Assembly: GCF_038789205.1 (NCBI RefSeq)
Contig: NZ_CP128355.1
Coordinates: forward strand, 186,001 to 250,000
DNA length: 64,000 nucleotides
Reading direction: 5' to 3'
Source of the DNA: Staphylococcus hsinchuensis
GTDB lineage: Bacteria > Bacillota > Bacilli > Staphylococcales > Staphylococcaceae
Positions 1 through 64,000 of this stretch are shown here, piece by piece; within the stretch, counting starts at the first letter, position 1, and every line of letters begins with the position of its first letter. The notes under the pieces were generated by a model, which saw nothing but the letters and a program-made list of their open reading frames with translations, was not told the DNA's origin and did not search any database. Position numbers and translations under genes: made by a program.

Positions 1-1063
1 TTTTAGAAATAGATTTTAAGATGACGTCTAAACATCCTGCACGTTCAATGATACCGGCAAAGGCATAACCACAAAATATCGTCACTACGATTTGTGTCAT
101 GCTCATCATACCGCCTTGTTCAATTAAAGTGACAGCCTTATCAGATAAGCCTCCAGCACCTAAAGCGTCTTTCGGTACCATACCTTTACTAAAGCCATCA
201 AACGTTGCCTTAAACCCATCGACTATTTTGAAACCGTTATTGAAAGTACCTACGATGATAGCACTTAAACTTGAAATCAGCATTGCGGGTACTGTATTCA
301 TTTTAAAAAGTAAGCAAACGATAATTACGATTGCAGGTATCCAAACAAAGATGTTTATATTATATATTTGAGATAATTCATGTAACATCGATTTTATTTG
401 TGAAGATTTCGCGCTGCCACCATGTTGACTACCTGCGATAAACCAAACTATGATGCCGACTAATGATGCGGGTACCGTCGTCCAAATCATCGCTTTAATA
501 TGTGAAAATATATTCACCTTAGTCACTAATGCTGCTAAATTTGTAGTGTCTGAAAGTGGCGACATCTTATCTCCAAAGACTGCCCCGGCAATGATAGCAC
601 CTGCTACCATACCTTCACTTAAGCCTAGATTCGTACCGATAGCCATTAAAGCGATACCAGCTGTAGATGCTGAACCTCATGCAGTTCCAGTAGCTACAGA
701 AGTTAATGCACAAATGATAAATGCAGATACTAAAAAGATATTAGGATTTAGGAATTGTAATCCATAATAAATTAATGCTGGTACCGTGCCAGAATACATC
801 CAAGTACCTACTATTATTCCGACAGAAAGTATAATGAAAATCGCTGGCATAGCTGTTGCCAAACGTTTCGTAATCCCTTCTTCCAAATCATTCCACGTTA
901 ATCCTACGCGTTTAGCAATCCAAGCAGCATACGCTGATGCTAAAATAAGTAATGGCTGAATTGGAATTTCAAATCCTACAAATCCTGTTATAACAATTAT
1001 AATCATTACAATAATTGTAGAAATGGATTCTAGAAAAGTAGGTTGCCTTGTATGTTTAGTCAT
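1..1063 (-). pseudogene. nhaC: NhaC-type Na+/H+ antiporter, interrupted by an in-frame stop; runs off the window start
   Basis: The 5' part encodes a hydrophobic NhaC N-terminus. A TGA at 679-677 stops it after the motif SVATGTA. The same frame then stays open from 676 to the window edge and reads as normal NhaC sequence (GSASTAGIALMAIG, then FGDKMSPLSDTTN). NhaC proteins commonly carry Trp at the stop position (GTSWG/GTAWG), so a single TGG-to-TGA change explains it. The start is the ATG at 1063, seven bases after an AGGGGG ribosome site. The family exchanges Na+ for H+ at the membrane, although substrates vary. It lies just downstream of a dehydrogenase gene on the same strand, probably in one operon. 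A sequencing error cannot be excluded. Confidence 0.8.
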
Positions 1064-1104
1064 ACTCAATCCCCCTATAAAATTTTTGCTCGTTTAAGTT
1101 TAAA

Positions 1105-2175
1105 TTAATCTAAACCTAATTTATCAGTCCCTAATTCTTCAACAGTCAACCCTTCTTCAAAGAAATCTCTTTCTAATATTGTTGACGCAATAATGATGAT
1201 AGCATCAATATTCGGTGTTGGCACCCCGATATTTCTGCCCAAACTAGACCATAACACAAGACCGTGGGCGATATCTTCAGTAAGATAACGATTTTTCACT
1301 TTATTTGGCCCTTTAATTTGTGAAAACACTGGACTTTCATTAAATAGTCTATTTAATGGTTCATCTTCGTCTTGTTCTTCTAAATAACCACGTTCAATAC
1401 GTGCTTCCTTAGCAGGGGATAATTCAAATCCTAATTTACGACCTAATGTTAGACGTTCTAATTCTACAGCATGTAATAAACGCACCGTATGTTTAGTAAT
1501 ACCTTCAGCATATAAAGAAAATTCTTTCGCATAATCGATACGTCCTACATTTAATAACGTAGGCCCAGGGTGAACTTCTGGGTTACCATTTTCTAAGTTT
1601 GTTTTTAATAAACTTTCTTCCTTCACTATATGTGGATACATTTTTTCTACTTTATCGAACGTCTCACTTAGTGATTCTTTATCAAATGTTGTGAAATAAA
1701 CCTTTTTAACATTTAGTGATAGATCTATTTGCGCTTTATCAAATTGCACGCGTGTCCCATACGTTAAAGTATTCATTTCTGCATATATAGGTTTCACATC
1801 TATATGCATATCTTCAAGTACATTCATAAAGCGTATTGAGCCCATAGCAGCTGCCATATTGAATAAGATTATTTGGTCATTACTAATATGAGGCGCCATC
1901 ATGTAAGCGTAATGCTCAATAAATGAAGAAGGAATAACTACTTGTACAATTTCAGCATCTTCTAAAACATATTCCATGTCATCGCTGATATTAGTAAATT
2001 CAACAAATGATTCTTCCCCTTCATTATTAAACGTAAATCCACCTTGTTTCATGGCTTCGTCAAACTTATGTATTGATTGATTTCGACAGTATAATTTAAC
2101 TTCGTGCCCTTTTGAAATCATATCTACTGCAGCAGTTACTGCGCCGTTCCCAGAGCCGACAATTGCAATTTTCAT
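1105..2175 (-). CDS. NAD/NADP octopine/nopaline dehydrogenase family protein
   Basis: This is a 356-residue protein. Its N-terminal Rossmann motif is GSGNGAVTAA at about residues 7-16, and its C-terminal helical half resembles opine dehydrogenases. Family members reductively condense an amino acid with a keto acid, or run the reverse reaction. The true substrate cannot be read here. I do not think it is staphylopine dehydrogenase CntM, because no cnt genes surround it. It sits 42 bases upstream of the broken nhaC on the same strand, so the two are likely co-transcribed, with the transporter perhaps moving the substrate or product. Confidence 0.75.
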   Translation of the reverse strand: MKIAIVGSGNGAVTAAVDMISKGHEVKLYCRNQSIHKFDEAMKQGGFTFNNEGEESFVEFTNISDDMEYVLEDAEIVQVVIPSSFIEHYAYMMAPHISNDQIILFNMAAAMGSIRFMNVLEDMHIDVKPIYAEMNTLTYGTRVQFDKAQIDLSLNVKKVYFTTFDKESLSETFDKVEKMYPHIVKEESLLKTNLENGNPEVHPGPTLLNVGRIDYAKEFSLYAEGITKHTVRLLHAVELERLTLGRKLGFELSPAKEARIERGYLEEQDEDEPLNRLFNESPVFSQIKGPNKVKNRYLTEDIAHGLVLWSSLGRNIGVPTPNIDAIIIIASTILERDFFEEGLTVEELGTDKLGLD

Positions 2176-2366
2176 AGTCCTTCCCTCTTTCCTTAATAAA
2201 AAATTAATTTCTATGTATCCCTATATTCTATAACCTATTAGGCATGCAGTAAACAACGAAATAGTCAATTAGATGGAGGTTTTACACACGATTTAAATTA
2301 CAATAATTTAATAAAATATTGAAAATATTATGTTACAATGTTTAATAAACAAGGAGGAGTCAATAT

Positions 2367-2735
2367 ATGAATGAATTTGATACTAAGAACCCATCTCAAG
2401 CAATACAGAATCAACCAACTGATGACGATCGGTTAATGGCAGCATTAATATACGTTTCAAGTTTTTTTGGAAGTTTCATAGCACCTTTAATAATTTGGAT
2501 AATAAAAAGGGATGAATCCACATTTATTGATAGAACAGGTAAAAACTATTGGAATTTCTTTATTTCTTATTCAATCTGGCTAACGATTTCTACATTACTA
2601 ATGTTTATTCTAATTGGAATTATCATTGCACCAATCATAGCAATTTTAATGTTTATTTTTACAATTGTCGGAGCAATTAAAGCGTATCAAGGTGAAGATT
2701 ACCTGCCACCACTTTCAATTCCATTCTTCAAATAA
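2367..2735 (+). CDS. DUF4870 (Tic20-like) small membrane protein
   Basis: A 122-residue protein preceded by a strong AAGGAGGAG ribosome site. A polar N-terminus of about 20 residues with DDDRLMAALIYVSSFFG leads into three hydrophobic segments. The central motif RTGKNYWNFFISY and the C-terminal AIKAYQGEDYLPP are typical of DUF4870 proteins. Function is unknown. It is monocistronic, with a hairpin terminator about 120 bases downstream. Confidence 0.8.
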   Translation: MNEFDTKNPSQAIQNQPTDDDRLMAALIYVSSFFGSFIAPLIIWIIKRDESTFIDRTGKNYWNFFISYSIWLTISTLLMFILIGIIIAPIIAILMFIFTIVGAIKAYQGEDYLPPLSIPFFK

Positions 2736-2853
2736 TTTGTACTCAAAATATTGCGATTTTTTACAAGCTCTGTAATATTTAAAATAAAAAATATGCGTGG
2801 CAACATCGTTATTTCCCAGTTCAATGCCAATGATTAAGTTGTAGACGCACTGT

Positions 2854-2897
2854 AACCTCTCATACTTTTATTACAAAGACATGAGAGGTTTTTTTAA
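2854..2897 (+). terminator. Rho-independent terminator
   Basis: The arms AACCTCTCAT and ATGAGAGGTT are perfectly complementary and followed by a run of T. It ends plus-strand transcription entering from the DUF4870 gene. The 115 bases between that gene and the hairpin hold no ORF that I recognise. Confidence 0.75.
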
Positions 2898-2901
2898 TTG
2901 T

Positions 2902-2918
2902 TTTACAAAGTTATAACA
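2902..2918 (-). promoter_or_regulatory. Candidate WalR box upstream of the CHAP amidase gene
   Basis: Read on the minus strand, the site is TGTTAT, five bases, TGTAAA. It matches the WalR consensus TGTWAH-N5-TGTWAH at every defined position. It lies 118 bases before the start of an SsaA-type amidase, a class known to be controlled by WalKR in S. aureus. Orientation and distance to the promoter are not proven. Confidence 0.5.
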
Positions 2919-3035
2919 TCCCCCACAAATGATTATTTATTTGTTAGAGTGTAACTTGTCGTAAAAAAGCACGGAGAAATCATTGATTATTTATATAAAT
3001 ATAAATGCTTAATCTTAATTGGGAGGACTTTTAAA

Positions 3036-3482
3036 ATGAAAAAACTATTAACAGCTACTACTTTAGTGGCAGGTTTAGGCGCAGCAGCAGTGGGATTAGA
3101 TCATGGTAACGAAGCACACGCGGCAGAAACTACAAATGAAAGTGGATCATCAATTGCAGATGGCAACTTATATACTGAAGGTCAATGTACTTGGTATGTA
3201 TATAACCGTGTTGGTGGAAAAATCAGTACACTTTGGGGAAATGCAAATAATTGGGATACTGCAGCATCAGCAGCTGGTTATAAAGTAAACCACACACCTT
3301 CTGAAGGTTCAATCTTACAAACAGACTCAGGCCCTTATGGTCACGTTGCTTATGTTGAAGATGTTACGAGCAGTGGTGCCGTAAAAATTTCTGAAATGAA
3401 CTATTCAGGTGGACCATTCGTAAAAAGTACTCGTACAATCTCTTCAAGCTCTGCTGATTCATATACGTATATTCACGTATAA
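3036..3482 (+). CDS. Secreted CHAP-domain amidase/endopeptidase, SsaA-like
   Basis: A 148-residue protein. Residues 1-29 form a signal peptide ending in AHA. Residues about 45-148 form a CHAP domain: the catalytic Cys lies in [15 protein letters not shown], and the His lies in [12 protein letters not shown] enzymes of this group cut peptidoglycan cross-bridges or stem amides outside the cell. It lacks LysM repeats, so it is a short member. The start follows a GGGAGG ribosome site. A candidate WalR box lies upstream. Confidence 0.9.
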
Positions 3483-3527
3483 GAATAATTTAAATATGTC
3501 TCTACAATAAAATAAAATCGCTACAAT

Positions 3528-3575
3528 AATCCTATGTGTTAACTTGAAAAAGTATAACCGTAGGATTTTTATTTT
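3528..3575 (+). terminator. Terminator of the CHAP gene
   Basis: AATCCTA and TAGGATT arms close a 26-base loop and are followed by TTTTATTTT. The stem is weak to moderate. Confidence 0.5.
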
Positions 3576-3718
3576 GTATATACCATAGATTTCTTTCGTT
3601 TAAACATAATCTTAGCAATCTATACATATTAAAGTGCGTTTTTTTCAAATCAGCTTTATTGCAGGTTTCTATGACGTTTGAGAGAATATAGGATAGTGGA
3701 AAATAAGGAGGATGTACA

Positions 3719-4039
3719 ATGCAATGGCTTAAAGTGATCTTCGCTGGTTTTATTGAGATAATTTGGGTTACAGGAATTAACACTGCAAATTCATGGTGGA
3801 GTTGGTTATTTGTCTTATTCGTAATTGCTTTAAGCTTTTACCTAATGATTTCTGCATGTAAACACCTCCCTGTAGGCACAGTATATGCTGTATTTGTAGG
3901 GATTGGTGCAGTAGGTACAGTCATTGTTGATATCGTCTTTTTTGGTGAGTCTTTCAATATCATTAAAATATCACTTATCATCCTGCTCGTTATCGGTATT
4001 ATGGGCTTAAAACTGGCCACTGAGGAGGGCGATGAATAA
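3719..4039 (+). CDS. SMR-family efflux protein, first subunit (YkkC/SugE-like)
   Basis: A 106-residue protein with four hydrophobic helices. The conserved Glu of the SMR family lies in the first helix (FAGFIEIIWVTG). The motif PVGTVYAVFVGIGAVGTV is the family signature. Its ATG follows AAGGAGGATGTACA. It overlaps the next SMR gene by one base (TAATG), so the two are translationally coupled and probably form a heterodimer like YkkCD. The substrate could be guanidinium or cationic drugs. I saw no guanidine riboswitch upstream. Confidence 0.85.
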   Translation: MQWLKVIFAGFIEIIWVTGINTANSWWSWLFVLFVIALSFYLMISACKHLPVGTVYAVFVGIGAVGTVIVDIVFFGESFNIIKISLIILLVIGIMGLKLATEEGDE

Positions 4040-4353
4040 TGGCATGGATCATTCTCTTTGTAGCCGGCTTAATGGAAGTCGCTGGTGTCGTTATCTTAAA
4101 TGAAATCACACGCACTAAAAAGAAATGGTTAGTTGTATTATTAGCAATCACTTTTATTTGTAGCTTTACTACTTTAAAAATTGCTATGAATGATATACCT
4201 ATGGGGACGGCTTATGCAATTTGGAGTGGTATCGGTACAGCTGGTGGCACTTTAATTGGAATGATATTCTACAATGAATCGAAAGATCTAAAACGTATTT
4301 TCTTTATTGCGCTCATCATTGTTTCGATTATTGGTTTACGGTTAGTAAAATAA
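4039..4353 (+). CDS. SMR-family efflux protein, second subunit (YkkD-like)
   Basis: A 104-residue, four-helix SMR protein. The conserved membrane Glu is in AGLMEVAGVVI and the signature PMGTAYAIWSGIGTAGG is present. It starts inside the stop codon of the preceding SMR gene. Paired SMR subunits usually insert in opposite orientations and work together in H+-coupled export of cations. The downstream 98 bases lead to the next gene without an obvious strong terminator. Confidence 0.85.
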   Translation: MAWIILFVAGLMEVAGVVILNEITRTKKKWLVVLLAITFICSFTTLKIAMNDIPMGTAYAIWSGIGTAGGTLIGMIFYNESKDLKRIFFIALIIVSIIGLRLVK

Positions 4354-4451
4354 CTTTTGAAACAGACGCATAAACATCTTTATACGAACCATTATTCGTT
4401 GTTACGCAAAGGGTAATTTACTATACTTTAAATAAAAGGAAGTGATTATCT

Positions 4452-5408
4452 ATGGTAAAGGTTTATATTGCAGGTCAAATCCCTGAAATCGGCTTAAAAT
4501 TATTAAAAGATCAGGGTTATGAAATAGAAATGTTCGATGGACAAGGCATTATCGATAAAGAAACTTTAAAACAAGGTGTCAAAGATGCAGATGTACTCGT
4601 AAGTCTTCTTTCAACCCAAGTAGATAAAGAAATCATTGATGCCGGTAAACAATTGAAGATTATTACAAATTATGGTGCCGGGTTCAATAACGTAGATGTT
4701 GATTACGCACGTGAACAACAAATAGATGTAACAAACACACCTAAAGCTTCTACAAACTCTACAGCTGAACTCACATTTGCTTTAGTTCTCGCAGTAGCTA
4801 GACGTATTCCTGAAGGTGACAAACTATGTCGCACGACAGGCTTTGATGGTTGGGCCCCATTATTCTTTAGAGGGCGAGAAGTTTCTTGTAAAACAATTGG
4901 AATCATCGGTCTAGGTGAGATTGGTAGTGCCGTAGCAAAACGTGCAAGAGCGTTTGATATGGATGTGTTATACACAGGTCCACATCAAAAACCTGAAAAA
5001 GAAAACGAAATTGGTGCTAAATATGTGGACTTAGAAACTTTATTAAAGCATTCTGACTTTGTCACTATCAATGCTGCTTATACACCTGAACTTCACCATC
5101 ATATTGATGCTGAACAACTTCAAATGATGAAATCGACGAGTTATTTAGTCAATGCTGCACGTGGCCCAATCGTGAACGAAGCCGCATTAGTAGAAGCATT
5201 AAAAAATAAAGAAATCGAAGGCGCAGCACTTGATGTCTATGAATTTGAACCTGAGATTACAGACGCTTTAAAATCACTAGATAATGTAGTGCTGACACCA
5301 CACATCGGTAATGCTACATTTGAATCCCGCGATATGATGTCTAAAATTGTGGCAAATGATGCTATTCGTAAAATGAATGATCAACAACCGAAATACGTAG
5401 TAAATTAA
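4452..5408 (+). CDS. D-2-hydroxyacid dehydrogenase (glyoxylate/gluconate reductase type)
   Basis: A 318-residue protein of usual length for the family. It has the NAD(P)-binding motif GLGEIGSAVAKRA near residue 155. The catalytic Arg is in VNAARGPIV, the Glu is in the DVYEFEP region, and the His is in LTPHIGNAT. Such enzymes reduce 2-keto acids such as glyoxylate, hydroxypyruvate or 2-ketogluconate in the cytosol. Exact substrate is not visible. The gene stands alone and shares a bidirectional terminator with the convergent monooxygenase gene. Confidence 0.85.
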   Translation: MVKVYIAGQIPEIGLKLLKDQGYEIEMFDGQGIIDKETLKQGVKDADVLVSLLSTQVDKEIIDAGKQLKIITNYGAGFNNVDVDYAREQQIDVTNTPKASTNSTAELTFALVLAVARRIPEGDKLCRTTGFDGWAPLFFRGREVSCKTIGIIGLGEIGSAVAKRARAFDMDVLYTGPHQKPEKENEIGAKYVDLETLLKHSDFVTINAAYTPELHHHIDAEQLQMMKSTSYLVNAARGPIVNEAALVEALKNKEIEGAALDVYEFEPEITDALKSLDNVVLTPHIGNATFESRDMMSKIVANDAIRKMNDQQPKYVVN

Positions 5409-5413
5409 CAAAT

Positions 5414-5461
5414 AAAAAGAGCGGGACGGAAAATCTTATTTTCTAGTCCTGCTCTTTTTTT
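5414..5461. terminator. Bidirectional terminator between convergent genes
   Basis: AAAGAGCGGGAC pairs with GTCCTGCTCTTT, giving A and T runs on either side. It belongs to the GGGACGGAAA family of intergenic hairpins common in staphylococci and serves both the 2-hydroxyacid dehydrogenase and the monooxygenase gene. Confidence 0.8.
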
Positions 5462-5466
5462 ATTCA

Positions 5467-6591
5467 TTATTTAGATTTTGTCTTATATAAGAAATGCGTC
5501 TGTTTTCCTATCATAGAATTTGGCATCAATTGAATAAATTTATTACGAATCGCAACGATTAAACGGTTTTGAAGTTGTGCTATTTTACCAATTGAACGAG
5601 ACTTAGTAATTACCTTTTTCGTGTGCTTTACGCGTAAGTTATCATAACGTTGTAAAGCTTCTTCAAAGTTATAAGTAGCTAGACAATTCGCTAACACAAC
5701 AGCATCTTCCATTGCTTGGCCTGCACCTTGACCCATATTTGGTGTCGTCGCATGTGCTGCATCTCCAAGTAATACAACACGTTGATCAACAAAAGACTTC
5801 AATGGTTTGATATCGTAAATATCATGTAACAAAATATCTGTTTCACTTTGTTTATCTAATATTTGTCTCACTTCATTTGGGAAGTGGTTAAAACGTGCTT
5901 GTAAATGAGGTTTACCAAATCCTTTAAGCGTTTTATCATCAGCTTTAGCATTTATCGAAATAAACCAATACACTTGATTATTTAATAGTGGTACTATCCC
6001 TACTCTTCCTTTAGAGGTCCAGTATTCTTTAGCTACATTATTATCTTCTAAATGCGCCTCCTCAACCAAACCTCTGAAAACAGTATAACCTTGATATTCT
6101 GCTTTGCTTTCTGGATACAATGTTTCTCTCGCTATAGAGTGAATGCCATCTGCACCAATACAAAGATCAAATGCCTCTGATTGTTGTTCTTCAAAATGTA
6201 ACGTCACTTTTAGTGGGCTATTTTCTAACTTATTAATGCGATGATTTAAATAAATATTTGAACTTGGAACATACGATTGAATCGTCTCGATAAGATCTTG
6301 TCGTAACATCGTAAGGTTGACTGTTTTATCTTTAAGTTTAACAGCTGACAATATTTTTCCTTTTTCATCACGTACTTGTAACGTATCGATGATTTGCCCA
6401 ATATTTTTCAATCCTTTTGCGAGGTCATGATTATTTAATTTGTTAATAACATTGCCACCTATTCCAATACCTGCGCCAACTTCTGAAACCTTATTATTTT
6501 TTTCGAATACTTTGACCTCATGGCCTTGTTCAATTAGTAGTGCTGCTGCCGTAAGTCCACCTATTCCTGCGCCGACTATCGCAATCTTCAT
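5467..6591 (-). CDS. FAD-dependent monooxygenase (salicylate hydroxylase-like)
   Basis: A 374-residue flavoprotein. The FAD-binding motif GAGIGGLTAAALL opens the protein, a DG fingerprint (IGADGIHS) follows near residue 147, and GDAAHATTPNMGQGAGQAMED binds the flavin ribityl near residue 275. Class A flavin monooxygenases hydroxylate aromatic or related substrates with NAD(P)H and O2. No pathway partner is adjacent, so the substrate is unknown. Codons and length look intact. Confidence 0.85.
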   Translation of the reverse strand: MKIAIVGAGIGGLTAAALLIEQGHEVKVFEKNNKVSEVGAGIGIGGNVINKLNNHDLAKGLKNIGQIIDTLQVRDEKGKILSAVKLKDKTVNLTMLRQDLIETIQSYVPSSNIYLNHRINKLENSPLKVTLHFEEQQSEAFDLCIGADGIHSIARETLYPESKAEYQGYTVFRGLVEEAHLEDNNVAKEYWTSKGRVGIVPLLNNQVYWFISINAKADDKTLKGFGKPHLQARFNHFPNEVRQILDKQSETDILLHDIYDIKPLKSFVDQRVVLLGDAAHATTPNMGQGAGQAMEDAVVLANCLATYNFEEALQRYDNLRVKHTKKVITKSRSIGKIAQLQNRLIVAIRNKFIQLMPNSMIGKQTHFLYKTKSK

Positions 6592-6702
6592 TTAAATTCA
6601 CTCCAAATCCTACATTTCGTATTTCACTTATCTTTAATAATATAACTTTTCAAACTAAAAAGATAACAAATATGCTAAAAAACACTCTGTTATCTTTTAA
6701 AG

Positions 6703-7479
6703 TTATAAATAATAATCTTTATTCACGTGATCTTTTTTAATACCTAATTGCTTATAATAATGTTTCATAAAATGTGCAATGCGTCGATCCCAATTGATGT
6801 CACTCGCATATTGATGTTTGCCAGGTGATTTAGGGTTCCAACGCATCTGATAAAGTGATAATTGGTAATTATCAAAATAATGTTTTCTTACAAACTTTGC
6901 ACCGCCCATAATAGCCTTTTCAGGTGAGTCCCACTGCTGTTTCTTAGCATAACTACTACCTGTTTTCACTGCATTTTTATCAAAAGCGCCAATACCGTAA
7001 AAGTTATAGTATTTTTTCTTGCCATTCTTGAGGCCTTGTGCTAATTGTGATTTACCATTCCCTGTTTCAACTAAAGCATGACTGACAAGATAAATAACAT
7101 TCACTTCGTATTTATCTTGTGCTTTAAGAAATGTTTTAGCTTTATTTTTTAGAATACCTTTATCTTTTAATATATCATTGAGTTCTGATTCAGAAATAGA
7201 AACCTTTTCAGAAACATCCATATGATTTAAATTATCTTCATCACTGTTAACCGTCATGGCTTTTTTCACTTCAGATTTTGAAGCATTAACAAAACGACCG
7301 TCTTTTTCTTTAACATTTAAAGTACCTTTACTAACTTGTCGGTTCGCCGCATCTTCAAATGAATGTGTTTGTTGTTTATTAAACAAGTTCGTTTCATTTA
7401 TAATCAGTAAAACTACAAATGTTAGTATGATGATTGCCAAAAACGTCAGTGTTAATTTGCGCTTTGTGATTTCATTCAT
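6703..7479 (-). CDS. Membrane-anchored N-acetylglucosaminidase (SagB/Atl-GL-like)
   Basis: A 258-residue protein. An N-terminal hydrophobic segment at about residues 9-27 anchors it. A GH73-like glucosaminidase domain covers the C-terminal half, with the probable catalytic Glu in LVSHALVETGNGKS and the downstream NFYGIGAFD and KYYNF motifs. It should hydrolyse the GlcNAc-MurNAc bond of peptidoglycan, trimming glycan strands at the membrane. It is convergent to nothing close and is preceded by a small membrane-protein gene on the same strand. Confidence 0.85.
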   Translation of the reverse strand: MNEITKRKLTLTFLAIIILTFVVLLIINETNLFNKQQTHSFEDAANRQVSKGTLNVKEKDGRFVNASKSEVKKAMTVNSDEDNLNHMDVSEKVSISESELNDILKDKGILKNKAKTFLKAQDKYEVNVIYLVSHALVETGNGKSQLAQGLKNGKKKYYNFYGIGAFDKNAVKTGSSYAKKQQWDSPEKAIMGGAKFVRKHYFDNYQLSLYQMRWNPKSPGKHQYASDINWDRRIAHFMKHYYKQLGIKKDHVNKDYYL

Positions 7480-7511
7480 ATGAATTAAAACCCCTTAACT
7501 TGTTTGATTTG

Positions 7512-7745
7512 TTATTTCGTTAAGACGAGGTATGCAAAGATAATTGCTAACATGACGATGATAAATGAAACATTAATCGCAATCTTCATACCTTTTCTAT
7601 CTCTAAATAATGTATTGAAAATTGTTAAACTGATTGCTAATGATAATACAAACATTGTGATGGTCATCGGGATGTTCATCATTACCAAGAAAATAATACC
7701 GATAACGAGAAAAACATTAGAAATGATTGCCATTATTTTTATCAT
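7512..7745 (-). CDS. Small hydrophobic membrane protein
   Basis: A 77-residue protein of three predicted hydrophobic helices, with a charged loop FRDRKGMK between the second and third. It lies just upstream of the glucosaminidase gene on the same strand. The ATG at 7745 is poorly spaced from the AAGGAGAGG ribosome site. Four codons upstream an in-frame ATT sits seven bases from that site, so initiation could be at ATT. No function is recognised. Confidence 0.55.
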   Translation of the reverse strand: MIKIMAIISNVFLVIGIIFLVMMNIPMTITMFVLSLAISLTIFNTLFRDRKGMKIAINVSFIIVMLAIIFAYLVLTK

Positions 7746-7902
7746 GTTCGGGTTAATAGCGTTTCCTCTCCTTACTGCTTTGAAAATATGTTACTTATCA
7801 TTGAAATTGTATCATATTTCTAAATAATGCAATATATCATTTCTAAATTAAAGAAAACCTACCAGACGCTTTATTAAAAATAATAATCGATGTACCTAAA
7901 CA

Positions 7903-7953
7903 AAGAAGAGCAAGACGGAAATCTAGAAAGATTTCATCATCTTGCTCTTTTAA
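7903..7953 (-). terminator. Terminator after the DUF1641 gene
   Basis: AAGAGCAAGA and TCTTGCTCTT arms, read on the minus strand, are followed by T residues. It ends the fdhA-DUF1641 transcript. Confidence 0.75.
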
Positions 7954-7968
7954 GTATTTAGTATTCAA

Positions 7969-8433
7969 TTATCTAGACATGCCTTTTAACATATTCAACA
8001 TATAAGTTAAACTACGATTCATTTCATCATCTTTAAGGATACGCATCAATCCGGTCATAGAAGTCTTTTGGTTAGGATTTGCTTGATTGGCTACGTGAAG
8101 ACCTTTGTTTACTTTGTTCAACAGTTCAGATAAATCGTCTACATCTAAATCTCCTAATAAGAATACGAGTGAAGCCATGTTAGAAATTAGTCCTGTATAT
8201 TGTTCTTTATTTAATTCTACAGAGAACTTATTCGCAATAACGCCTCTACTATTAACTGCACCTGTTAAAGCGTCTAATATTTTTGCGTCATCTAATGTGC
8301 TAATTAAGTTAATCGCTTTTAGTATACTATCTTTATTTTCAGCAATTGCATCAGTTACTTCCGCTAAAGATTCTTGCTTAATTTCCGCTTCAGTTTTTTC
8401 TTGTTTTTTAATCTTAGTTATTCTTTCAGCCAT
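7969..8433 (-). CDS. DUF1641 protein linked to formate dehydrogenase
   Basis: A 154-residue, mostly helical, hydrophilic protein. DUF1641 proteins such as YrhD are found next to FdhF2-type formate dehydrogenases and are presumed accessory subunits or maturation factors. The ATG overlaps the end of fdhA, which predicts coupled translation. It has the conserved core RGVIANKFSVELN and the C-terminal GLMRILKDDEMNRSL. With fdhA frameshifted upstream, its expression may fall through polarity. Confidence 0.8.
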   Translation of the reverse strand: MAERITKIKKQEKTEAEIKQESLAEVTDAIAENKDSILKAINLISTLDDAKILDALTGAVNSRGVIANKFSVELNKEQYTGLISNMASLVFLLGDLDVDDLSELLNKVNKGLHVANQANPNQKTSMTGLMRILKDDEMNRSLTYMLNMLKGMSR

Positions 8434-11397
8434 TATTGATCCACCTGACTTCCTGGGAATACGTAGTCATCACGTTTCCATTTATCTTCAACGCGCACAC
8501 TATGTTGTGGCATACGTTGTTTATTGACACGGAAGTTTGTCGGGTTCAACGGTGATTTACCTCGACGTGTCTTCACTTCCATGCGACAGCTTGTAGCTTT
8601 ATATGATGGTGTGTCAGTATCTTTATCTACGTCACTATTCGTTAATTTATTAATCGCACCATGATCACCGTGTACCATAGCGTTGTTATTTAATGGAATG
8701 TATATTTCTTTGCCTTTTACACGATCTGTAACAGTAGCAATCAATATCGCTTCACCTGTATCTGAAATGAGTTTAACTTCCGCACCTTCATGAATATCAC
8801 GTTCTTTTGCTAATTCAGGCGACACCTCAACGAATGGGTGTGGCATCTTATATTCTAAACCAGGAACTTTATACGTCATATTACCTTCGTGGAAATGTTC
8901 TAATAAACGACCATTGTTCACATGTAAATCGTATGTTTCGTTGACCTTGTAGAAGTTATCAAACGTTAATGGATAGAATTTTGCTTTTCCATCATCGAAG
9001 TTGAACCCTTCAAGATAGAGTAATGGTTCGTCTGTACCATCTTCATGCACAGGCCATTGTAAACTGTTATATCCTTCTAAACGGTCATAATTTACACCTG
9101 AATAAAGCGGAGTGACACGAGCGACTTCGTCCATAATTTCGCTAGGATGCGTATAGTTCCAATCATATCCTAGATATTGCGCAACCAATTGAATGATTTC
9201 CCAGTCTGGTTTGGAATCACCTTTAGGTTCTAACGCTTTATAAAGTCTTTGAATACGACGTTCAGTGTTCGTAAATGTACCTGTTTTTTCTAATGATGGA
9301 CTGGCAGGAAGTACAACATCTGCAAATGTAGCAGTGAATGTGAAGAATTCATCTTGTACAACTAAGAATCCTACCTTTTCTAAAGCAGACTGCACAAAGT
9401 TAATATTTGAATCAACAATGCCAGTATCTTCACCATATAAATATAATGAGTCAATTTCTCCGTTATGAATACCTTCCATCATCTGATGGTTATCTTTACC
9501 AGGTTCTGCTGGTAATTGTTCACCGTACTCCTGTTCAAATTTCGCTCTAACTTCATCATCAGCTACACCTTGGTAACCAGGGAATTTATCTGGCATGCTT
9601 CCCATATCACTACATCCTTGAACATTATTATGTCCACGTAATGGATATGCACCTGTACCAGGCTTTCTGTAATTACCAGTAGCTAACAATAAGTTTGAGA
9701 TAGCTGTTGACGTATCACTACCGATATCTTGTTGTGTGACACCCATCGCCCAACAAATAGAAACTGTCTCTGCTTTAACCATTTGTTGCGCAAAATCTAT
9801 TAAGTCATCTTTAGCGATACCTGTTGTTTCTTCAGCAAAGTCCATCGTAAACGGAGCTAATGATTCGTAGTAAGCGTCAAAGTCGTTCACCCATTCTTCT
9901 ATGAATGCTTGATCATGTAAGTTGTTGTCGATGATATATTTCGTAACCGCTGATAACCAAACAAGGTCTGTACCTGGTTTCGGTTGATAGAAGTTATCAG
10001 CACGGTCTGCCATTTCATGCTTACGAATATCAAACACATTTAAAGTGTTATTATATAGTTTATGTCCGCGTTTTATGCGTGATGCAATTACTGGATGTGC
10101 TTCTGCAGTATTTGTACCAACAAGTACCAACAAGTACCACCATATCAGCAATTTCTAAATCATCGATGGATCCTGAGTCCCCACCGTGACCAACAGTTCT
10201 AAATAAACCTTTAGTTGCTGGAGCTTGGCAATAACGTGAACAGTTATCTACATTATTAGTACCAATGACTTGACGTGCCAATTTCTGCATTAAATATGAT
10301 TCTTCATTTGTTGCTTTTGAAGAAGAAATAAAGGCTAAACCGTCAGAACCAAGCTTCGATTTCACTTCTTTAAAGTTATCAGCGATGACTTGTAACGCCT
10401 CATCCCATTCTACTTCTTCAAATTGGTCACCTTTACGAACAAGTGGTTTTGTTAATCGTTCGTCTGAGTCAATGTAATCCCATCCGAATTTACCTTTTAC
10501 ACAAGAAGCAATTTTATTAGCTGGTGATTCATGTTGTGGCTGAACTTTTAATACCTCTCTGTCTTTTGTCCAAACATCGAATGAGCAACCTACACCACAG
10601 TATGTACATACCGTTTTTGTTTTTTCAATTCGTTCTTCACGCATAGATGCTTCTGAATCAGAAACTGCAAATAACGGACCGTAACCAGGTTCTGCTTTTT
10701 TAGTAAGATCAATCATTGCAGCTAATGATCCTGGCTCTAAGTCTGTCATGTAACCCGCATTTCCTTCCATATTCACTTCCATCATTGCATTACATGGACA
10801 AACTGTTGCACATTGCCCACATCCTACACATGATGAATCGTTAATAGAAGTATCATTATCCCAAATGACGCGTGGTTCTTGACGTTCCCAGTCAATTGTT
10901 AGTGTCTCATTGACTTGAACGTCTTGACACACTTCCACACAACGTCCACAAAGGATACATTGATTTGGATCATAGCGATAGAAAGGTCCATAATCTTTTT
11001 CGTATGGTTTTTCTTTATATTCATATGTTTGGTGCTCAAGACCCCATTGATCCATCGTATTATGAATTTCACAATCTCCATTATTGTAATCACATACTGT
11101 GCAATACAACATATGTTTCTCTAAAATTCTGTCCAAAGCTTCTTTTTGGCTAGATTGTACGTTATCAGAAGTAGTATTTACTACCATTGGTCTATCAATC
11201 GTTGTACCACAAGCGCGAGTGATTTGTCCGTCAACTTCTACAGTACAAGTGTCACACGTTTGAATTGGGCCTAACGATTCGTTATAACAAATAGATGGCA
11301 CAAAGGTATTTTGTGATTTAATAAATTCTAATAAATTTGTGCCCGGTTCGACTAAGTAATCTTTACCGTCTAATGACACAATTAAATGCTCTTGCAT
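8433..11397 (-). pseudogene. fdhA: Formate dehydrogenase alpha subunit, frameshifted by a 10-bp tandem duplication
   Basis: Two overlapping frames together make one NAD-type formate dehydrogenase of about 980 residues. The first part (11397 down to about 10134) carries a [2Fe-2S] ferredoxin domain, two 4Fe-4S motifs ([11 protein letters not shown] and [11 protein letters not shown]) and the Mo-bisMGD cluster motif CTYCGVGC. Its active-site residue is Cys ([13 protein letters not shown]), not selenocysteine. The second part (from about 10133 to 8433) is the rest of the molybdopterin domain and the C-terminal dinucleotide-binding domain. The break lies in MVVLVGT, where GTACCAACAA is repeated twice. 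Removing one copy restores [14 protein letters not shown]. The product would oxidise formate to CO2. Confidence 0.88.
10114..10133. repeat. 10-bp perfect tandem duplication causing the fdhA frameshift
   Basis: The unit GTACCAACAA occurs at 10114-10123 and 10124-10133, followed by a partial third copy GTACCA. Ten bases is not a multiple of three, so the second copy shifts fdhA by +1. Confidence 0.9.
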
Positions 11398-11602
11398 ATG
11401 TTCAACCCCTCAGAATTCTATTGTTTATGCCCTTCTTAATTCGATGTCAGCCACATCACTTATAAAAAGCCCCACGCTTTTAAGTCATGTTATTTTTATT
11501 GTATAACTAAAATGATTTAATGTTAAGATATTTTACGTTATTCCCCTTTTTCTTTATAGAAAGCATTTGACTACCATTTGATTTTCTTTATTCATCAATA
11601 AT

Positions 11603-11650
11603 AAAAAAACCGCCCCAAAAGATTGTTTTAATCTTTTGAGGCGACTTTTC
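11603..11650 (-). terminator. Terminator after the LCP gene
   Basis: CCCCAAAAGAT and ATCTTTTGAGG arms with a T run on the minus strand. It lies in the 306-base fdhA-LCP interval. The rest of that interval holds the fdhA leader and promoter region, in which I see no other clear element. Confidence 0.75.
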
Positions 11651-11703
11651 ACTAGGATTGATATCCCTGACTTTAGTAATTAATTTATTTTATATTTATG
11701 CCT

Positions 11704-12623
11704 TTATTGGTTTAAATTGTCATTAATCGCTGATTCAATTTGACTCAACGAATCATCACTCGGAACGTAATAGTATAAACCATCATTTTGGATACCACCT
11801 TGACCTTCTAATAGTTGTTTATGGACATTTTTATTGGCGTTTTTATAATGGTTACGCACTGTATATAATTCACTTAATTTAAGATCTGTCTTCACGTTTT
11901 TTTCAATTTGTTTCGTCAAATCATTGAAATGTGTGATAGAACTTGTGCTTGTCATTTTGTTTGCTAATACTTGGATTACAAGTTGTTGACGCGCTTGGCG
12001 ACCAAAGTCACCACCTGCCCCATTCTCTTTACGACTTCGTAAAAATGCCATCGCCTCTTTACCATCCATATGTGACTTTTCACCTTGGGTAAACTGGTAA
12101 CCTTTATATGAGAATGTCGCGTTACTTGTGACATCGATGCCACCCACTGTATCAATCATTTGTTGCATACCGTCCATGTCAATCGTAGCATAATGATCAA
12201 TTGGGACATTTAGTAATTTCTCAAGTGATTTAACTGCCATGTCAGGTCCCCCGTATGCATATGCATGATTAATCTTTTCTGTGGAACCTTTACCAACTAT
12301 TTTAGCTTGCGTGTCTCGTGGAATACTTACCATTTCTGTTGTTTTTTTCTTAGGGTTAATGGATAGCACCATAATTGTATCACTTCTTTGCCCAGCGCCT
12401 TGTGCATTACGTTCAGCATTTGAGTCTACTCCAAATAAAGCAATCGTAAATGGATCTCCATCTTTCAAGTTAACCTTCTTATCTCGCAAATTCGATTTAT
12501 CTCTATCGAGTGGTTGATGTATTGCATCACCTACTGCAAATAGTTTATATCCAATATATATATCACTGCAACAATAACTAAGATGAAGACTATACCTAGT
12601 AACCATAATATTATTTTTTTCAA
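11704..12623 (-). pseudogene. lcpC: LCP-family ligase (LcpC-like), N-terminal anchor out of frame
   Basis: The catalytic LytR-CpsA-Psr domain is complete: TIALFGVDSNAERN, the SDTIMVLSINP and VSIPRDTQ motifs, KINHAYAYGG and FLRSRKENGAGGDFGRQARQQ. These enzymes attach wall teichoic acid or capsule to peptidoglycan outside the membrane. The normal start is a TTG at 12623 behind GGAGA. It encodes the membrane anchor LKKIILWLLGIVFILVIVAV, but this frame reaches a stop soon after an (AT)5 run at 12554-12563. One AT unit fewer would fuse anchor and domain. In the shown state the frame continuous with the domain lacks a usable anchor. It could be a phase-variable gene or a pseudogene. Confidence 0.8.
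12554..12563. repeat. (AT)5 dinucleotide tract at the LCP frameshift
   Basis: Five AT units lie at the end of the LCP transmembrane helix. Four units would give the in-frame reading VIYIGYKLF. Short dinucleotide tracts can slip during replication. Confidence 0.75.
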
Positions 12624-12721
12624 TTTTATCGGTCTCCATTCTATATTCAATTAAGATAATTATATAGTAATTATAGTGATTGAACATAGTACCTTAGACC
12701 TATTATTGTATCGAAGTACAA

Positions 12722-13516
12722 TTACGATTTAGCATATCCTCCGTCTGAATTCATAATCTCTAAAATGTGTTCGTGGCATGCTGTATTACTAATAATAAAT
12801 GGTCCAGCTGTAGAGAAATCTAATGGTTCATTATTTAACGTAGTCATTTTCAATCCTAATTCTTTCGCAAATAAAAATTGAGCCGCAATGTCCCATGGTT
12901 TTGGATTTGTATTGATATGTGCACCAAATTGTCCTTTGATCACTCTAAGTGAATCAAGTCCACACGAACCTATAAATCTAAAGCTAAAAGCTGAATCAAA
13001 TAATTGATGCAGTGTGGCATCATTCAATACTAATGCATTGAATGAAATAATTGCATCTTCAAGATTTAACTTTTCAGGAGGCGTTAGAGGTTCACTATTA
13101 ACATATGCTCCGTTATCTTTTACAGCTTTGTATAACTCACCTTTAGGATAATCATAAATATATGACAACATCGGTTCCCCATCGACGAAATAACCTAAAA
13201 TGATACAGTAGTCATCTTGTTGCTTTACAAGGTTCGTCGTACCATCAATTGGATCCATGACCCACACGTGACCTTCTTTAGGTTGAACGTCAGCGTTTGA
13301 TTTTTCTTCAGCAAACAATTGATGTTCTGGGAAATGTTCAGCTAAATATTGCTCAAAATTTTGTTGAATTGTTTTGTCTACATTTGTAACTAAATCAAAG
13401 CGATTTTTCTTAGTGCTCGTTACCATTTCTTCTATGAGTTTCGGAATGATGTCATCGAGCGTAGCAAACCATTTATTTATTGCATTATCTATATCTTTTA
13501 ATTGTTCCACTTTCAT
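12722..13516 (-). CDS. Inositol monophosphatase family protein (SuhB-like)
   Basis: A 264-residue enzyme. Metal-binding motifs include the Glu of LFAEEKS near residue 66, DPIDGTTNL at about 87-95 and WDIAAQFLFAKELG near 203. The family dephosphorylates inositol phosphates, NADP or related sugar phosphates in the cytosol using Mg2+. The gene lies upstream of the LCP gene on the same strand with a short gap and may be co-transcribed with it. The sRNA RsaI lies upstream of it, also on the minus strand. Confidence 0.85.
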   Translation of the reverse strand: MKVEQLKDIDNAINKWFATLDDIIPKLIEEMVTSTKKNRFDLVTNVDKTIQQNFEQYLAEHFPEHQLFAEEKSNADVQPKEGHVWVMDPIDGTTNLVKQQDDYCIILGYFVDGEPMLSYIYDYPKGELYKAVKDNGAYVNSEPLTPPEKLNLEDAIISFNALVLNDATLHQLFDSAFSFRFIGSCGLDSLRVIKGQFGAHINTNPKPWDIAAQFLFAKELGLKMTTLNNEPLDFSTAGPFIISNTACHEHILEIMNSDGGYAKS

Positions 13517-13651
13517 GTCTACACCTCATTTTTTTATTTTGAGCTTTCTATGTAAATAATCGCCTTCATTCTATCATATGTAATGAAACTTACATATATA
13601 GATGTTAGGATTCACTTATAAAAAGTACGTCCCAAAAATAAAATGAACTAC

Positions 13652-13803
13652 AAAAAAACCGACTAGCTTAGCTAGCCGGCAAATAGAAAGGAAAGTAAGT
13701 AATAAATATTGAAGATGTTTGATATAAGTAACTTGTACGAATACATGTAAACAAAACTATTTAAAATAGCCTACCCCTTTGTCATCTATTCGTAACCCCC
13801 TTG
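13652..13803 (-). ncRNA. rsaI: RsaI (RsaOG) small regulatory RNA
   Basis: In the 430-base gap between the IMPase gene and a plus-strand regulator, the minus strand reads as an RNA of about 150 bases. Near its 5' end are two G tracts (AAGGGGG and AAAGGGG). A pyrimidine-rich TTACTTTCCTTTCTA follows, then the terminator stem CCGGCTAGC...GCTAGTCGG with seven T. S. aureus RsaI has the same plan: G tracts, an unpaired CU-rich stretch, and a position next to the SuhB-like gene. RsaI represses glucose-transport and biofilm targets and is itself repressed by CcpA. The start site is inferred from a TATAGT -10 at 13815-13810. Confidence 0.75.
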
Positions 13804-13838
13804 TTACTAACTATATAGTATCACATATTTTCACGTAA

Positions 13839-13852
13839 TGTAAGCGTTTTCT
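13839..13852. promoter_or_regulatory. cre site controlling rsaI
   Basis: TGTAAGCGTTTTCT fits the CcpA operator consensus at every conserved base. It is centred about 43 bases upstream of the inferred rsaI start, where CcpA represses the RNA in S. aureus. Confidence 0.75.
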
Positions 13853-13946
13853 AAAAAATATTTAGAAAAAACTTTCTAAATATCGTCACAAAAGCATTTA
13901 TGCTATACTAAATGTAATATGTAATCATTCGGGAGGTGACTTTCTG

Positions 13947-14639
13947 ATGAATAAACGAGAGCGACAAAATAAACTCGTACAAGCTATTCAAAAAAATAGA
14001 CAGATAACCGCTACGGAATTAGCACAAAATATGAAAGTATCCAAACGCACCATTTTAAGAGATATACAAGATTTAGAAGATCAAGGTGTAAAGATATTAG
14101 CTAAACATGGTAAACTCGGTGGCTATCAATTACGAGAAACACAAAGTAGCTACTCAATCGAACTCACAGAGAGTCAGTTGTCTGCTTTATTTTTAGTATT
14201 AAATGAAAGTCAATCTTACTCGACTTTACCGTACAGAGAAGAAATTCAAGCAATTATAAAAAAATGCCTTAACCTTCCATACACAAAAATGAGGCGCACG
14301 TTAAAAAAGTTAGATCGATATATTAAGTTCGACAACCATCACCAACCAGATTTACCTGAAATTTTTTCAGATGTATTAATTTATTGTACGGAGAGAAATG
14401 TGATGTCTGTCGAGTACCAACAAGATAATCAAACATATACGGAAAACATTATATTTATAGGATTACTTTGTAAAGACGGTATTTGGAAAGCTGTTATCTT
14501 TGAAATTGGTTTAGGTACTACTAATGAAATTCCAATTACTGCTATTCAAGATATCGCTTATTCTTTCGAAAAAACGATAAAAACCCAAGATATTACAATT
14601 AGTAACTATCACCAATTTTTAAATCCAACTGAAAGTTAA
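13947..14639 (+). CDS. HTH_11/YafY-type transcriptional regulator
   Basis: A 230-residue protein. Residues about 1-60 form a DeoR-like winged helix (ATELAQNMKVSKRTILRDIQDLEDQG). The C-terminal 170 residues resemble a WYL/YafY-like sensor part but are short and weakly conserved. It follows a GGGAGGTGA ribosome site. Target and ligand are unknown. It is transcribed away from rsaI and converges with the CPBP protease gene. Confidence 0.65.
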   Translation: MNKRERQNKLVQAIQKNRQITATELAQNMKVSKRTILRDIQDLEDQGVKILAKHGKLGGYQLRETQSSYSIELTESQLSALFLVLNESQSYSTLPYREEIQAIIKKCLNLPYTKMRRTLKKLDRYIKFDNHHQPDLPEIFSDVLIYCTERNVMSVEYQQDNQTYTENIIFIGLLCKDGIWKAVIFEIGLGTTNEIPITAIQDIAYSFEKTIKTQDITISNYHQFLNPTES

Positions 14640-14667
14640 TAAATCAGTTGGATTTAACTACGCAATA

Positions 14668-15435
14668 TTAGAAGAAAGCACTTATCACAAAAGCTACAAA
14701 GTTATTCAAAGCATGTATAAACAGACTTGCACCTAGCTTTCTTCCTGATTTTAAATATACTAATACCAATCCAGAGGCTAATATGATGTAACTCCCAAAC
14801 TCTAATGGAGAGTGAGCTCCTGTTACATGTATCAGAGTAAATAATACTGCTGAAACCACGCCCATTATATAGTAATTAAATATTTTTCCCAATTCTCCAA
14901 TAATCAAGTGTCTAAATATAAACTCTTCAATCATTGGCGCTGCGATAACTACAAATATAAAAGTAATCGGTAAAAATGTTGGATTATCAAATAAAACTGA
15001 TAACTTTAATTCATTTTGTGTTTCGTTAAACTGCATTTTTCCCGGCATAAATTGTATCAACGCATTATAACAATACGTTAGAACATACAATCCGATAAAC
15101 ACAATCACTAATAATACGATATGTTGTTTAATATACGATAATTGATATCTAATACAACGCACAAACTCATCAATACGTTCAAAATGTATGAGATAAATAC
15201 TCAATATCACAATAATATATGACATCAATTGAATAATTGCCCCAAACATCACTTCTTGTTGTTTAGAAATTTCACCTACAAAGTATAAACGGTAGCCCAT
15301 GCCTAATAACGATAATATGATTAAGCTCACTATTAAAATCGGTATTGTTAAAAAATCATAACCATTTAATTTTTCAAACTTTTGTTTCCATGACGTCAAA
15401 TTCATTCCCTCTCTCACATATCTCTTTCTAATCAA
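14668..15435 (-). CDS. CPBP-family intramembrane glutamic protease
   Basis: A protein of about 255 residues with seven or eight hydrophobic segments. The CPBP motifs are EEFIFRHLIIGEL (EExxxR) near residue 170, FTLIHV (second motif His) near 205 and HALNNFVAF at the C-terminus. Members cleave membrane substrates such as signal peptides or bacteriocin leaders. The start is uncertain: a TTG at 15435 or a GTG 18 bases later. No bacteriocin gene is adjacent. Confidence 0.8.
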   Translation of the reverse strand: MIRKRYVREGMNLTSWKQKFEKLNGYDFLTIPILIVSLIILSLLGMGYRLYFVGEISKQQEVMFGAIIQLMSYIIVILSIYLIHFERIDEFVRCIRYQLSYIKQHIVLLVIVFIGLYVLTYCYNALIQFMPGKMQFNETQNELKLSVLFDNPTFLPITFIFVVIAAPMIEEFIFRHLIIGELGKIFNYYIMGVVSAVLFTLIHVTGAHSPLEFGSYIILASGLVLVYLKSGRKLGASLFIHALNNFVAFVISAFF

Positions 15436-15539
15436 CTTCTATGCATTTGTACAATAATACATTCACAATTATATCGCAATTAACAGTATTTATAATATCT
15501 ATGATGGATATTGTATTTATAAATGAAAGGAAGAATAGA

Positions 15540-15869
15540 ATGTATCAACTAGAATATCACCAATTAGACCAAAATATTACGCAACTACTCAATCATTTCG
15601 AACTTTATAAATTTGCAATTATTACTGATGATAAAAATAAGCATAAATATCAAACACAAATTCATCAATTCGTCGCTACCGATTTAAACTATTTAGAAAA
15701 ATCAAACCTCTGTAAACATTCGCTCATACACTATCAATATTTCCAATTTCTAACTGAGCAACACAGCCACCCCATCGTTGAATTCACTGTAGGTAATACT
15801 GCAGGTCATATCACTACATTACAAAATCGACTTCACGAAATACGCAAACTATTATCTGTCTTTTTGTAA
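15540..15869 (+). CDS. Hypothetical protein
   Basis: A 109-residue soluble protein that starts at the ATG at 15540 behind AAAGGAAGA. It is rich in His, Gln and aromatic residues, starts MYQLEYHQLDQNI and ends in a helical segment. I recognise no domain. It lies directly upstream of the mupG promoter on the same strand. Confidence 0.6.
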   Translation: MYQLEYHQLDQNITQLLNHFELYKFAIITDDKNKHKYQTQIHQFVATDLNYLEKSNLCKHSLIHYQYFQFLTEQHSHPIVEFTVGNTAGHITTLQNRLHEIRKLLSVFL

Positions 15870-15904
15870 CATTATTTCATTTTATAAAAATTTAAAATAG
15901 TAAA

Positions 15905-15952
15905 TTGTAATACTATTTCATATATTGTATAATACATATGAAAACGATTACA
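15905..15952 (+). promoter_or_regulatory. SigA promoter with cre site for the N-acetylmuramate operon
   Basis: TTGTAA (15905-15910), a 17-base spacer and TATAAT (15928-15933) form a near-consensus promoter. TGAAAACGATTACA (15939-15952) is a cre site covering the expected start of transcription, so CcpA should block the operon when preferred sugars are present. Confidence 0.75.
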
Positions 15953-15973
15953 TTTATGTAGGAGTGATACGAA

Positions 15974-17032
15974 GTGCATGGTTTTTCAATTTATCTCGGT
16001 AAACCGTTCGATAAAGCTTATGCTAAACAAATGGTTGAATTAGGGTACACAACAATTTTCACATCTGTACAAATTCCTGAAGAAGACGAACAAACAAAAT
16101 ATCACTATTTTACAGAACTACTAGAAGAACTAGCCACTTATCAAGTGACGTATATGATAGATATCAACCCTGATCTCCTGAATGAACGATTTTTTAATAT
16201 ATTGCAACGTTATAATACTGCGCAATTTATTATACGTATTGATAATAAGACCTCCACGCAATCCATCGATGCAATCACATTACGCGGCTATCAATGCTGT
16301 CTTAACGCAAGTATTGTAAGTGAAGAGTTACTATCTGAGCTCAAACAACAACTTCAAGACTTTTCAAAGTTATGTTACTGCCATAATTACTACCCTCGTC
16401 CTGATACTGGTCTAGCGGAAACGTTTGTTCAACAACAAAATGAACGCATCTTGCATCACAATACTCAAGCTGACATCTATGCATTTGTTGCAGGTTCTGA
16501 ATATAGAGGACCACTTTATAAAGGATTACCTACATTGGAATCGACTCGAAAGATTCATCCTATCGCAGCAGCACAACGTTTAAAAGATACGAATGTGGAA
16601 CATATTTTAGTTGGTGATCCGTACCTTACACCTGAATTAGCGGAACAATTAATGCAATATTTACAAAACAGACACTTTACCATCTCTATTCAACTCACAG
16701 ATGACCAAGTAGCGTATATTGTAGAACAACCTCATTCAGTAAGACCTGATAACCCACAACATGTTATACGGTCTCAAGAATCTCGTCACTATTGCAATAG
16801 TGAGATACAACCTAAATCAAATCAAACAAGAGCAAGAGGCGCAATCACAGTAGATAATCACCTCAATGGTCGTTACCAAGGTGAATTACAGATTATAAAA
16901 CAAACTCTACCTGCGCATCCAAATATCAATGTTATTGGTCATGTAATACAACGAGATGTTGCTTTGATTGATATATTAAGCCCTTCAGATACATTCGATT
17001 TTAAAGTTAAAAAGGAAGAGATTAAGGAGTAA
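15974..17032 (+). CDS. mupG: 6-phospho-N-acetylmuramidase
   Basis: A 352-residue DUF871-type protein: a TIM barrel in the first two thirds and a cyclophilin-like C-terminal domain. It starts at GTG (15974), eight bases after AGGAGTGA. MupG hydrolyses MurNAc-6P-GlcNAc inside the cell during cell-wall recycling in S. aureus. Motifs seen include YIGKPF-like [13 protein letters not shown] at the start and [12 protein letters not shown] in the middle. It is the first gene of the mupG-murQ-murP-murR operon; murQ begins four bases downstream. Confidence 0.88.
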
Positions 17033-17036
17033 ACAA

Positions 17037-17927
17037 ATGAAACATTTAACAACAGAAACAAGAAATGAAGCTACCATGCATTTAGATGAAATGTCTATTC
17101 AACAAGCTTTGAAAACAATGAATCAAGAAGATCAACGTGTCTCACAAGCTATCAACACTGCATTACCACAAATTGCAAAGGTTATTGAAGTAACTACAAC
17201 ACAATTTAAGAATGGAGGGCGCATCATATATATAGGTGCTGGAACGAGTGGGCGTTTAGGCGTACTCGATGCCGCAGAATGTGTACCTACTTTCAATACA
17301 GACCCTGGTGATGTTATTGGTATTATCGCTGGAGGTTCACGTGCTATGACAGAAGCCGTCGAAGGTGCCGAAGATGATGAAATGCTTGCTCAAACAAACT
17401 TAAAAGAAATTGAACTGAATAATAAAGATGTCGTCATAGGTATTTCCGCAAGCGGTCGCACACCTTTCGTTAAAGGTGGTTTATATTATGCAAAACATTT
17501 AGGCGCACATACTGTTTCAATAGCTTGTAATACCAACACTGAAATTAGTGAAAGCGCTGAATTTCCTATCGAAGTTGCTGTAGGACCAGAAGTATTAACA
17601 GGTTCAACACGATTAAAAGCAGGTACTGCACAGAAGTTAATACTCAATATGATTTCAACACTAACAATGGTAGGAGTAGGTAAAGTTTATGACAATCTAA
17701 TGATTGATGTTAAAGCCACAAATCAAAAGCTTGTCGACCGATCAATTAGAATTATCCAAGATATTTGTGATATTACCTACGAGCAAGCACAGAAGTTATA
17801 TGAAACTGCCCGCTCAGACGTCAAAGTAGCAGTTGTCATGCATTTATGTGATATCAATCGAGAAGCTGCTCAAGAAAGATTAAAACGTAACAACAATATC
17901 GTTAAACAAGCAATTAAAGATCAATAA
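17037..17927 (+). CDS. murQ: N-acetylmuramic acid 6-phosphate etherase
   Basis: A 296-residue protein with a SIS sugar-phosphate domain. It has the MurQ signature [20 protein letters not shown] near residues 68-87, and the [11 protein letters not shown] loop further on. MurQ removes the lactyl ether from MurNAc-6P, giving GlcNAc-6P and D-lactate. It sits between the muramidase and the PTS permease genes, so imported or recycled MurNAc-6P feeds amino-sugar metabolism. Confidence 0.95.
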
Positions 17928-17967
17928 ACCAATATATTACATATTTTAAATAAAGGAGGTCATCCAT

Positions 17968-19407
17968 ATGACTAAAGAACAAAGATTAGCTGAAGATATT
18001 ATCAAGGCAGTCGGTGGCATGGATAATATGGATAGTGTAATTAACTGTATGACGCGTGTCCGTATCAAAGTGCTAGATGAAGACAAAGTCAATTATGACA
18101 ATCTCAAAAGCACTGAAGGGGTTATGGGAGTTGTTAAGGACGAGCGCATTCAAGTTGTTGTCGGCCCTGGAACTGTGAATAAAGTAGCCCAGCATATGTC
18201 TGATTTAAGTGGTGTTAAATTAGGCGAAACTATTCCTCATGATAAATCAGATTTCAAGACGAACGCTGAAGAACGAGCGAAGAAAAATAAAGCAGCAGTT
18301 AAAAGTAAGCAAAAAAATGGTAAGTTTAATCGTGTATTGAAAGTAATCGCCAATATATTCATTCCATTAATCCCCGCATTTATCGGTGCTGGATTAATTG
18401 GAGGTATTGGTGCTGTCTTAAGTAACTTATTAGCAGCTCACATGATTTCCGGAGCATGGGTCACTCAATTAGTTACCATTTTTAACGTAATTAAAGATGG
18501 GATGCTAGCCTATCTTGCTATTTTCACAGGTATTAATGCAGCCAAAGAATTTGGAGCTACACCAGGTTTAGGTGGTGTAATTGGTGGTACGACATTACTC
18601 ACTGGACTCACTGAGAAGACAGCTATTACAAACATCTTCACTGGCGAACCTCTACAAGCCGGTCAAGGTGGTATTCTCGGAGTTATCTTTGCAGTATGGA
18701 TTTTAAGTATGATTGAAAAGCGATTACACAAAATTGTGCCTAACGCGATTGATATCATCATTACCCCTACTATTTCACTATTAGTTACAGGTTTGATGAC
18801 AATCTTCATATTTATGCCTATTGCTGGCTTTATCTCTGACGGTTTGGTTTCAGTAATTAATGGTATTATAAATATAGGTGGTATTTTTAGTGGTTTCATT
18901 ATAGGCGCTTTCTTTTTACCACTTGTTATGGTAGGATTGCATCATATTTTCACACCAATTCATATCGAAATGATCAACCAATCAGGTGCGACGTACTTAC
19001 TTCCGATTGCAGCGATGTCTGGCGCAGGTCAAGTAGGTGCCGCATTAGCACTATGGGTACGTTGTAAGAAAAACACTACTTTACGTAATACGATTAAAGG
19101 TGCTTTACCTATTGGTTTCTTAGGAATTGGTGAGCCATTAATCTACGGTGTAACATTACCATTAGGCAGACCTTTCATCACTGCATGTATTGGTGGAGGT
19201 ATCGGTGGTGCTGTCATCGGAGGTATTGGACATATCGGAGCCAAAGCGATTGGCCCAAGCGGTGTTTCATTGTTACCACTTATCTCGGATAATATGTATC
19301 TAGGTTATATTGCAGGCTTACTTGCCGCTTATATAGGTGGTTTCATCTTCACTTATTTCTTAGGTACGACAAAAGATATGAGAGAAACTGATAGTTTAGG
19401 GGATTGA
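17968..19407 (+). CDS. murP: N-acetylmuramic acid PTS transporter, EIIBC
   Basis: A 479-residue PTS permease. The EIIB domain (about residues 1-90) has the phospho-accepting Cys27 in [11 protein letters not shown] linker rich in Lys leads to a ten-helix EIIC domain with the [15 protein letters not shown] motif. There is no EIIA domain, so it must borrow EIIA, probably the glucose-type Crr. It imports MurNAc or MurNAc-GlcNAc as the 6-phosphate. It follows murQ by 40 bases with an AAGGAGGT ribosome site. Confidence 0.9.
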
Positions 19408-19409
19408 TG

Positions 19410-20285
19410 ATGACCAACGTTTTATACAAGATAGATAGCCAATATTCACAATTTACAAGAACTGAAAAGAAAATTGCAGATTTTATATTAAATGCACCAC
19501 ATAAGATTATAAATATGTCAGTTCAAGATTTATCTGAAAAAATAGATACGAGTACGGCTTCAATTGTACGTTTTAGTAGAAAAATTACAGGGCAAGGTTT
19601 CCAGGAATTAAAGATAGCCATTTCCCGTTATTTGCCTGAAGATACAATTAATAATAACCATATGGAATTAATGGTGAATGAATCTGTTGATGCGATTAAA
19701 TCAAAAATGTTAACAAGAGCCAAAGATACGATGAATTTCGTATCAAACCAAATCAATAGTAAAAATATCGACGAAATTTGCGACATATTAAAACATAAAC
19801 GTACTATTTTTCTATTTGGATATGGTGCTTCATTCATTATAGTCACGGACTTATTTCAAAAGCTATCTCGTGTAGGTCTGAACGTCCGATTATTACAGGA
19901 AACACATCTGTTTATGACGACATTAGCCACACATGACGAAAGAGATTGTATTATCTTCGTTACGAACCAAGGTAATCATAGCGAAATGATATCCATGGCA
20001 AGAGTTGCAAAGGATTATAATATTTCACTTATCACAATTTCGAGTGATGCAAACAATCCTATCACTCAAATTTCAGATCATACGTTAATCTATGGTCAAA
20101 CTGATGAAAACGAATTGCGTATGGCAGCTACAACTTCTCTGTTTGCACAATTATTTACAGTTGATGTATTATATTATCGCTATATCGCATTAAATTATCA
20201 AACAGCACTCGATTCAATCACACAATCCAAAATGGCATTAGACAATTATCGTAAACATCTATCTACTATACGCTTCAAACATTAA
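19410..20285 (+). CDS. murR: RpiR-family regulator of the MurNAc operon
   Basis: A 291-residue protein. An N-terminal RpiR HTH (LSEKIDTSTASIVRFSRKITG) is followed by a SIS domain that senses a phosphosugar. The start is one of two adjacent ATGs at 19407 and 19410, overlapping the murP stop. I favour 19410, seven bases after GGGG. MurR-type proteins bind MurNAc-6P and control the operon they sit in. A strong terminator follows. Confidence 0.88.
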   Translation: MTNVLYKIDSQYSQFTRTEKKIADFILNAPHKIINMSVQDLSEKIDTSTASIVRFSRKITGQGFQELKIAISRYLPEDTINNNHMELMVNESVDAIKSKMLTRAKDTMNFVSNQINSKNIDEICDILKHKRTIFLFGYGASFIIVTDLFQKLSRVGLNVRLLQETHLFMTTLATHDERDCIIFVTNQGNHSEMISMARVAKDYNISLITISSDANNPITQISDHTLIYGQTDENELRMAATTSLFAQLFTVDVLYYRYIALNYQTALDSITQSKMALDNYRKHLSTIRFKH

Positions 20286-20326
20286 ATTTTGTATGAACGT
20301 CAAAACTATTCAGAATAAATATAAAT

Positions 20327-20378
20327 ACAAAACACTCAGTTAGTGATTTTTAATGAAATCAAAACTGAGTGTTTTTAT
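20327..20378 (+). terminator. Terminator of the MurNAc operon
   Basis: AAACACTCAGTT and AACTGAGTGTTT arms are followed by TTTATTA. Confidence 0.8.
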
Positions 20379-20385
20379 TATAAAG

Positions 20386-20424
20386 AAAAAACGTACTGAC
20401 TGTTAATAGCCAGTACGTTTTTTG
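20386..20424 (-). terminator. Terminator of the alkaline phosphatase gene
   Basis: AAAAAACGTACTG and CAGTACGTTTTTT are perfect arms; the T run on the minus strand follows the phosphatase gene. Confidence 0.85.
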
Positions 20425-20443
20425 AACTTATTGTAGTTAACGA

Positions 20444-21874
20444 TTATTTAGCTGAGTTTCTGAAGAAGTCAAAGATGTTTTTCGCATCGTCAGTATCGTC
20501 GATGTTACCTTGGTATCTATCGCTACCAGGACCGAATGCGTAAGTATTTACGTCTTCACCAGTGTGACCGTTAGTAGTCCAACCAGTGTGTGATTCATCG
20601 TTAATTGGCTTTTGGATAGCGTCTTGTAATTTTTGTAATTCAGCTGCATAGTCTTTATCGTCTTCGTTGTATTTCTTAATGTTTTTAGTTTGTTTCTTAA
20701 TTGCTTTCATATCATCTTTAGATAATTCGAAACCATAACCTTCGTTAATTACTTTCTCAGGATCTTTACCTTTAGCAATTTCTTGAGTCATGTAAGAACC
20801 AGAATGTTTCATTTTCTTGATTGCATCTGGGTTCCATTTGTAATCTTTACCTTTAGCGATTGAAAGACCACCAGTTGAATGGTCAGCTGTTGCTACAACT
20901 AATGTATCAGGATGTTGTTTAGCATAGTTCATTGCGTAGTCGAATGATTTTTCGAAACCTTGCATTTCTGACATTACACCAGTGATATCGTTAGGGTGAC
21001 CTGATTTATCGATTGAAGCACCTTCTACCATTAAGAAGAAACCTTTATTATTTTGTTGTAAACGGTTGATTGCACTGTCAGTCATGTCTACTAATTTAGG
21101 GTTTTTAGCTGGTGCATCGATTTGTAATGGCATGTTCTCATCAGAGAATAAACCTAATACTTGGTTATTTTTAGAATTTTGTAATTGTGTTTTATTGTTT
21201 ACGATGTCGTAACCGTCTTTTTTGAATTTATCAGTTAAGTTTCCGTTTTCTTTACCGAAGTATTTAGCTCCCCCACCAAGAAGAACGTCTACTTTATGTT
21301 GACCATTGATTGTATCATTGTAGAATTGTTGAGCGATTTCATCTTTTTTGTCACGGTCATCAACGTGTGCTGCATATGCTGCTGGTGTAGCATCTGTGAT
21401 TTCAGCAGTTGAAACTAAACCAGTTGATTTACCGTTTTCTTTAGCTTGTTCTAATACTGTTTTAAGTTTTTGTTTGTTACCATCAACACCGATAGCACCG
21501 TTGTATGTTTTATGTCCTGAACTGAAAGCTGTTGCTCCCGCAGCTGAGTCAGTTACGTTTTCATCTGGATCATCAGGGTTTGTACGTTGTGTCCCTACTA
21601 AATAATCATCGAAAGCTGTTTTTTCCATTTCTTTCGTTTCTGGTTTATCTTTGAAGTAACGGTAAGCTGAATTATAAGAAGGTCCCATACCATCGCCAAC
21701 CATGAAAATTACATTTTTAGGATTTTTAGTATTTCCCATGTAAGTTACGTCTGAATCATTCCCTGGTGCTTGACCACCTGCAGAAGCGTGAATTGTTTGA
21801 GCTCCACCAAATGCTGAACCTAATACGATTGCACTAGTTAAAGAAGCTGTTGCAAACTTTTTGTACATTTTCAT
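20444..21874 (-). CDS. phoA: Secreted alkaline phosphatase
   Basis: A 476-residue protein. Residues 1-32 form a signal peptide (cleavage near IHASA). The metal-site motif FMVGDGMGPS appears near residue 57, and the catalytic Ser lies in VTDSAAGATAFSSG near 109. Two later metal-ligand stretches are ATADHSTGG and GHTGEDVN. It hydrolyses phosphomonoesters outside the membrane to scavenge phosphate. It is monocistronic, and its promoter region shows PhoP-like repeats. Confidence 0.93.
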   Translation of the reverse strand: MKMYKKFATASLTSAIVLGSAFGGAQTIHASAGGQAPGNDSDVTYMGNTKNPKNVIFMVGDGMGPSYNSAYRYFKDKPETKEMEKTAFDDYLVGTQRTNPDDPDENVTDSAAGATAFSSGHKTYNGAIGVDGNKQKLKTVLEQAKENGKSTGLVSTAEITDATPAAYAAHVDDRDKKDEIAQQFYNDTINGQHKVDVLLGGGAKYFGKENGNLTDKFKKDGYDIVNNKTQLQNSKNNQVLGLFSDENMPLQIDAPAKNPKLVDMTDSAINRLQQNNKGFFLMVEGASIDKSGHPNDITGVMSEMQGFEKSFDYAMNYAKQHPDTLVVATADHSTGGLSIAKGKDYKWNPDAIKKMKHSGSYMTQEIAKGKDPEKVINEGYGFELSKDDMKAIKKQTKNIKKYNEDDKDYAAELQKLQDAIQKPINDESHTGWTTNGHTGEDVNTYAFGPGSDRYQGNIDDTDDAKNIFDFFRNSAK

Positions 21875-21913
21875 TAATTAAAACCCCTTTATGTATTAAT
21901 TATTACAAATAAA

Positions 21914-21967
21914 ATTATAGTACATGAACGTTGAGGCAATTTTGTAATATAGTAAATTTTATGTAAA
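21914..21967 (-). promoter_or_regulatory. Alkaline phosphatase promoter with candidate PhoP boxes
   Basis: On the minus strand TATAAT (21919-21914) lacks a good -35. Upstream are TTTACA (21967-21962), TTTACT (21956-21951, 11 bases on) and ATTACA (21948-21943). They resemble PhoP direct repeats of TTNACA with helical spacing. Confidence 0.45.
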
Positions 21968-22014
21968 CTGTAGATAATTTTAAAAATCAATCGTCTTTGT
22001 TATGTGTATCATCT

Positions 22015-22066
22015 AAAAAAATAGCTATAAACAATAGTACCTATAGGCACTACGTTTATAGCTAAC
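22015..22066 (-). terminator. Terminator of the amino-acid permease gene
   Basis: TAGCTATAAAC and GTTTATAGCTA are perfect 11-base arms; seven T follow on the minus strand. Confidence 0.8.
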
Positions 22067-22110
22067 TTACAAAATGTAATATTTAAGTGATCATTTAAAT
22101 ATAGACCTAA

Positions 22111-23505
22111 TTATTTTAATATTTGTTCGTCTTTACTTAACTTATGATAGCCTTTTATGAAATAAAATGCTGTCATAAATAATAAAAATACAATTCCGAT
22201 TATAACTGAAACGACAGTTTCTTTATTGAATAACATTCCAATTAGCACAATGATAAAGAAGATCATTGTCACAAGACTTGTCGCTCTTCCTCCAGGCATT
22301 TTAAACGTATGCCCTTCAATTTTTTCAGGATAATGCTTTCTAAATCTCATATGACTTATTAATATCATAAACCACGGCACCATTCCTGGTAAGATTGAAG
22401 CACTGTAAACATAGACGAAAATACTATCCGCACCTTTAATAAATAAAGGTAAAATCACATTTAATAATGCACCAATCAATATTCCGATTGAAATCGCTAA
22501 TACTGTCCAAAGTGGTACACCATTTTTCATTACTTTCGTAAAGACTTTAGGTAGATGACCATTTTTAGATAGTGTTAACATCATACGACTTGCACTAAAG
22601 ATACCTGAGTTACATCCTGACATGGCAGCTGTTAATACAACAAAGTTTATTAAACCAGCAGCGAATGTAATACCTACTTTGGCAAATGTCGCAACGAATG
22701 GACTACCAATATTACCTAAATCATTCCAAGGATAGACGGTTACAATGACGAATATTGCTCCGATATAGAAGATTAATATACGCCAGATAACACCGTTGAC
22801 TGCACTTTTAATATTTTTTTGAGGATCTTTTGTTTCACCGGCAGTGATACCGATCAATTCAACCCCTTGATATGAACCAATTACAATTGATAATGCAAAG
22901 AAGAAACCTAACCATCCGTGTGGCATAAACCCACCATGTGACCATAAGTTCGATAATCCAATTGGGTTACCGCCATTACCGAAACCAAAGAAGATTAATC
23001 CAATACCAGCGATAATCATTAAGATAATTGTTACAACTTTGATCATTGCAAACCAAAATTCAAATTCGCCGAAAGCTTTAACTGAAACTAAGTTAGCTCC
23101 AGCTAATAACAGCACGACAATAACACCTGGGATCCACTGTGGTAAATGTGGGAACCAGAAATTCATATATTCACCGACGGCTATAACTTCACTCATTCCA
23201 ACGACAACCCATTGGAATATATTACTCCATGCTGTTAAATAGCCTGCGACTGGATGTATGTAATCTCCTGCGAAATTAGCAAATGATCCTGAAGTAGGTG
23301 TTAAATAAACCATTTCTCCCATTGCTCTCATAACTAAAAATATAAATAAACCTGCAATTAAATATGCAAAAATTACTGAAGGCCCTGTCCATTTAATTGT
23401 ACTTGTTGCACCCATAAACAGACCGACACCAATTGTTCCACCCAATGCAATCATTCGCATTTGGCGAGCACTGAGTCCCCTTTGTAACTCATTATTATCA
23501 TTCAT
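22111..23505 (-). CDS. APC-family amino acid permease
   Basis: A 464-residue protein with twelve hydrophobic helices. The amino-acid transporter (AAT) signature begins [20 protein letters not shown], and [19 protein letters not shown] is the family loop near residue 222. Close relatives carry D-serine/alanine/glycine, GABA or aromatic amino acids; the sequence does not settle which. A cre site about 100 bases upstream suggests catabolite control, so it may import an amino acid used as a carbon source. Confidence 0.85.
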
Positions 23506-23609
23506 TTTATAAACCCCATCTCTTTCTTATATCAGTCCATATTCATTAATCACTTGTCATGTCGTTATTGTACTATAAATCTTTAAAATTTAAACAATTT
23601 TTTGAAAAA

Positions 23610-23623
23610 TGTAAACGATTACA
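23610..23623. promoter_or_regulatory. cre site upstream of the amino-acid permease
   Basis: TGTAAACGATTACA is an almost perfect palindromic CcpA operator. It lies in the 338-base divergent interval between the permease and a membrane-protein gene. The rest of the interval is AT-rich, and I see no other defined element. Confidence 0.7.
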
Positions 23624-23843
23624 TGTACAATTGTATTTCCTATTTAAACAAATCGTCATATTTGAATAAAATTTTTATGTATTTTTACTTTTTAATGGTT
23701 AATTTAGTCATTCGTTATTGACCCTTCATAAAAGTCTTACAGCGCACTAGTAATGAAATAGTTCCATTCGTTCAACTACAAAAATATAATGTCTATGTAT
23801 GATTATGATATAATCTATATAAGATTTACTTAAGGAGTTATTT

Positions 23844-24203
23844 ATGAATAAAACTTTAACCCAACGAACAGTTATACTTTCAATTCTGTTTGGCTTATTC
23901 TTTTGTATATTTAGTTACTTTAGTGAGAGTCACGCCTCTATCGGTAACGTCATACTTAGAGGAATCATAGCCACAATTGTCTTTGCGTTGTTATATTACA
24001 CTTTATTTTCAATATTAAATTCGCCAGAGCGTAAATATAAATTTGGAATTACGATCCCTATTTGCCTATTGCTAGCAATATTACTTACCGCAATTTTTTC
24101 AGCTATAAAAGTTGGTATCATTGTAGGACTTATTATCGGTGTGCTTGCTGGTTATATATGGGAATGGATAGAGAAACGCAAATCAGGTGGTGATCGACAA
24201 TGA
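23844..24203 (+). CDS. Membrane protein of unknown function
   Basis: A 119-residue protein with four hydrophobic segments and a basic C-terminus (WEWIEKRKSGGDRQ). It follows AAGGAGTTA. Its stop overlaps the ATG of the next small membrane-protein gene, so the two are coupled. No family is recognised. Confidence 0.7.
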   Translation: MNKTLTQRTVILSILFGLFFCIFSYFSESHASIGNVILRGIIATIVFALLYYTLFSILNSPERKYKFGITIPICLLLAILLTAIFSAIKVGIIVGLIIGVLAGYIWEWIEKRKSGGDRQ

Positions 24204-24376
24204 ATATGGTCATAGGTCTTATATTAATCGTGTTATTAATATTGAGTATAATTCCAAACTTCAAAAAGTACCAACAAGCTAAAGCGAACGGTGAAAAAAC
24301 AACACGTTTTGCAATTATGTTTGGGATAGATACTATTTTACTTATATTAATCTTAATCGCGTTATTCTATAAATAG
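24200..24376 (+). CDS. 58-residue two-helix membrane protein
   Basis: This short gene starts at the ATG overlapping the preceding stop (ATGA). It encodes two hydrophobic helices separated by KKYQQAKANGEKTTRFA and ends LIALFYK. A strong terminator 15 bases downstream supports a two-gene operon. Function unknown. Confidence 0.65.
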   Translation: MNMVIGLILIVLLILSIIPNFKKYQQAKANGEKTTRFAIMFGIDTILLILILIALFYK

Positions 24377-24389
24377 ATTGAATATCATA

Positions 24390-24435
24390 ATGAGTTTGGA
24401 GGCAGTAATAAACGTGCCTCCAAACTCATTTTTTG
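24390..24435. terminator. Strong hairpin terminator
   Basis: ATGAGTTTGGAGGCA pairs with TGCCTCCAAACTCAT, with T runs downstream on the plus strand. It separates convergent units. Confidence 0.85.
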
Positions 24436-24470
24436 TAAAAAATATAATGGCTCCTTTTGCCTCATTACTT

Positions 24471-24662
24471 TTAGTAAAATCTTTTCAATACCAAATAATA
24501 AACTAAACCAGCAAACACAAGATACGCCATTGTCTCTATTAAAAAATAATTAAATTGAGATTGAATGGTTTTATTTTTATCAAATTTCGGTCCTAACCAT
24601 AATTTACTTATTGCTAAAATCAATGGTCCACTTAAGAAGAATAAAATAATATATCCATTCAT
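24471..24662 (-). CDS. 63-residue membrane protein
   Basis: Two hydrophobic helices separated by a polar stretch LGPKFDKNKTIQSQ. Its ribosome site GGGAG lies in the last codons of the upstream HAD phosphatase gene, so it is probably expressed as that gene's downstream partner. Function unknown. Confidence 0.6.
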   Translation of the reverse strand: MNGYIILFFLSGPLILAISKLWLGPKFDKNKTIQSQFNYFLIETMAYLVFAGLVYYLVLKRFY

Positions 24663-24668
24663 ATATGA

Positions 24669-25313
24669 TTAACTCCCACTTTTTTCAAAATACTTCTCGA
24701 TCATTTCATCTGCTGATAAATCTTTATCTGTATACGCAATTGAACTAAAGTCTTGTTTAGCTGTTATCTCGTTTGTATTAATGATGACATCTAATCCTGC
24801 ATTTATTGCAGCAGTAGCTCCATTGACTGAATCCTCAATTGCTAAACAGTTAACTGGATTGAAATTCAAACTTTGAACGGCAGTTAAATATGGATCCGGT
24901 TCTGGTTTGATCGCATCTACATCTTCTCTACCGATGACTACCTCTATATACTCATCTAAATTCAAACGATTAAATATAGGCATAATATCTTTACGATAAC
25001 TACTCGTCGCAATGGCCATCGGTATATGACGCTTTTTACAAAATGCCATTAACTTTTGGATATCCTCATTTATCGGTAAAAACTCACTTGATTGATGATG
25101 TTCTTTATATATTTCCTCTTTTCTTTCTGTACCAAGTTGTTCCTCTAAATATGTATGTAATTGCGTTGCAGCTCCTCCGATTGATTGTTTATAGAAATCT
25201 AATGATATCACTGGTTTATTGTATTGCTGTAAATGATGATTGATTGTATCAAATAAATGTTGTTCAGTATCAACAATCGTACCATCAAAATCAAATATAA
25301 CTGCTCTATACAT
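24669..25313 (-). CDS. HAD-family phosphatase (beta-phosphoglucomutase/PGP type)
   Basis: A 214-residue protein. Motif I DFDGTIVDTE holds the nucleophile Asp, motif II is ATSSYR, motif III contains Lys in IKPEPDPY, and motif IV is AIEDSVNGATAA. A helical cap sits at residues 15-80. It should dephosphorylate or isomerise a small sugar phosphate. Nothing in the neighbours names the substrate. Confidence 0.85.
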   Translation of the reverse strand: MYRAVIFDFDGTIVDTEQHLFDTINHHLQQYNKPVISLDFYKQSIGGAATQLHTYLEEQLGTERKEEIYKEHHQSSEFLPINEDIQKLMAFCKKRHIPMAIATSSYRKDIMPIFNRLNLDEYIEVVIGREDVDAIKPEPDPYLTAVQSLNFNPVNCLAIEDSVNGATAAINAGLDVIINTNEITAKQDFSSIAYTDKDLSADEMIEKYFEKSGS

Positions 25314-25371
25314 GTCTCATCCTCCTTTATAGCATTATTTAACTGCTTATCTTTCATTGTATATGAATAAT

Positions 25372-25408
25372 AGAGTCTGAGACAGAAATAGGTGTCTCAG
25401 ACTCTTTG
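25372..25408 (-). terminator. Terminator hairpin (GTCTGAGACA type)
   Basis: AGAGTCTGAGACA and TGTCTCAGACTCT arms. A near-identical hairpin lies at 63864-63904. Confidence 0.7.
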
Positions 25409-25494
25409 TAAATTTAGTAGGACTTTGAAATCTTTATTAGAAAGTTCAATTTCTATCCCACTCCCAAAAACATATATCTAACATTTCGCTTAAA

Positions 25495-26409
25495 TTATCG
25501 TTTATTCCAATATTTCGCTAATATCGGTCCACTAATATTGTGCACTAAACTAAATACTGCGCCAGGCACAGCTGCTAATGGACTAAAATGTACAGTAGCT
25601 AGCGACACTGCTAAGCCAGAATTTTGCATACCTACCTCTATTGAAACAGCCTTTTTATCAGGGCGTTTAAGTTTGAAGACTTTCGCTAAAGTATATCCTA
25701 ACGTATACCCTACTACATTATGTAGCACCACGACTACAAATATAAGTAAACCTGTTTCTAAAATCTGTGATTTGCTTCCACCTACTACAGACGCCAATAT
25801 GAGTGAGATAGAAACAACTGAGACAATAGGTAAAACATGTGCCGTTTTTTCTGCTAAGTTTCGGAAGAGTTTCTGTAAAATTAATCCTAGTAAAATTGGA
25901 ATCAATATAACTTGTACCACTGACCAAAACACACTCATAAATGACACATGCAACCACTGATGTGCAAATAAATAAATTAAAAATGGTGTGATAAACGGTG
26001 CTAGCAACGTAGAAACACTCGTTATTGCTACAGACAAAGCCACATTAGCATTTGCTAAATAACTCATCACATTACTCGATGTCCCACCTGGACAACATCC
26101 AACAAGTATTACTCCTATCGCAACTTCTGCAGGTAAATGGAAGAGTTTCGCTATTAAATACGTAGCGATAGGCATAATTGTATACTGTAAGATCACCCCT
26201 ATTATGACTGCGCGGGGTGCTTGAAAAACAATTTTGAAATCTTGTGGTTTGATGGTTAACCCCATTCCGAGCATAACGATTCCAAGTAAATACGGAACCC
26301 ATCCACTTAATTTGGCAAGCTCATTTGGAAACACAAAACCAATAAATGCTGCAACTAACATCCATACTAAAAATGTATTAGTTGCAAAACGACTTACTTT
26401 TCTTAACAT
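25495..26409 (-). CDS. Bile acid:sodium symporter (BASS) family transporter
   Basis: A 304-residue protein with about nine helices. Family marks are GVILVGCCPGGTSSNVMSYL near residue 100 and EVGMQNSGLAVSLA near 257. BASS proteins in bacteria carry keto acids, bile acids or related anions with Na+. The substrate is not visible. It is monocistronic. Confidence 0.85.
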   Translation of the reverse strand: MLRKVSRFATNTFLVWMLVAAFIGFVFPNELAKLSGWVPYLLGIVMLGMGLTIKPQDFKIVFQAPRAVIIGVILQYTIMPIATYLIAKLFHLPAEVAIGVILVGCCPGGTSSNVMSYLANANVALSVAITSVSTLLAPFITPFLIYLFAHQWLHVSFMSVFWSVVQVILIPILLGLILQKLFRNLAEKTAHVLPIVSVVSISLILASVVGGSKSQILETGLLIFVVVVLHNVVGYTLGYTLAKVFKLKRPDKKAVSIEVGMQNSGLAVSLATVHFSPLAAVPGAVFSLVHNISGPILAKYWNKR

Positions 26410-26603
26410 CTTTCCCCCTCATTTCTTCTATATATCTATAAAGGGAAATGTATCACACTTTAATAGCAGAAACAATATAGTTTTCTAAATATTCTAACAC
26501 TTAATTGCGAAAATTAAATTATTTTAACTTAGTTCCAAAGACCTAGTGTATTCTTACAAAAACAGTGCTACAATTTAAAGTAAATTAACAAATATTTTCA
26601 AAT

Positions 26604-26659
26604 ATTGGTTATATAATCATTTTTAAGCCTTGGGAAGCTTTTAAATTCGCATAACCAAT
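26604..26659 (+). other. Nested inverted repeat in the leader of the HMA-like gene
   Basis: Outer arms ATTGGTTAT (26604-26612) and ATAACCAAT (26651-26659) enclose an inner hairpin built on AAGC...GCTT around CCTTGGGA. It lies 50 bases upstream of the next start codon. It could be an RNA leader structure or an operator. No known riboswitch class fits. The remaining part of this 300-base gap shows nothing else. Confidence 0.4.
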
Positions 26660-26709
26660 GTTATCAGTTGGGAAATTACGAACTTTCATTAAACGGACGG
26701 AGGTATACC

Positions 26710-27240
26710 ATGATTTTAGATAAAACAGAAAGTTTTTTATTGAATATTGGGGGACTTCATCAAAGAACTACTCGAAAAAAACTTATTAAATTACTCAAAC
26801 ATACACATTTTTGTAAGTCTTTGAACTTTTCGATATATAAATCGAAACAAATTTATGCATTAGAGTTAAACTTACCAAAACGACAATTACCGTATATGAT
26901 TACTTATTTAAGCTTCCATAATTATGCTATTTATCAAATTTTAGATAAATGTGACAATCAAGAACTCATTGACACACAACAATTATTAGTGTCTACAAAA
27001 CGTTTTGTTGTTAATATTGATGGACTCATCGACCCATTTATTAAAGATAAAGTAATCGATATTACGAATTACATTAAAAACACAGAAGATTTAAGATATA
27101 CTTTCAATAAGAATAAACTTTTTGTCTCTTGTACATCTTCAACTTTTTCTAAACTTATCTATCAAATTGCCACACATAATATTGATATCCACGGTGCAAA
27201 GTGCAATCCAAATTATATTAATAATGCAAGAACTTCATAG
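26710..27240 (+). CDS. Two-repeat HMA-like protein without metal cysteines
   Basis: A 176-residue protein that starts at the ATG behind GGAGG (26700-26704). It is an internal duplication. The first half begins SFLLNIGGLHQRTTRKKLIK and the second begins RFVVNIDGLIDPFIKDKVID. Each half has the beta-alpha-beta order of a ferredoxin-like HMA domain, but the CxxC metal motif is missing in both. The role is unknown; it is probably not a classical copper chaperone. It is isolated, with a terminator well downstream. Confidence 0.6.
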   Translation: MILDKTESFLLNIGGLHQRTTRKKLIKLLKHTHFCKSLNFSIYKSKQIYALELNLPKRQLPYMITYLSFHNYAIYQILDKCDNQELIDTQQLLVSTKRFVVNIDGLIDPFIKDKVIDITNYIKNTEDLRYTFNKNKLFVSCTSSTFSKLIYQIATHNIDIHGAKCNPNYINNARTS

Positions 27241-27400
27241 TATTTATATTTTTCATAAGTAATTTTCAACACAAAATTCTTTCTATATTGATTTAAGTAG
27301 GCCATTAACTTGTCAATCGTATTATAACGTTATTTCTTTAATTTTGTAGTATGTAGCCGTATATCTATGAAAGTTAAAGAGACCAAGTTATACATGTTAG

Positions 27401-27447
27401 AAAAAGCCACCTCAAAAGATGAATTTAATCTTTTGAGGTGGCTTTCT
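27401..27447. terminator. Hairpin terminator
   Basis: GCCACCTCAAAAGAT and ATCTTTTGAGGTGGC arms with A/T tails on both sides. It sits in a 300-base gap between the HMA-like gene and a convergent SRPBCC gene and can serve both. It resembles the hairpin at 11603-11650. Confidence 0.75.
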
Positions 27448-27540
27448 TGTTATAAAGGTCAACACTGTTATATCCCAATCCCTTTGCTATATATACATAT
27501 GCTGTTATTTATATATCATTTTATACAAATGAGCTGTTCA

Positions 27541-28047
27541 TTACATATTATTTTCAAAGTCTTCTAAAACAACTTGTAATTTATCAAAAAGTGTTTCAAA
27601 ACCATGAGCGGTAGAGTCGTGGTATTCCTTTTTCTTTTGCTTATATTCTAATGTCGTAAGTCTTCTTTCTTTGGGTACATAAGCATTATAATTAAAGACC
27701 ATTTGTGTGATACCTGGTTCTCGTTCAAATATTTCTACATTAATTTGATCTTCTGAATCACTATATTCAGGCATGCTTACAGTCATCACGATATACTCAA
27801 ATGGTGTTAATGTTTGGTATTGACCTGTTATTATATTTTGCTTTCCTTTATAAACATCGACAATCTTATATTCGCCACCCTGTTTAGGCTCTACATGTAT
27901 TAATTTGTTTGTTCTTTCTGAGGTCATGAACCATTGTTTTAAGAAACGTTGATCTGTCCATGCTTGATATAATAATGCGGGCTCGACTTTAAATAAACGT
28001 TCGAGTTCAATCTCAACATTTTCATTTTCTACATTATATTTAGCCAC
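27541..28047 (-). CDS. SRPBCC (AHSA1-like) domain protein
   Basis: A 168-residue single-domain protein that starts at GTG (28047) behind AGGTGA. Family marks are ALLYQAWTDQRFLKQWFM and the C-terminal HGFETLFDKLQVVLE. AHSA1-type proteins bind hydrophobic ligands; bacterial members are uncharacterised. Monocistronic. Confidence 0.75.
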   Translation of the reverse strand: MAKYNVENENVEIELERLFKVEPALLYQAWTDQRFLKQWFMTSERTNKLIHVEPKQGGEYKIVDVYKGKQNIITGQYQTLTPFEYIVMTVSMPEYSDSEDQINVEIFEREPGITQMVFNYNAYVPKERRLTTLEYKQKKKEYHDSTAHGFETLFDKLQVVLEDFENNM

Positions 28048-28232
28048 TCTCGTTCACCTACTTTCACTCTTAAGTACATTCTAACTGATTCTATATCTTT
28101 TCTAAACAAAAATACTATAATTCAAACCTTTACTCTTGATTCTTTCTCAGTTTCGACAAAATTAGTATTGAAAATTGTTATTTTAGCTTTAAAAAATTTA
28201 TATTACTCAGTATTCGTTTCAAGTTATATAGG

Positions 28233-29525
28233 TTACGATTTTTTTAATCGCGGTAATCCAAATAGAATTGCAACTAAACCTGAGAGGCCTAATATAATTG
28301 GATATATGGAATAAGGCACCAGTTCAAATGGTGATATTGATGCGACACCTGCTGCTGCGATAAGTTGGGGGCTGTAAGGTACTAGTCCTTGGAAACAACT
28401 ACCGAACATATCTAAAATACTAGCAGATTTACGTGGGTCTACATCATACTCTTCTGAGATTTCTTTGGCCAATGGACCTGCCATTAATATTGAAATTGTA
28501 TTATTTGCTGTAGAAAGATCTGCAACACTGACCAAACTTGCTATACCAAGTTCAGCACCACGTTTCGATTTCACTCTACGTCGTACAAAATTTAATAGCC
28601 AAGTTATACCACCGTTATGTTCAATTAACGCCACCAGTCCGCCAATGAGTAAAGCGATAATCGCAATATCTTCCATTCCGATGATACCTTTGGAAATAGC
28701 TGACAGTAATCCTTTCCAACCAAATGACCCATCGACTAACCCTATAATTGCTGATAAAGCAATACCACCGATAAGGACAATAATTACGTTGACCCCTACA
28801 AGTGCCAGGATAAGTACAAATAAGTATGGAATAACTTTAATGATATTATAAGCATAATCTTTAGATGCATCGACGTGTACACCGTTCGTCAATAACCAAA
28901 GTATTAAAATTGTTAGTAAGGCTCCTGGTAATACTATTTTAATATTGACCTTAAATTTATCGCTCATTTTCGTATTCTGAGTTCTTACCGCTGCAATAGT
29001 TGTATCGGAAATCATCGATAAATTATCACCAAACATTGCGCCTCCGACTACAGTCGCCATAGCTAAAGCTGCCGAAACATCTGTAGCCTGACTCAAACCA
29101 AAACCAACTGGTGCAATCGCAGCTACAGTTCCCACTGAAGTCCCCATCGAGATTGAAATAAACATACAAATCACAAATAAACCTACGATTAATAAGTTTT
29201 CAGGAATCAGTGATAAACCTAAATTAACAGTCGATTTAACGCCGCCCATGTTCTCGGTCGTTTTGGAAAATGCGCCAGCTAATAAAAAGATTACCATCAT
29301 GAGTACAATATTCGAATGACCTGCGCCTTTTGTGAAAATTTCAATCTTATTTTGGAATGATTCTTTACGATTTAAAAACAAACCAAACAATGAAGCAACT
29401 AAAATAGCTACGTTGAGTGGCATTGTAGAAAAATCACCAGTAATTATCCCAACACCTAAAAACATACCGATAAACACAATTAAGGGAAGTAATGCCTTTG
29501 CGCTACCTTTATTTGTTTGAACCAT
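28233..29525 (-). CDS. NhaC-family transporter under SAM-riboswitch control; probable methionine-related transporter
   Basis: A 430-residue protein with about twelve helices. NhaC-family motifs are MGTSVGTVAAIAPVG near residue 128 and GDNLSMISDTTIAAVRTQ near 167. A SAM-I riboswitch and terminator precede it, so it is expressed when S-adenosylmethionine is low. Riboswitch-controlled NhaC-superfamily proteins (MetT and relatives) have been proposed to carry methionine or related sulphur compounds. On that basis I read this as a nutrient transporter rather than a pH-homeostasis antiporter. That part is inference. Confidence 0.75.
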   Translation of the reverse strand: MVQTNKGSAKALLPLIVFIGMFLGVGIITGDFSTMPLNVAILVASLFGLFLNRKESFQNKIEIFTKGAGHSNIVLMMVIFLLAGAFSKTTENMGGVKSTVNLGLSLIPENLLIVGLFVICMFISISMGTSVGTVAAIAPVGFGLSQATDVSAALAMATVVGGAMFGDNLSMISDTTIAAVRTQNTKMSDKFKVNIKIVLPGALLTILILWLLTNGVHVDASKDYAYNIIKVIPYLFVLILALVGVNVIIVLIGGIALSAIIGLVDGSFGWKGLLSAISKGIIGMEDIAIIALLIGGLVALIEHNGGITWLLNFVRRRVKSKRGAELGIASLVSVADLSTANNTISILMAGPLAKEISEEYDVDPRKSASILDMFGSCFQGLVPYSPQLIAAAGVASISPFELVPYSIYPIILGLSGLVAILFGLPRLKKS

Positions 29526-29573
29526 GATTTACCTACTTTCTTTCTATCAAATATAATTATTTTAATTTTTAAA

Positions 29574-29615
29574 CTAAAAAAACTCTTTTCTTATAATAAT
29601 TAGAAGAAAAGAGTT
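29574..29615 (-). terminator. Riboswitch expression-platform terminator
   Basis: AAGAAAAGAGTT is complementary to AACTCTTTTCTT twelve bases away, read on the minus strand, followed by a T run. It lies between the aptamer and the NhaC-family gene. Confidence 0.8.
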
Positions 29616-29632
29616 AACGATTCACATATCAT

Positions 29633-29730
29633 CTTATCTTCTAGCATAAATCAATTATGCTACTGGAATTGGCACATTTAACATGTTGCCGAAGCTTCTT
29701 AGGGCCAGTCCCTCCACTTCTCTTGATAAG
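29633..29730 (-). promoter_or_regulatory. SAM-I (S-box) riboswitch aptamer
   Basis: On the minus strand the 5' P1 strand CTTATCAAGAGA leads into GTGGAGGGACTGGCCC, then GAAGC and CGGCAACA, then TGTGCCAATTCC, and closes with AGATAAG. This is the order of conserved SAM-I segments. P1 pairs CTTATC with GATAAG. It is followed by an intrinsic terminator, as in the OFF-type switch. Confidence 0.93.
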
Positions 29731-29856
29731 TTATTAATTTATTACATTACACTACATGATTGAGAGTCATTCGTCAATCTTATTCACGGAAAATTATTGA
29801 ACGCCTCTATATTTTATATTACCAACTTATTTTACATGTAAAAACATACATAGATT

Positions 29857-30468
29857 TTATTCAGTTGGTCGTTCTAATGAAAATGTTTTTCCAGTTAACG
29901 CATAATTATTACCAGCTAAACGTGAAACTGGATTGAGGTTTGAGGCATCAATTTTACTATCTTCAATATATACGTCGTCGTCGATATGGTACATCACAAT
30001 CTCACCAATAATGAGATCAGCACCATTTTTAGAGTCACCAAGTGGAATGATTTGATCTAACTTACATTCCATACGTACTTTTGCTTGTGCTACACCTGGC
30101 ACTTTCACTTCATCTGAAGCGATGGTAGTAAACGCTGTACGTGCTAACTCATTAGCTTTTCTCTCTAAAGGTGCAGCAGTGCGATTAATGTGTTCTACAT
30201 TGTTTTCATCAGTAATATGCAGTACAAATTCTCCTGTTTCTTCGATATTCAATGAAGTATCTTTACGTTGACCTTCACTACGTGTCGCAGAAAACATAAT
30301 CATTGGTGGTTCGCTGTTAACCCCATTAAAAAAACTAAATGGTGCAGCATTCAATATACCTTCTTTATTTTGTGAAGTAACGAATGCGATGGGTCTCGGT
30401 ATGATGCTACCCGTTAACAATTTATAATTTTGTACCTTTGAAATCGTTGACGCATCTATTTTTTTCAT
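29857..30468 (-). CDS. Flavin reductase-like FMN-binding protein
   Basis: A 203-residue split-barrel flavoprotein. Family marks are LLTGSIIPRPIAFVTSQNKEG at the N-terminus, APFSFFNGVNSEPPM and DLIIGEIV. Such proteins bind FMN and reduce flavin or a small electron acceptor. The neighbours do not suggest a partner. Confidence 0.8.
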   Translation of the reverse strand: MKKIDASTISKVQNYKLLTGSIIPRPIAFVTSQNKEGILNAAPFSFFNGVNSEPPMIMFSATRSEGQRKDTSLNIEETGEFVLHITDENNVEHINRTAAPLERKANELARTAFTTIASDEVKVPGVAQAKVRMECKLDQIIPLGDSKNGADLIIGEIVMYHIDDDVYIEDSKIDASNLNPVSRLAGNNYALTGKTFSLERPTE

Positions 30469-30615
30469 AATTTATCACGTAACCTTTCATTAGCAAAAAA
30501 TAATATAACAAAGTTAGGACACCTTTAATTTGTTGTGTACTCGCTTTATTTGTTTACATTTACAAAATTGTGCTACGAAATATTACTTAAGATATCCTAA
30601 CCTTTGTGTATATTT

Positions 30616-31497
30616 TTAGTCGATTTGGGTACCACCAGTTACACCATAAACTTGGCCTGTTGTATAACTAGATTCTTCAGCCGCTAAGTGTACATAAACA
30701 CCTGCAAGTTCTACTGGCTGACCTGCACGACCGAGTACTTCTTTTTGTCCAAACTCAGGAATTTTAGACTGGGGTTGTCCACCTGAAATTTGTAATGGTG
30801 ACCAGAATGGACCTGGAGCAACACAATTCACTCTGATACCTTGTGCTCCTAATTCTTCAGACAAGCTTTTAGTGAGTGAAATGATAGCCGCTTTCGTCGC
30901 TGCGTAATCATGTAAGATTGGGCTTGGATTATAACCTTGAACAGATGACGTTAAAGTAATCGTTGCCCCTGCTTCAAAGTAATCTAACGCTTTTTGTACT
31001 GTCCAAAAGATTGGATAAACATTAGTTCCAAATGTTTCAGTAAATGATGCCGTATCGAAACCGCGAATATCATCTCTGTATTGTTGATGCCCCGCCACTA
31101 GCGTTACATTATCTAAGCCACCTAATTGCTTATGTGCTTGTTCAACGAGATCGTAGTTAAATTGTTCATCACGTAAGTCACCAGGAATTAAGACTGCTTT
31201 ACGTCCAGCTTCTTCAATGACTTGCTTGACTTCTTCAGCATCTTCTTGTTCTGCTGGAAGATAGTTAATCGCCACATCTGCACCTTCTTTAGCATATGCG
31301 ATGGCAGCAGCACGGCCTATTGATGAATCTCCGCCTGTTACAAGCATTTTATAATCTTTAAGACGTCCATGTCCTTCATATGAAGTTTCACCACAATCCG
31401 GTTTAGGATCTAGTTCTTTCTGTAGTCCTGGTACCGGTTGTTCTTGTTTTGGAAAATCTGCGCTTGAAAATTTATTTCTTGGATCTTGTGCACCCAT
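30616..31497 (-). CDS. SDR-family oxidoreductase (YhdF/general stress type)
   Basis: A 293-residue short-chain dehydrogenase. A 50-residue N-terminal extension (PKQEQPVPGLQKELDPKPDCG) precedes the Rossmann motif TGGDSSIGRAAAIAYAKEG. The catalytic Tyr-Lys lies in YAATKAAIISLTKSLSEEL. The start is the ATG at 31497, behind AAGGAGTG. This subgroup is often stress-induced and NADP-linked. Substrate unknown. Confidence 0.85.
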   Translation of the reverse strand: MGAQDPRNKFSSADFPKQEQPVPGLQKELDPKPDCGETSYEGHGRLKDYKMLVTGGDSSIGRAAAIAYAKEGADVAINYLPAEQEDAEEVKQVIEEAGRKAVLIPGDLRDEQFNYDLVEQAHKQLGGLDNVTLVAGHQQYRDDIRGFDTASFTETFGTNVYPIFWTVQKALDYFEAGATITLTSSVQGYNPSPILHDYAATKAAIISLTKSLSEELGAQGIRVNCVAPGPFWSPLQISGGQPQSKIPEFGQKEVLGRAGQPVELAGVYVHLAAEESSYTTGQVYGVTGGTQID

Positions 31498-31563
31498 ATA
31501 CAATCACTCCTTAAATATTGACTTATTTAGTCTGTACCCATGTGAAATAAATCTTATGCATTA

Positions 31564-32700
31564 TTACGATTCTTCAGTTTCACCGTTCAATAATTGTTGA
31601 ACAAATGTAATAAAATATTGTGGAGCCTTTTCTAATATGCGCTCGTCAGGATCAAACTTCGGATGATGTAAATCATATTTACTGTTTGATCCTATGAACG
31701 CAAAGACACTCGGGTATTGCTGTGAATATCCAGCAAAATCTTCGCCAATCGTCAGCGGTTCTTGCATCAATTTCACGTCATAGTCTAATTGTTTCGCTAC
31801 TTTAATCGCTTCTTGCGTCAGTTGTTCATCGTTTACAACTGCACCTGGTAAATGTTGATATCGTGTCTCTACTTCTAAATCGAATGTCGTTTCAATCCCT
31901 TTACCTATCGCATGTAGGCGTGATTCAATTCGTTCGCGAACCTTTGAATCAAATGTTCTAACAGTACCTTGTACGTATGCTTGATCAGCAATGACATTCC
32001 ATGTATTACCAGAAGATACTTCTCCTATTGTAACTACTGCATTATCAAATGCCGATAAATTTCTACTTACAATAGATTGAACGCTGTTGATCAGTTGTCC
32101 TAGTGCCACGACTGGATCATTCCCTTGTTCAGGTTTTGCAGCATGTGCACCTTTACCTTGGATTTTATATTCAAATCGATCTACAGCTGATGTTAATACG
32201 CCTGATTTAATTGCGAATTCATTAATATTCATTGAAGGATAATTATGAAAGCCTAAGACAGCTTTTGCTCCATCTATTGCTTTCGTTTCAGTAATTGAAA
32301 ATGCTCCATGACCTAGTTCTTCAGCTGGTTGGAAAATAATACGTACACGTCCATCTAATTCTTGTTCTATCTCTTTTAAACCAGTGGCCACCCCTAAAAT
32401 ACTAGCCATATGAATGTCATGACCACACGCATGCATCACACCATCATTTGTTGAAGTAAATTCATGCACGACTTGCTCATGTATTGGTAAAGCATCGATG
32501 TCCGTTCTTACAGCAACAAAATCATCACCTTGGCCTACCTCTGCGACAAGGCCTGTTTCTAAAGGTAAATCTAATATTTTAATATCATAAGATTCTAGTA
32601 TACGTTTCAAACGTTTAGTTGTTTCATATTCATACTCAGATAACTCTGGGAATTGATGAAACGTTCTTCTCCATTGCACATAATCTTCATATTTAGGCAT
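31564..32700 (-). CDS. M20-family amidohydrolase (N-acyl amino acid hydrolase type)
   Basis: A 378-residue protein. Metal-binding marks are HACGHDIHMAS near residue 90 and PAEELGHGA near 125. The dimerisation domain begins near 180, and IGEDFAGYSQQYP lies near 327. These enzymes remove acyl or similar groups from amino acids. It lies just downstream of nothing on its strand and is followed by the SDR gene 66 bases on. Confidence 0.85.
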   Translation of the reverse strand: MPKYEDYVQWRRTFHQFPELSEYEYETTKRLKRILESYDIKILDLPLETGLVAEVGQGDDFVAVRTDIDALPIHEQVVHEFTSTNDGVMHACGHDIHMASILGVATGLKEIEQELDGRVRIIFQPAEELGHGAFSITETKAIDGAKAVLGFHNYPSMNINEFAIKSGVLTSAVDRFEYKIQGKGAHAAKPEQGNDPVVALGQLINSVQSIVSRNLSAFDNAVVTIGEVSSGNTWNVIADQAYVQGTVRTFDSKVRERIESRLHAIGKGIETTFDLEVETRYQHLPGAVVNDEQLTQEAIKVAKQLDYDVKLMQEPLTIGEDFAGYSQQYPSVFAFIGSNSKYDLHHPKFDPDERILEKAPQYFITFVQQLLNGETEES

Positions 32701-32927
32701 ACATTGCCACGACCTTTCTCTATTTTCATTAATCCAATTAAGATAGATGACTAAACATTTTACACTTTTGTACTTATACTTGTCATTTTATCATAATTGT
32801 CAAAATATTCTTAATAATCTATAGGACATCTAGTGCTTATCAATAATATATCTGATAGAGCGGCAAGCATTAAAATACCCAACATGGGTCAGCTATAATT
32901 AAAAACCTTTCATATTATTTAGTTAAA

Positions 32928-32972
32928 AGAAAAGACAATTTCTATATTATTTCAATAGAAATTGCCTTTCTT
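32928..32972 (-). terminator. Terminator of the hut operon
   Basis: On the minus strand AAAGGCAATTTCTAT pairs with ATAGAAATTGTCTTT, followed by CTTTT. It sits in the 323-base gap after hutI. The other part of the gap, up to the M20 gene, shows only AT-rich promoter-like sequence. Confidence 0.75.
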
Positions 32973-33023
32973 CACGTTAGAACACTAAGTTCCTAAAAAC
33001 TTTATTCGATTTATTTCATAAAA

Positions 33024-34256
33024 TTAAAGTTCAAAGTGATTATCTGCTATCACTTTACCATCTTTAATAACTTTTTGTGCATGGTTGATACCATAGTGAT
33101 AAGGGATATATTCATGATTTGGTGCATCCCAAATAACGATGTTTGCCTTGTCACCTTCATTAATTGTACCAGCATCAACATCAATGGCTTTTGCAGCATT
33201 GACTGTCACAGCATTCCAAATTTCATTTGGAGTTAATTTTAATTTTAAAGCTGCAATAGACATAACAAGTTGTAAGTTGTTCGTTACACAACTACCAGGG
33301 TTAAAGTCTGTTGCGATTGCGATAGCACCTTCATTATCTAACATGCCTCTTGCGTCTGCATAATCTTCTTTACCGAGATAGAATGTTGTACCTGGTAATA
33401 GCACCGCTACTGTATCACTGTGTTTTAACTTCGCTTTACCTTCTGTACTTGAAGCAACTAAATGGTCTGCTGAAATTGCACCTTCGTCAATCGCAAGTTC
33501 TAAACCACCTAAAGGATCGATTTCATCTGCATGAATCTTAACATCGTATCCTGCTTTTTTTGCTGCTTCTATATATTGTTTTGATTCTTCCACTGTGAAT
33601 ACGCCAGTTTCACAGAAAATATCAGCAAAGTCAGCATATTCTTTAACTTCTGGTAATAAATCAATCATTTCTTGTAAAAATGCTTGGTTTGATTCTGCTT
33701 CTTTCGGTACTGCATGTGGCCCAAGGAAAGTATGTTTCATATCTAAATTATATTTTTCTGCTAAACGATTTGATACACGTAACTGTTTTAATTCGTTTTC
33801 TTTATCTAAACCATAACCACTTTTACTTTCTACAGCTAACACACCGTGTTGAACCATTGTTAGCAAGTTCTTCTCAGCTTTTTCGAATAATTCTTCTTCA
33901 GTTGCTTTACGTGTAGATTCTACAGTTGAAAGGATGCCTCCACCTTGTTCAAGGATTTCTAAATAAGAAGCACCTTGTCTTTTAAGTGACATTTCATGTT
34001 CACGTGAGCCACCATGTACAAGGTGTGTATGAGCTTCTACAAGTGCAGGTGAAACAACTTTACCTGTTGCGTCAATAACTTCTTCCGCTTCATATTCATC
34101 CGTATGTGCACCTGAGTAAACGATTTTGCCGTCTTTAACTACAACTGTACCATTTTCAACTGTTTCTAGTTCGTCTAACTCTTTCCCTTTTAAAGGACGG
34201 TCTGTTGATTTCGGTAAAATTAATTGTTTAATGTTTTGAATAATTAAATCGTTCAT
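33024..34256 (-). CDS. hutI: Imidazolonepropionase
   Basis: A 410-residue amidohydrolase. The metal motif [14 protein letters not shown] is near residue 76, HADEIDP near 240 and ATDFNPGSC near 315. It opens the ring of imidazolone-propionate to N-formimino-glutamate, the third step of histidine breakdown. Its ATG overlaps the hutU stop by one base, so the two are coupled. Confidence 0.95.
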
Positions 34257-35917
34257 TATTTGTCTCCTTTACCTGTAATCATTGGAATGTGAATACCTTT
34301 TTCCTTTGCAACTTCTACTGCAGATTCATAACCTGCATCAGCATGTCTCACTACTCCCATACCCGGATCTGTAGTTAATACACGTCCTAAACGACGATCT
34401 GCACGTTCAGAGCCATCCGCAACAACAACCATACCAGCATGTAATGAATAACCCATACCTACGCCACCGCCGTGGTGGAATGAAATCCATGAACCGCCTG
34501 CTGCTGTATTGATTAAAGCATTTAATACAGCCCAGTCACCTACAGCATCAGAACCATCTTTCATTCCTTCAGTTTCACGGTTAGGACTTGCAACTGAACC
34601 TGAGTCAAGGTGGTCACGACCGATAACGATAGGTGCAGATATTTCCCCTTCTCGTACTAAACGATTTAAAGCTAACCCCATTTTCGCACGTTCTTCATAA
34701 CCTAACCATGCAATACGTGATGGTAAACCTTGGAATGCGATTTTTTCTTGTGCTAAATCTAACCAACGGATAAGTTTTTCATTCTCTGGGAATAACTTTC
34801 TCATTTCTTCATCAGCACGTTCGATATCTTTAGGATCTCCACTTAAAGCAGCAAAACGGAATGGACCTTTACCTTCACAGAATAATGGTCTAATGTACGC
34901 TGGCACGAATCCTGGGAAATCAAATGCATTTTCTAAACCATTATTAAATGCAACTTGTCTAATGTTATTACCATAGTCAAATGCAATCGCACCATTTTTT
35001 TGGAATTGTAACATTAAGTCTACGTGTTTTTTCATTGAAGATTCTGATTTTTTCACATATTCTTTCGGGTCTTTATCGCGTAATGCTTTAGCCTCTTCTA
35101 ATGAATAACCTTGAGGTACATAACCATTTAATGGGTCATGTGCACTTGTTTGGTCTGTTACGATATCAACTTTAAATCCTCTGTCTAAAATTTCTTGATG
35201 TACATCAACTGCATTACCTACTAAACCAATAGATAAAGCATTGCCTTGTTCTTTTGCTTCTTCTGCTAGTCGTAATGCTTCATCTAAATCGCTTGTCTTA
35301 ACATCACAATATTTCGTTTCGATACGTTTATCGATACGTGTTTCATCGACATCAACACCGATAACTACGCCACCATTCATAGTAACAGCAAGTGGCTGTG
35401 CACCACCCATACCGCCTAGACCAGCAGTTAATGTTACGGTACCTTTTAAATCACCATCAAAATGTTGATTAGCTAGCTCACCAAATGTTTCATACGTACC
35501 TTGTACAATACCTTGTGAACCGATATAAATCCAACTACCCGCAGTCATTTGACCGTACATGATTAAGCCTTCTTTATCTAGCTCATTGAAATGATCCCAG
35601 TTTGCCCATTCAGGAACTAATACTGAGTTTGATAATAATACACGTGGTGCTTCTTCGTGTGTTTTAAACACTGCTACTGGTTTACCTGATTGAACTAACA
35701 TTGTTTCATCCGCTTCTAAATTACGTAATGTTTCTTCAATAGCTTCAAATGCATCCCAGTTTCTAGCAGCTTTACCGATACCACCATATACAACTAAGTC
35801 TTCTGGACGTTCAGCAACTTCTGGATCCAAGTTGTTGTATAACATTCTCAATACTGCTTCTTGTTCCCAACCTTTACATTCAATGTCTAAACCTTTTTTT
35901 GCTTCAATTTTTCTCAC
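34256..35917 (-). CDS. hutU: Urocanate hydratase
   Basis: A 553-residue protein of normal length. It has the NAD-binding glycine-rich stretch [15 protein letters not shown] near residue 165 and the urocanase signature [12 protein letters not shown] near 315. The C-terminus contains [18 protein letters not shown]. It converts urocanate to imidazolone-propionate with tightly bound NAD+. hutI lies directly downstream and a YjiH-family membrane protein upstream. Confidence 0.95.
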
Positions 35918-35957
35918 TTAAATCACTCCTCGTTAGATTTAAATACACTTTAAACAT

Positions 35958-37232
35958 TTAGAAAATCCATAACGCAAAAGGAATTGTTATTAATAACGTT
36001 AATACTACTCTTTCAAACCATATGACCACTAATTTACTTATAGAAACCTTAATTTCCGTAGATAAAATAACGGGTACAACGCTTGAAAAGAATATGATAG
36101 CCGAAACGCTTGTTACTGCCACCACAAATCGTGTAGCTAAATCAGCGCTTTGTGCAATTGCTGAAGGTAACAACATTTCAACAATCGAAATTGTTGAAGC
36201 TTGAGCTAAAACGCCTACATCTTTAACTGGGAAGATTGAAATAAATGGGTAAAATATATAGGCTACATATTCAACAATTGGTGTAAATTCAACTATCAAT
36301 AAACCTATTAAACCAATAGACATTATTGAAGGTAGTATTGATATCGTCATTAACACACCGTCGCGTAAATTTTCTTTAACATTATCTACTAGTGAATTCG
36401 CCTGTCCTACTGCTTGTTTAGCTTCTAACCATGCCTCTTTAAGTAAAGGCATATCTCTGCGCACTTCTTTTTGATACGGTTGATTTTCGAAGGTGTCATT
36501 CTTTTCAAATCTTATAGGTGGGAGTTGTACCGTAATAGCAGTAACAATAAATGTTACTACAAGTGTGAACCAAAAATACAAGTTCCAAAAATCAATAATT
36601 TTCAAAGTATTCGCGACAATAATCATAAATGTAGCAGAAACTGTTGAAAATCCAGTTGCGATTACGACAGCTTCTTTATGAGTGTAGCCACCATTCTTAT
36701 AAACTCTATTCGTTATAAGTAAACCTATAGAGTAACTTCCTACGAATGAGGCAACTGCATCCACTGCCGACTTACCTGGTGTTTTAAATATGGGCCGCAT
36801 GATTGGCCTACAAAGCACACCAATAAATTCTAGTAATCCATATCCAACTAAAAATGATAATAAAATAGCTCCTATCGGTATTAATAAGCTTAATGGCATT
36901 GCCAACTTATCGTACAAAAAAGGCCCTATATCTTTCTTCAAAATAAAATGAGGTCCGATATGAAAAACGACCATAATCGCAATAAAAACGCCTAACACTT
37001 TAAATAACGAAAACACAATACTCGTTTTAGACTTATTCCATTCTTTATTAACAAATGGAAGTACAGCTCCAATTATAATTAAGCACAGTACATAAAACGG
37101 TAAAATCGGTTTGACCCATGCGGTTATCCACTTCACGATATGATCAACTAAGATTGTTGATTCTCCGAAAAGGGTTATAGGTATGAAAAAGACAATAATA
37201 CCTATTAAACTATACACAAAAAACTTCCACAT
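35958..37232 (-). CDS. YjiH-family membrane protein in the hut operon
   Basis: A 424-residue protein with about ten helices. Two nucleoside-recognition (gate) domains are suggested by GKSAVDAVASFVGSYSIGLL and by the C-terminal SAIAQSADLATRFVVAV. I start it at the ATG 37232, behind AGGGGCG. It lies 40 bases upstream of hutU on the same strand and diverges from a LysR regulator. By position it could move histidine or urocanate, though this has not been shown for the family to my knowledge. Confidence 0.8.
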   Translation of the reverse strand: MWKFFVYSLIGIIVFFIPITLFGESTILVDHIVKWITAWVKPILPFYVLCLIIIGAVLPFVNKEWNKSKTSIVFSLFKVLGVFIAIMVVFHIGPHFILKKDIGPFLYDKLAMPLSLLIPIGAILLSFLVGYGLLEFIGVLCRPIMRPIFKTPGKSAVDAVASFVGSYSIGLLITNRVYKNGGYTHKEAVVIATGFSTVSATFMIIVANTLKIIDFWNLYFWFTLVVTFIVTAITVQLPPIRFEKNDTFENQPYQKEVRRDMPLLKEAWLEAKQAVGQANSLVDNVKENLRDGVLMTISILPSIMSIGLIGLLIVEFTPIVEYVAYIFYPFISIFPVKDVGVLAQASTISIVEMLLPSAIAQSADLATRFVVAVTSVSAIIFFSSVVPVILSTEIKVSISKLVVIWFERVVLTLLITIPFALWIF

Positions 37233-37373
37233 GTACTTCACGCCCCTAACATGAAAGTACACCTCCCTCTATATTTATCAGTATATTATGATATGATATA
37301 GACGACCAATATAAATAAACTAATTATTGATAGCTTTAAGTTATAAATGGATGAAATATAAGGGGGTAAGTAT

Positions 37374-38249
37374 ATGAAAATTATTCAATTAGAGTATTTT
37401 GTAGCAGTAGTTAACTACAACAGTTTCACGAAAGCTGCTAATTATTTGCACATTAGTCAACCTTCTTTAACTACAACAATTAAAAAAATGGAAGAAGATT
37501 TAGGGTACGATTTATTAATTCGAACTACGAAAGATATTAAAATTACTGAAAAAGGTATTCAATTCTATCATTATGCTCAAGACTTAATTCAACACTACCA
37601 TCAAACATTGGAAAAAATGCATGACCTTAATATGAGTCATGCACCTAAGATTAAGTTATCTATACTTGAATCTACAAATCAATGGATTTCACAAATTATA
37701 TCTAATCATCGCCGATATAATCAGGATCAAACTTATTATGTAGCTGAAGTTCATGATCAAAATAAAATCTTAGAACAGCTACTCAATTTTGAAAATCATA
37801 TCGCAATAACCAATGAAAAAATAGAACATGAAAATATTGAATCGATTAAATTATACGAAGAATCTTATGTTCTACTAACCCCTGAGAATGTATTTAACAA
37901 AAGGGAAACAAAGGCTGTTGCACATTATCCGCTAATCGTACCTATGAAAGGATCACAAGTACGCAAACATATCGATGAATACTTCAATAGAATGAACGTT
38001 CATCCTAATATTGTAATTGAAGTGAGCCGATTTGAAGCAGCTACTAACTATGTGCATAAAGGAATGGGTTATGCGATTATCCCTCAAGTTTACTATCAAT
38101 CATTCAATACACGTAACCTAGAAATTGTGACAATCAAACCTAAAATCAAACGTGCGATTTATATCAACTACCTCAAAAAAAGAAAGCACCCTAAACGGGT
38201 ACTTTCTTTAATTAATCAATGCATCGATTTTTGGAAATTTAGAGAATGA
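37374..38249 (+). CDS. LysR-family regulator, probably of the hut genes
   Basis: A 291-residue protein. Residues 1-60 are the LysR winged helix (SFTKAANYLHISQPSLTTTIKKME), and the remainder is a periplasmic-binding-like effector domain. It is divergent from the yjiH-hutU-hutI operon with a 141-base gap, the usual arrangement for LysR control. Its 3' end overlaps hutG by 11 bases on the other strand. Confidence 0.85.
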   Translation: MKIIQLEYFVAVVNYNSFTKAANYLHISQPSLTTTIKKMEEDLGYDLLIRTTKDIKITEKGIQFYHYAQDLIQHYHQTLEKMHDLNMSHAPKIKLSILESTNQWISQIISNHRRYNQDQTYYVAEVHDQNKILEQLLNFENHIAITNEKIEHENIESIKLYEESYVLLTPENVFNKRETKAVAHYPLIVPMKGSQVRKHIDEYFNRMNVHPNIVIEVSRFEAATNYVHKGMGYAIIPQVYYQSFNTRNLEIVTIKPKIKRAIYINYLKKRKHPKRVLSLINQCIDFWKFRE

Positions 38250-39168
38250 AATGGTGGAAGAAATTAGCTGTTAACTTTGAAGTTCGCTGATCGATGTCAT
38301 ATTTTGGATTTGTTTCAGCAATACTAATAGTTGATACTTTCTCATTTGGTATAATACGTTTAGCAATCTCTAGAACAATATGAGGAAACAGTCCTAGTAC
38401 AGCATTGGCACTAACACCTGGTGCAAAAGCACTGTCAATGACGTCCATACATATTGTAAACATAATAACATCATGGTCGTTCATAAATCTTTCTACTTTA
38501 TCTTTAATTGGAGGAGCGATTTGGTGTAAAAGTTCGTCTGAATACACATAACCTACACCGCGCTCTTCAGCATAGTCGAATAATCCTTGTGTATTACCGC
38601 CTTCTTGAACACCTAATACTAAATAGTTTGCATTGTCGTCTCCTTCTAAGATCTGTCTAAAGCTTGTACCTGATGTTGAGCCTTCTTCTTTACGTGTATC
38701 GAAATGTGCATCGATGTTAATTACACCTATTGATGCGTCAGGGTGCGCTTCACGTACACCTAAATACTGAGCATACGCAATGTCATGTCCACCACCTAGA
38801 AGAAATGTTTGATTATGACGTTGGATTGATTGTGCTACATAATGACCGAATTCTTTTTGTGTTTCTTCTAATCTCTCATAATCATGCTCAACATTACCAT
38901 AATCATAAATTTGAGTATCGCGCATAACTGGTAAATTTGCGAATGCTTTTTTAATCGCGTCAGGACCTTCTTTGGCACCTACACGCCCTTTATTTAATTC
39001 AACACCTTTATCAACCGCATAACCAATCATACCTACCCCATGTTGTTCTTCATCAAAACTGTCTGAAATGTTTCGGAAATTGATTGTTTGAAAGTGCCTG
39101 AAATGACTTGAATCTGTTTCACTGTCCACTCTTCCTTGCCACAATTCTTTGTTTGACAAATTATACAT
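38239..39168 (-). CDS. hutG: Formimidoylglutamase
   Basis: A 309-residue arginase-family enzyme. Mn-binding motifs are GGGHDIAYAQY, NIDAHFDTR and TICMDVIDSAFAPG. It cleaves N-formimino-glutamate to glutamate and formamide, the last step of histidine degradation. The start is the ATG at 39168, behind AAAGGGG; an upstream in-frame extension has no ribosome site. It converges on, and overlaps, the LysR gene. Confidence 0.93.
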   Translation of the reverse strand: MYNLSNKELWQGRVDSETDSSHFRHFQTINFRNISDSFDEEQHGVGMIGYAVDKGVELNKGRVGAKEGPDAIKKAFANLPVMRDTQIYDYGNVEHDYERLEETQKEFGHYVAQSIQRHNQTFLLGGGHDIAYAQYLGVREAHPDASIGVINIDAHFDTRKEEGSTSGTSFRQILEGDDNANYLVLGVQEGGNTQGLFDYAEERGVGYVYSDELLHQIAPPIKDKVERFMNDHDVIMFTICMDVIDSAFAPGVSANAVLGLFPHIVLEIAKRIIPNEKVSTISIAETNPKYDIDQRTSKLTANFFHHFIL

Positions 39169-39421
39169 CGTAATTCCCCTTTCGATTGCTAGCTTCACAA
39201 TTTCAGTATACGCCCACAGCTATATCAATTCAATCCATATTTATGTTGAGGCAAACACACACGGCTTTAATATTTTTATTATTTAAAGCTTTATGATAGT
39301 TAGTGATATTAGTCATAATATTACATTTCAATGATAAATCCTTAATATTAATTTATTTCTTATAAATTTGTATGTATAATTGGTGAAAAATGATTTTTCT
39401 GTACCTAATGGAGGTTACACA

Positions 39422-40942
39422 ATGAATAATAAACGTATTCCAGGCTTTCAATGGGCAATGATGATATTTACTTTTACTATCATCGCATTCGCTGCACCCA
39501 TTATCCTGAAAGATTTTCAAGGTGCTACACCATTTAAATACTATGTATTTGATTTAAGTGTTTTGGCTCCTTTATTAGGCGCAATCTTCTGTATCATTGT
39601 ATTTAGATATAAAAAGTTACAACTTGCGCATTTTAAACTTTCTATAGATTTAAAAGTAATCGAACGGTTGTTATTAGCTATTATTTTGCCGTTAGTTATA
39701 TTTATCATCTCAATGGTTAGTCTAAATATATTTGCTGATAGTTTTGTGTTATTACAATCTGAAGATTTCTCAGTTCCATTTCTTATTGTTTTAATAGGTC
39801 AAGTTTTAATGGCTTTCTGTGTTGAGTTAGGCTTCCGAGTATATTTACAAAATATCGTTGAAAACAGAATGGCAACATTTTTTGCTTCTATTGTCGTTGG
39901 TATTATTTTTGCAGTTTGGAATATTAAATTAGTATTCGGCGTAGAATTCATGCTATACAATTTATTATTCTACTTTGCATTTTCAATCATTGTCGGAGAA
40001 TTAATACGAGGCACAAAAGGTCGCACAATTTATATTGCTACATTATTTAATTTAATGATGTCATTTGGACTACTTTACTTATTTAATGAAGAACTCGGTA
40101 ATATACTTTCTATGAAAATTATTGCATTCTCTACAGTATTTGTAGCAATTGTCTACATACTATTGAGCACGATTATTCGCGGTTTAATTTATAAATCTAC
40201 CAATCGTAATCTTGATGAAGTAGAAGATAATAATTATTTCGACCATGTGAATGATTCTACTCATCAACACAATAACCACGAGACGAACAAAGTAAATCAT
40301 CAACAGGAAACACCTAATGAAGACGATGAACATACAAACATTCGTGACAATCAATCTTCAGCAACAAAATCTGACAACCAACAATCATCAGAGAGCGTCA
40401 ATAAACATATAGATAAAGAGGACGATGTTGTTTCTAATCATGATGAACAAATGAATGTTACGCATTCAACAACAGCAGCTGAAACGTCTCATGTAGACGA
40501 ATCAGATCAATCGCTAACTTCTGAAAAAGAAAACGATGTTCATGACACAGACGATACAACGACAGAAGAAACATCACGTATCACTAATCCAACGCACAAT
40601 GAACCTTTAGATAATGATTCAACAGAAGTTAATAAACAACCTCATAGTGAAACGGCAGAAGATACTGCATTCTCACAACAACAGCGTTCACCTGTCGAAT
40701 CATCTACTGAACGAAAAAGCAAACAACAGTCGAAACGTGACACAGATTTAAAGAAACAAAAGAAACACAAAAGAAAACGTACATCCACAGTTGTGAGTGA
40801 GGTTAAAGATTCATTAGAACCTGAGACATCACAAAATGAAAATGCATCAACAACTTTTGATCAAAACAAGAGTGATGCGCCTAAAAACAACCGTCAACGT
40901 TCACCATTCAGCATAAAGAACAAACGTCGTCACCGTAGATAA
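39422..40942 (+). CDS. spdC: SpdC/LyrA, CPBP-like membrane protein with long polar tail
   Basis: A 506-residue protein that starts at the ATG 39422 behind AATGGAGG. The first 260 residues hold about eight helices of a degenerate CPBP fold. The protease motif is reduced to VELGFR and the second-motif His is replaced (FAVWNIK), so it is probably not catalytic. The last 240 residues form a hydrophilic, His/Asp/Ser/Thr-rich cytosolic tail. S. aureus SpdC (LyrA) has the same opening ([12 protein letters not shown] type) and also adjoins rpiA. There it affects glycan length, sortase-display sites and WalKR activity. Confidence 0.88.
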
Positions 40943-40960
40943 CAATCTTAAATAACTTGA

Positions 40961-41000
40961 AAAAACCCCAGCTTTGAACAAACTCAAAGCTGGGGTTTTC
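40961..41000. terminator. Bidirectional terminator between spdC and rpiA
   Basis: AAAACCCCAGCTTTGA and TCAAAGCTGGGGTTTT arms are perfect and GC-rich, with A and T runs outside. Confidence 0.9.
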
Positions 41001-41009
41001 TATTTGTAA

Positions 41010-41696
41010 TTATTTATTAATCACTTTAACACCTGAAGTTGAACCAATAATGACCTGATCAGTGACGTCTAAGAAATATCCTGTTTCTAATACACCTATC
41101 AAGTGTATTAAATACTCATGCATTTCATATGCATCTATATGATTATTAATCTCTAAATCTAATATGTAATTTCCATTATCGGTAATAAATGGTACATCAT
41201 CTACCATTCTACGGATCGCTTTCACTTGCTTAATACTTTCAATATTTTTAGCAATTAAGAGCCAATTAAATTTATCAACTTCCACAGGTAATTTAAATGT
41301 CTCTCCTAGATAATCGACACATTTCGAATCATCTGCTAATACGATAAATTTTTCGGCCATTGAATCAATGACTTTCTCTCTAAACAGTGCGCCCCCGCCA
41401 CCTTTAATTAAGTTTAATTCACGATCAATTTCATCAGCCCCGTCAATGGCGATATCAATGTGTTGAACGTCATTCACATCAAAAATTTTAATACCGTGTT
41501 CTTTAGCGATAAAGGCTGTTTTATTTGAGGTACACACACCTGTGATTTCAATACTTTCTTGTTGTAACTTTGTAGCTAATTCTGGGATGAGAAGCTCTAT
41601 AGTAGAACCAGAACCAATACCTATAACCATCCCATCTTGAATTTGTGCTAATGCATCTTTAAATGTGCTCTTTTTCAATTGGTCTTTATTCATCAT
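41010..41696 (-). CDS. rpiA: Ribose-5-phosphate isomerase A
   Basis: A 228-residue protein of standard length. The substrate loop GIGSGSTIELL is near residue 26, DGADEID near 84 and the catalytic Glu region KGGGGALFREK near 97. It interconverts ribose-5-P and ribulose-5-P. Two adjacent ATGs follow AAGGGG; either may be the start. Confidence 0.95.
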   Translation of the reverse strand: MMNKDQLKKSTFKDALAQIQDGMVIGIGSGSTIELLIPELATKLQQESIEITGVCTSNKTAFIAKEHGIKIFDVNDVQHIDIAIDGADEIDRELNLIKGGGGALFREKVIDSMAEKFIVLADDSKCVDYLGETFKLPVEVDKFNWLLIAKNIESIKQVKAIRRMVDDVPFITDNGNYILDLEINNHIDAYEMHEYLIHLIGVLETGYFLDVTDQVIIGSTSGVKVINK

Positions 41697-41845
41697 GCTA
41701 CCCCTTTACACACTTATATTTACTATCATTGTACATGACTTTAAGTAAAATACATAGCTTAAAAAAACAGATTTATCTTTGGATATTTATCAAGTTTATT
41801 CTGTTAATTATGATAAAATAATTAACAATAGGAGGGGAAATCATC

Positions 41846-42535
41846 ATGGAAACATATCAATTAATAGCTATCACAACTGGCAAAGTTGAATCGTTAGATT
41901 ATAGTAAAAAGAGACCTATGCGTTCTGCTTTAAACAAAGAAAAGTTTAACGATAAAATGTATTTAACTCACACAGGTTTTACGGAAGATGAGCAGGAATA
42001 TAAAGATCATGGTGGACCTGAAAAAGCAGTTTGCTTATACAGTAAAAACAACTATAAACTTTGGGAAAATGACCTCAATGTGTTACCTGAATACGCAATG
42101 TTTGGTGAAAACCTAACTGCACAAGACATCGATGAACAGAAAATTCACTTTGGTGACCAGTTTCAACTCGGTGAAGCAATCATTGAAGTTTCCGAAATTC
42201 GCGAACCGTGCTGGAAGATTCAAGCTAAATATCAAATCCCAGACCTTGTGAAACGTATGTCCCAATCTGGTAGAACTGGATTCTATTTTAGAGTAGTGAA
42301 AGAAGGTTATGTAAATCAAACCGACGATTTAACACTTATCAAACAGGCTGAACCAGAAACGGCACTCACTGTGTTTGAATTGAATGATATTTATTATAAC
42401 GATAAGAAAAATATCGAACGTTTACAGTACGCATTAAATAATCCATATCTTACTGACGCTAGAAAGGAAAAATTGCAAAAGTTTCTCAATCGTGCGATTA
42501 AAATCTCAGAAAAAAATAAAGAATCACTAAGTTAA
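41846..42535 (+). CDS. MOSC-domain protein (YiiM-like)
   Basis: A 229-residue protein. The MOSC core has DHGGPEKAVCLYS near residue 55 and MFGENLT, with the conserved Cys in REPCWKI near 117. A 3-alpha helical tail follows. MOSC proteins bind molybdenum cofactor, and YiiM relatives reduce N-hydroxylated purines. Given fdhA in the same window, Mo cofactor use by the cell is plausible. Confidence 0.8.
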   Translation: METYQLIAITTGKVESLDYSKKRPMRSALNKEKFNDKMYLTHTGFTEDEQEYKDHGGPEKAVCLYSKNNYKLWENDLNVLPEYAMFGENLTAQDIDEQKIHFGDQFQLGEAIIEVSEIREPCWKIQAKYQIPDLVKRMSQSGRTGFYFRVVKEGYVNQTDDLTLIKQAEPETALTVFELNDIYYNDKKNIERLQYALNNPYLTDARKEKLQKFLNRAIKISEKNKESLS

Positions 42536-42550
42536 TATATCTTTCTATTT

Positions 42551-42600
42551 AAAAAGTGCGATTCAGGTCAATTACAAGATTGCCTAAATCGCACTTTTAA
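42551..42600. terminator. Bidirectional terminator between the MOSC gene and galM
   Basis: AAAAGTGCGATT and AATCGCACTTTT perfect arms flank a 23-base loop. Confidence 0.8.
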
Positions 42601-42629
42601 TACGTCGGTTTTATCACCAAATGTATGTA

Positions 42630-43640
42630 TTATTTTTCGTTTATTTGAAATACTGTTTTTGAATAAAAAGGTGAATTAGCCTTTAAAATTGACGATGCCT
42701 GATCACCATATAAATTAATGTCATTAGGCATACACTGTGTCTCTAAAGTAAAACCTGAATGCGGTTTATAAATATTAAAATCGCTTTCCCATGACTTCGG
42801 ATGATTGAAAGTAAACATAACCACATTAGGCATGTCTGTTTCTACGGAAAGCATAAAATGATCATTTTCTATCGTCATATAACCATTATGAATATCAAAA
42901 GGATGATCCAAACCACCGAATTGTGCCATCTGTTGTTTAATTTCTGGGTAATCACTTTCGAATATATCCTTTAATTGTACTTTATCTGATTCATATACAT
43001 TGATTAAATCTATCGGTGTTGTGTCAGTCACAATATTATTTTCTGCTAATGGATACATTTTTAATGCTTCACTACTAATAAAGTGATTATCCACTACTTT
43101 ATTATCACGGTTTAAATTAAAATATACATGATTCATTGGGTTAAAGAGTGTTGTTTCTGAAGCAGTTGCTTTATACTCAATTGTCCATCTATGGTTAACA
43201 TCATAAGTATGAATAACTTCCAATTGAATATCACCTGGGAAATAATCATCCTTATTCTTGATTTGCGTTTTGAAAACAATTTGTATTTGACCCACTTGTT
43301 CTTTAATCTCATAATCAAAGAATCTATCATCTAAACCATTCGGTCCGCCATGTAAATTATTCTCACCATCATTTTTAGGTAGTTCGTATGTTTTTCCATC
43401 TAACTCAAACGTGGCGTTAGCAATTCGCCCACCATAACGCCCTACCGTTGCACCAAACTTAAATGGATTTTCAAAGTAAAATTCATCTGCCTCAACTACA
43501 TTTCCTAGAACTATCAGGTTATCATCAAATTTCCATGAAACGATGCGCGCACCATAATTAGAAAAGACGATTTTCGTTTCTTCATTATCAATTTTAATTA
43601 AATCAATATCATTACTTTGTTTTTCTACCTTCGCAATCAT
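42630..43640 (-). CDS. galM: Aldose 1-epimerase
   Basis: A 336-residue beta-sandwich protein. The catalytic His pair is suggested by NLHGGPNGLDDRFF and PMNHVYFNL, and the Glu by GFTLETQCMPND. It interconverts sugar anomers. I choose the ATG at 43640 because the ribosome site AAAGGGAGT is only two bases from the first ATG but eight from this one. Confidence 0.88.
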   Translation of the reverse strand: MIAKVEKQSNDIDLIKIDNEETKIVFSNYGARIVSWKFDDNLIVLGNVVEADEFYFENPFKFGATVGRYGGRIANATFELDGKTYELPKNDGENNLHGGPNGLDDRFFDYEIKEQVGQIQIVFKTQIKNKDDYFPGDIQLEVIHTYDVNHRWTIEYKATASETTLFNPMNHVYFNLNRDNKVVDNHFISSEALKMYPLAENNIVTDTTPIDLINVYESDKVQLKDIFESDYPEIKQQMAQFGGLDHPFDIHNGYMTIENDHFMLSVETDMPNVVMFTFNHPKSWESDFNIYKPHSGFTLETQCMPNDINLYGDQASSILKANSPFYSKTVFQINEK

Positions 43641-44040
43641 TGACATTACTCCCTTTCAAATCAAACGCTTAAAAAGACATATTAAAATGCATCATTCAAT
43701 AACAATGACATCGTTTTTATAATAAATATCTACTCTACAAGCGTAATAAGCGCCTAAACTCTAGCATGTTTTCTTCTTTTGTTGTTAACTCAACTTTTAT
43801 GTCCCCTACTATAATCATTAACATTCCAACTATCTGTCTACTATCAAACGTCCCTAAATATAGACTGATATTTCTCCCTATATACTATATATCGTCTCTA
43901 CTATTGTAACAATTTCTTCAAAAAGTTTTCTATAGTAATTCTTAAATTTTAACAAACAATCTGCAAAAATGTTACCTGTAAATAAGGTGTACATTTCACC
44001 TTAGCAGTATGATAGCCTAATAATTAAAGGGGGCATTAAA
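43641..44040. other. 400-base interval with no recognised gene
   Basis: AT-rich sequence upstream of galM (minus) and of a short plus-strand gene. It holds the ribosome site of each and no RNA family, repeat or strong operator that I can identify. Confidence 0.4.
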
Positions 44041-44205
44041 GTGAAAGTATTAGCTATAACTTTAGGTATTTTAGTTATACTCGCGTGGGTATTCGTATTC
44101 TTCATATATCGTCAAGGTAAAGAATCAACGCCACAATCACAAAGCGTTATGCTTGTTGCTTGTTTACTATCGATTCTTTTGACCATTTTACAGTTTTTCG
44201 ATTAG
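44041..44205 (+). CDS. 54-residue two-helix membrane protein
   Basis: A GTG start follows AAGGGGG by seven bases. The product has two hydrophobic helices joined by FIYRQGKESTPQSQS and ends LQFFD. A bidirectional terminator follows. The good ribosome site and terminator support a real gene. Function unknown. Confidence 0.6.
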   Translation: MKVLAITLGILVILAWVFVFFIYRQGKESTPQSQSVMLVACLLSILLTILQFFD

Positions 44206-44232
44206 TACATACTATCACTGATTCAAAATAGT

Positions 44233-44280
44233 AAAAAAAGAGGGATAGAAATCTAAATGCCATGATTTCTATCCCTTTTC
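44233..44280. terminator. Bidirectional terminator
   Basis: AAAAGAGGGATAGAAATC pairs with GATTTCTATCCCTTTT. It serves the short membrane gene and the ABC permease gene. Confidence 0.85.
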
Positions 44281-44312
44281 ATATATTTGATATCTGTTTT
44301 TATACATGCAAC

Positions 44313-45560
44313 TTAACTTTTTTTGAAAATACGTCTCATCGATTTAAAGAAACTTTGATCAAAGTTTAAGATTGAATCTTTATAACTTCGTACGGCTAAC
44401 CACACTAAGATGATAATGGTGATGATTGAAAGTAAGAAACTTAGTATAAATTCCCAAATGGCTACATCTGGTGACGAAGCCCTTACGAACATGACGAAAG
44501 GCGATACAAACGGTATAAAACTCGCAACTTTAGTAAAAATGGTTTCTGACTGCATTAAACTGTATAACGCAATGTAAAATGCGATCATACTTAACAATGT
44601 CATCGGCATTAAAGTTTGACTAATGTCCTCAATGCGTGCAGTAATTGAACCGAGTATTGCTGCTAAAAATACATACGTCAATATACCGAGTATTAAGGAT
44701 ATTATTCCAACTATCGCAATTTGTAGTGTGAGCCCATTAGGTTCTAATTTGAATCCCTTTAACATCTTTTTAATGTCAAAAACGAAGAAACAGATTAATC
44801 CAGCCACAATAAAAATTAATATTTGAGTTAGTGCAACGGAAACAACACCAAGCACTTTTGCAAATAAATGTTTAATCGGTGACACACTCGTTATAATCAT
44901 TTCGATGACACGAGAAGTTTTTTCTGTAGCAATTTCCATCGCGACTTGATTTCCATAATTCAATATAATGAAAAACATCAACATGACACCAATATAAATA
45001 ATAATCATATTAAAACCTTTTTCAGACGCATTCAGTTGTGACTGCTTACCATGCTTTGTAATCACTTCAGAATCCACAGCACTATGACTTTGTAGTTGTT
45101 TCAAATCCTGTGGTGATAGTTTTAAATCATGTGCAACAATTTGTGTCTGCATCGTGGTTAATACACTTTTTAGCTTTTGTTTATCTTCGTTTGATACTGT
45201 ATCACGACTTAAAATCTTAGCAGATAACTGATTTTTATCTTTTATTTTTATAATATAAGCACGATCTAGTTTTTCATTTTTGACCAATCGATGTGCTTTT
45301 TTGTCAGAAACCTTTTTGAAAGAAGCATCATCATATAGCTTACTGCCTTGTGATTTTAGCGTTTTATAAATTTGCTCGTTGTTCGTAACAACACCAATTT
45401 TGTCGTTACCTCCATCGAACAAGTCTACAATTTTATTAATATTAGCTCCTAAAATCATGAGCAAAATGACAATAACAGTAAATATCATAAATGCTTTCGT
45501 TTTAATTTTATTTTTATAAGTTAATCCAAAAGTAGCAAGAAATTTACTCATGCGCCCCAC
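44313..45560 (-). CDS. ABC transporter permease, NatB-like
   Basis: A 415-residue protein. One N-terminal helix is followed by a 150-residue extracytoplasmic domain and then five or six C-terminal helices. The EKTSRVIEMIITSVSP motif is typical of ABC-2/NatB permeases. It overlaps the ATPase gene by 17 bases or fewer and forms an exporter with it. NatAB exports Na+; homologues move drugs or peptides, so the substrate is open. Confidence 0.85.
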   Translation of the reverse strand: MGRMSKFLATFGLTYKNKIKTKAFMIFTVIVILLMILGANINKIVDLFDGGNDKIGVVTNNEQIYKTLKSQGSKLYDDASFKKVSDKKAHRLVKNEKLDRAYIIKIKDKNQLSAKILSRDTVSNEDKQKLKSVLTTMQTQIVAHDLKLSPQDLKQLQSHSAVDSEVITKHGKQSQLNASEKGFNMIIIYIGVMLMFFIILNYGNQVAMEIATEKTSRVIEMIITSVSPIKHLFAKVLGVVSVALTQILIFIVAGLICFFVFDIKKMLKGFKLEPNGLTLQIAIVGIISLILGILTYVFLAAILGSITARIEDISQTLMPMTLLSMIAFYIALYSLMQSETIFTKVASFIPFVSPFVMFVRASSPDVAIWEFILSFLLSIITIIILVWLAVRSYKDSILNFDQSFFKSMRRIFKKS

Positions 45561-46443
45561 CTACTTTCTCAATAAATATTTCGTTCAGTGATGGCTCACG
45601 AACTTGGAATCGTTTTACAAATCCATAATTAGTTACAATTTCATAAATACGTTCAGCAACTTCTTCAGATTCTATCAATACTTCGATTTCCCTTTTCGTG
45701 CGTTTAATGTTTAAAATACCTTCTAAATCTTCAATTTCTTTCATTTCGTAATCTGTTTCAATAATGACATTTTTCTTATCATGATTCGCTTTAACTTGGT
45801 CAATGGGCCCTGATACAACTAATTCGCCTTTATCTAATATACACACATCATCACAAAGTTCTTCAACATGTTCCATACGATGAGAACTATAAATAATAGT
45901 TGTACCCTTATCGTTTAAGTCTTTAACCGCAGACTTAAGTAATGCTACATTTACAGGATCCAATCCGCTAAAAGGTTCATCTAAAATCAATAACTCTGGT
46001 TGGTGTAACATACTTGCCAGTAACTGTATCTTCTGTTGATTACCTTTAGATAATGAATCTATTTTTTTATTTCTATTTTCTTCAATACCAAAACGTTTGA
46101 GCCAATAATCGATATTTTCATTTATTTCTGTGGCATTCATCCCTTTTAACTTAGCAAGATATCGCAACTCATCGTAGACTTTCATTTTAGGATGCAACCC
46201 GCGTTCTTCAGGTAAATAACCAATTCTATTATGTATCGTTTTATTTATAGGACGGTTGTTATATGTAATCGTGCCATCAGTAATAGGTGTCAAACCTAAT
46301 ATCATTCTAAATGTCGTTGTCTTACCTGCCCCATTTCTTCCCAAAAATCCAAGCATTTTCCCTTTTTCTAACGATAATGAAATATCATTAACTGCCGTAA
46401 AATTTTTATACTTTTTTGTGACATGATTGATTTGCAAAGACAT
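45544..46443 (-). CDS. ABC transporter ATPase, NatA-like
   Basis: A 299-residue ATP-binding subunit. Walker A GRNGAGKTT is near residue 36, the signature LSKGNQQKIQ near 127, and Walker B LLILDEPFSGLDP near 147. The start is the ATG at 46443, behind AAGGGGTGA. The C-terminal 80 residues form the regulatory extension of ABC-2 type ATPases. It powers the adjacent permease. Confidence 0.9.
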   Translation of the reverse strand: MSLQINHVTKKYKNFTAVNDISLSLEKGKMLGFLGRNGAGKTTTFRMILGLTPITDGTITYNNRPINKTIHNRIGYLPEERGLHPKMKVYDELRYLAKLKGMNATEINENIDYWLKRFGIEENRNKKIDSLSKGNQQKIQLLASMLHQPELLILDEPFSGLDPVNVALLKSAVKDLNDKGTTIIYSSHRMEHVEELCDDVCILDKGELVVSGPIDQVKANHDKKNVIIETDYEMKEIEDLEGILNIKRTKREIEVLIESEEVAERIYEIVTNYGFVKRFQVREPSLNEIFIEKVGGAHE

Positions 46444-46627
46444 TAAAATCACCCCTTAACTAAATTCAACACTTCAGTTAGACCAATCATATCATTAAAT
46501 AATGTACTATAACGATATGATTCGAAAATTATAAAAAAACTCTCAAAAATACGTATACTTTACAACCTCAAAGGATAGAACTATGATATTTGTAACTATA
46601 ATAATCAAAGTAATTAGGGGGATTTAA

Positions 46628-47995
46628 ATGAGTTACAGTATTGGTATAGATTTTGGTACTTTATCAGGTCGTGTCTTTTTAGTAGATACTGACGATGGTA
46701 GTATTGTCTCCTCATATGAGAAAGATTATCCACATGGCACAATTTCAGAGCAACTCAATGGCTCGCCTTTACCCCATAACTATTTTCTCCAAAACGCGAC
46801 AGATTATACTTTAATTCTTGAAGAAGGCATCAAAAATGTTATAGAACAAAGCAAAGTAGATACAGATAATATCATCGGAATAGGTATAGACTTTACGAGC
46901 TGTACGATTGTTTGCTTAGACGAACACTTTAAACCTATGCATACACATGACAATCTAAAAAATAACCCTCATGCTTATGTTAAATTATGGAAACACCACG
47001 GCGCTCAAGATCAAGCTTCATATATGAAAAAAATAAGTGACCAACATCAATCAAATTGGTTAGATTATTATGGTCATAATGTGAATAGCGAATGGATGGT
47101 TCCAAAAATTTTAGAAATAAAAGAACAAGCACCAGAAATATTAGAGCAGACGGCTTATATTATGGAAGCTGGGGATTATATTGTCAGTTTATTAACGGGT
47201 AACAATATACGTTCAAATTGTGGCATCGGTTTTAAAGGATTCCATAATGAAGAAACTGGATTTAATTATGACTTTTTCAAAGCAGTAGATCCAGAATTAC
47301 CTGCAATTATTAAATCCAAATGTGAAGCACCTGTCATTGACATTGGTGAAAGTGCAGGCAACCTCACTCAAAGTTATCAAAATCTATGGGGATTAACGGA
47401 TAAGGTACAAGTGTCACCTTATATCATCGATGCTCAATCAGGCGTGCTTGGTGTGGGTGCTATCGAACAAGGTGAATTCACTTCAGTTATAGGTACGAGC
47501 ACATGCCATCTTATGCTTGACCCTAAACAAGTGCCTATCGCAGGTATCACTGGTTCTGTTAAAAATGCAATTATCCCTGGTCTGTATGCTTATGAATCAG
47601 GCCAAGCAGCGGTCGGAGATTTATTTAAATACTCTGCCAACCAAGCACCTAAATCTATCGTTGATCAAGCGAATCAGGCTAATATTTCAATATTAGAGCA
47701 GTTAGAAAAACTCGCATCAGACATAGATATTGAACAACAACATGTCACAATTTTAGATTGGCATAATGGTAATCGTAATATTTTAAATGATAGCCATTTA
47801 ACAGGTAGTATCTTCGGTTTAACGCTAAATACACCTTTTGAAATGGTCCATCGTGCGTATTTAGAAGCTACGGCATATGGGACGAAAATCATTATGCAAC
47901 AGTTTGAAGATAACGACGTACCTATTCATACCGTTTATGCTACAGGCGGCATACCACTAAAAAGTGAATTACTCGTTGATATTTATACAAATGTA
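46628..47995 (+). pseudogene. araB: L-ribulokinase, 5' part, cut by the island
   Basis: About 455 in-frame residues of ribulokinase. The FGGY N-terminus is IGIDFGTLSGRVFLVD, IGIDFTSCTIV follows, and the C-terminal lobe contains VIGTSTCHLML and VYATGGIPLKSELLVDIYTNV. At that point the chromosome changes to island sequence, which adds 13 foreign residues and a stop at 48037. The missing 85 residues are at 59304-59557. The joined gene would be about 540 residues, the family length. AraB phosphorylates L-ribulose; activity should be lost while the island is present. Confidence 0.92.
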
Positions 47996-48002
47996 ATAAT
48001 AA
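47980..48002 (+). other. attL of the island
   Basis: The chromosomal arm TATTTATA, then the seven-base centre CAAATGT (47988-47994), then the island arm AATAATAA. araB identity ends at this centre. Confidence 0.8.
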
Positions 48003-48092
48003 TTATATATTGTTTTCATTCCCTAAAACTTCCATAACCTTATTAAATCAGTAATTATGTCGATTTTTAACACTGATTATTTTTCATAGGTT

Positions 48093-48131
48093 TGCCCTTA
48101 TTTCCATTTAGGTGCCCTTTTTTCGCCCTTA
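48093..48131. repeat. Left-end integrase arm-site candidates
   Basis: TGCCCTTA (48093), TGCCCTTTTTT (48113) and CGCCCTTA (48124) lie about 105-140 bases inside attL. The last two are 11 bases apart. The same motif occurs at the right end. Confidence 0.55.
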
Positions 48132-48202
48132 AAATTCCAACTCAATACATCATCCCTTTAACACGTTAAAACGTTAACATATATCAACAGATTTCCACTT
48201 AA

Positions 48203-48241
48203 TAAAAAAGCCACCAAATACAAAAAAATGTATTCAGTAGC
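48203..48241 (-). terminator. Terminator of the RinA-like gene
   Basis: On the minus strand GCTACTGAATACA pairs (with two G-U) with TGTATTTGGTGGC, followed by six T. Confidence 0.8.
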
Positions 48242-48319
48242 AAAGCAATGCGATTTATTTATTTTTGTGTCGTGACTATATTATAACATAGTTATTTATT
48301 ATAATTCTATCAATATACA

Positions 48320-48643
48320 TTAAACATATCCAATATTCTCAGCTAATTGAAATATCAATGCATTACGTCGCCTTAATATACTTGTTTTACTCGTACCAAA
48401 GTAATCAGCGATATCAACCCATTCATTGCAACCAATGGGACATTCCCAGTATCTTAATCGCATCATGTCTAATGTATCATCGTCAGATTCTTTTATTATC
48501 TTATCCATGCCCTCAACAACATTCTTAAGATTGGCCTTGCGTTTATCATCTTCATGCGTCGTTGCAAGCTCTATTCTATACTGTTCTACATGCTTAATAT
48601 AATCCTCTAACTTCCTTATATCGTATTTCTCAATAGTTATCAT
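48320..48643 (-). CDS. RinA/ArpU-like phage transcription regulator
   Basis: A protein of about 107 residues. A helical N-terminus is followed by a sigma-70 region-4-like HTH at residues 75-105 (WVDIADYFGTSKTSILRRRNALIF). RinA/ArpU proteins activate late or packaging promoters in phages. I start it at an ATG six bases behind GGGGG. It forms its own unit between two terminators, downstream of terS. It could activate the island's packaging operon or interfere with helper late transcription; both are inference. Confidence 0.65.
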   Translation of the reverse strand: MITIEKYDIRKLEDYIKHVEQYRIELATTHEDDKRKANLKNVVEGMDKIIKESDDDTLDMMRLRYWECPIGCNEWVDIADYFGTSKTSILRRRNALIFQLAENIGYV

Positions 48644-48767
48644 CATTAGCCCCCACATTGATTATATTCACACTATTATTATATCAGTGAGAACGGTATA
48701 TAACACTTTACTACCCTATGTATCACTTAAACTAATTTCGATGCACGAGAGAGGCTCTCTCAGAACA

Positions 48768-48798
48768 CAAATAACCCCACCTAACTTAATAGATGGGG
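48768..48798 (-). terminator. Terminator of the packaging operon
   Basis: On the minus strand CCCCATCTA, six bases, TAGGTGGGG (one G-U), then TTATTT. It lies 47 bases after terS. Confidence 0.7.
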
Positions 48799-48844
48799 AA
48801 ATAAGTATTATTGAAAGTTATTACTTTAGAAAATAGTGTAACAG

Positions 48845-49396
48845 TTAATTATTATCAGGTATATCATCTATAATTTTCGTAGCATTAGGATAAGTGTTAT
48901 CTATTTGTTTTTCATATTCTTCGTCCCATTCTCCTATGCTTATTAAAATAGGTGTATCGCCTTGAATTTCTTTTTTATCCGTATATAAAGCGTGGTACTT
49001 CCCAAGCAACTCAAGGGCTCTATTACGGTCTGATAATTTAGCAGGGACTTCAATTTTTTCAATATGGTCATTATACACTATCTCTGATTTTTTCGTGGTT
49101 GGATTCTCCATAAATTCCCCTTTTCGCAATACAAAGGCTCTTGTGTCCATTGTTTCGCCGACTGCTGTACGTGATAGCAAATAAAGGACTGCATTAGCTT
49201 GTAAGATATCTTCATTTATCATTTTTTCTTTATGCTCATTAATGAAGTCTTTAACCTTATCCGTATGCAATAACCTACTTCCTGAAACTCTAGCAGTGTT
49301 TTCGCTGTACCCTGCCTTAATTGCTGATTGGGTTGCATTGAACGTCTTAAGATACTCAACAGCAAATTTTTCTTGCCTATTCGTTAATTTTGCCAT
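48845..49396 (-). CDS. terS: Terminase small subunit
   Basis: A 183-residue protein that starts at the ATG 49396, six bases after GAGGTG. The N-terminal HTH (KLTNRQEKFAVEYLKTFNATQSAIKAGYS is the start of the family) and the RLLHTDKVKDFI stretch identify the Terminase_2 family. In SaPIs an island-specific TerS pairs with the helper's large terminase and steers packaging to the island pac site. It is the last gene of the packaging operon, as in SaPIs. Confidence 0.9.
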   Translation of the reverse strand: MAKLTNRQEKFAVEYLKTFNATQSAIKAGYSENTARVSGSRLLHTDKVKDFINEHKEKMINEDILQANAVLYLLSRTAVGETMDTRAFVLRKGEFMENPTTKKSEIVYNDHIEKIEVPAKLSDRNRALELLGKYHALYTDKKEIQGDTPILISIGEWDEEYEKQIDNTYPNATKIIDDIPDNN

Positions 49397-49445
49397 ATCA
49401 ATCACCTCACAGAAAAAGGGTAGGTATGGCCTACCCTCGTCATGT

Positions 49446-49658
49446 TTATTTTACAATGCGATTTTTATTCGCTAATTCTTTCAAGTTTTTTTGACCCTTA
49501 CCATTTCCGATTGCTTTCTTACTAAGTTGCACACTTTTTTTAATATCTGAGTTCACTGAATTTTTGATTGCTGTGGCTAGTTCTTCATCAATAAGCTCAC
49601 TATCTAATAACTTATTAATTGTTTTATCTGTGTTGTTCATTCTAATGATTTCCGTCAT
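49446..49658 (-). CDS. cpmB: CpmB-like capsid size-redirecting scaffold
   Basis: A 70-residue, highly helical protein ending KELANKNRIVK. SaPI1 CpmB is about the same length and ends in a capsid-binding RIIK-type motif shared with helper scaffolds. The order upstream of terS also matches. CpmB acts as an internal scaffold that makes small capsids. Its ribosome site AAGGGGTG overlaps the stop of the preceding coiled-coil gene. The family match is from memory of the motif. Confidence 0.65.
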   Translation of the reverse strand: MTEIIRMNNTDKTINKLLDSELIDEELATAIKNSVNSDIKKSVQLSKKAIGNGKGQKNLKELANKNRIVK

Positions 49659-49660
49659 GG

Positions 49661-50254
49661 TTACACCCCTTTTTTAAATTGAAGTTTATTATTTTTCATA
49701 TTGATAAATGGTAAATCTGCACCTTTATTTATATAGTCACTGTAATAACCCTCTCTAAAGTATGGGTTTAATTCACGTCTTAATGATTCTTTTTCGTGGA
49801 TATGTTCGTGATTGTATAATAAAACAAATTCACGGTGCTCATCTCTGTAACGTTCATTAATGTCATTCACTTTGTCCATCAATGCGTTATATTCTTCAAC
49901 AACGTCTTGTAACTTGTTTAACACGTCTTGTTTTTCATCATTGTATAAATGTGGTAATTCGGCCTGATGTTTAATTAATTCAACCGTTTTTCTATCTCTA
50001 GCCTCTTGTGACACTTCTTTTTTCATGTTTAAACGTTTTGTCATTGCTTTAATTTTATCATCATTGTTTGCAATCGTTGAATAAAGTTTATCAGCCTCAT
50101 CATCTTCACCATTAGCAACTAATCGCTTATATTCTTGTTGGTTCTGGTCGTTCTCTTTTCTCAAGCTATTGCGTTCTTGCTCAAGGTTTGCAATGTTTTG
50201 AGTTTGGTTATTTACAAATTCATCATACTCATCAAATAAATGTTGCGTTTTCAC
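49661..50254 (-). CDS. Coiled-coil island protein; CpmA candidate
   Basis: A 197-residue protein that starts at GTG 50254 behind AGGAGGTAATACA; an upstream in-frame extension overlaps the gp10-like gene and lacks a ribosome site. Residues 10-130 are strongly charged and coiled-coil-like (NLEQERNSLRKENDQNQQEY). It precedes the CpmB-like gene, as cpmA does in SaPI1, but I cannot confirm homology from sequence memory. Confidence 0.5.
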   Translation of the reverse strand: MKTQHLFDEYDEFVNNQTQNIANLEQERNSLRKENDQNQQEYKRLVANGEDDEADKLYSTIANNDDKIKAMTKRLNMKKEVSQEARDRKTVELIKHQAELPHLYNDEKQDVLNKLQDVVEEYNALMDKVNDINERYRDEHREFVLLYNHEHIHEKESLRRELNPYFREGYYSDYINKGADLPFINMKNNKLQFKKGV

Positions 50255-50270
50255 TGTATTACCTCCTAGA

Positions 50271-50621
50271 TTAACCGAATATTTTTTTGAAATCAGATTG
50301 AATACTTTTTTGTATCTTTTGATAAGCTGGGAACATAAATGTTTCTGGTTCCATGTATCTTGTCCCATATTCAAGATATGCTGAATAATGTGCGTTTGAG
50401 GTTACTTCATAATTTAGATGACCTGATTTAGTATCTTCAATCATTCGGGCAAGGGTACCCGTCCAATAACCTTTGTTCATGACACTTTTAGCATTCTTTT
50501 GAGCCTCAATCGTTAATTCTCTGGCATTACGTTCTAATATTTCATCAGCATCATCATCGACACTATTAAGCATAGAATCTAAATGATTAATTAAACCATC
50601 AAAGCTATTACTTTTACCCAT
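50271..50621 (-). CDS. HK97 gp10-like head-tail completion protein
   Basis: A 116-residue protein. The region KNAKSVMNKGYWTGTLARMI, then NAHYSAYLEYGTRYMEPETFMFPAYQK, fits the HK97 gp10/tail-completion family: the YSAYLEYGT core and PxxFMxPA end. Such proteins join neck and tail in siphophages. A single member in an island without other tail genes suggests it modifies or replaces a helper part in island particles. Confidence 0.7.
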   Translation of the reverse strand: MGKSNSFDGLINHLDSMLNSVDDDADEILERNARELTIEAQKNAKSVMNKGYWTGTLARMIEDTKSGHLNYEVTSNAHYSAYLEYGTRYMEPETFMFPAYQKIQKSIQSDFKKIFG

Positions 50622-51152
50622 TTAATAAGCTACCTCTTTCCTGTTTTGTCTTTCTTTTTTCAATCGTTCGAGCTTTGCTCTTTTACGGGCTTTACCCCTT
50701 TCGATTCTAAGGCGTTTACGGGCTTGTATTTCGTCATTTACTGCCATGTTGCGTTGATTCCTATAATAATTCAATAAGTCCATTAAATCGTGTTTTAAAC
50801 GGCTTATAACAGGGTGCGACTGTTTACCATCAGAATCAAAGAACTGTTGAATAGCATCTTTTTCAGCGTTGGTATAAGATGCTGTAGCTTTTTCTAGTAA
50901 ATTTAAATGGTATTCACATTTTCGTATGTACTTTTCAAGCTTTGCTTTTTGTTCCATGATTGAGATAGCAAGATTTTCAAGGCTGAAACTCTCGTAATAA
51001 ATCATTTCACTGTTAGCATCACAAACTAAATGTGGTAAGTTACGTTCATACATCGTATTAATATCGTACTGGATATCTTGTATGTGACATTCCATATAAC
51101 GCCGATTGAATCGGGTTAATAGTTCATAATCACTTAAAACCATTAAATCCAC
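50622..51152 (-). CDS. Island protein of unknown function, basic C-terminus
   Basis: About 176 residues, mainly helical. The C-terminal 40 residues are very basic (RKRLRIERGKARKRAKLERL), which suggests nucleic-acid or capsid-interior binding. The start is either GTG 51152 or ATG 51143. It abuts the gp10-like gene (TAA then ATG). Similar proteins are annotated only as pathogenicity-island proteins. Confidence 0.55.
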   Translation of the reverse strand: MDLMVLSDYELLTRFNRRYMECHIQDIQYDINTMYERNLPHLVCDANSEMIYYESFSLENLAISIMEQKAKLEKYIRKCEYHLNLLEKATASYTNAEKDAIQQFFDSDGKQSHPVISRLKHDLMDLLNYYRNQRNMAVNDEIQARKRLRIERGKARKRAKLERLKKERQNRKEVAY

Positions 51153-51162
51153 CAGCTCCCCA

Positions 51163-51501
51163 CTATACTACTTCCATAATCTCCATTTCTTTCAAAGCGT
51201 CATAACGTTTTAAGCTTCCATTTATTTGCACTCGAATACTTCGCATAGCCTCTTCTTTTTGCTCTGGTGTGCGTATGATGTAATAGCCTCGTGCGTACTT
51301 CTTATAACTGCAACCGATTGGATATCTGTATAGTTCCACAAGCTCATTAATAACCTGCCTAAGCCATCTTTCAGTATTTGCATTATATTCCAGACCTAAG
51401 ATGTTAATGATTTTTTTATTAGTAATATATGTGTCTGGTGTATTATCAATAATATTGTAAACCTGTAAATATCTAGTAGGTACTTCTTTAGTCGTTGACA
51501 A
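51163..51501 (-). CDS. Island protein, winged-helix-like; first gene of the packaging operon
   Basis: 112 residues from a TTG (51501), eight bases after GGAGG. The N-terminal half has a winged-helix pattern (NKKIINILGLEYNANTERWLRQVINELVE) followed by a basic wing (GCSYKKYARGYYII). It is first behind the promoter at 51575-51603. It could regulate the operon or interfere with helper transcription. Confidence 0.5.
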   Translation of the reverse strand: MSTTKEVPTRYLQVYNIIDNTPDTYITNKKIINILGLEYNANTERWLRQVINELVELYRYPIGCSYKKYARGYYIIRTPEQKEEAMRSIRVQINGSLKRYDALKEMEIMEVV

Positions 51502-51574
51502 GTAAAACACCTCCTTAATTGTGTCCTACTTTCCTCCTATTCTCCTACTTTTCGTTTTTTCTCCCTATACACTA

Positions 51575-51603
51575 ATTATATAATTTTATCCACTTAATAG
51601 CAA
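51575..51603 (-). promoter_or_regulatory. Promoter of the island packaging operon
   Basis: On the minus strand TTGCTA (51603-51598), 17 bases and TATAAT (51580-51575). Just upstream are two direct repeats GTTCGTATTTT (51610 and 51721). Another pair begins AATGTTAA at 51635 and 51668. These are candidate activator or repressor sites. No full LexA box was found. Confidence 0.5.
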
Positions 51604-51754
51604 TTTATTGTTCGTATTTTTACGACACATTCAAAATGTTAACAGACATTGAATTTACTGGAATTACAATGTTAATAGAATATTGATATAAGTTTCACAG
51701 CCTCCCTCAGACTTCCATAAGTTCGTATTTTATATATTTTATTTATACAAATTG

Positions 51755-51790
51755 TAAAGAAAGACCTGCACAAATTAATGTACAGGCCTT
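51755..51790 (-). terminator. Terminator of the island replication operon
   Basis: On the minus strand GGCCTGTAC, eight bases, GTGCAGGTC (one G-U), then TTTCTTT. It separates the replication and packaging operons. Confidence 0.7.
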
Positions 51791-51816
51791 AAATTGCTTA
51801 ATCATCTATAATATAT

Positions 51817-51879
51817 TTATCCCATTCCTTTATTTGCTTGATGTTCAACATTAATTGGCAAACATTTATATTCACTCAT
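51817..51879 (-). CDS. 20-residue peptide gene at the end of the replication operon
   Basis: ATG 51879 follows AAGGAAG and encodes a 20-residue peptide that begins MSEYKCLPINVEHQ. It is the last ORF before the terminator. The ribosome site is good, but so short a gene needs translation evidence. Confidence 0.35.
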   Translation of the reverse strand: MSEYKCLPINVEHQANKGMG

Positions 51880-51893
51880 ATAATCTTACTTCC

Positions 51894-52529
51894 TTACATG
51901 GTCTTGTTTGCGTTTTTAAGTTCCATCAATGTACTTTTAAGCTTTTCAAAATCCGATTCAGTTACTTCTTCATCTTGAACATAATCAGTAACTAACCTTA
52001 ACGCTTGAACCACTTCTTTACTAGGGTTATTTAACGCTATAGCTGACTGGTAACACCACTCTAATACACCTATACAATCATTGATACAGCTTTGTTGTCC
52101 CTCAACTTCCTCAACATTGCATTCACGCCCAGTTAATTCAAATATATTAGCATTTTGAGTTTCGGCGATTGTTTCAAGTCCTACCAAGAAATAAACTTCT
52201 GTTAAATTATTAAAAATCCATTCTTCTAAAGTCATATCGCCACTTTCTAATTTTATCCCTGTATAGTTGTGTTCAATCGAAGTCAATAACCTTTCAATGT
52301 GTTTAATTGATGCGACTTCAAATATCTCATTGATTTTATTGTTTTTTTCCGTGTCCATTTTGGCAAATAACTTTCCGTTATTATAAATAAATAACATATT
52401 GAAAGGGTCGTTTTTCATCTTAAATTGAATCGCCTCATCATTATATTTAGATACTGCCCACATAAACAAGTTTAATACTTCGCTACCTCTATTGTTAAAA
52501 TAATCATTTTCTAATTCTAATATATACAT
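51894..52529 (-). CDS. Acidic island protein of unknown function
   Basis: A 211-residue acidic protein starting MYILELENDYFNNRG behind AGAGGAT. No motif recognised. It lies after the primase-polymerase gene in the replication operon, a position where SaPIs often carry helper-interference or island-specific genes. Confidence 0.55.
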   Translation of the reverse strand: MYILELENDYFNNRGSEVLNLFMWAVSKYNDEAIQFKMKNDPFNMLFIYNNGKLFAKMDTEKNNKINEIFEVASIKHIERLLTSIEHNYTGIKLESGDMTLEEWIFNNLTEVYFLVGLETIAETQNANIFELTGRECNVEEVEGQQSCINDCIGVLEWCYQSAIALNNPSKEVVQALRLVTDYVQDEEVTESDFEKLKSTLMELKNANKTM

Positions 52530-52530
52530 A

Positions 52531-52809
52531 TCATAATCCTCTTTTCTTTTTTATAAATTTTAAATATTGTTTGCACCTTGCTATAATTAAATCGAAATTA
52601 CCTCTAGCAATATATTTATAACTTTTACATTGTTTACTATATGGTAAATAGGTTTCACGCCATGCAACCCACTCATTATTGATTAATTCAACATATAACA
52701 CTGAAACATGGCTTATTGAACAAAAATATACCTCTTCTGATATTCCAACTATTAAACCAATGTTTTTAGCTTTGTTATCTAAGTCGTGGGGTGTTTGAGT
52801 TTTTGGCAC
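52531..52809 (-). CDS. Small island protein overlapping the primase gene
   Basis: 92 residues from a GTG at 52809, overlapping the 3' end of the primase-polymerase gene by 35 bases. A basic tail (KQYLKFIKKKRGL) closes the protein. It ends two bases before the following gene. No family recognised. Confidence 0.5.
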   Translation of the reverse strand: MPKTQTPHDLDNKAKNIGLIVGISEEVYFCSISHVSVLYVELINNEWVAWRETYLPYSKQCKSYKYIARGNFDLIIARCKQYLKFIKKKRGL

Positions 52810-53602
52810 TCTCTACAGTCCTTTCCCATTGGTCTGCAGTCAATACATCGCCATTCTTATTATCTCCTATCAATATGCGTAAGGGTTCGATATCAACATT
52901 ATATTGAACAGCGTAAGATACTGCTTTGAAGAGGTCATCATTTCTAAAACTACTAGTACCTTCTATAATACGTTTATAAGCTCGTTTCCCTTCTCCTCCT
53001 TTACCACCTCCTTTAAAGTCCGTAAAATCGTAATGAGGTAGTACATTATTAACTGAGAATCGCTCCATTAATTGTTTTTCATAATTGCCCCGTTTAGAAA
53101 AAATACGCTTTTCAAACTTTCCATTATAATGTGTAACATCGTTTCCATTATGCGTGTAAGTACCCTTGTTTGTGCGACTGCCAGCAAGTACAAAATAGGT
53201 ATTATAATGAGCTTTGATATCAACAGAAGGTAAGTAATTGATTTTCTGACTATATTTGATATCATTTCGCTTTTTAAATATGACGTGCTTACCTCCACTC
53301 GCTGTTGTTTGTACTAACGTATTATTCATATTGTTAACAAACTCATCGTAATAAGGTATTTCTTTGAGGCTATCGAACCCATTTTCATTATCTGTATGAT
53401 TAACATCAATATCGACACACCATAAACCACGAGCAAGAACACCAAGTACATGCGTACTTTCATATAAGTGTTGATTACTCTCAATAAACTGTGAATCTAT
53501 CTCGATATCCTTAAAGGCTACTATGGGTTTTTTATATACATCTAAGGGTATAATTTGAATTTCTTTATTTAATAAATGTTTTGCAACATGATAACCTGAC
53601 AA
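52775..53602 (-). CDS. pri: PrimPol-type DNA primase/polymerase
   Basis: A 275-residue protein that starts at TTG 53602 behind TAGGAGGTG. The AEP/prim-pol fold is shown by the metal motif CVDIDVNHTDNENG near residue 65, QTTASGGKHVIFKK near 100 and SVDIKAHYNTYFVLAGS near 125. A C-terminal helical part includes a glycine-rich linker GGGKGGEGKRAYK. It primes island replication. It lies immediately downstream of the iteron origin. Confidence 0.8.
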   Translation of the reverse strand: MSGYHVAKHLLNKEIQIIPLDVYKKPIVAFKDIEIDSQFIESNQHLYESTHVLGVLARGLWCVDIDVNHTDNENGFDSLKEIPYYDEFVNNMNNTLVQTTASGGKHVIFKKRNDIKYSQKINYLPSVDIKAHYNTYFVLAGSRTNKGTYTHNGNDVTHYNGKFEKRIFSKRGNYEKQLMERFSVNNVLPHYDFTDFKGGGKGGEGKRAYKRIIEGTSSFRNDDLFKAVSYAVQYNVDIEPLRILIGDNKNGDVLTADQWERTVESAKNSNTPRLR

Positions 53603-53625
53603 ATTTTTGCACCTCCTAATTAGAA

Positions 53626-53891
53626 GGTAACCCTTGTACCCCTATTTTTTTCCTACATACCTACTACCAATTTACTTAATAAAAATCTGTATACTTTTCA
53701 AATAAGGTTATAAGGGTTACAAGCTGTTATCATCGAATTTATAAAGGTTACCTAAGGGTTACCTAAGGGTTACCGTAACCCTTCTTTTTAATTTTGGTGT
53801 ACTATTACACTTTTGAATAATGGTTACATAGGTTACCGAGAAAAAAATTTAAACTTTATAAGGGTTACCTAAGGGTTACTTAAGGGTTACC
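53626..53891. other. Iteron-type replication origin of the island
   Basis: The repeat AAGGGTTACC or close variants lie at 53743, 53754 and 53765, exactly 11 bases apart. A second set lies at 53860, 53871 and 53882, again 11 apart. Inverted copies lie at 53626 and 53775, and weaker copies at 53712 and 53828. The two sets flank about 75 bases of AT-rich DNA. SaPI origins have this plan: iterons on both sides of an AT-rich unwinding region next to rep. Confidence 0.85.
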
Positions 53892-53894
53892 AAT

Positions 53895-55508
53895 TTATGA
53901 TTCTTTTAGTAATTTTAATGCAAGGTTAAAAAGAACAGGGTTACCAATTAGATGTACTTTCGCATTAATTCCTTCAATCTTTTTTTGTTTATTGACCACA
54001 ACACCGATTTTTTTCATATCTTCTTTAGCTCGCTTATTTTTCAAGTTTTTATAATCTTCTTCAATCAAAGGTCGTAATGTTTCATCTCCGGCAGGGATAA
54101 AACCTTGTTTTGCTAATGTCTGTAAAATAACAATCTGTGTTTCAGTTAAATCATCTTCACTAAAGTAATTTTTTAATGTTACATGATTAAAAATGAATTC
54201 TTTTCCAATCTCTTTAAGGTATTCTAAACTTGCAATCAAAAATGATACTGAGGCTATTTCTGAATTTTCATTATTCGGTTTAATAAAATCCCAATATGGT
54301 TTAAATATCTTGTGTCTTTCGTCTACAGTTTCATCTTTCGGTCTGTCTTTAAATGCAATTTTTACAGTTCGGGAAGTATTAGCAGTTATTTCCCCAGTAT
54401 CTACACTTTCATTAGTATCTAATATAAGAACTGAACTATTATCAAACTTATATGAATTACTCCCGATACCTCTACCAGTAATCGTTTCACCAGTCGCTAT
54501 TTTTCTTAATATACGCATCATTTTCGGGGAAATTTCTCCCGTTTCATTAGCGTGAGCTACATCAGTTCCGTAAAATTTCAACCATTCGTTAGAGGCCTCA
54601 AAGCCACCAGCTAATAAACTATCAAAGTTAACACGATTGACCTTCAATAACTTTTTTAATGTTTCTATAAATAATCCTTTTCCAGTTCGTCCGAAATCTT
54701 TAAGTAAGAACCATTTTTCTGCATGAATAAGGTTCATTTTACGAAACATCGCATAGGCGTGTAATAGCCTTACATTGTTTTTACTCTCTTCGCTATCAGT
54801 AAATGAATCAAAGAAATCTTTGACTATGCTAGTATTGATGTCTTTTTTATCCACATCGTATTTCAAGGCATATAATTCTTTCGGTTTCGGTGTATGTTTT
54901 TTGTATTCTAATGAATCACAATTATAAATCCAGTCATTACCAGCAAACGAATATTGCAATATCTTATAATCATGCTCATCGCTGAAATGCTCTTGATATA
55001 TTTCAATCATAATTTTTAAAAAATCATCTATCTGATGTTTCTTGTCTACTGGATAATTTAGTAAAAAACTAGTTTCGTCTACTTTTTCGTAGGTGTTATT
55101 CTTCGCTATAACAAAACATTGCAACACTTTTGAAAAAACAACTTTATGTGTCATTAAATCAACGATAAATCTAGCGTAGTTGTTAAATCTACTATTTTTA
55201 AATGTTGCTTTCTTTTCATCATTGCCATCTTGTTCAACATTTTTAGTGTTCACTTGCCCATAAACACACCCAATGTTTTTAGGAATTATGATATAATCTA
55301 TAGTGAGATTACTTATATAATCCCCGTAATCTGATTTTTCTGTGTGGTAAACGTTGCCCAAATTATTAAATATTTGTTTTTCTGAACTAATAGACGCAAA
55401 ATGTATTCGCTTGCTTATTTCTTTAATTTTAGATAAGTTGGGAGAATCCACATTATCTAATGTTTGATGAAACTTAACATGTTTCTTATATAATGAAACT
55501 TCATCCAT
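53895..55508 (-). CDS. rep: Island replication initiator/helicase (Rep; D5/VirE-like)
   Basis: A 537-residue protein. The ATPase core has Walker A GRTGKGLFIE near residue 270, HANETGEISPKMMRILRKI, ATGETITGRGIG and VLILDTNES, typical of phage/plasmid SF3-type helicases. A winged-helix tail near residue 460 (TETQIVILQTLAKQG) may bind the iterons. SaPI Rep proteins bind and melt the origin that follows their gene, and the iterons begin four bases after this stop. It starts behind AAAGGAGG. Confidence 0.82.
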   Translation of the reverse strand: MDEVSLYKKHVKFHQTLDNVDSPNLSKIKEISKRIHFASISSEKQIFNNLGNVYHTEKSDYGDYISNLTIDYIIIPKNIGCVYGQVNTKNVEQDGNDEKKATFKNSRFNNYARFIVDLMTHKVVFSKVLQCFVIAKNNTYEKVDETSFLLNYPVDKKHQIDDFLKIMIEIYQEHFSDEHDYKILQYSFAGNDWIYNCDSLEYKKHTPKPKELYALKYDVDKKDINTSIVKDFFDSFTDSEESKNNVRLLHAYAMFRKMNLIHAEKWFLLKDFGRTGKGLFIETLKKLLKVNRVNFDSLLAGGFEASNEWLKFYGTDVAHANETGEISPKMMRILRKIATGETITGRGIGSNSYKFDNSSVLILDTNESVDTGEITANTSRTVKIAFKDRPKDETVDERHKIFKPYWDFIKPNNENSEIASVSFLIASLEYLKEIGKEFIFNHVTLKNYFSEDDLTETQIVILQTLAKQGFIPAGDETLRPLIEEDYKNLKNKRAKEDMKKIGVVVNKQKKIEGINAKVHLIGNPVLFNLALKLLKES

Positions 55509-55579
55509 CTTCTTGCCTCCTTTTTGTACAAAGTGGAGTCATGTTACAATAATCACACCAATATACATTGGTAATTTCG

Positions 55580-55903
55580 TTATGCGTTATCTGATTCAGT
55601 CGCCAAACTTTCATCAGATAGCGTATTTTTTGCGTCTAATTGCTCAACGTTTTTGATAATTGCATCAAAATCATTGAGATAACTTATTAAAAGCTGTTCA
55701 GTATGATTGTGTTGTATCCTGCTTTCCTCATACGCTAATAAATAGCTTTCACTCTCTTCTTTACTTGCTATGAGTTCATCAGCAGTACAAGTATAAACAT
55801 CTTCAATAAGCCATTGATGTGCTTGAACTACATCGCTAATTTTATCCTTAAGTGTTTCCAATCTAATTTTGATATTTTCTAGTTCAAAATGTGCTTGATT
55901 CAT
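55580..55903 (-). CDS. DUF1474 family island protein
   Basis: A 107-residue helical protein. The stretch LETLKDKISDVVQAHQWLIEDVY resembles DUF1474 proteins found almost only in staphylococcal islands, upstream of the replication genes. Function unknown. It follows GGGAGG. Confidence 0.65.
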   Translation of the reverse strand: MNQAHFELENIKIRLETLKDKISDVVQAHQWLIEDVYTCTADELIASKEESESYLLAYEESRIQHNHTEQLLISYLNDFDAIIKNVEQLDAKNTLSDESLATESDNA

Positions 55904-55918
55904 TAGGTTAACCCTCCC

Positions 55919-56293
55919 TTATTCATAAAAAACTAAATAGTCTTTGTGCTCTGCTTGAATCTGTTTGATTAATTTTTCAATTTCTTTCTTTGCTAAATAC
56001 AAATCGTTTAAATCATCTTCACGAGCAAACTTCACAACTTCGTATTTTTTTGAATTCTGTGATAATATCATGACGTTTTTGGCAAACTCTGAATAGTTAT
56101 TCATAGCTGTAAAATTCATTGCTAATTTTTCAACATCTTCATCATTCATGTCTGGGTGCGTACTTTTGATAAGAGAAAAGTCCCTAGAATATCTTTGTTC
56201 GTTCTCCATTTCTTTATCGTTTTCCATTCTATCTATATATAATTTTGCCATAATTGTTTTATAATCCTGTTTATTTAATTTCTTCATCTTCAT
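55919..56293 (-). CDS. Island protein of unknown function
   Basis: About 124 residues, highly charged and helical (DRMENDKEMENEQRYSRD). ATGs at 56293 and 56287 both follow AAGGAG. It overlaps the 3' end of the preceding membrane-peptide gene. No family recognised. Confidence 0.55.
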   Translation of the reverse strand: MKMKKLNKQDYKTIMAKLYIDRMENDKEMENEQRYSRDFSLIKSTHPDMNDEDVEKLAMNFTAMNNYSEFAKNVMILSQNSKKYEVVKFAREDDLNDLYLAKKEIEKLIKQIQAEHKDYLVFYE

Positions 56294-56435
56294 CAATCTC
56301 CTTATTATTTAATGGTATAGCTAAAATACTTGTTAATACTTGTGTCGTAATGGCAAGGTACATGTTACTTGTGAGCAAACCTATTTCAAACGCTACAACA
56401 GTGATAAAAGCAACAGTTAATGAATAACGAACCAT
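56271..56435 (-). CDS. 54-residue island membrane peptide
   Basis: ATG 56435 follows CAAGGAGTGG. Two short hydrophobic helices precede an acidic tail NKEIDEDEEIK. Its start overlaps the stop of the Xis-like gene (TAATG). Small membrane proteins at this place are common in SaPIs; the role is unknown. Confidence 0.6.
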   Translation of the reverse strand: MVRYSLTVAFITVVAFEIGLLTSNMYLAITTQVLTSILAIPLNNKEIDEDEEIK

Positions 56436-56707
56436 TATAACCACTCCTTGTTGCATTTCTTAAAATACTCCTCAAACTTTTGAATATTAATGACTTTCAA
56501 TGTTGGAGAAAGATAAAAATATAAATCTTGAACTCCTTTGTTATCGTCCTCCCATTGCTTTAAATAACGTCTTACCGTACTCGTTGAAATTCCGAACACT
56601 TGCCCTAATGCTTTCGGTTGTGCGAACTTTGGATAAAATACAACTTGCTCGGGTTCGACTGCTGTATTTTGTTTTGTTGGTATATCTTGCAGTTTTGTAT
56701 GTGGCAT
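56435..56707 (-). CDS. xis: Excisionase-like HTH protein
   Basis: A 90-residue protein with a helix-turn-helix at about 34-52 (LGQVFGISTSTVRRYLKQWE). Size, HTH and position right after the Str-like gene fit SaPI Xis, which directs excision with the integrase. The assignment is by context; it could be another small regulator. Confidence 0.55.
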   Translation of the reverse strand: MPHTKLQDIPTKQNTAVEPEQVVFYPKFAQPKALGQVFGISTSTVRRYLKQWEDDNKGVQDLYFYLSPTLKVINIQKFEEYFKKCNKEWL

Positions 56708-56742
56708 ATATTTTTCCTCCTAACATAGTAATTCATAGTGAA

Positions 56743-56946
56743 CTAACTAAAAAAAATTTCATCAATGGTAATTTTTGGAAAAAGTTTTTTTCTTAACATA
56801 TCTCTAAATAAGGTCATTTCATTAATATTAAAGTTTGTTTTTCCGTTCTCTTTCATTCTGTATGACTGTGTAGATATTCCAAATTCTTCAGCCATTGAAT
56901 CTTGTGTTTTTCCTAACATTTTTCGATAACCAGCTATTTTGTTCAT
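56743..56946 (-). CDS. str: Cro-like XRE regulator (Str-like)
   Basis: A 67-residue XRE protein that starts at ATG 56946, eight bases after GGAGG. The HTH is MLGKTQDSMAEEFGISTQSYRMKENG. It diverges from the long repressor gene, like Str opposite Stl in SaPIs, and heads the leftward operon. Confidence 0.75.
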   Translation of the reverse strand: MNKIAGYRKMLGKTQDSMAEEFGISTQSYRMKENGKTNFNINEMTLFRDMLRKKLFPKITIDEIFFS

Positions 56947-56960
56947 TTTTGCCACCTCCT

Positions 56961-57033
56961 AAACATAGTAAAACATAGCGTTATGAAAAAGTCAACAAAA
57001 AACATAGCAAAACATAACAATATGTTATATAAT
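56961..57033. promoter_or_regulatory. Divergent promoter and operator array of the island switch
   Basis: AAACATAG occurs at 56961, 56971 and 57000, and AAACATAA at 57010: two pairs, each with 10-base spacing. Inverted TATGTTAT follows at 57021. The rightward -10 TATAAT (57028-57033) and a leftward -35 TTGACT (56995-56990) lie in the array, so a bound repressor would block both promoters. Confidence 0.6.
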
Positions 57034-57052
57034 CGCTTATGAGGTGATATAC

Positions 57053-57958
57053 TTGGATAAAATTGGAGTGGGCAAAAGAATCAAAAATATACGCCTTGAA
57101 CTTGGACAATCCATGACTAAATTCGGTGAAACTATTGATAAAAATAAATCTGTTAAGTCTGGCGTTGTATCAAATTGGGAAAATGGTAAGCAATTACCTA
57201 ATAAAAAAAGACTTCAAAAAATTGCCGAACTTGGTAATGTAAGTGTCGATTATTTATTACATGGTTTAGATGATAAAACTCTAAAAGTCGGAAAAGAATT
57301 TTACAACCATTTAATAGATATGTATCCAAATACTACGCATGACGGTAAGGCATTACGCTTTTTTGACGTAAATAAAAGAAATGACTTGATTATAAGAGGT
57401 ATAAACGCAGTTTTTAATGACCCTCTATATAGTGAGGAAGTACATACGATAGATGATATTGATGGACTATTTAATTATTGTTGGCCTATGCTAAACATAT
57501 TTGTAAATGAATACGAACGTGAACACATATCTAATCCAAACCTAATACATTCAATTAGGCGTAAGGTTCTGCAAATTTTAAGAGATTTAGAAAAATATGA
57601 CAGTGAAAAGAAAATAATGACGATTGAACCAAATACAAATAAGTTCCCTGAATTAAGCGATTCAATTATAAATGTGAATGCTATAAATAATTTAGACCCA
57701 AATCTATTAAAAGATATGCATGATTTATTTACTAATTTATATAGAATTTTAGATAAATATGAAATGAAATACCCCGATTTAGATACATTAAAAGACTACC
57801 CACAATTTTATGAAATAAGAGAAAATAACACTAAAAAATTATTCACTAACGATTTAATTAAAACAATTCAGCTAAGTAAATCGCAAGATATTGAATCATT
57901 TATAACTAAAAACATCGACGATATTCTAAGAGAATACCAAACGAATAGAAAGGAGTGA
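57053..57958 (+). CDS. stl: Stl-like master repressor
   Basis: A 301-residue protein that starts at TTG 57053, five bases after GAGGTGA. Residues 1-65 form an XRE HTH (GKRIKNIRLELGQSMTKFGE...VSNWENGKQLPNKKRLQKIAELGNVSVDYLL). The remaining 230 residues are helical without a LexA-type protease motif. SaPI Stl proteins are relieved by binding a helper-phage protein rather than by SOS cleavage, and the C-terminal region here would set the inducer. It ends six bases before int. Confidence 0.8.
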   Translation: MDKIGVGKRIKNIRLELGQSMTKFGETIDKNKSVKSGVVSNWENGKQLPNKKRLQKIAELGNVSVDYLLHGLDDKTLKVGKEFYNHLIDMYPNTTHDGKALRFFDVNKRNDLIIRGINAVFNDPLYSEEVHTIDDIDGLFNYCWPMLNIFVNEYEREHISNPNLIHSIRRKVLQILRDLEKYDSEKKIMTIEPNTNKFPELSDSIINVNAINNLDPNLLKDMHDLFTNLYRILDKYEMKYPDLDTLKDYPQFYEIRENNTKKLFTNDLIKTIQLSKSQDIESFITKNIDDILREYQTNRKE

Positions 57959-57964
57959 TTATAA

Positions 57965-59176
57965 ATGTGGTATGAGGAATACACCGATAAACATGGCCAA
58001 CTTAAATATCGGTTTTATGAGAAGTATAAAGACCCCTACACAGATAAATGGCGACGGGTTTGCGTCAATATGAATAAAAAGGGTAAGCAATCACAAAAAG
58101 AGGCTCAGAGACGCTTAAATGAGCGTATAGAGGCTAAGATTAAGGATAAAACACCGAACAACATTAAAACTTTAACATTTCATCAGTTATGTGATGAGTG
58201 GTTAGATACGTATAAAAAAACTTCTGGTGCAAAACAAACAACGATTGTTTTAAGAAAATGTAACATTAAATTTATAAAAAAATATATCCCTAAAGATGTT
58301 CTAGTAAAGAATATTAATAATGTGATATTACAAGAATTTATTGATGAGGCTCATAAAGAAGTCTCGCATGCTTATTTAACGCATAACTGGTCAACAGTTA
58401 AAAACATATTAAATTATGCTAAAAATCACTATGACATTAATAATATTGACTTTATAGATAGAGTTATCATACCTAAAAAAGCTAAATCTAGGGAAGAAAT
58501 AAAAGCAAAACGTGAGAATTATCTGGAAAAGCATGAGATTGATAAACTTGTAGAAAATATTTATAATTCGATTGATGAAACTGATGTAAAAGCAAATAAA
58601 CAAAACCTATTAATGACATCATATATTGTTGAATTTTTAGCATTAAACGGTATGCGTGTAGGCGAACTGTTAGCAATACAACCTAAGAACATAGATTTTA
58701 AAAATAAAACGCTTGAGATTGATGGAACGATACATTGGACAAAACAAGGCAATGGATACGGAATCAAAGATACAACTAAAACCGAATCTTCTTATAGAAC
58801 CATTTCTTTAACTTCAAGAAGTTGCGACATACTAAAAAAAGCAATGTTACAAAATAAAAAGCTAGCTCAATGGGAACCAAAATATAACGATAGAGGTTTT
58901 ATATTTACAAACATAAAAGGTAATCCTCTAAATACAGTTTCAATAAATAAAATTGTTCAGAAATCTGCAAAAAACGTATGCATTAAAAAGCATATATCCA
59001 GTCACTCCATGCGTCACAGCCACATCTCTATGCTTTCACAATTAGGTGTGTCATTAAAAGCTATTATGGAACGTGTCGGACACACCGACCATAATACAAC
59101 TTTAAAAATTTATTCTCATGTTACTGAACAAATGGATAAAGACATGATGAATAAATTAGAAAAAATAAGCAAATAA
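57965..59176 (+). CDS. int: Tyrosine-family integrase
   Basis: A 403-residue recombinase. An N-terminal arm-binding domain (about 1-60) precedes a SAM-like core-binding domain (65-165) and the catalytic domain with Arg in LNGMRVGELL, His-x-x-Arg in HSMRHSH near 347-351, and the nucleophile in LKIYSHV near 383. It starts behind AAAGGAGTGA. The gene ends 125 bases before attR, so it should catalyse integration into and excision from araB. Confidence 0.95.
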   Translation: MWYEEYTDKHGQLKYRFYEKYKDPYTDKWRRVCVNMNKKGKQSQKEAQRRLNERIEAKIKDKTPNNIKTLTFHQLCDEWLDTYKKTSGAKQTTIVLRKCNIKFIKKYIPKDVLVKNINNVILQEFIDEAHKEVSHAYLTHNWSTVKNILNYAKNHYDINNIDFIDRVIIPKKAKSREEIKAKRENYLEKHEIDKLVENIYNSIDETDVKANKQNLLMTSYIVEFLALNGMRVGELLAIQPKNIDFKNKTLEIDGTIHWTKQGNGYGIKDTTKTESSYRTISLTSRSCDILKKAMLQNKKLAQWEPKYNDRGFIFTNIKGNPLNTVSINKIVQKSAKNVCIKKHISSHSMRHSHISMLSQLGVSLKAIMERVGHTDHNTTLKIYSHVTEQMDKDMMNKLEKISK

Positions 59177-59208
59177 ATAAGGACAGAAATTGCAAAACTT
59201 TCACAAGT

Positions 59209-59230
59209 TGCCCTTTTTCTGCCCTTTTTT
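59209..59230. repeat. Right-end integrase arm-site candidates
   Basis: TGCCCTTTTT at 59209 and 59220, 11 bases apart in direct order, about 90 bases inside attR. They match the left-end copies. Confidence 0.55.
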
Positions 59231-59292
59231 TATGTTAAAAATAACCTTAAATCGCTATAAAACCTTTTGTTAAGCCTTTTTAATTTATATCG

Positions 59293-59315
59293 TTATTATT
59301 CAAATGTATTAAATA
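59293..59315 (+). other. attR of the island
   Basis: The island arm TTATTATT (59293-59300), the centre CAAATGT (59301-59307) and the chromosomal arm ATTAAATA. araB sequence resumes at the centre. Confidence 0.8.
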
Positions 59316-59557
59316 AAGAAGTTGTCGTCATTGATTCTACCAACGCTACCGCTTTAGGTGCGGCAATGCTAGGTGCCACTGTAGGAGGCGCTTATAATTC
59401 TTTACGAGAAACTGTTGAGTATATGAAACAACCTGTTTATTATCGAAAGCAACCCAATCCAGATAAAGTCACAGCCTATCAAAAACAGTTCGAACGTTAC
59501 AAAGCTCTTCACGATCTACTCGGCCAATCATATCCACATCTCTCACGATTAAAATAA
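59304..59557 (+). pseudogene. araB: L-ribulokinase, 3' remnant
   Basis: The last 85 residues of AraB, from NVLNKEVVVIDSTNATALGAAMLG to the natural stop. The frame matches the 5' part exactly across the CAAATGT centre. It has no start of its own that I would trust. Confidence 0.9.
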
Positions 59558-59590
59558 AAACGGCGCATATATAAATGCACCGTTTTTTTA
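59556..59590. terminator. Terminator after araB, shared with the DUF805 gene
   Basis: AAAACGGCGCAT and ATGCACCGTTTT arms with A and T runs. It lies between convergent araB and the DUF805 gene. Confidence 0.8.
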
Positions 59591-60172
59591 TTAAATGTTT
59601 GAATTATACTGATTATTTACATGGTTATTTTGTGAATGATATTTTGGACTTGGACCATATTTATTATTATTAGGTTCACTGTCCAATAAAGTAATTACAA
59701 AATTATAAATGCCTAAACCTATCATAATTAAATAAATAATTAATGAAAACAAGATACTAACGACACTATTGAATTCTGGATCCATTGAAGAAATAATGAT
59801 GAGAATAATGTATCCAAAAATACCTGCGCCAATACCAATTAAAGGCATAAGCATCGAACGGCCAGTATCATGAAATCTTCTCACTAATATAGAGATATTT
59901 GGAATAAATGTTGCTAATGCATACAAGATAAGGTATATCCAAGCTAAAAATAATACAATTAAACCTATCGTACCAACGCCACCATTGTTATCACCAAAAC
60001 CAGCGATAGCCATAACCATTCCGATAAATATTAAGGCATAGGCTGGTATCATAAAGATTATATGCCATAGCGTCATATACCAGTATTCACTTCTACGAGA
60101 GCGTCCCTTGAAATTAACATAGTTTTGCCAGAAAAGCTTCAAAGCTTCCTTAAAACCTACTTTTTTCTCCAT
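59591..60172 (-). CDS. DUF805 membrane protein
   Basis: A 193-residue protein. The DUF805 opening LFWQNYVNFKGRSRRSEYWY is followed by four helices and the RRFHDTGRS motif near residue 93, then an Asn-rich tail. The function of the family is unknown. Confidence 0.85.
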   Translation of the reverse strand: MEKKVGFKEALKLFWQNYVNFKGRSRRSEYWYMTLWHIIFMIPAYALIFIGMVMAIAGFGDNNGGVGTIGLIVLFLAWIYLILYALATFIPNISILVRRFHDTGRSMLMPLIGIGAGIFGYIILIIISSMDPEFNSVVSILFSLIIYLIMIGLGIYNFVITLLDSEPNNNKYGPSPKYHSQNNHVNNQYNSNI

Positions 60173-60389
60173 AAGTCCCCTACTTTTTATTTATAATTAT
60201 TAGATAGTAACAATATGTACAATTAACAAATTTATGTATATTTAGGGTATATGTATTTATTGATACATAGTACTTATCTAATACATTTATAGTTTAACAA
60301 AACTAGTTATAAAAAGTAATATTATTTTTCAAAAATATTTAAAGTACCAACTTTATCTTAAAATTACACTTAGCGATGGAGGCATAATA

Positions 60390-60998
60390 ATGGATTTTTT
60401 AACAAGAGATACGTGTTCAATTGCAAAAGATTTATTAGGCGTTCGCGTGATATTCCAAGATGATATACATACCTATACAGGTTATATCGTTGAAACCGAA
60501 GCCTATCTCGGGTTTAAAGACAGAGCCGCACATGGATATAATGGCAAACAAACACCTAAAGTTCGCTCATTGTATAAATCAGGTGGTACAATTTACGGAC
60601 ATGTTATGCACACACATTTACTAATCAACTTTGTAACTCAAGCAGAAGGTGTACCAGAAGGAGTGCTCATCAGAGCAGTAGAACCTGAGGATAACATTGA
60701 AACGATGCAATTAAACAGAGGTAAGAGGGGTTACGAATTAACCAATGGCCCCGGTAAATGGACGAAAGCATTTAATATACCAAGACACCTCGATGGCTCT
60801 AGATTGAATGAAGGACGTCTCAAGATTGATACAAAGCGTCGAAAATTTCCACGTCATATTGACGAAAGTGCACGTGTTGGCATTCCTAATAAAGGCGAAT
60901 GGACCCATACACCCTTACGCTACACCGTACATGGTAATCCCTACGTTTCAAAAATGCGTAAATCAGACATGCAGTTACCAGAAGAAACATGGCGATAA
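60390..60998 (+). CDS. DNA-3-methyladenine glycosylase (AAG/MPG family)
   Basis: A 202-residue protein. Family marks are [25 protein letters not shown] with the catalytic Glu near residue 36, [16 protein letters not shown] and [12 protein letters not shown]. It removes alkylated or deaminated purines from DNA for base-excision repair. Starts behind GATGGAGG. Confidence 0.93.
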
Positions 60999-61043
60999 AA
61001 AAGAAGCAGAGACATGCATCTATGTCCCTGCTTCTTTTTATTT
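60999..61043. terminator. Bidirectional terminator
   Basis: AAGAAGCAGAGACAT pairs (one wobble) with ATGTCCCTGCTTCTT, with A/T runs outside. It serves the glycosylase and the NhaC-family gene. Confidence 0.85.
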
Positions 61044-61076
61044 AAATACTAAAAATTTTAATTTTCTTTAAAATTC

Positions 61077-62402
61077 CTACTTAGTCTTCTTTGGTCTATC
61101 TAATAATCCGAACTGAATTGTAATTACCGTACATAATATAAATATGACAGGATAGATTGAATATTGTAGCACATCTAAATAAGACACATGGCCGTATTTT
61201 TCTGCCATTAACATCCCACTATCGTGTGGTAAGACCATTAACGCACAACACGCGAATATATCGAGTAAGCTTGCCATGCGTTTAGGTGGAACTTTGTATT
61301 CATCGCCGATTTCTTTAGCGATCGGTGCTGAAATAATAATTGCTAACGTATTATGAGAAAGCGCTGCCGCTAAGATACCTGACATTAGACTGATTACATA
61401 TTCCGCACTTTTACGACCTTTAGCTTTTTCTTTCATCGTCTTGATAATCCAATCGATACCACCATAATATCTAATCAACGCGACTAATCCTGATACTAGG
61501 AAAGCGACTAAAAAGATTAAGAACATACTTTCCATGCCGTCTCCGATAGATTTCGTAAAATCAAACACTCCAAATTTGCCTTGCACGATACCAAGTAATC
61601 CTGCCATGATAATTCCAATAATTAATACGAGGACAACATCTAAACCTGCAATTGCTGCAACTAAGACGAATATATAAGGTAATATATTTAAAAAGTTAAA
61701 ACTTAAATCACCTTTTACATGACCTGTGCCACCTATAATTGCGTAAAATATCGCTGTGATAATTGCTGCAGGTACTGCTATTAAGACGTTCATTCTAAAT
61801 TTATCTTTCATTTTTGCACCGACACCGTTTGTAGCAGCAATCGTAGTATCTGAAATAATTGATAAATTGTCACCGAAATAAGCACCAGCTATAACTGCCG
61901 CACCGGCAGCAGCAACACTCAAATCAGCTGCTTGCGCAACGGCGACACCTACTGGTATAAAGGCTGCTTGTGCGCCTGTGGATGTACCTAATGTTAATGC
62001 TGCAAATCCACTCATAATGAATATACCAGGGATTAATAAACTCGGTGGTATAACAGATAATCCCATATTGACCATCGCTGTTTTACCGCCCATTTCAGAC
62101 GTAACTGTTGAAAATGCACCGGCAAGTAATAAGATCAACCCTAAATTTACAATACTTGAGTTACCTGCGTTTTCTGTAAAGATTTGTACCTTTTTTGCGA
62201 ATGACGTTTTGCGATCATAACATGTCCATGCTATAACAATCCCTATAAATACTGCAACATGACGTGGTAGCTGATTAAATGCATCTTCTTTGCCCATTAT
62301 TGTAAAGGTAATCCCTACCCCTATATATAATAGTAAAAAGATGACGAGCGGCAATAACGCCAAAGCACCATACTGCTTTTGACTTCTTAATGAATCAGAC
62401 AT
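61077..62402 (-). CDS. NhaC-family Na+/H+ antiporter
   Basis: A 441-residue protein with about twelve helices. Family motifs are LGTSTGAQAAFIPVG and GAYFGDNLSIISDTTIAATNG. It is the third NhaC-superfamily gene in the window and intact. Unlike the copy at 28233 it has no riboswitch. The family exchanges Na+ with H+, or with malate, lactate or other organic ions; the substrate is not visible. Confidence 0.82.
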   Translation of the reverse strand: MSDSLRSQKQYGALALLPLVIFLLLYIGVGITFTIMGKEDAFNQLPRHVAVFIGIVIAWTCYDRKTSFAKKVQIFTENAGNSSIVNLGLILLLAGAFSTVTSEMGGKTAMVNMGLSVIPPSLLIPGIFIMSGFAALTLGTSTGAQAAFIPVGVAVAQAADLSVAAAGAAVIAGAYFGDNLSIISDTTIAATNGVGAKMKDKFRMNVLIAVPAAIITAIFYAIIGGTGHVKGDLSFNFLNILPYIFVLVAAIAGLDVVLVLIIGIIMAGLLGIVQGKFGVFDFTKSIGDGMESMFLIFLVAFLVSGLVALIRYYGGIDWIIKTMKEKAKGRKSAEYVISLMSGILAAALSHNTLAIIISAPIAKEIGDEYKVPPKRMASLLDIFACCALMVLPHDSGMLMAEKYGHVSYLDVLQYSIYPVIFILCTVITIQFGLLDRPKKTK

Positions 62403-62533
62403 ATTTTTACTCCTTATTTCCTATTATTTCACTATGATATATATTATATCAAAAATCGCTTTTCGTCATTAAAAATGTTTAGTGATTTATATAATTATTA
62501 TATTTTTTCCTAGCATCTATAGTTTTTTTTATG

Positions 62534-62569
62534 TATAATAGCTATCGTGGGTTTTTGTAAACGTTTTCT
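62534..62569 (+). promoter_or_regulatory. gltS promoter with cre site
   Basis: TATAAT (62534-62539) is followed by the consensus cre TGTAAACGTTTTCT (62556-62569). The cre lies downstream of the start of transcription, where CcpA can act as a roadblock. The -35 is weak. Confidence 0.6.
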
Positions 62570-62635
62570 TAGATATATATTTTAACGGTCAATTTAACCT
62601 TTGTTTGAAGCTATATTTTAATAAGGGGGAAGAAT

Positions 62636-63844
62636 ATGTTAAAACTAGATGCTATTACAACGTTAGCGTTAGCAAGTGTCTTATATTTACTTGGTACATA
62701 TATTGCAAATAACGTCTCTATTTTACGTCGCTTATGTATTCCAGCACCTGTTATAGGCGGATTACTATTTTCTATACTTGTAGCGATTTTAGAATCATTA
62801 AACATAATTACAATCAAATTGGACTCGGAGTTTATTCAGAATTTCTTTATGATGGCCTTTTTCACTACAATAGGTCTCGGCGCTTCACTTAAATTATTAA
62901 AATTAGGTGGAAAGGTATTAATTTTATATTTTGTCTTTTGTGGCTTACTTGCCATCTGTCAGAATATCATTGGTGTTTCTCTAGCTAAAGTATTAAATAT
63001 ACCTCCTTTACTAGGTATGACTGCTGGTTCAATGTCAATGGAAGGTGGACACGGAAACGCTGCTGCTTACGGTAAGACATTACAAGAAATGGGTGTGGAT
63101 TCAGCTTTAACTGCAGCATTAGCGGCAGCTACACTCGGACTCGTGGCTGGCGGTTTAATTGGTGGCCCTGTCGTGAAATACTTGATTAAGAAATACAATT
63201 TAAAGCCAGAAGATATTCATGCTACTACGACAGACTACGGTAAAGTCGACGGTAATAAACATTTACATAATCGTATGAAACCAACTACTGTATTTATTAT
63301 ACAATTCACAATTATTGTAGTATGTATGGCGATTGGTTCATACATAGGAAACACTTTCTCTGATTTAACTGGCCAAAACATTCCAATCTATGTTGGTGCG
63401 ATGTTTGTAGCAGTTATAATTAGAAATATTTCAGAATATGGTAATTTAAATCTTATCGATATGAAAATCGTGGATAATATTAGCGATGTTTCTCTCGGAT
63501 TGTTCTTGTCAATCGCACTGATGAACATTAAGTTAACAGAAGTGTACCAACTCGCTATTCCACTTATTATTATCGTATTAGTACAAGTTATCTTTATCGT
63601 CTTATTTTCTGTCTTTGTTGTATTCCGTGGTCTCGGTAAAAACTATGACGCTGCCGTAATGATCGGCGGTTTCTTAGGACACGGTTTAGGTGCAACGCCT
63701 AATGCGATGGCAAACTTAGATGTTATTACTAAAAAGTTCGGTGCATCACCTAAAGCATATCTCGTTGTACCAATCGTAGGTGCATTTTTAATAGATTTAC
63801 TTGGTGTACCTATCGTGATGACATTTATAAATTTATTTAAATAA
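62636..63844 (+). CDS. gltS: Sodium/glutamate symporter
   Basis: A 402-residue protein of standard length with ten or more helices. GltS marks are RRLCIPAPVIGGLLFS near residue 34, TAGSMSMEGGHGNAAAYG near 128 and the C-terminal half-repeat GGFLGHGLGATPNAMANLD. It takes up glutamate with Na+. A cre site in its leader suggests catabolite control. Confidence 0.93.
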   Translation: MLKLDAITTLALASVLYLLGTYIANNVSILRRLCIPAPVIGGLLFSILVAILESLNIITIKLDSEFIQNFFMMAFFTTIGLGASLKLLKLGGKVLILYFVFCGLLAICQNIIGVSLAKVLNIPPLLGMTAGSMSMEGGHGNAAAYGKTLQEMGVDSALTAALAAATLGLVAGGLIGGPVVKYLIKKYNLKPEDIHATTTDYGKVDGNKHLHNRMKPTTVFIIQFTIIVVCMAIGSYIGNTFSDLTGQNIPIYVGAMFVAVIIRNISEYGNLNLIDMKIVDNISDVSLGLFLSIALMNIKLTEVYQLAIPLIIIVLVQVIFIVLFSVFVVFRGLGKNYDAAVMIGGFLGHGLGATPNAMANLDVITKKFGASPKAYLVVPIVGAFLIDLLGVPIVMTFINLFK

Positions 63845-63863
63845 ATACGGAGTAAACAAATAT

Positions 63864-63904
63864 AAAAAGAGTCTGAGACAAAAATAAGTGTCTCAGACTC
63901 TTTA
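63864..63904 (+). terminator. Terminator of gltS
   Basis: AAAGAGTCTGAGACA and TGTCTCAGACTCTTT are perfect arms. This is the same hairpin type as at 25372-25408. Confidence 0.8.
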
Positions 63905-64000
63905 TCAATGTGGCAGTAGATGTCTGAATTGAAAATACGCTTAGAACAAGCTTTTTTCAATCCTAGTCATCCTTGCCGGGGTGGGACTACGAAATTTCTA
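63905..64000. repeat. Staphylococcal intergenic repeat, running off the window
   Basis: It contains TTGCCGGGGTGGGACTACGA, a motif recurrent in staphylococcal intergenic regions, next to the terminator. No ORF. Confidence 0.4.

What the first reader, a model, noticed from the sequence alone, without database searches (positions are those of the whole stretch)
47988..59308. A compact SaPI-like island that disrupts araB
The sequence shows araB split in frame by an 11.3-kb element with integrase, Stl/Str-type switch, replication module, CpmB-like protein and TerS, but no large terminase, portal or capsid gene. That is the plan of a phage-inducible chromosomal island. I do not recall a SaPI att site inside araB. 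No virulence cargo is recognisable, so unknown small genes make up its accessory content. Insertion should abolish L-ribulose phosphorylation, and excision would restore the gene exactly.
Basis: partly seen in the sequence, partly recalled or inferred. Interest (0 to 1): 0.75.

Follow-up and report, generated by a model that had tools for sequence, protein, structure and literature searches.

The report
Phage satellite inside a sugar-kinase gene
An 11.3-kb phage parasite of the SaPI kind sits inside a staphylococcal sugar-kinase gene, and unlike the relatives examined it carries its own copy of a phage tail protein that caps the packaged DNA, which makes a possible new step of phage piracy testable.

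Summary
araB (46628-) is cut after base 47995 and resumes at 59309. Joined flanks encode a 538-aa kinase, and a same-species genome (Staphylococcus sp. Marseille-Q5304) has the empty site over 1988 bp without a gap. The 11,313-bp element is a SaPI-type satellite: tyrosine integrase, divergent regulators, iteron origin with primase and helicase, PF16560 gene, CpmA/CpmB, TerS; no capsid, portal, large terminase or lysis gene recognised. It lies between a PtiM-like gene and cpmA. A profile of this protein hits 0 of 82 and 0 of 51 loci of related elements (overlapping sets); its positive control, 91 of 91 phage loci, had been fetched with the same gene. The genome also holds a pac-type prophage with a 56% identical copy. 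Integrase relatives whose target I could name sit elsewhere (guaA, rpsR, metQ-like); the araB core is only 8 bp, so araB may be a secondary site. Verdict: SaPI-type satellite, new variant. That it builds, or poisons, tails with its own protein is inferred.

The parts
46628..47995 (+). araB, 5' part (456 codons)
   Evidence: NCBIfam ribulokinase NF003154 E 6e-166 on the truncated frame; empty-site alignment
59309..59557 (+). araB, 3' part (82 codons and stop)
   Evidence: joined frame and G033 locus
47988..47995 (.). attL core CAAATGTA
   Evidence: direct repeat at both limits; TTATACAAATGTAATAA
59301..59308 (.). attR core CAAATGTA
   Evidence: direct repeat; TTATTCAAATGTATTAA
48320..48658 (-). 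RinA-family (late gene activator-like) protein, 112 aa
   Evidence: TIGR01636 E 1.3e-8, phrog_36 E 1.1e-15; also after terS in L077/L327 and L328
48845..49405 (-). terS, small terminase of the satellite
   Evidence: PF03592 E 4e-33; 44-56% identical to TerS of related loci
49446..49658 (-). CpmB-like, 70 aa
   Evidence: position directly after cpmA, 70-aa equivalents in relatives with similar C-terminus (by eye); no family or PDB hit of its own
49661..50254 (-). CpmA-like, 197 aa, GTG start behind AGGAGG
   Evidence: phrog_11658 E 4.6e-51; 46% identical to L132; sequence
50271..50621 (-). tail completion protein (HK97-gp10 / 80alpha gp51 type), 116 aa
   Evidence: TIGR01725 E 1.4e-16, phrog_5 E 2e-20, PDB chain 9mu2_P E 1.9e-33
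50622..51152 (-). PtiM-like operon I protein, 176 aa (name inferred)
   Evidence: phrog_6810 E 1.2e-28; matches in 50 of 51 cpmA-defined viral loci
51163..51510 (-). first operon I gene, 115 aa
   Evidence: phrog_2113 E 4.1e-25; matches in 50 of 51 cpmA-defined viral loci
51894..52529 (-). PF16560 'SAPI' protein, 211 aa
   Evidence: E 7.4e-39
52531..52809 (-). small satellite protein, 92 aa
   Evidence: phrog_20734 E 2.7e-34
52775..53602 (-). primase-polymerase domain protein
   Evidence: phrog_695 E 1e-27; 62-67% in the 11 of 36 integrase-defined viral loci that have it
53727..53902 (.). replication origin (inferred): two clusters of iterons (GGGTTACCTAA, period 11)
   Evidence: family D1
53895..55508 (-). 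replication helicase (Rep)
   Evidence: phrog_5609 E 6.6e-154; 62-65% in 20 viral loci
55580..55903 (-). TscT-like toxin of a toxin-antitoxin pair
   Evidence: PF07342 E 2.1e-16; NCBIfam TscT 76 bits, below its cut-off of 100
55919..56296 (-). 125-aa protein of unknown function, found in other satellites
   Evidence: matches in 14 of 36 viral loci
56435..56707 (-). HTH DNA-binding protein, possibly excisionase (inferred)
   Evidence: phrog_534 E 2.1e-29
56743..56955 (-). Str/Cro-like regulator
   Evidence: HTH_3 E 8.7e-6
56956..57043 (.). divergent regulatory region with repeated AAACATAG motifs
   Evidence: by eye
57044..57958 (+). Stl-like master repressor, 304 aa
   Evidence: HTH_3 E 6.3e-8; in relatives mostly the N-terminal part matches, but L006 (Macrococcus) matches over 90% at 30% identity
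57965..59176 (+). tyrosine integrase, 403 aa
   Evidence: PF00589 E 1.8e-25; phrog_1 E 4.1e-75

Best explanation
An 11.3-kb SaPI-type phage satellite is inserted in araB by its own tyrosine integrase across an 8-bp core. Shown by sequence: limits, empty site, modules, and a complete tail completion gene fitted between the PtiM-like gene and cpmA of operon I. Inferred from known SaPIs: Stl keeps it silent, a helper phage protein lifts Stl, Int with an excisionase cuts it out and restores araB, Rep replicates it from the iterons, its TerS with the helper's large terminase packages it, and CpmA/CpmB shrink the capsid. Inferred and new: the satellite also supplies the tail completion protein, made together with the capsid-resizing proteins, so that tails completed in induced cells carry the satellite's version between packaged DNA and tape measure, to the satellite's gain or the helper's cost.
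For: Empty site in the same species. Core genes shared with many related loci: of 82 loci fetched by integrase or helicase, the first operon I gene is in 55, the PF16560 gene in 51, helicase and primase in 31 each (some contigs counted twice). Tail completion gene: full-length match to PDB 9mu2_P, which has N, Y, F and R at the positions 55, 78, 81 and 87 named as DNA contacts of 80alpha gp51; 33 of 37 columns conserved in at least 95% of 35 distinct phage copies are kept. It is cleanly spliced: in the best rows printed, phage-like DNA spans about 50249-50603 and satellite-like DNA resumes by 50253-50289, 50319 in one. In 47 of 50 cpmA-defined loci the gap before cpmA is -14 to 81 bp, against 367 bp here; the other three have broken frames of the preceding gene and no extra gene. 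Candidate helper: pac-type prophage in the same genome with TerL, portal, scaffold, major head, connector genes and its own completion protein.
Against: No induction, excision, packaging or particle data. The resident prophage TerS is of another PHROG (309 versus 51), and its helper status is untested. No SOS box of the form CGAAC-N4-GTTCG with up to 2 mismatches lies before operon I, where SaPIs are reported to be LexA-controlled. The satellite's completion protein has T where 35 of 35 distinct copies (34 viral, plus the resident prophage) and 11 of 11 genus copies (prophage among them) have the phosphate-binding N55, so it could be less active or altered. Only one genome carries this arrangement among those searched.
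Confidence: 0.72

Rival explanations
1. The tail completion gene is an interference weapon: the protein enters helper tails in place of the helper's own and yields particles that cannot eject DNA well, as other operon I genes hinder the helper.
For: It sits in operon I, whose other genes resize capsids or inhibit late phage functions (PMC12409344 and PMC5052747 passages). The N55 equivalent is T here and in none of the phage copies compared; F81 is Y here, F in 35 of 35 distinct copies and Y in 2 of 11 genus copies. A phage protein, Tab, that blocks tail assembly as a defence is known (PMC10884400 passages).
Against: Both changes are conservative, and F81Y occurs in phages too. The satellite needs working tails from the same pool, so poisoning would hurt it too unless combined with small heads.
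Confidence: 0.3
2. The gene is a passenger captured by recombination with a phage and is not used.
For: Seen in one satellite only among those searched.
Against: Intact frame whose start follows the stop of the PtiM-like gene without a base between, RBS of cpmA preserved, 33 of 37 conserved columns kept although the best phage match is 58%. A drifting gene at this distance should have lost more of them.
Confidence: 0.15
3. araB is only a secondary attachment site; the island's usual site lies elsewhere.
For: Core of 8 bp against repeats of 15, 16 and at least 24 bp at the limits of L088, L004 and L078. The relatives whose target I could name (7 of the 20 printed) sit at 3' ends that apparently stay intact, while this one breaks a gene. 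Eleven other places of the genome match the inferred 17-mer with 2 mismatches, as many as the empty araB site has. The upstream arm of attR shares TTATTATTC with the guaA-type core of the same species.
Against: The inferred attP and attB agree at 15 of 17 positions, including all 8 of the core. The guaA site of this genome is vacant. No place outside the island's own ends matches the 17-mer with fewer than 2 mismatches. Overlap sequence alone cannot tell, because a mismatched overlap can be converted after integration.
Confidence: 0.45
4. A decayed prophage rather than a satellite.
For: Contains a tail gene and a RinA-like gene.
Against: Satellite-type replication genes, PF16560, CpmA and operon order are intact; the listed genes are open frames; no capsid, portal, large terminase or lysis gene recognised.
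Confidence: 0.02
5. Reversible gene switch: excision under helper attack restores the kinase as part of a regulatory scheme.
For: Exact restoration of the frame; a helper-embedded satellite that delays an interrupted gene has been described (PMC10111431, start of abstract in the listing).
Against: One genome only; 47 of 83 genus genomes lack such a gene at the threshold used, so it is dispensable in the genus.
Confidence: 0.04

Closest known systems
Staphylococcus aureus pathogenicity islands with CpmAB (SaPI1, SaPIbov1 type)
   Same: Integrase, Stl/Str-like switch, iterons with primase/helicase, PF16560 gene, operon I with CpmA-, CpmB- and PtiM-like proteins and TerS
   Different: araB site with an 8-bp core; tail completion gene in operon I; RinA-like gene after terS; no superantigen or resistance gene recognised; no SOS box found
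Satellite of the same species at the guaA 3' end (G033, L088)
   Same: Integrase 63%, CpmA 44%, TerS 53%, PF16560 protein 37%
   Different: Site apparently leaves guaA intact; extra PtiM-like and 109-aa genes before terS; no tail completion gene
Tail completion protein gp51 of phage 80alpha (HK97 gp10, SPP1 gp16.1 equivalents; PMC11661146, passages and section 8)
   Same: Full-length homology, Y78 and R87 kept
   Different: Encoded by a satellite; N55 is T and F81 is Y
Capsid-forming PICIs (PMC12597102 passages) and SaPIbov5 / PmCI172 with a capsid homologue (PMC6092414 passages)
   Same: Satellites that carry a homologue of a phage virion gene
   Different: There it is head genes; here a single tail/neck gene

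Membership tests
Gram-positive PICI (criteria in PMC6092414, passages) | Gene organisation: integrase, master regulator, replication module | tested here: met
Gram-positive PICI (criteria in PMC6092414, passages) | Genes unique to PICIs | tested here: met
   PF16560, CpmA-like, phrog_5609 helicase, phrog_6810; shared by many of 82 related loci
[quoted passage not shown]
   No capsid, portal, TerL or lysis gene recognised, but one virion gene (tail completion) is present. The same paper mentions PICIs with a capsid homologue, so the criterion is not absolute; filed as a variant
Gram-positive PICI (criteria in PMC6092414, passages) | Unique attachment site never used by prophages | tested here: inconclusive
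   No other element at this site in 29 of 29 araB-type loci fetched; single occurrence
Gram-positive PICI (criteria in PMC6092414, passages) | Size typically around 15 kb | tested here: met
   11,313 bp between the limits; smaller than typical, so met loosely
Gram-positive PICI (criteria in PMC6092414, passages) | Phage-dependent induction, packaging in phage particles, interference | not testable with these tools
   Genes for it are present; no experiment possible
SaPI operon I (PMC5052747, PMC12409344 passages) | cpmA, cpmB, ptiA, ptiB, ptiM and terS in one operon | tested here: inconclusive
   First gene, PtiM-like, CpmA, CpmB-like (by eye) and TerS in order, plus one extra gene; no ptiB-like gene identified
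SaPI operon I (PMC5052747, PMC12409344 passages) | LexA-controlled promoter | tested here: inconclusive
   No CGAACNNNNGTTCG with up to 2 mismatches before the first gene (11 matches in the window, 11.2 expected); simple consensus only
Tail completion protein (HK97 gp10 / 80alpha gp51) | Family profile match over the whole protein | tested here: met
   TIGR01725 61.1 bits, cut-off 30.8; phrog_5; 9mu2_P E 1.9e-33 over residues 6-115
Tail completion protein (HK97 gp10 / 80alpha gp51) | DNA-end contact residues N55, Y78, F81, R87 | tested here: inconclusive
   Y78 and R87 kept, N55 is T, F81 is Y
Tail completion protein (HK97 gp10 / 80alpha gp51) | Presence in the virion between DNA and tape measure | not testable with these tools
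   needs particles

The most novel reading that the evidence does not exclude
A capsid-resizing satellite has taken over a further step of virion assembly: with its own tail completion protein it decides which tails are finished and how the DNA end is held in them, so that completed tails in induced cells belong to the satellite. Satellite piracy would then act at the neck as well as at head size, terminase and late transcription.
Probability: 0.35. Interest if true: 0.75.

Novelty: new variant of a known kind. Interest (0 to 1): 0.55.

Why it matters
SaPIs are known to hijack capsid size, packaging and late transcription, in virions made of helper proteins (PMC11661146, PMC5052747 passages). 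A satellite that brings its own copy of the single-copy protein joining DNA to tape measure would show a new control point, in a protein whose structure was solved in SaPI1 particles, so the residues are known and the question is directly testable. The araB insertion also adds a coding-region target to the sites seen for this integrase group and gives a case of a short-core, gene-breaking insertion.

Tried and rejected
Near-identity search of the element against phage records: no match. CpmA single-sequence scan of viral contigs: no relative; repeated with an alignment, 51 loci. PDB searches for CpmB, CpmA and the helicase gave nothing useful; the Stl search matched only HTH proteins. TerL family PF03354: none in the genome; PF04466: one, in the prophage. 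Prophage remnant: rejected for lack of head and lysis genes. Chance repeat as att site: rejected because the empty site sets the limits. Three relatives with a wide gap before cpmA looked like parallel insertions but have broken frames of the preceding gene. Search for a better attachment site elsewhere in the genome: nothing under 2 mismatches, 11 places with 2. Tail completion protein in plasmid records: 7 records, all below 60%, contexts not examined. Paper searches for a tail completion gene in a chromosomal island and for araB or ribulokinase as a satellite site showed no report of either in the rows listed (searches list only the top rows; one search was swamped by the word Arab, so it is weak). 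Structure prediction of the completion protein was not obtained, the machine being busy.

Names recalled, not from a call: guaA, rpsR and metQ for the target genes of relatives; ptiM for the 176-aa gene (by position and length); Stl, Str and Xis for the regulators.
Full report
What was claimed and what is there. The coordinates are right to the base. The left araB part is 46628-47995 and the right part 59309-59557; an 8-bp repeat, CAAATGTA, stands at both limits. Joined, the flanks read as one 538-aa kinase. Genome G033, given as the same species and equal in contig length and coordinates to Staphylococcus sp. Marseille-Q5304, has the uninterrupted gene; the joined flanks align to it over 1988 bp with 3 mismatches and no gap. 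In the genus sample 36 of 83 genomes hold a gene of this kind (30 loci fetched), and 29 of 29 other loci fetched run straight through the site. The island-bearing allele lacks the last 82 residues of the kinase; loss of activity is inferred.

Type of element. The 18 island frames listed were scanned against Pfam, PHROGs and NCBIfam. They comprise a tyrosine integrase, divergent HTH regulators, an HTH protein of phrog_534, a TscT-like protein, a helicase of phrog_5609, a primase-polymerase protein, a PF16560 'SAPI' protein and a packaging operon with TerS; two clusters of 11-bp iterons lie beside the helicase gene. Seven head and tail proteins of the resident prophage find nothing in the window at E<=1. 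Relatives of the integrase lie in 16 of 83 genus genomes, own included, at E<=1e-60, and in 36 viral contigs; of these 36, the phrog_534-type protein is matched in 32, the first operon I gene in 30 and the PF16560 protein in 28. PF16560 occurs in 15 of 83 genus genomes, own included and one a fragment, and in 0 of 14 control genomes. This is the SaPI group of phage satellites.

The attachment site. Of the 44 loci then held (duplicates and distant integrases among them, flanks 1.5-10 kb where the contig allows), only the window's own has an araB match. Among 20 relatives whose downstream flank was printed I could name the target in seven, by recall of the gene: L075, L088, L002 and L004 at the guaA 3' end, L078 and L079 at rpsR, L076 at a metQ-like gene. 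Repeats at the limits are 15 bp in L088, 16 bp in L004 and at least 24 bp in L078. The guaA site of the window's own genome is vacant. Here the core is 8 bp, within 15 matching positions of 17, and the target gene is broken. In the own genome the 17-mer inferred for the excised form has no match with fewer than 2 mismatches outside the island's own ends, but 11 places with 2. So araB may be a secondary site; I give that 0.45. Paper searches listed no report of araB as a satellite site, but none of the three was sharp.

The unexpected gene. It matches TIGR01725 (61.1 bits, cut-off 30.8), phrog_5 'tail completion or Neck1' and PDB chain 9mu2_P over residues 6-115 at E 1.9e-33. Counted along the printed alignment, the chain carries N55, Y78, F81 and R87, the four residues that the paper on the 80alpha neck names as DNA contacts of gp51 (PMC11661146, section 8 read); the code 9MU2 was not found in the text, so the identification rests on this match. 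In that structure one copy of gp51 caps the DNA end and joins it to the tape measure. The island protein keeps Y78 and R87. It has T for N55 (N in 35 of 35 distinct copies, 34 viral and the resident prophage, and in 11 of 11 genus copies, the prophage again among them) and Y for F81 (F in 35 of 35; Y in 2 of 11 genus copies). It keeps 33 of the 37 columns conserved in at least 95% of the 35 copies. That two of the four lost columns are DNA contacts was noticed afterwards and is weak evidence of adaptation.

Is it usual in satellites? A profile built from those copies and the island's own finds it in 0 of 53 viral and 0 of 29 genome loci fetched by integrase or helicase, and in 0 of 51 loci fetched by CpmA at E<=0.1. 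The positive control is 91 of 91 phage loci, but these had been fetched with this gene and partly built the profile, so it shows that the profile works, not how far it reaches. The sets overlap, some contigs being fetched more than once, and not all of the 82 are proven satellites; 33 of the 82 and 49 of the 51 hold both the first operon I gene and terS. All 80 viral loci fetched with the gene itself have phage connector or tail genes and no match to another island gene at E<=1e-5 (187 were found, the tool kept 80). In the 83 genus genomes it occurs in 10, own included; every place other than the island has connector and tail genes beside it. At DNA level, in the best rows printed, the phage-like stretch is about 50249-50603 and the satellite-like stretch resumes by 50253-50289, 50319 in one case. 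In 47 of 50 satellite loci the space before cpmA is -14 to 81 bp; in three it is 260-409 bp because the preceding frame is broken; here it is 367 bp and filled by this gene. The best phage match is 58% (StB12 of S. hominis), so the capture is not recent from any phage in that collection.

How it would work. A pac-type prophage lies in the same genome with small and large terminase, portal, minor head, scaffold, major head, adaptor and its own completion protein, the last 56% identical to the island's. From established SaPI biology: Stl release, excision, replication, packaging by satellite TerS with phage TerL, and small capsids by CpmA/CpmB. The new step is inferred: the completion protein made with operon I enters tails. 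Whether that favours the satellite or harms the helper cannot be told from sequence.

RinA-like gene. The gene after terS (48320-48658) belongs to the RinA family. Among 83 genus genomes 11 have a match, own included. Of the 14 loci other than the island's own, L327 and L328 have it next to a satellite-type terS and L329 is on the contig with a PF16560 gene; L321, L322, L323, L325 and L330 lie beside TerL, phage contexts; six (L317-L320, L324, L326) are undecided. Satellites are reported to inhibit this class of late activator (PMC5052747, PMC8125051 passages); carrying one is worth a look.

Membership. By the published PICI criteria (PMC6092414 passages) organisation and own genes are met, size loosely, the site criterion is undecided, and absence of structural genes is strictly not met because of the completion gene. 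It works like a PICI, by homology of its core; I file it as a variant, not as a plain member.

Noticed in passing
G000:C1, about 1155200-1199300 (L091-L093; limits by eye): A pac-type prophage in the same genome, candidate helper, with its own tail completion gene at 1179930-1180256.
   Followed up: partly
48320-48658; also L327, L328, L329: RinA-family activator-like gene behind terS in this and other staphylococcal satellites; a satellite that may switch on helper late genes.
   Followed up: partly
55580-55903: TscT-like toxin of a toxin-antitoxin pair (below the NCBIfam cut-off); matches in 31 of 82 related loci.
   Followed up: no
L088 (G033:C1:1958000-1976000): The same-species genome with the empty araB site carries a related satellite at the guaA 3' end.
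   Followed up: partly
51500-51730: Promoter region of operon I has two AATACGAAC half-sites but no paired SOS box.
   Followed up: no
L268, L306, L307: Broken copies of the long PtiM-like gene in three satellites.
   Followed up: partly
G012:C16:1400-2659: A divergent araB-type gene matched in two adjoining stretches with about 33 query residues unmatched between them, as after an internal deletion.
   Followed up: no
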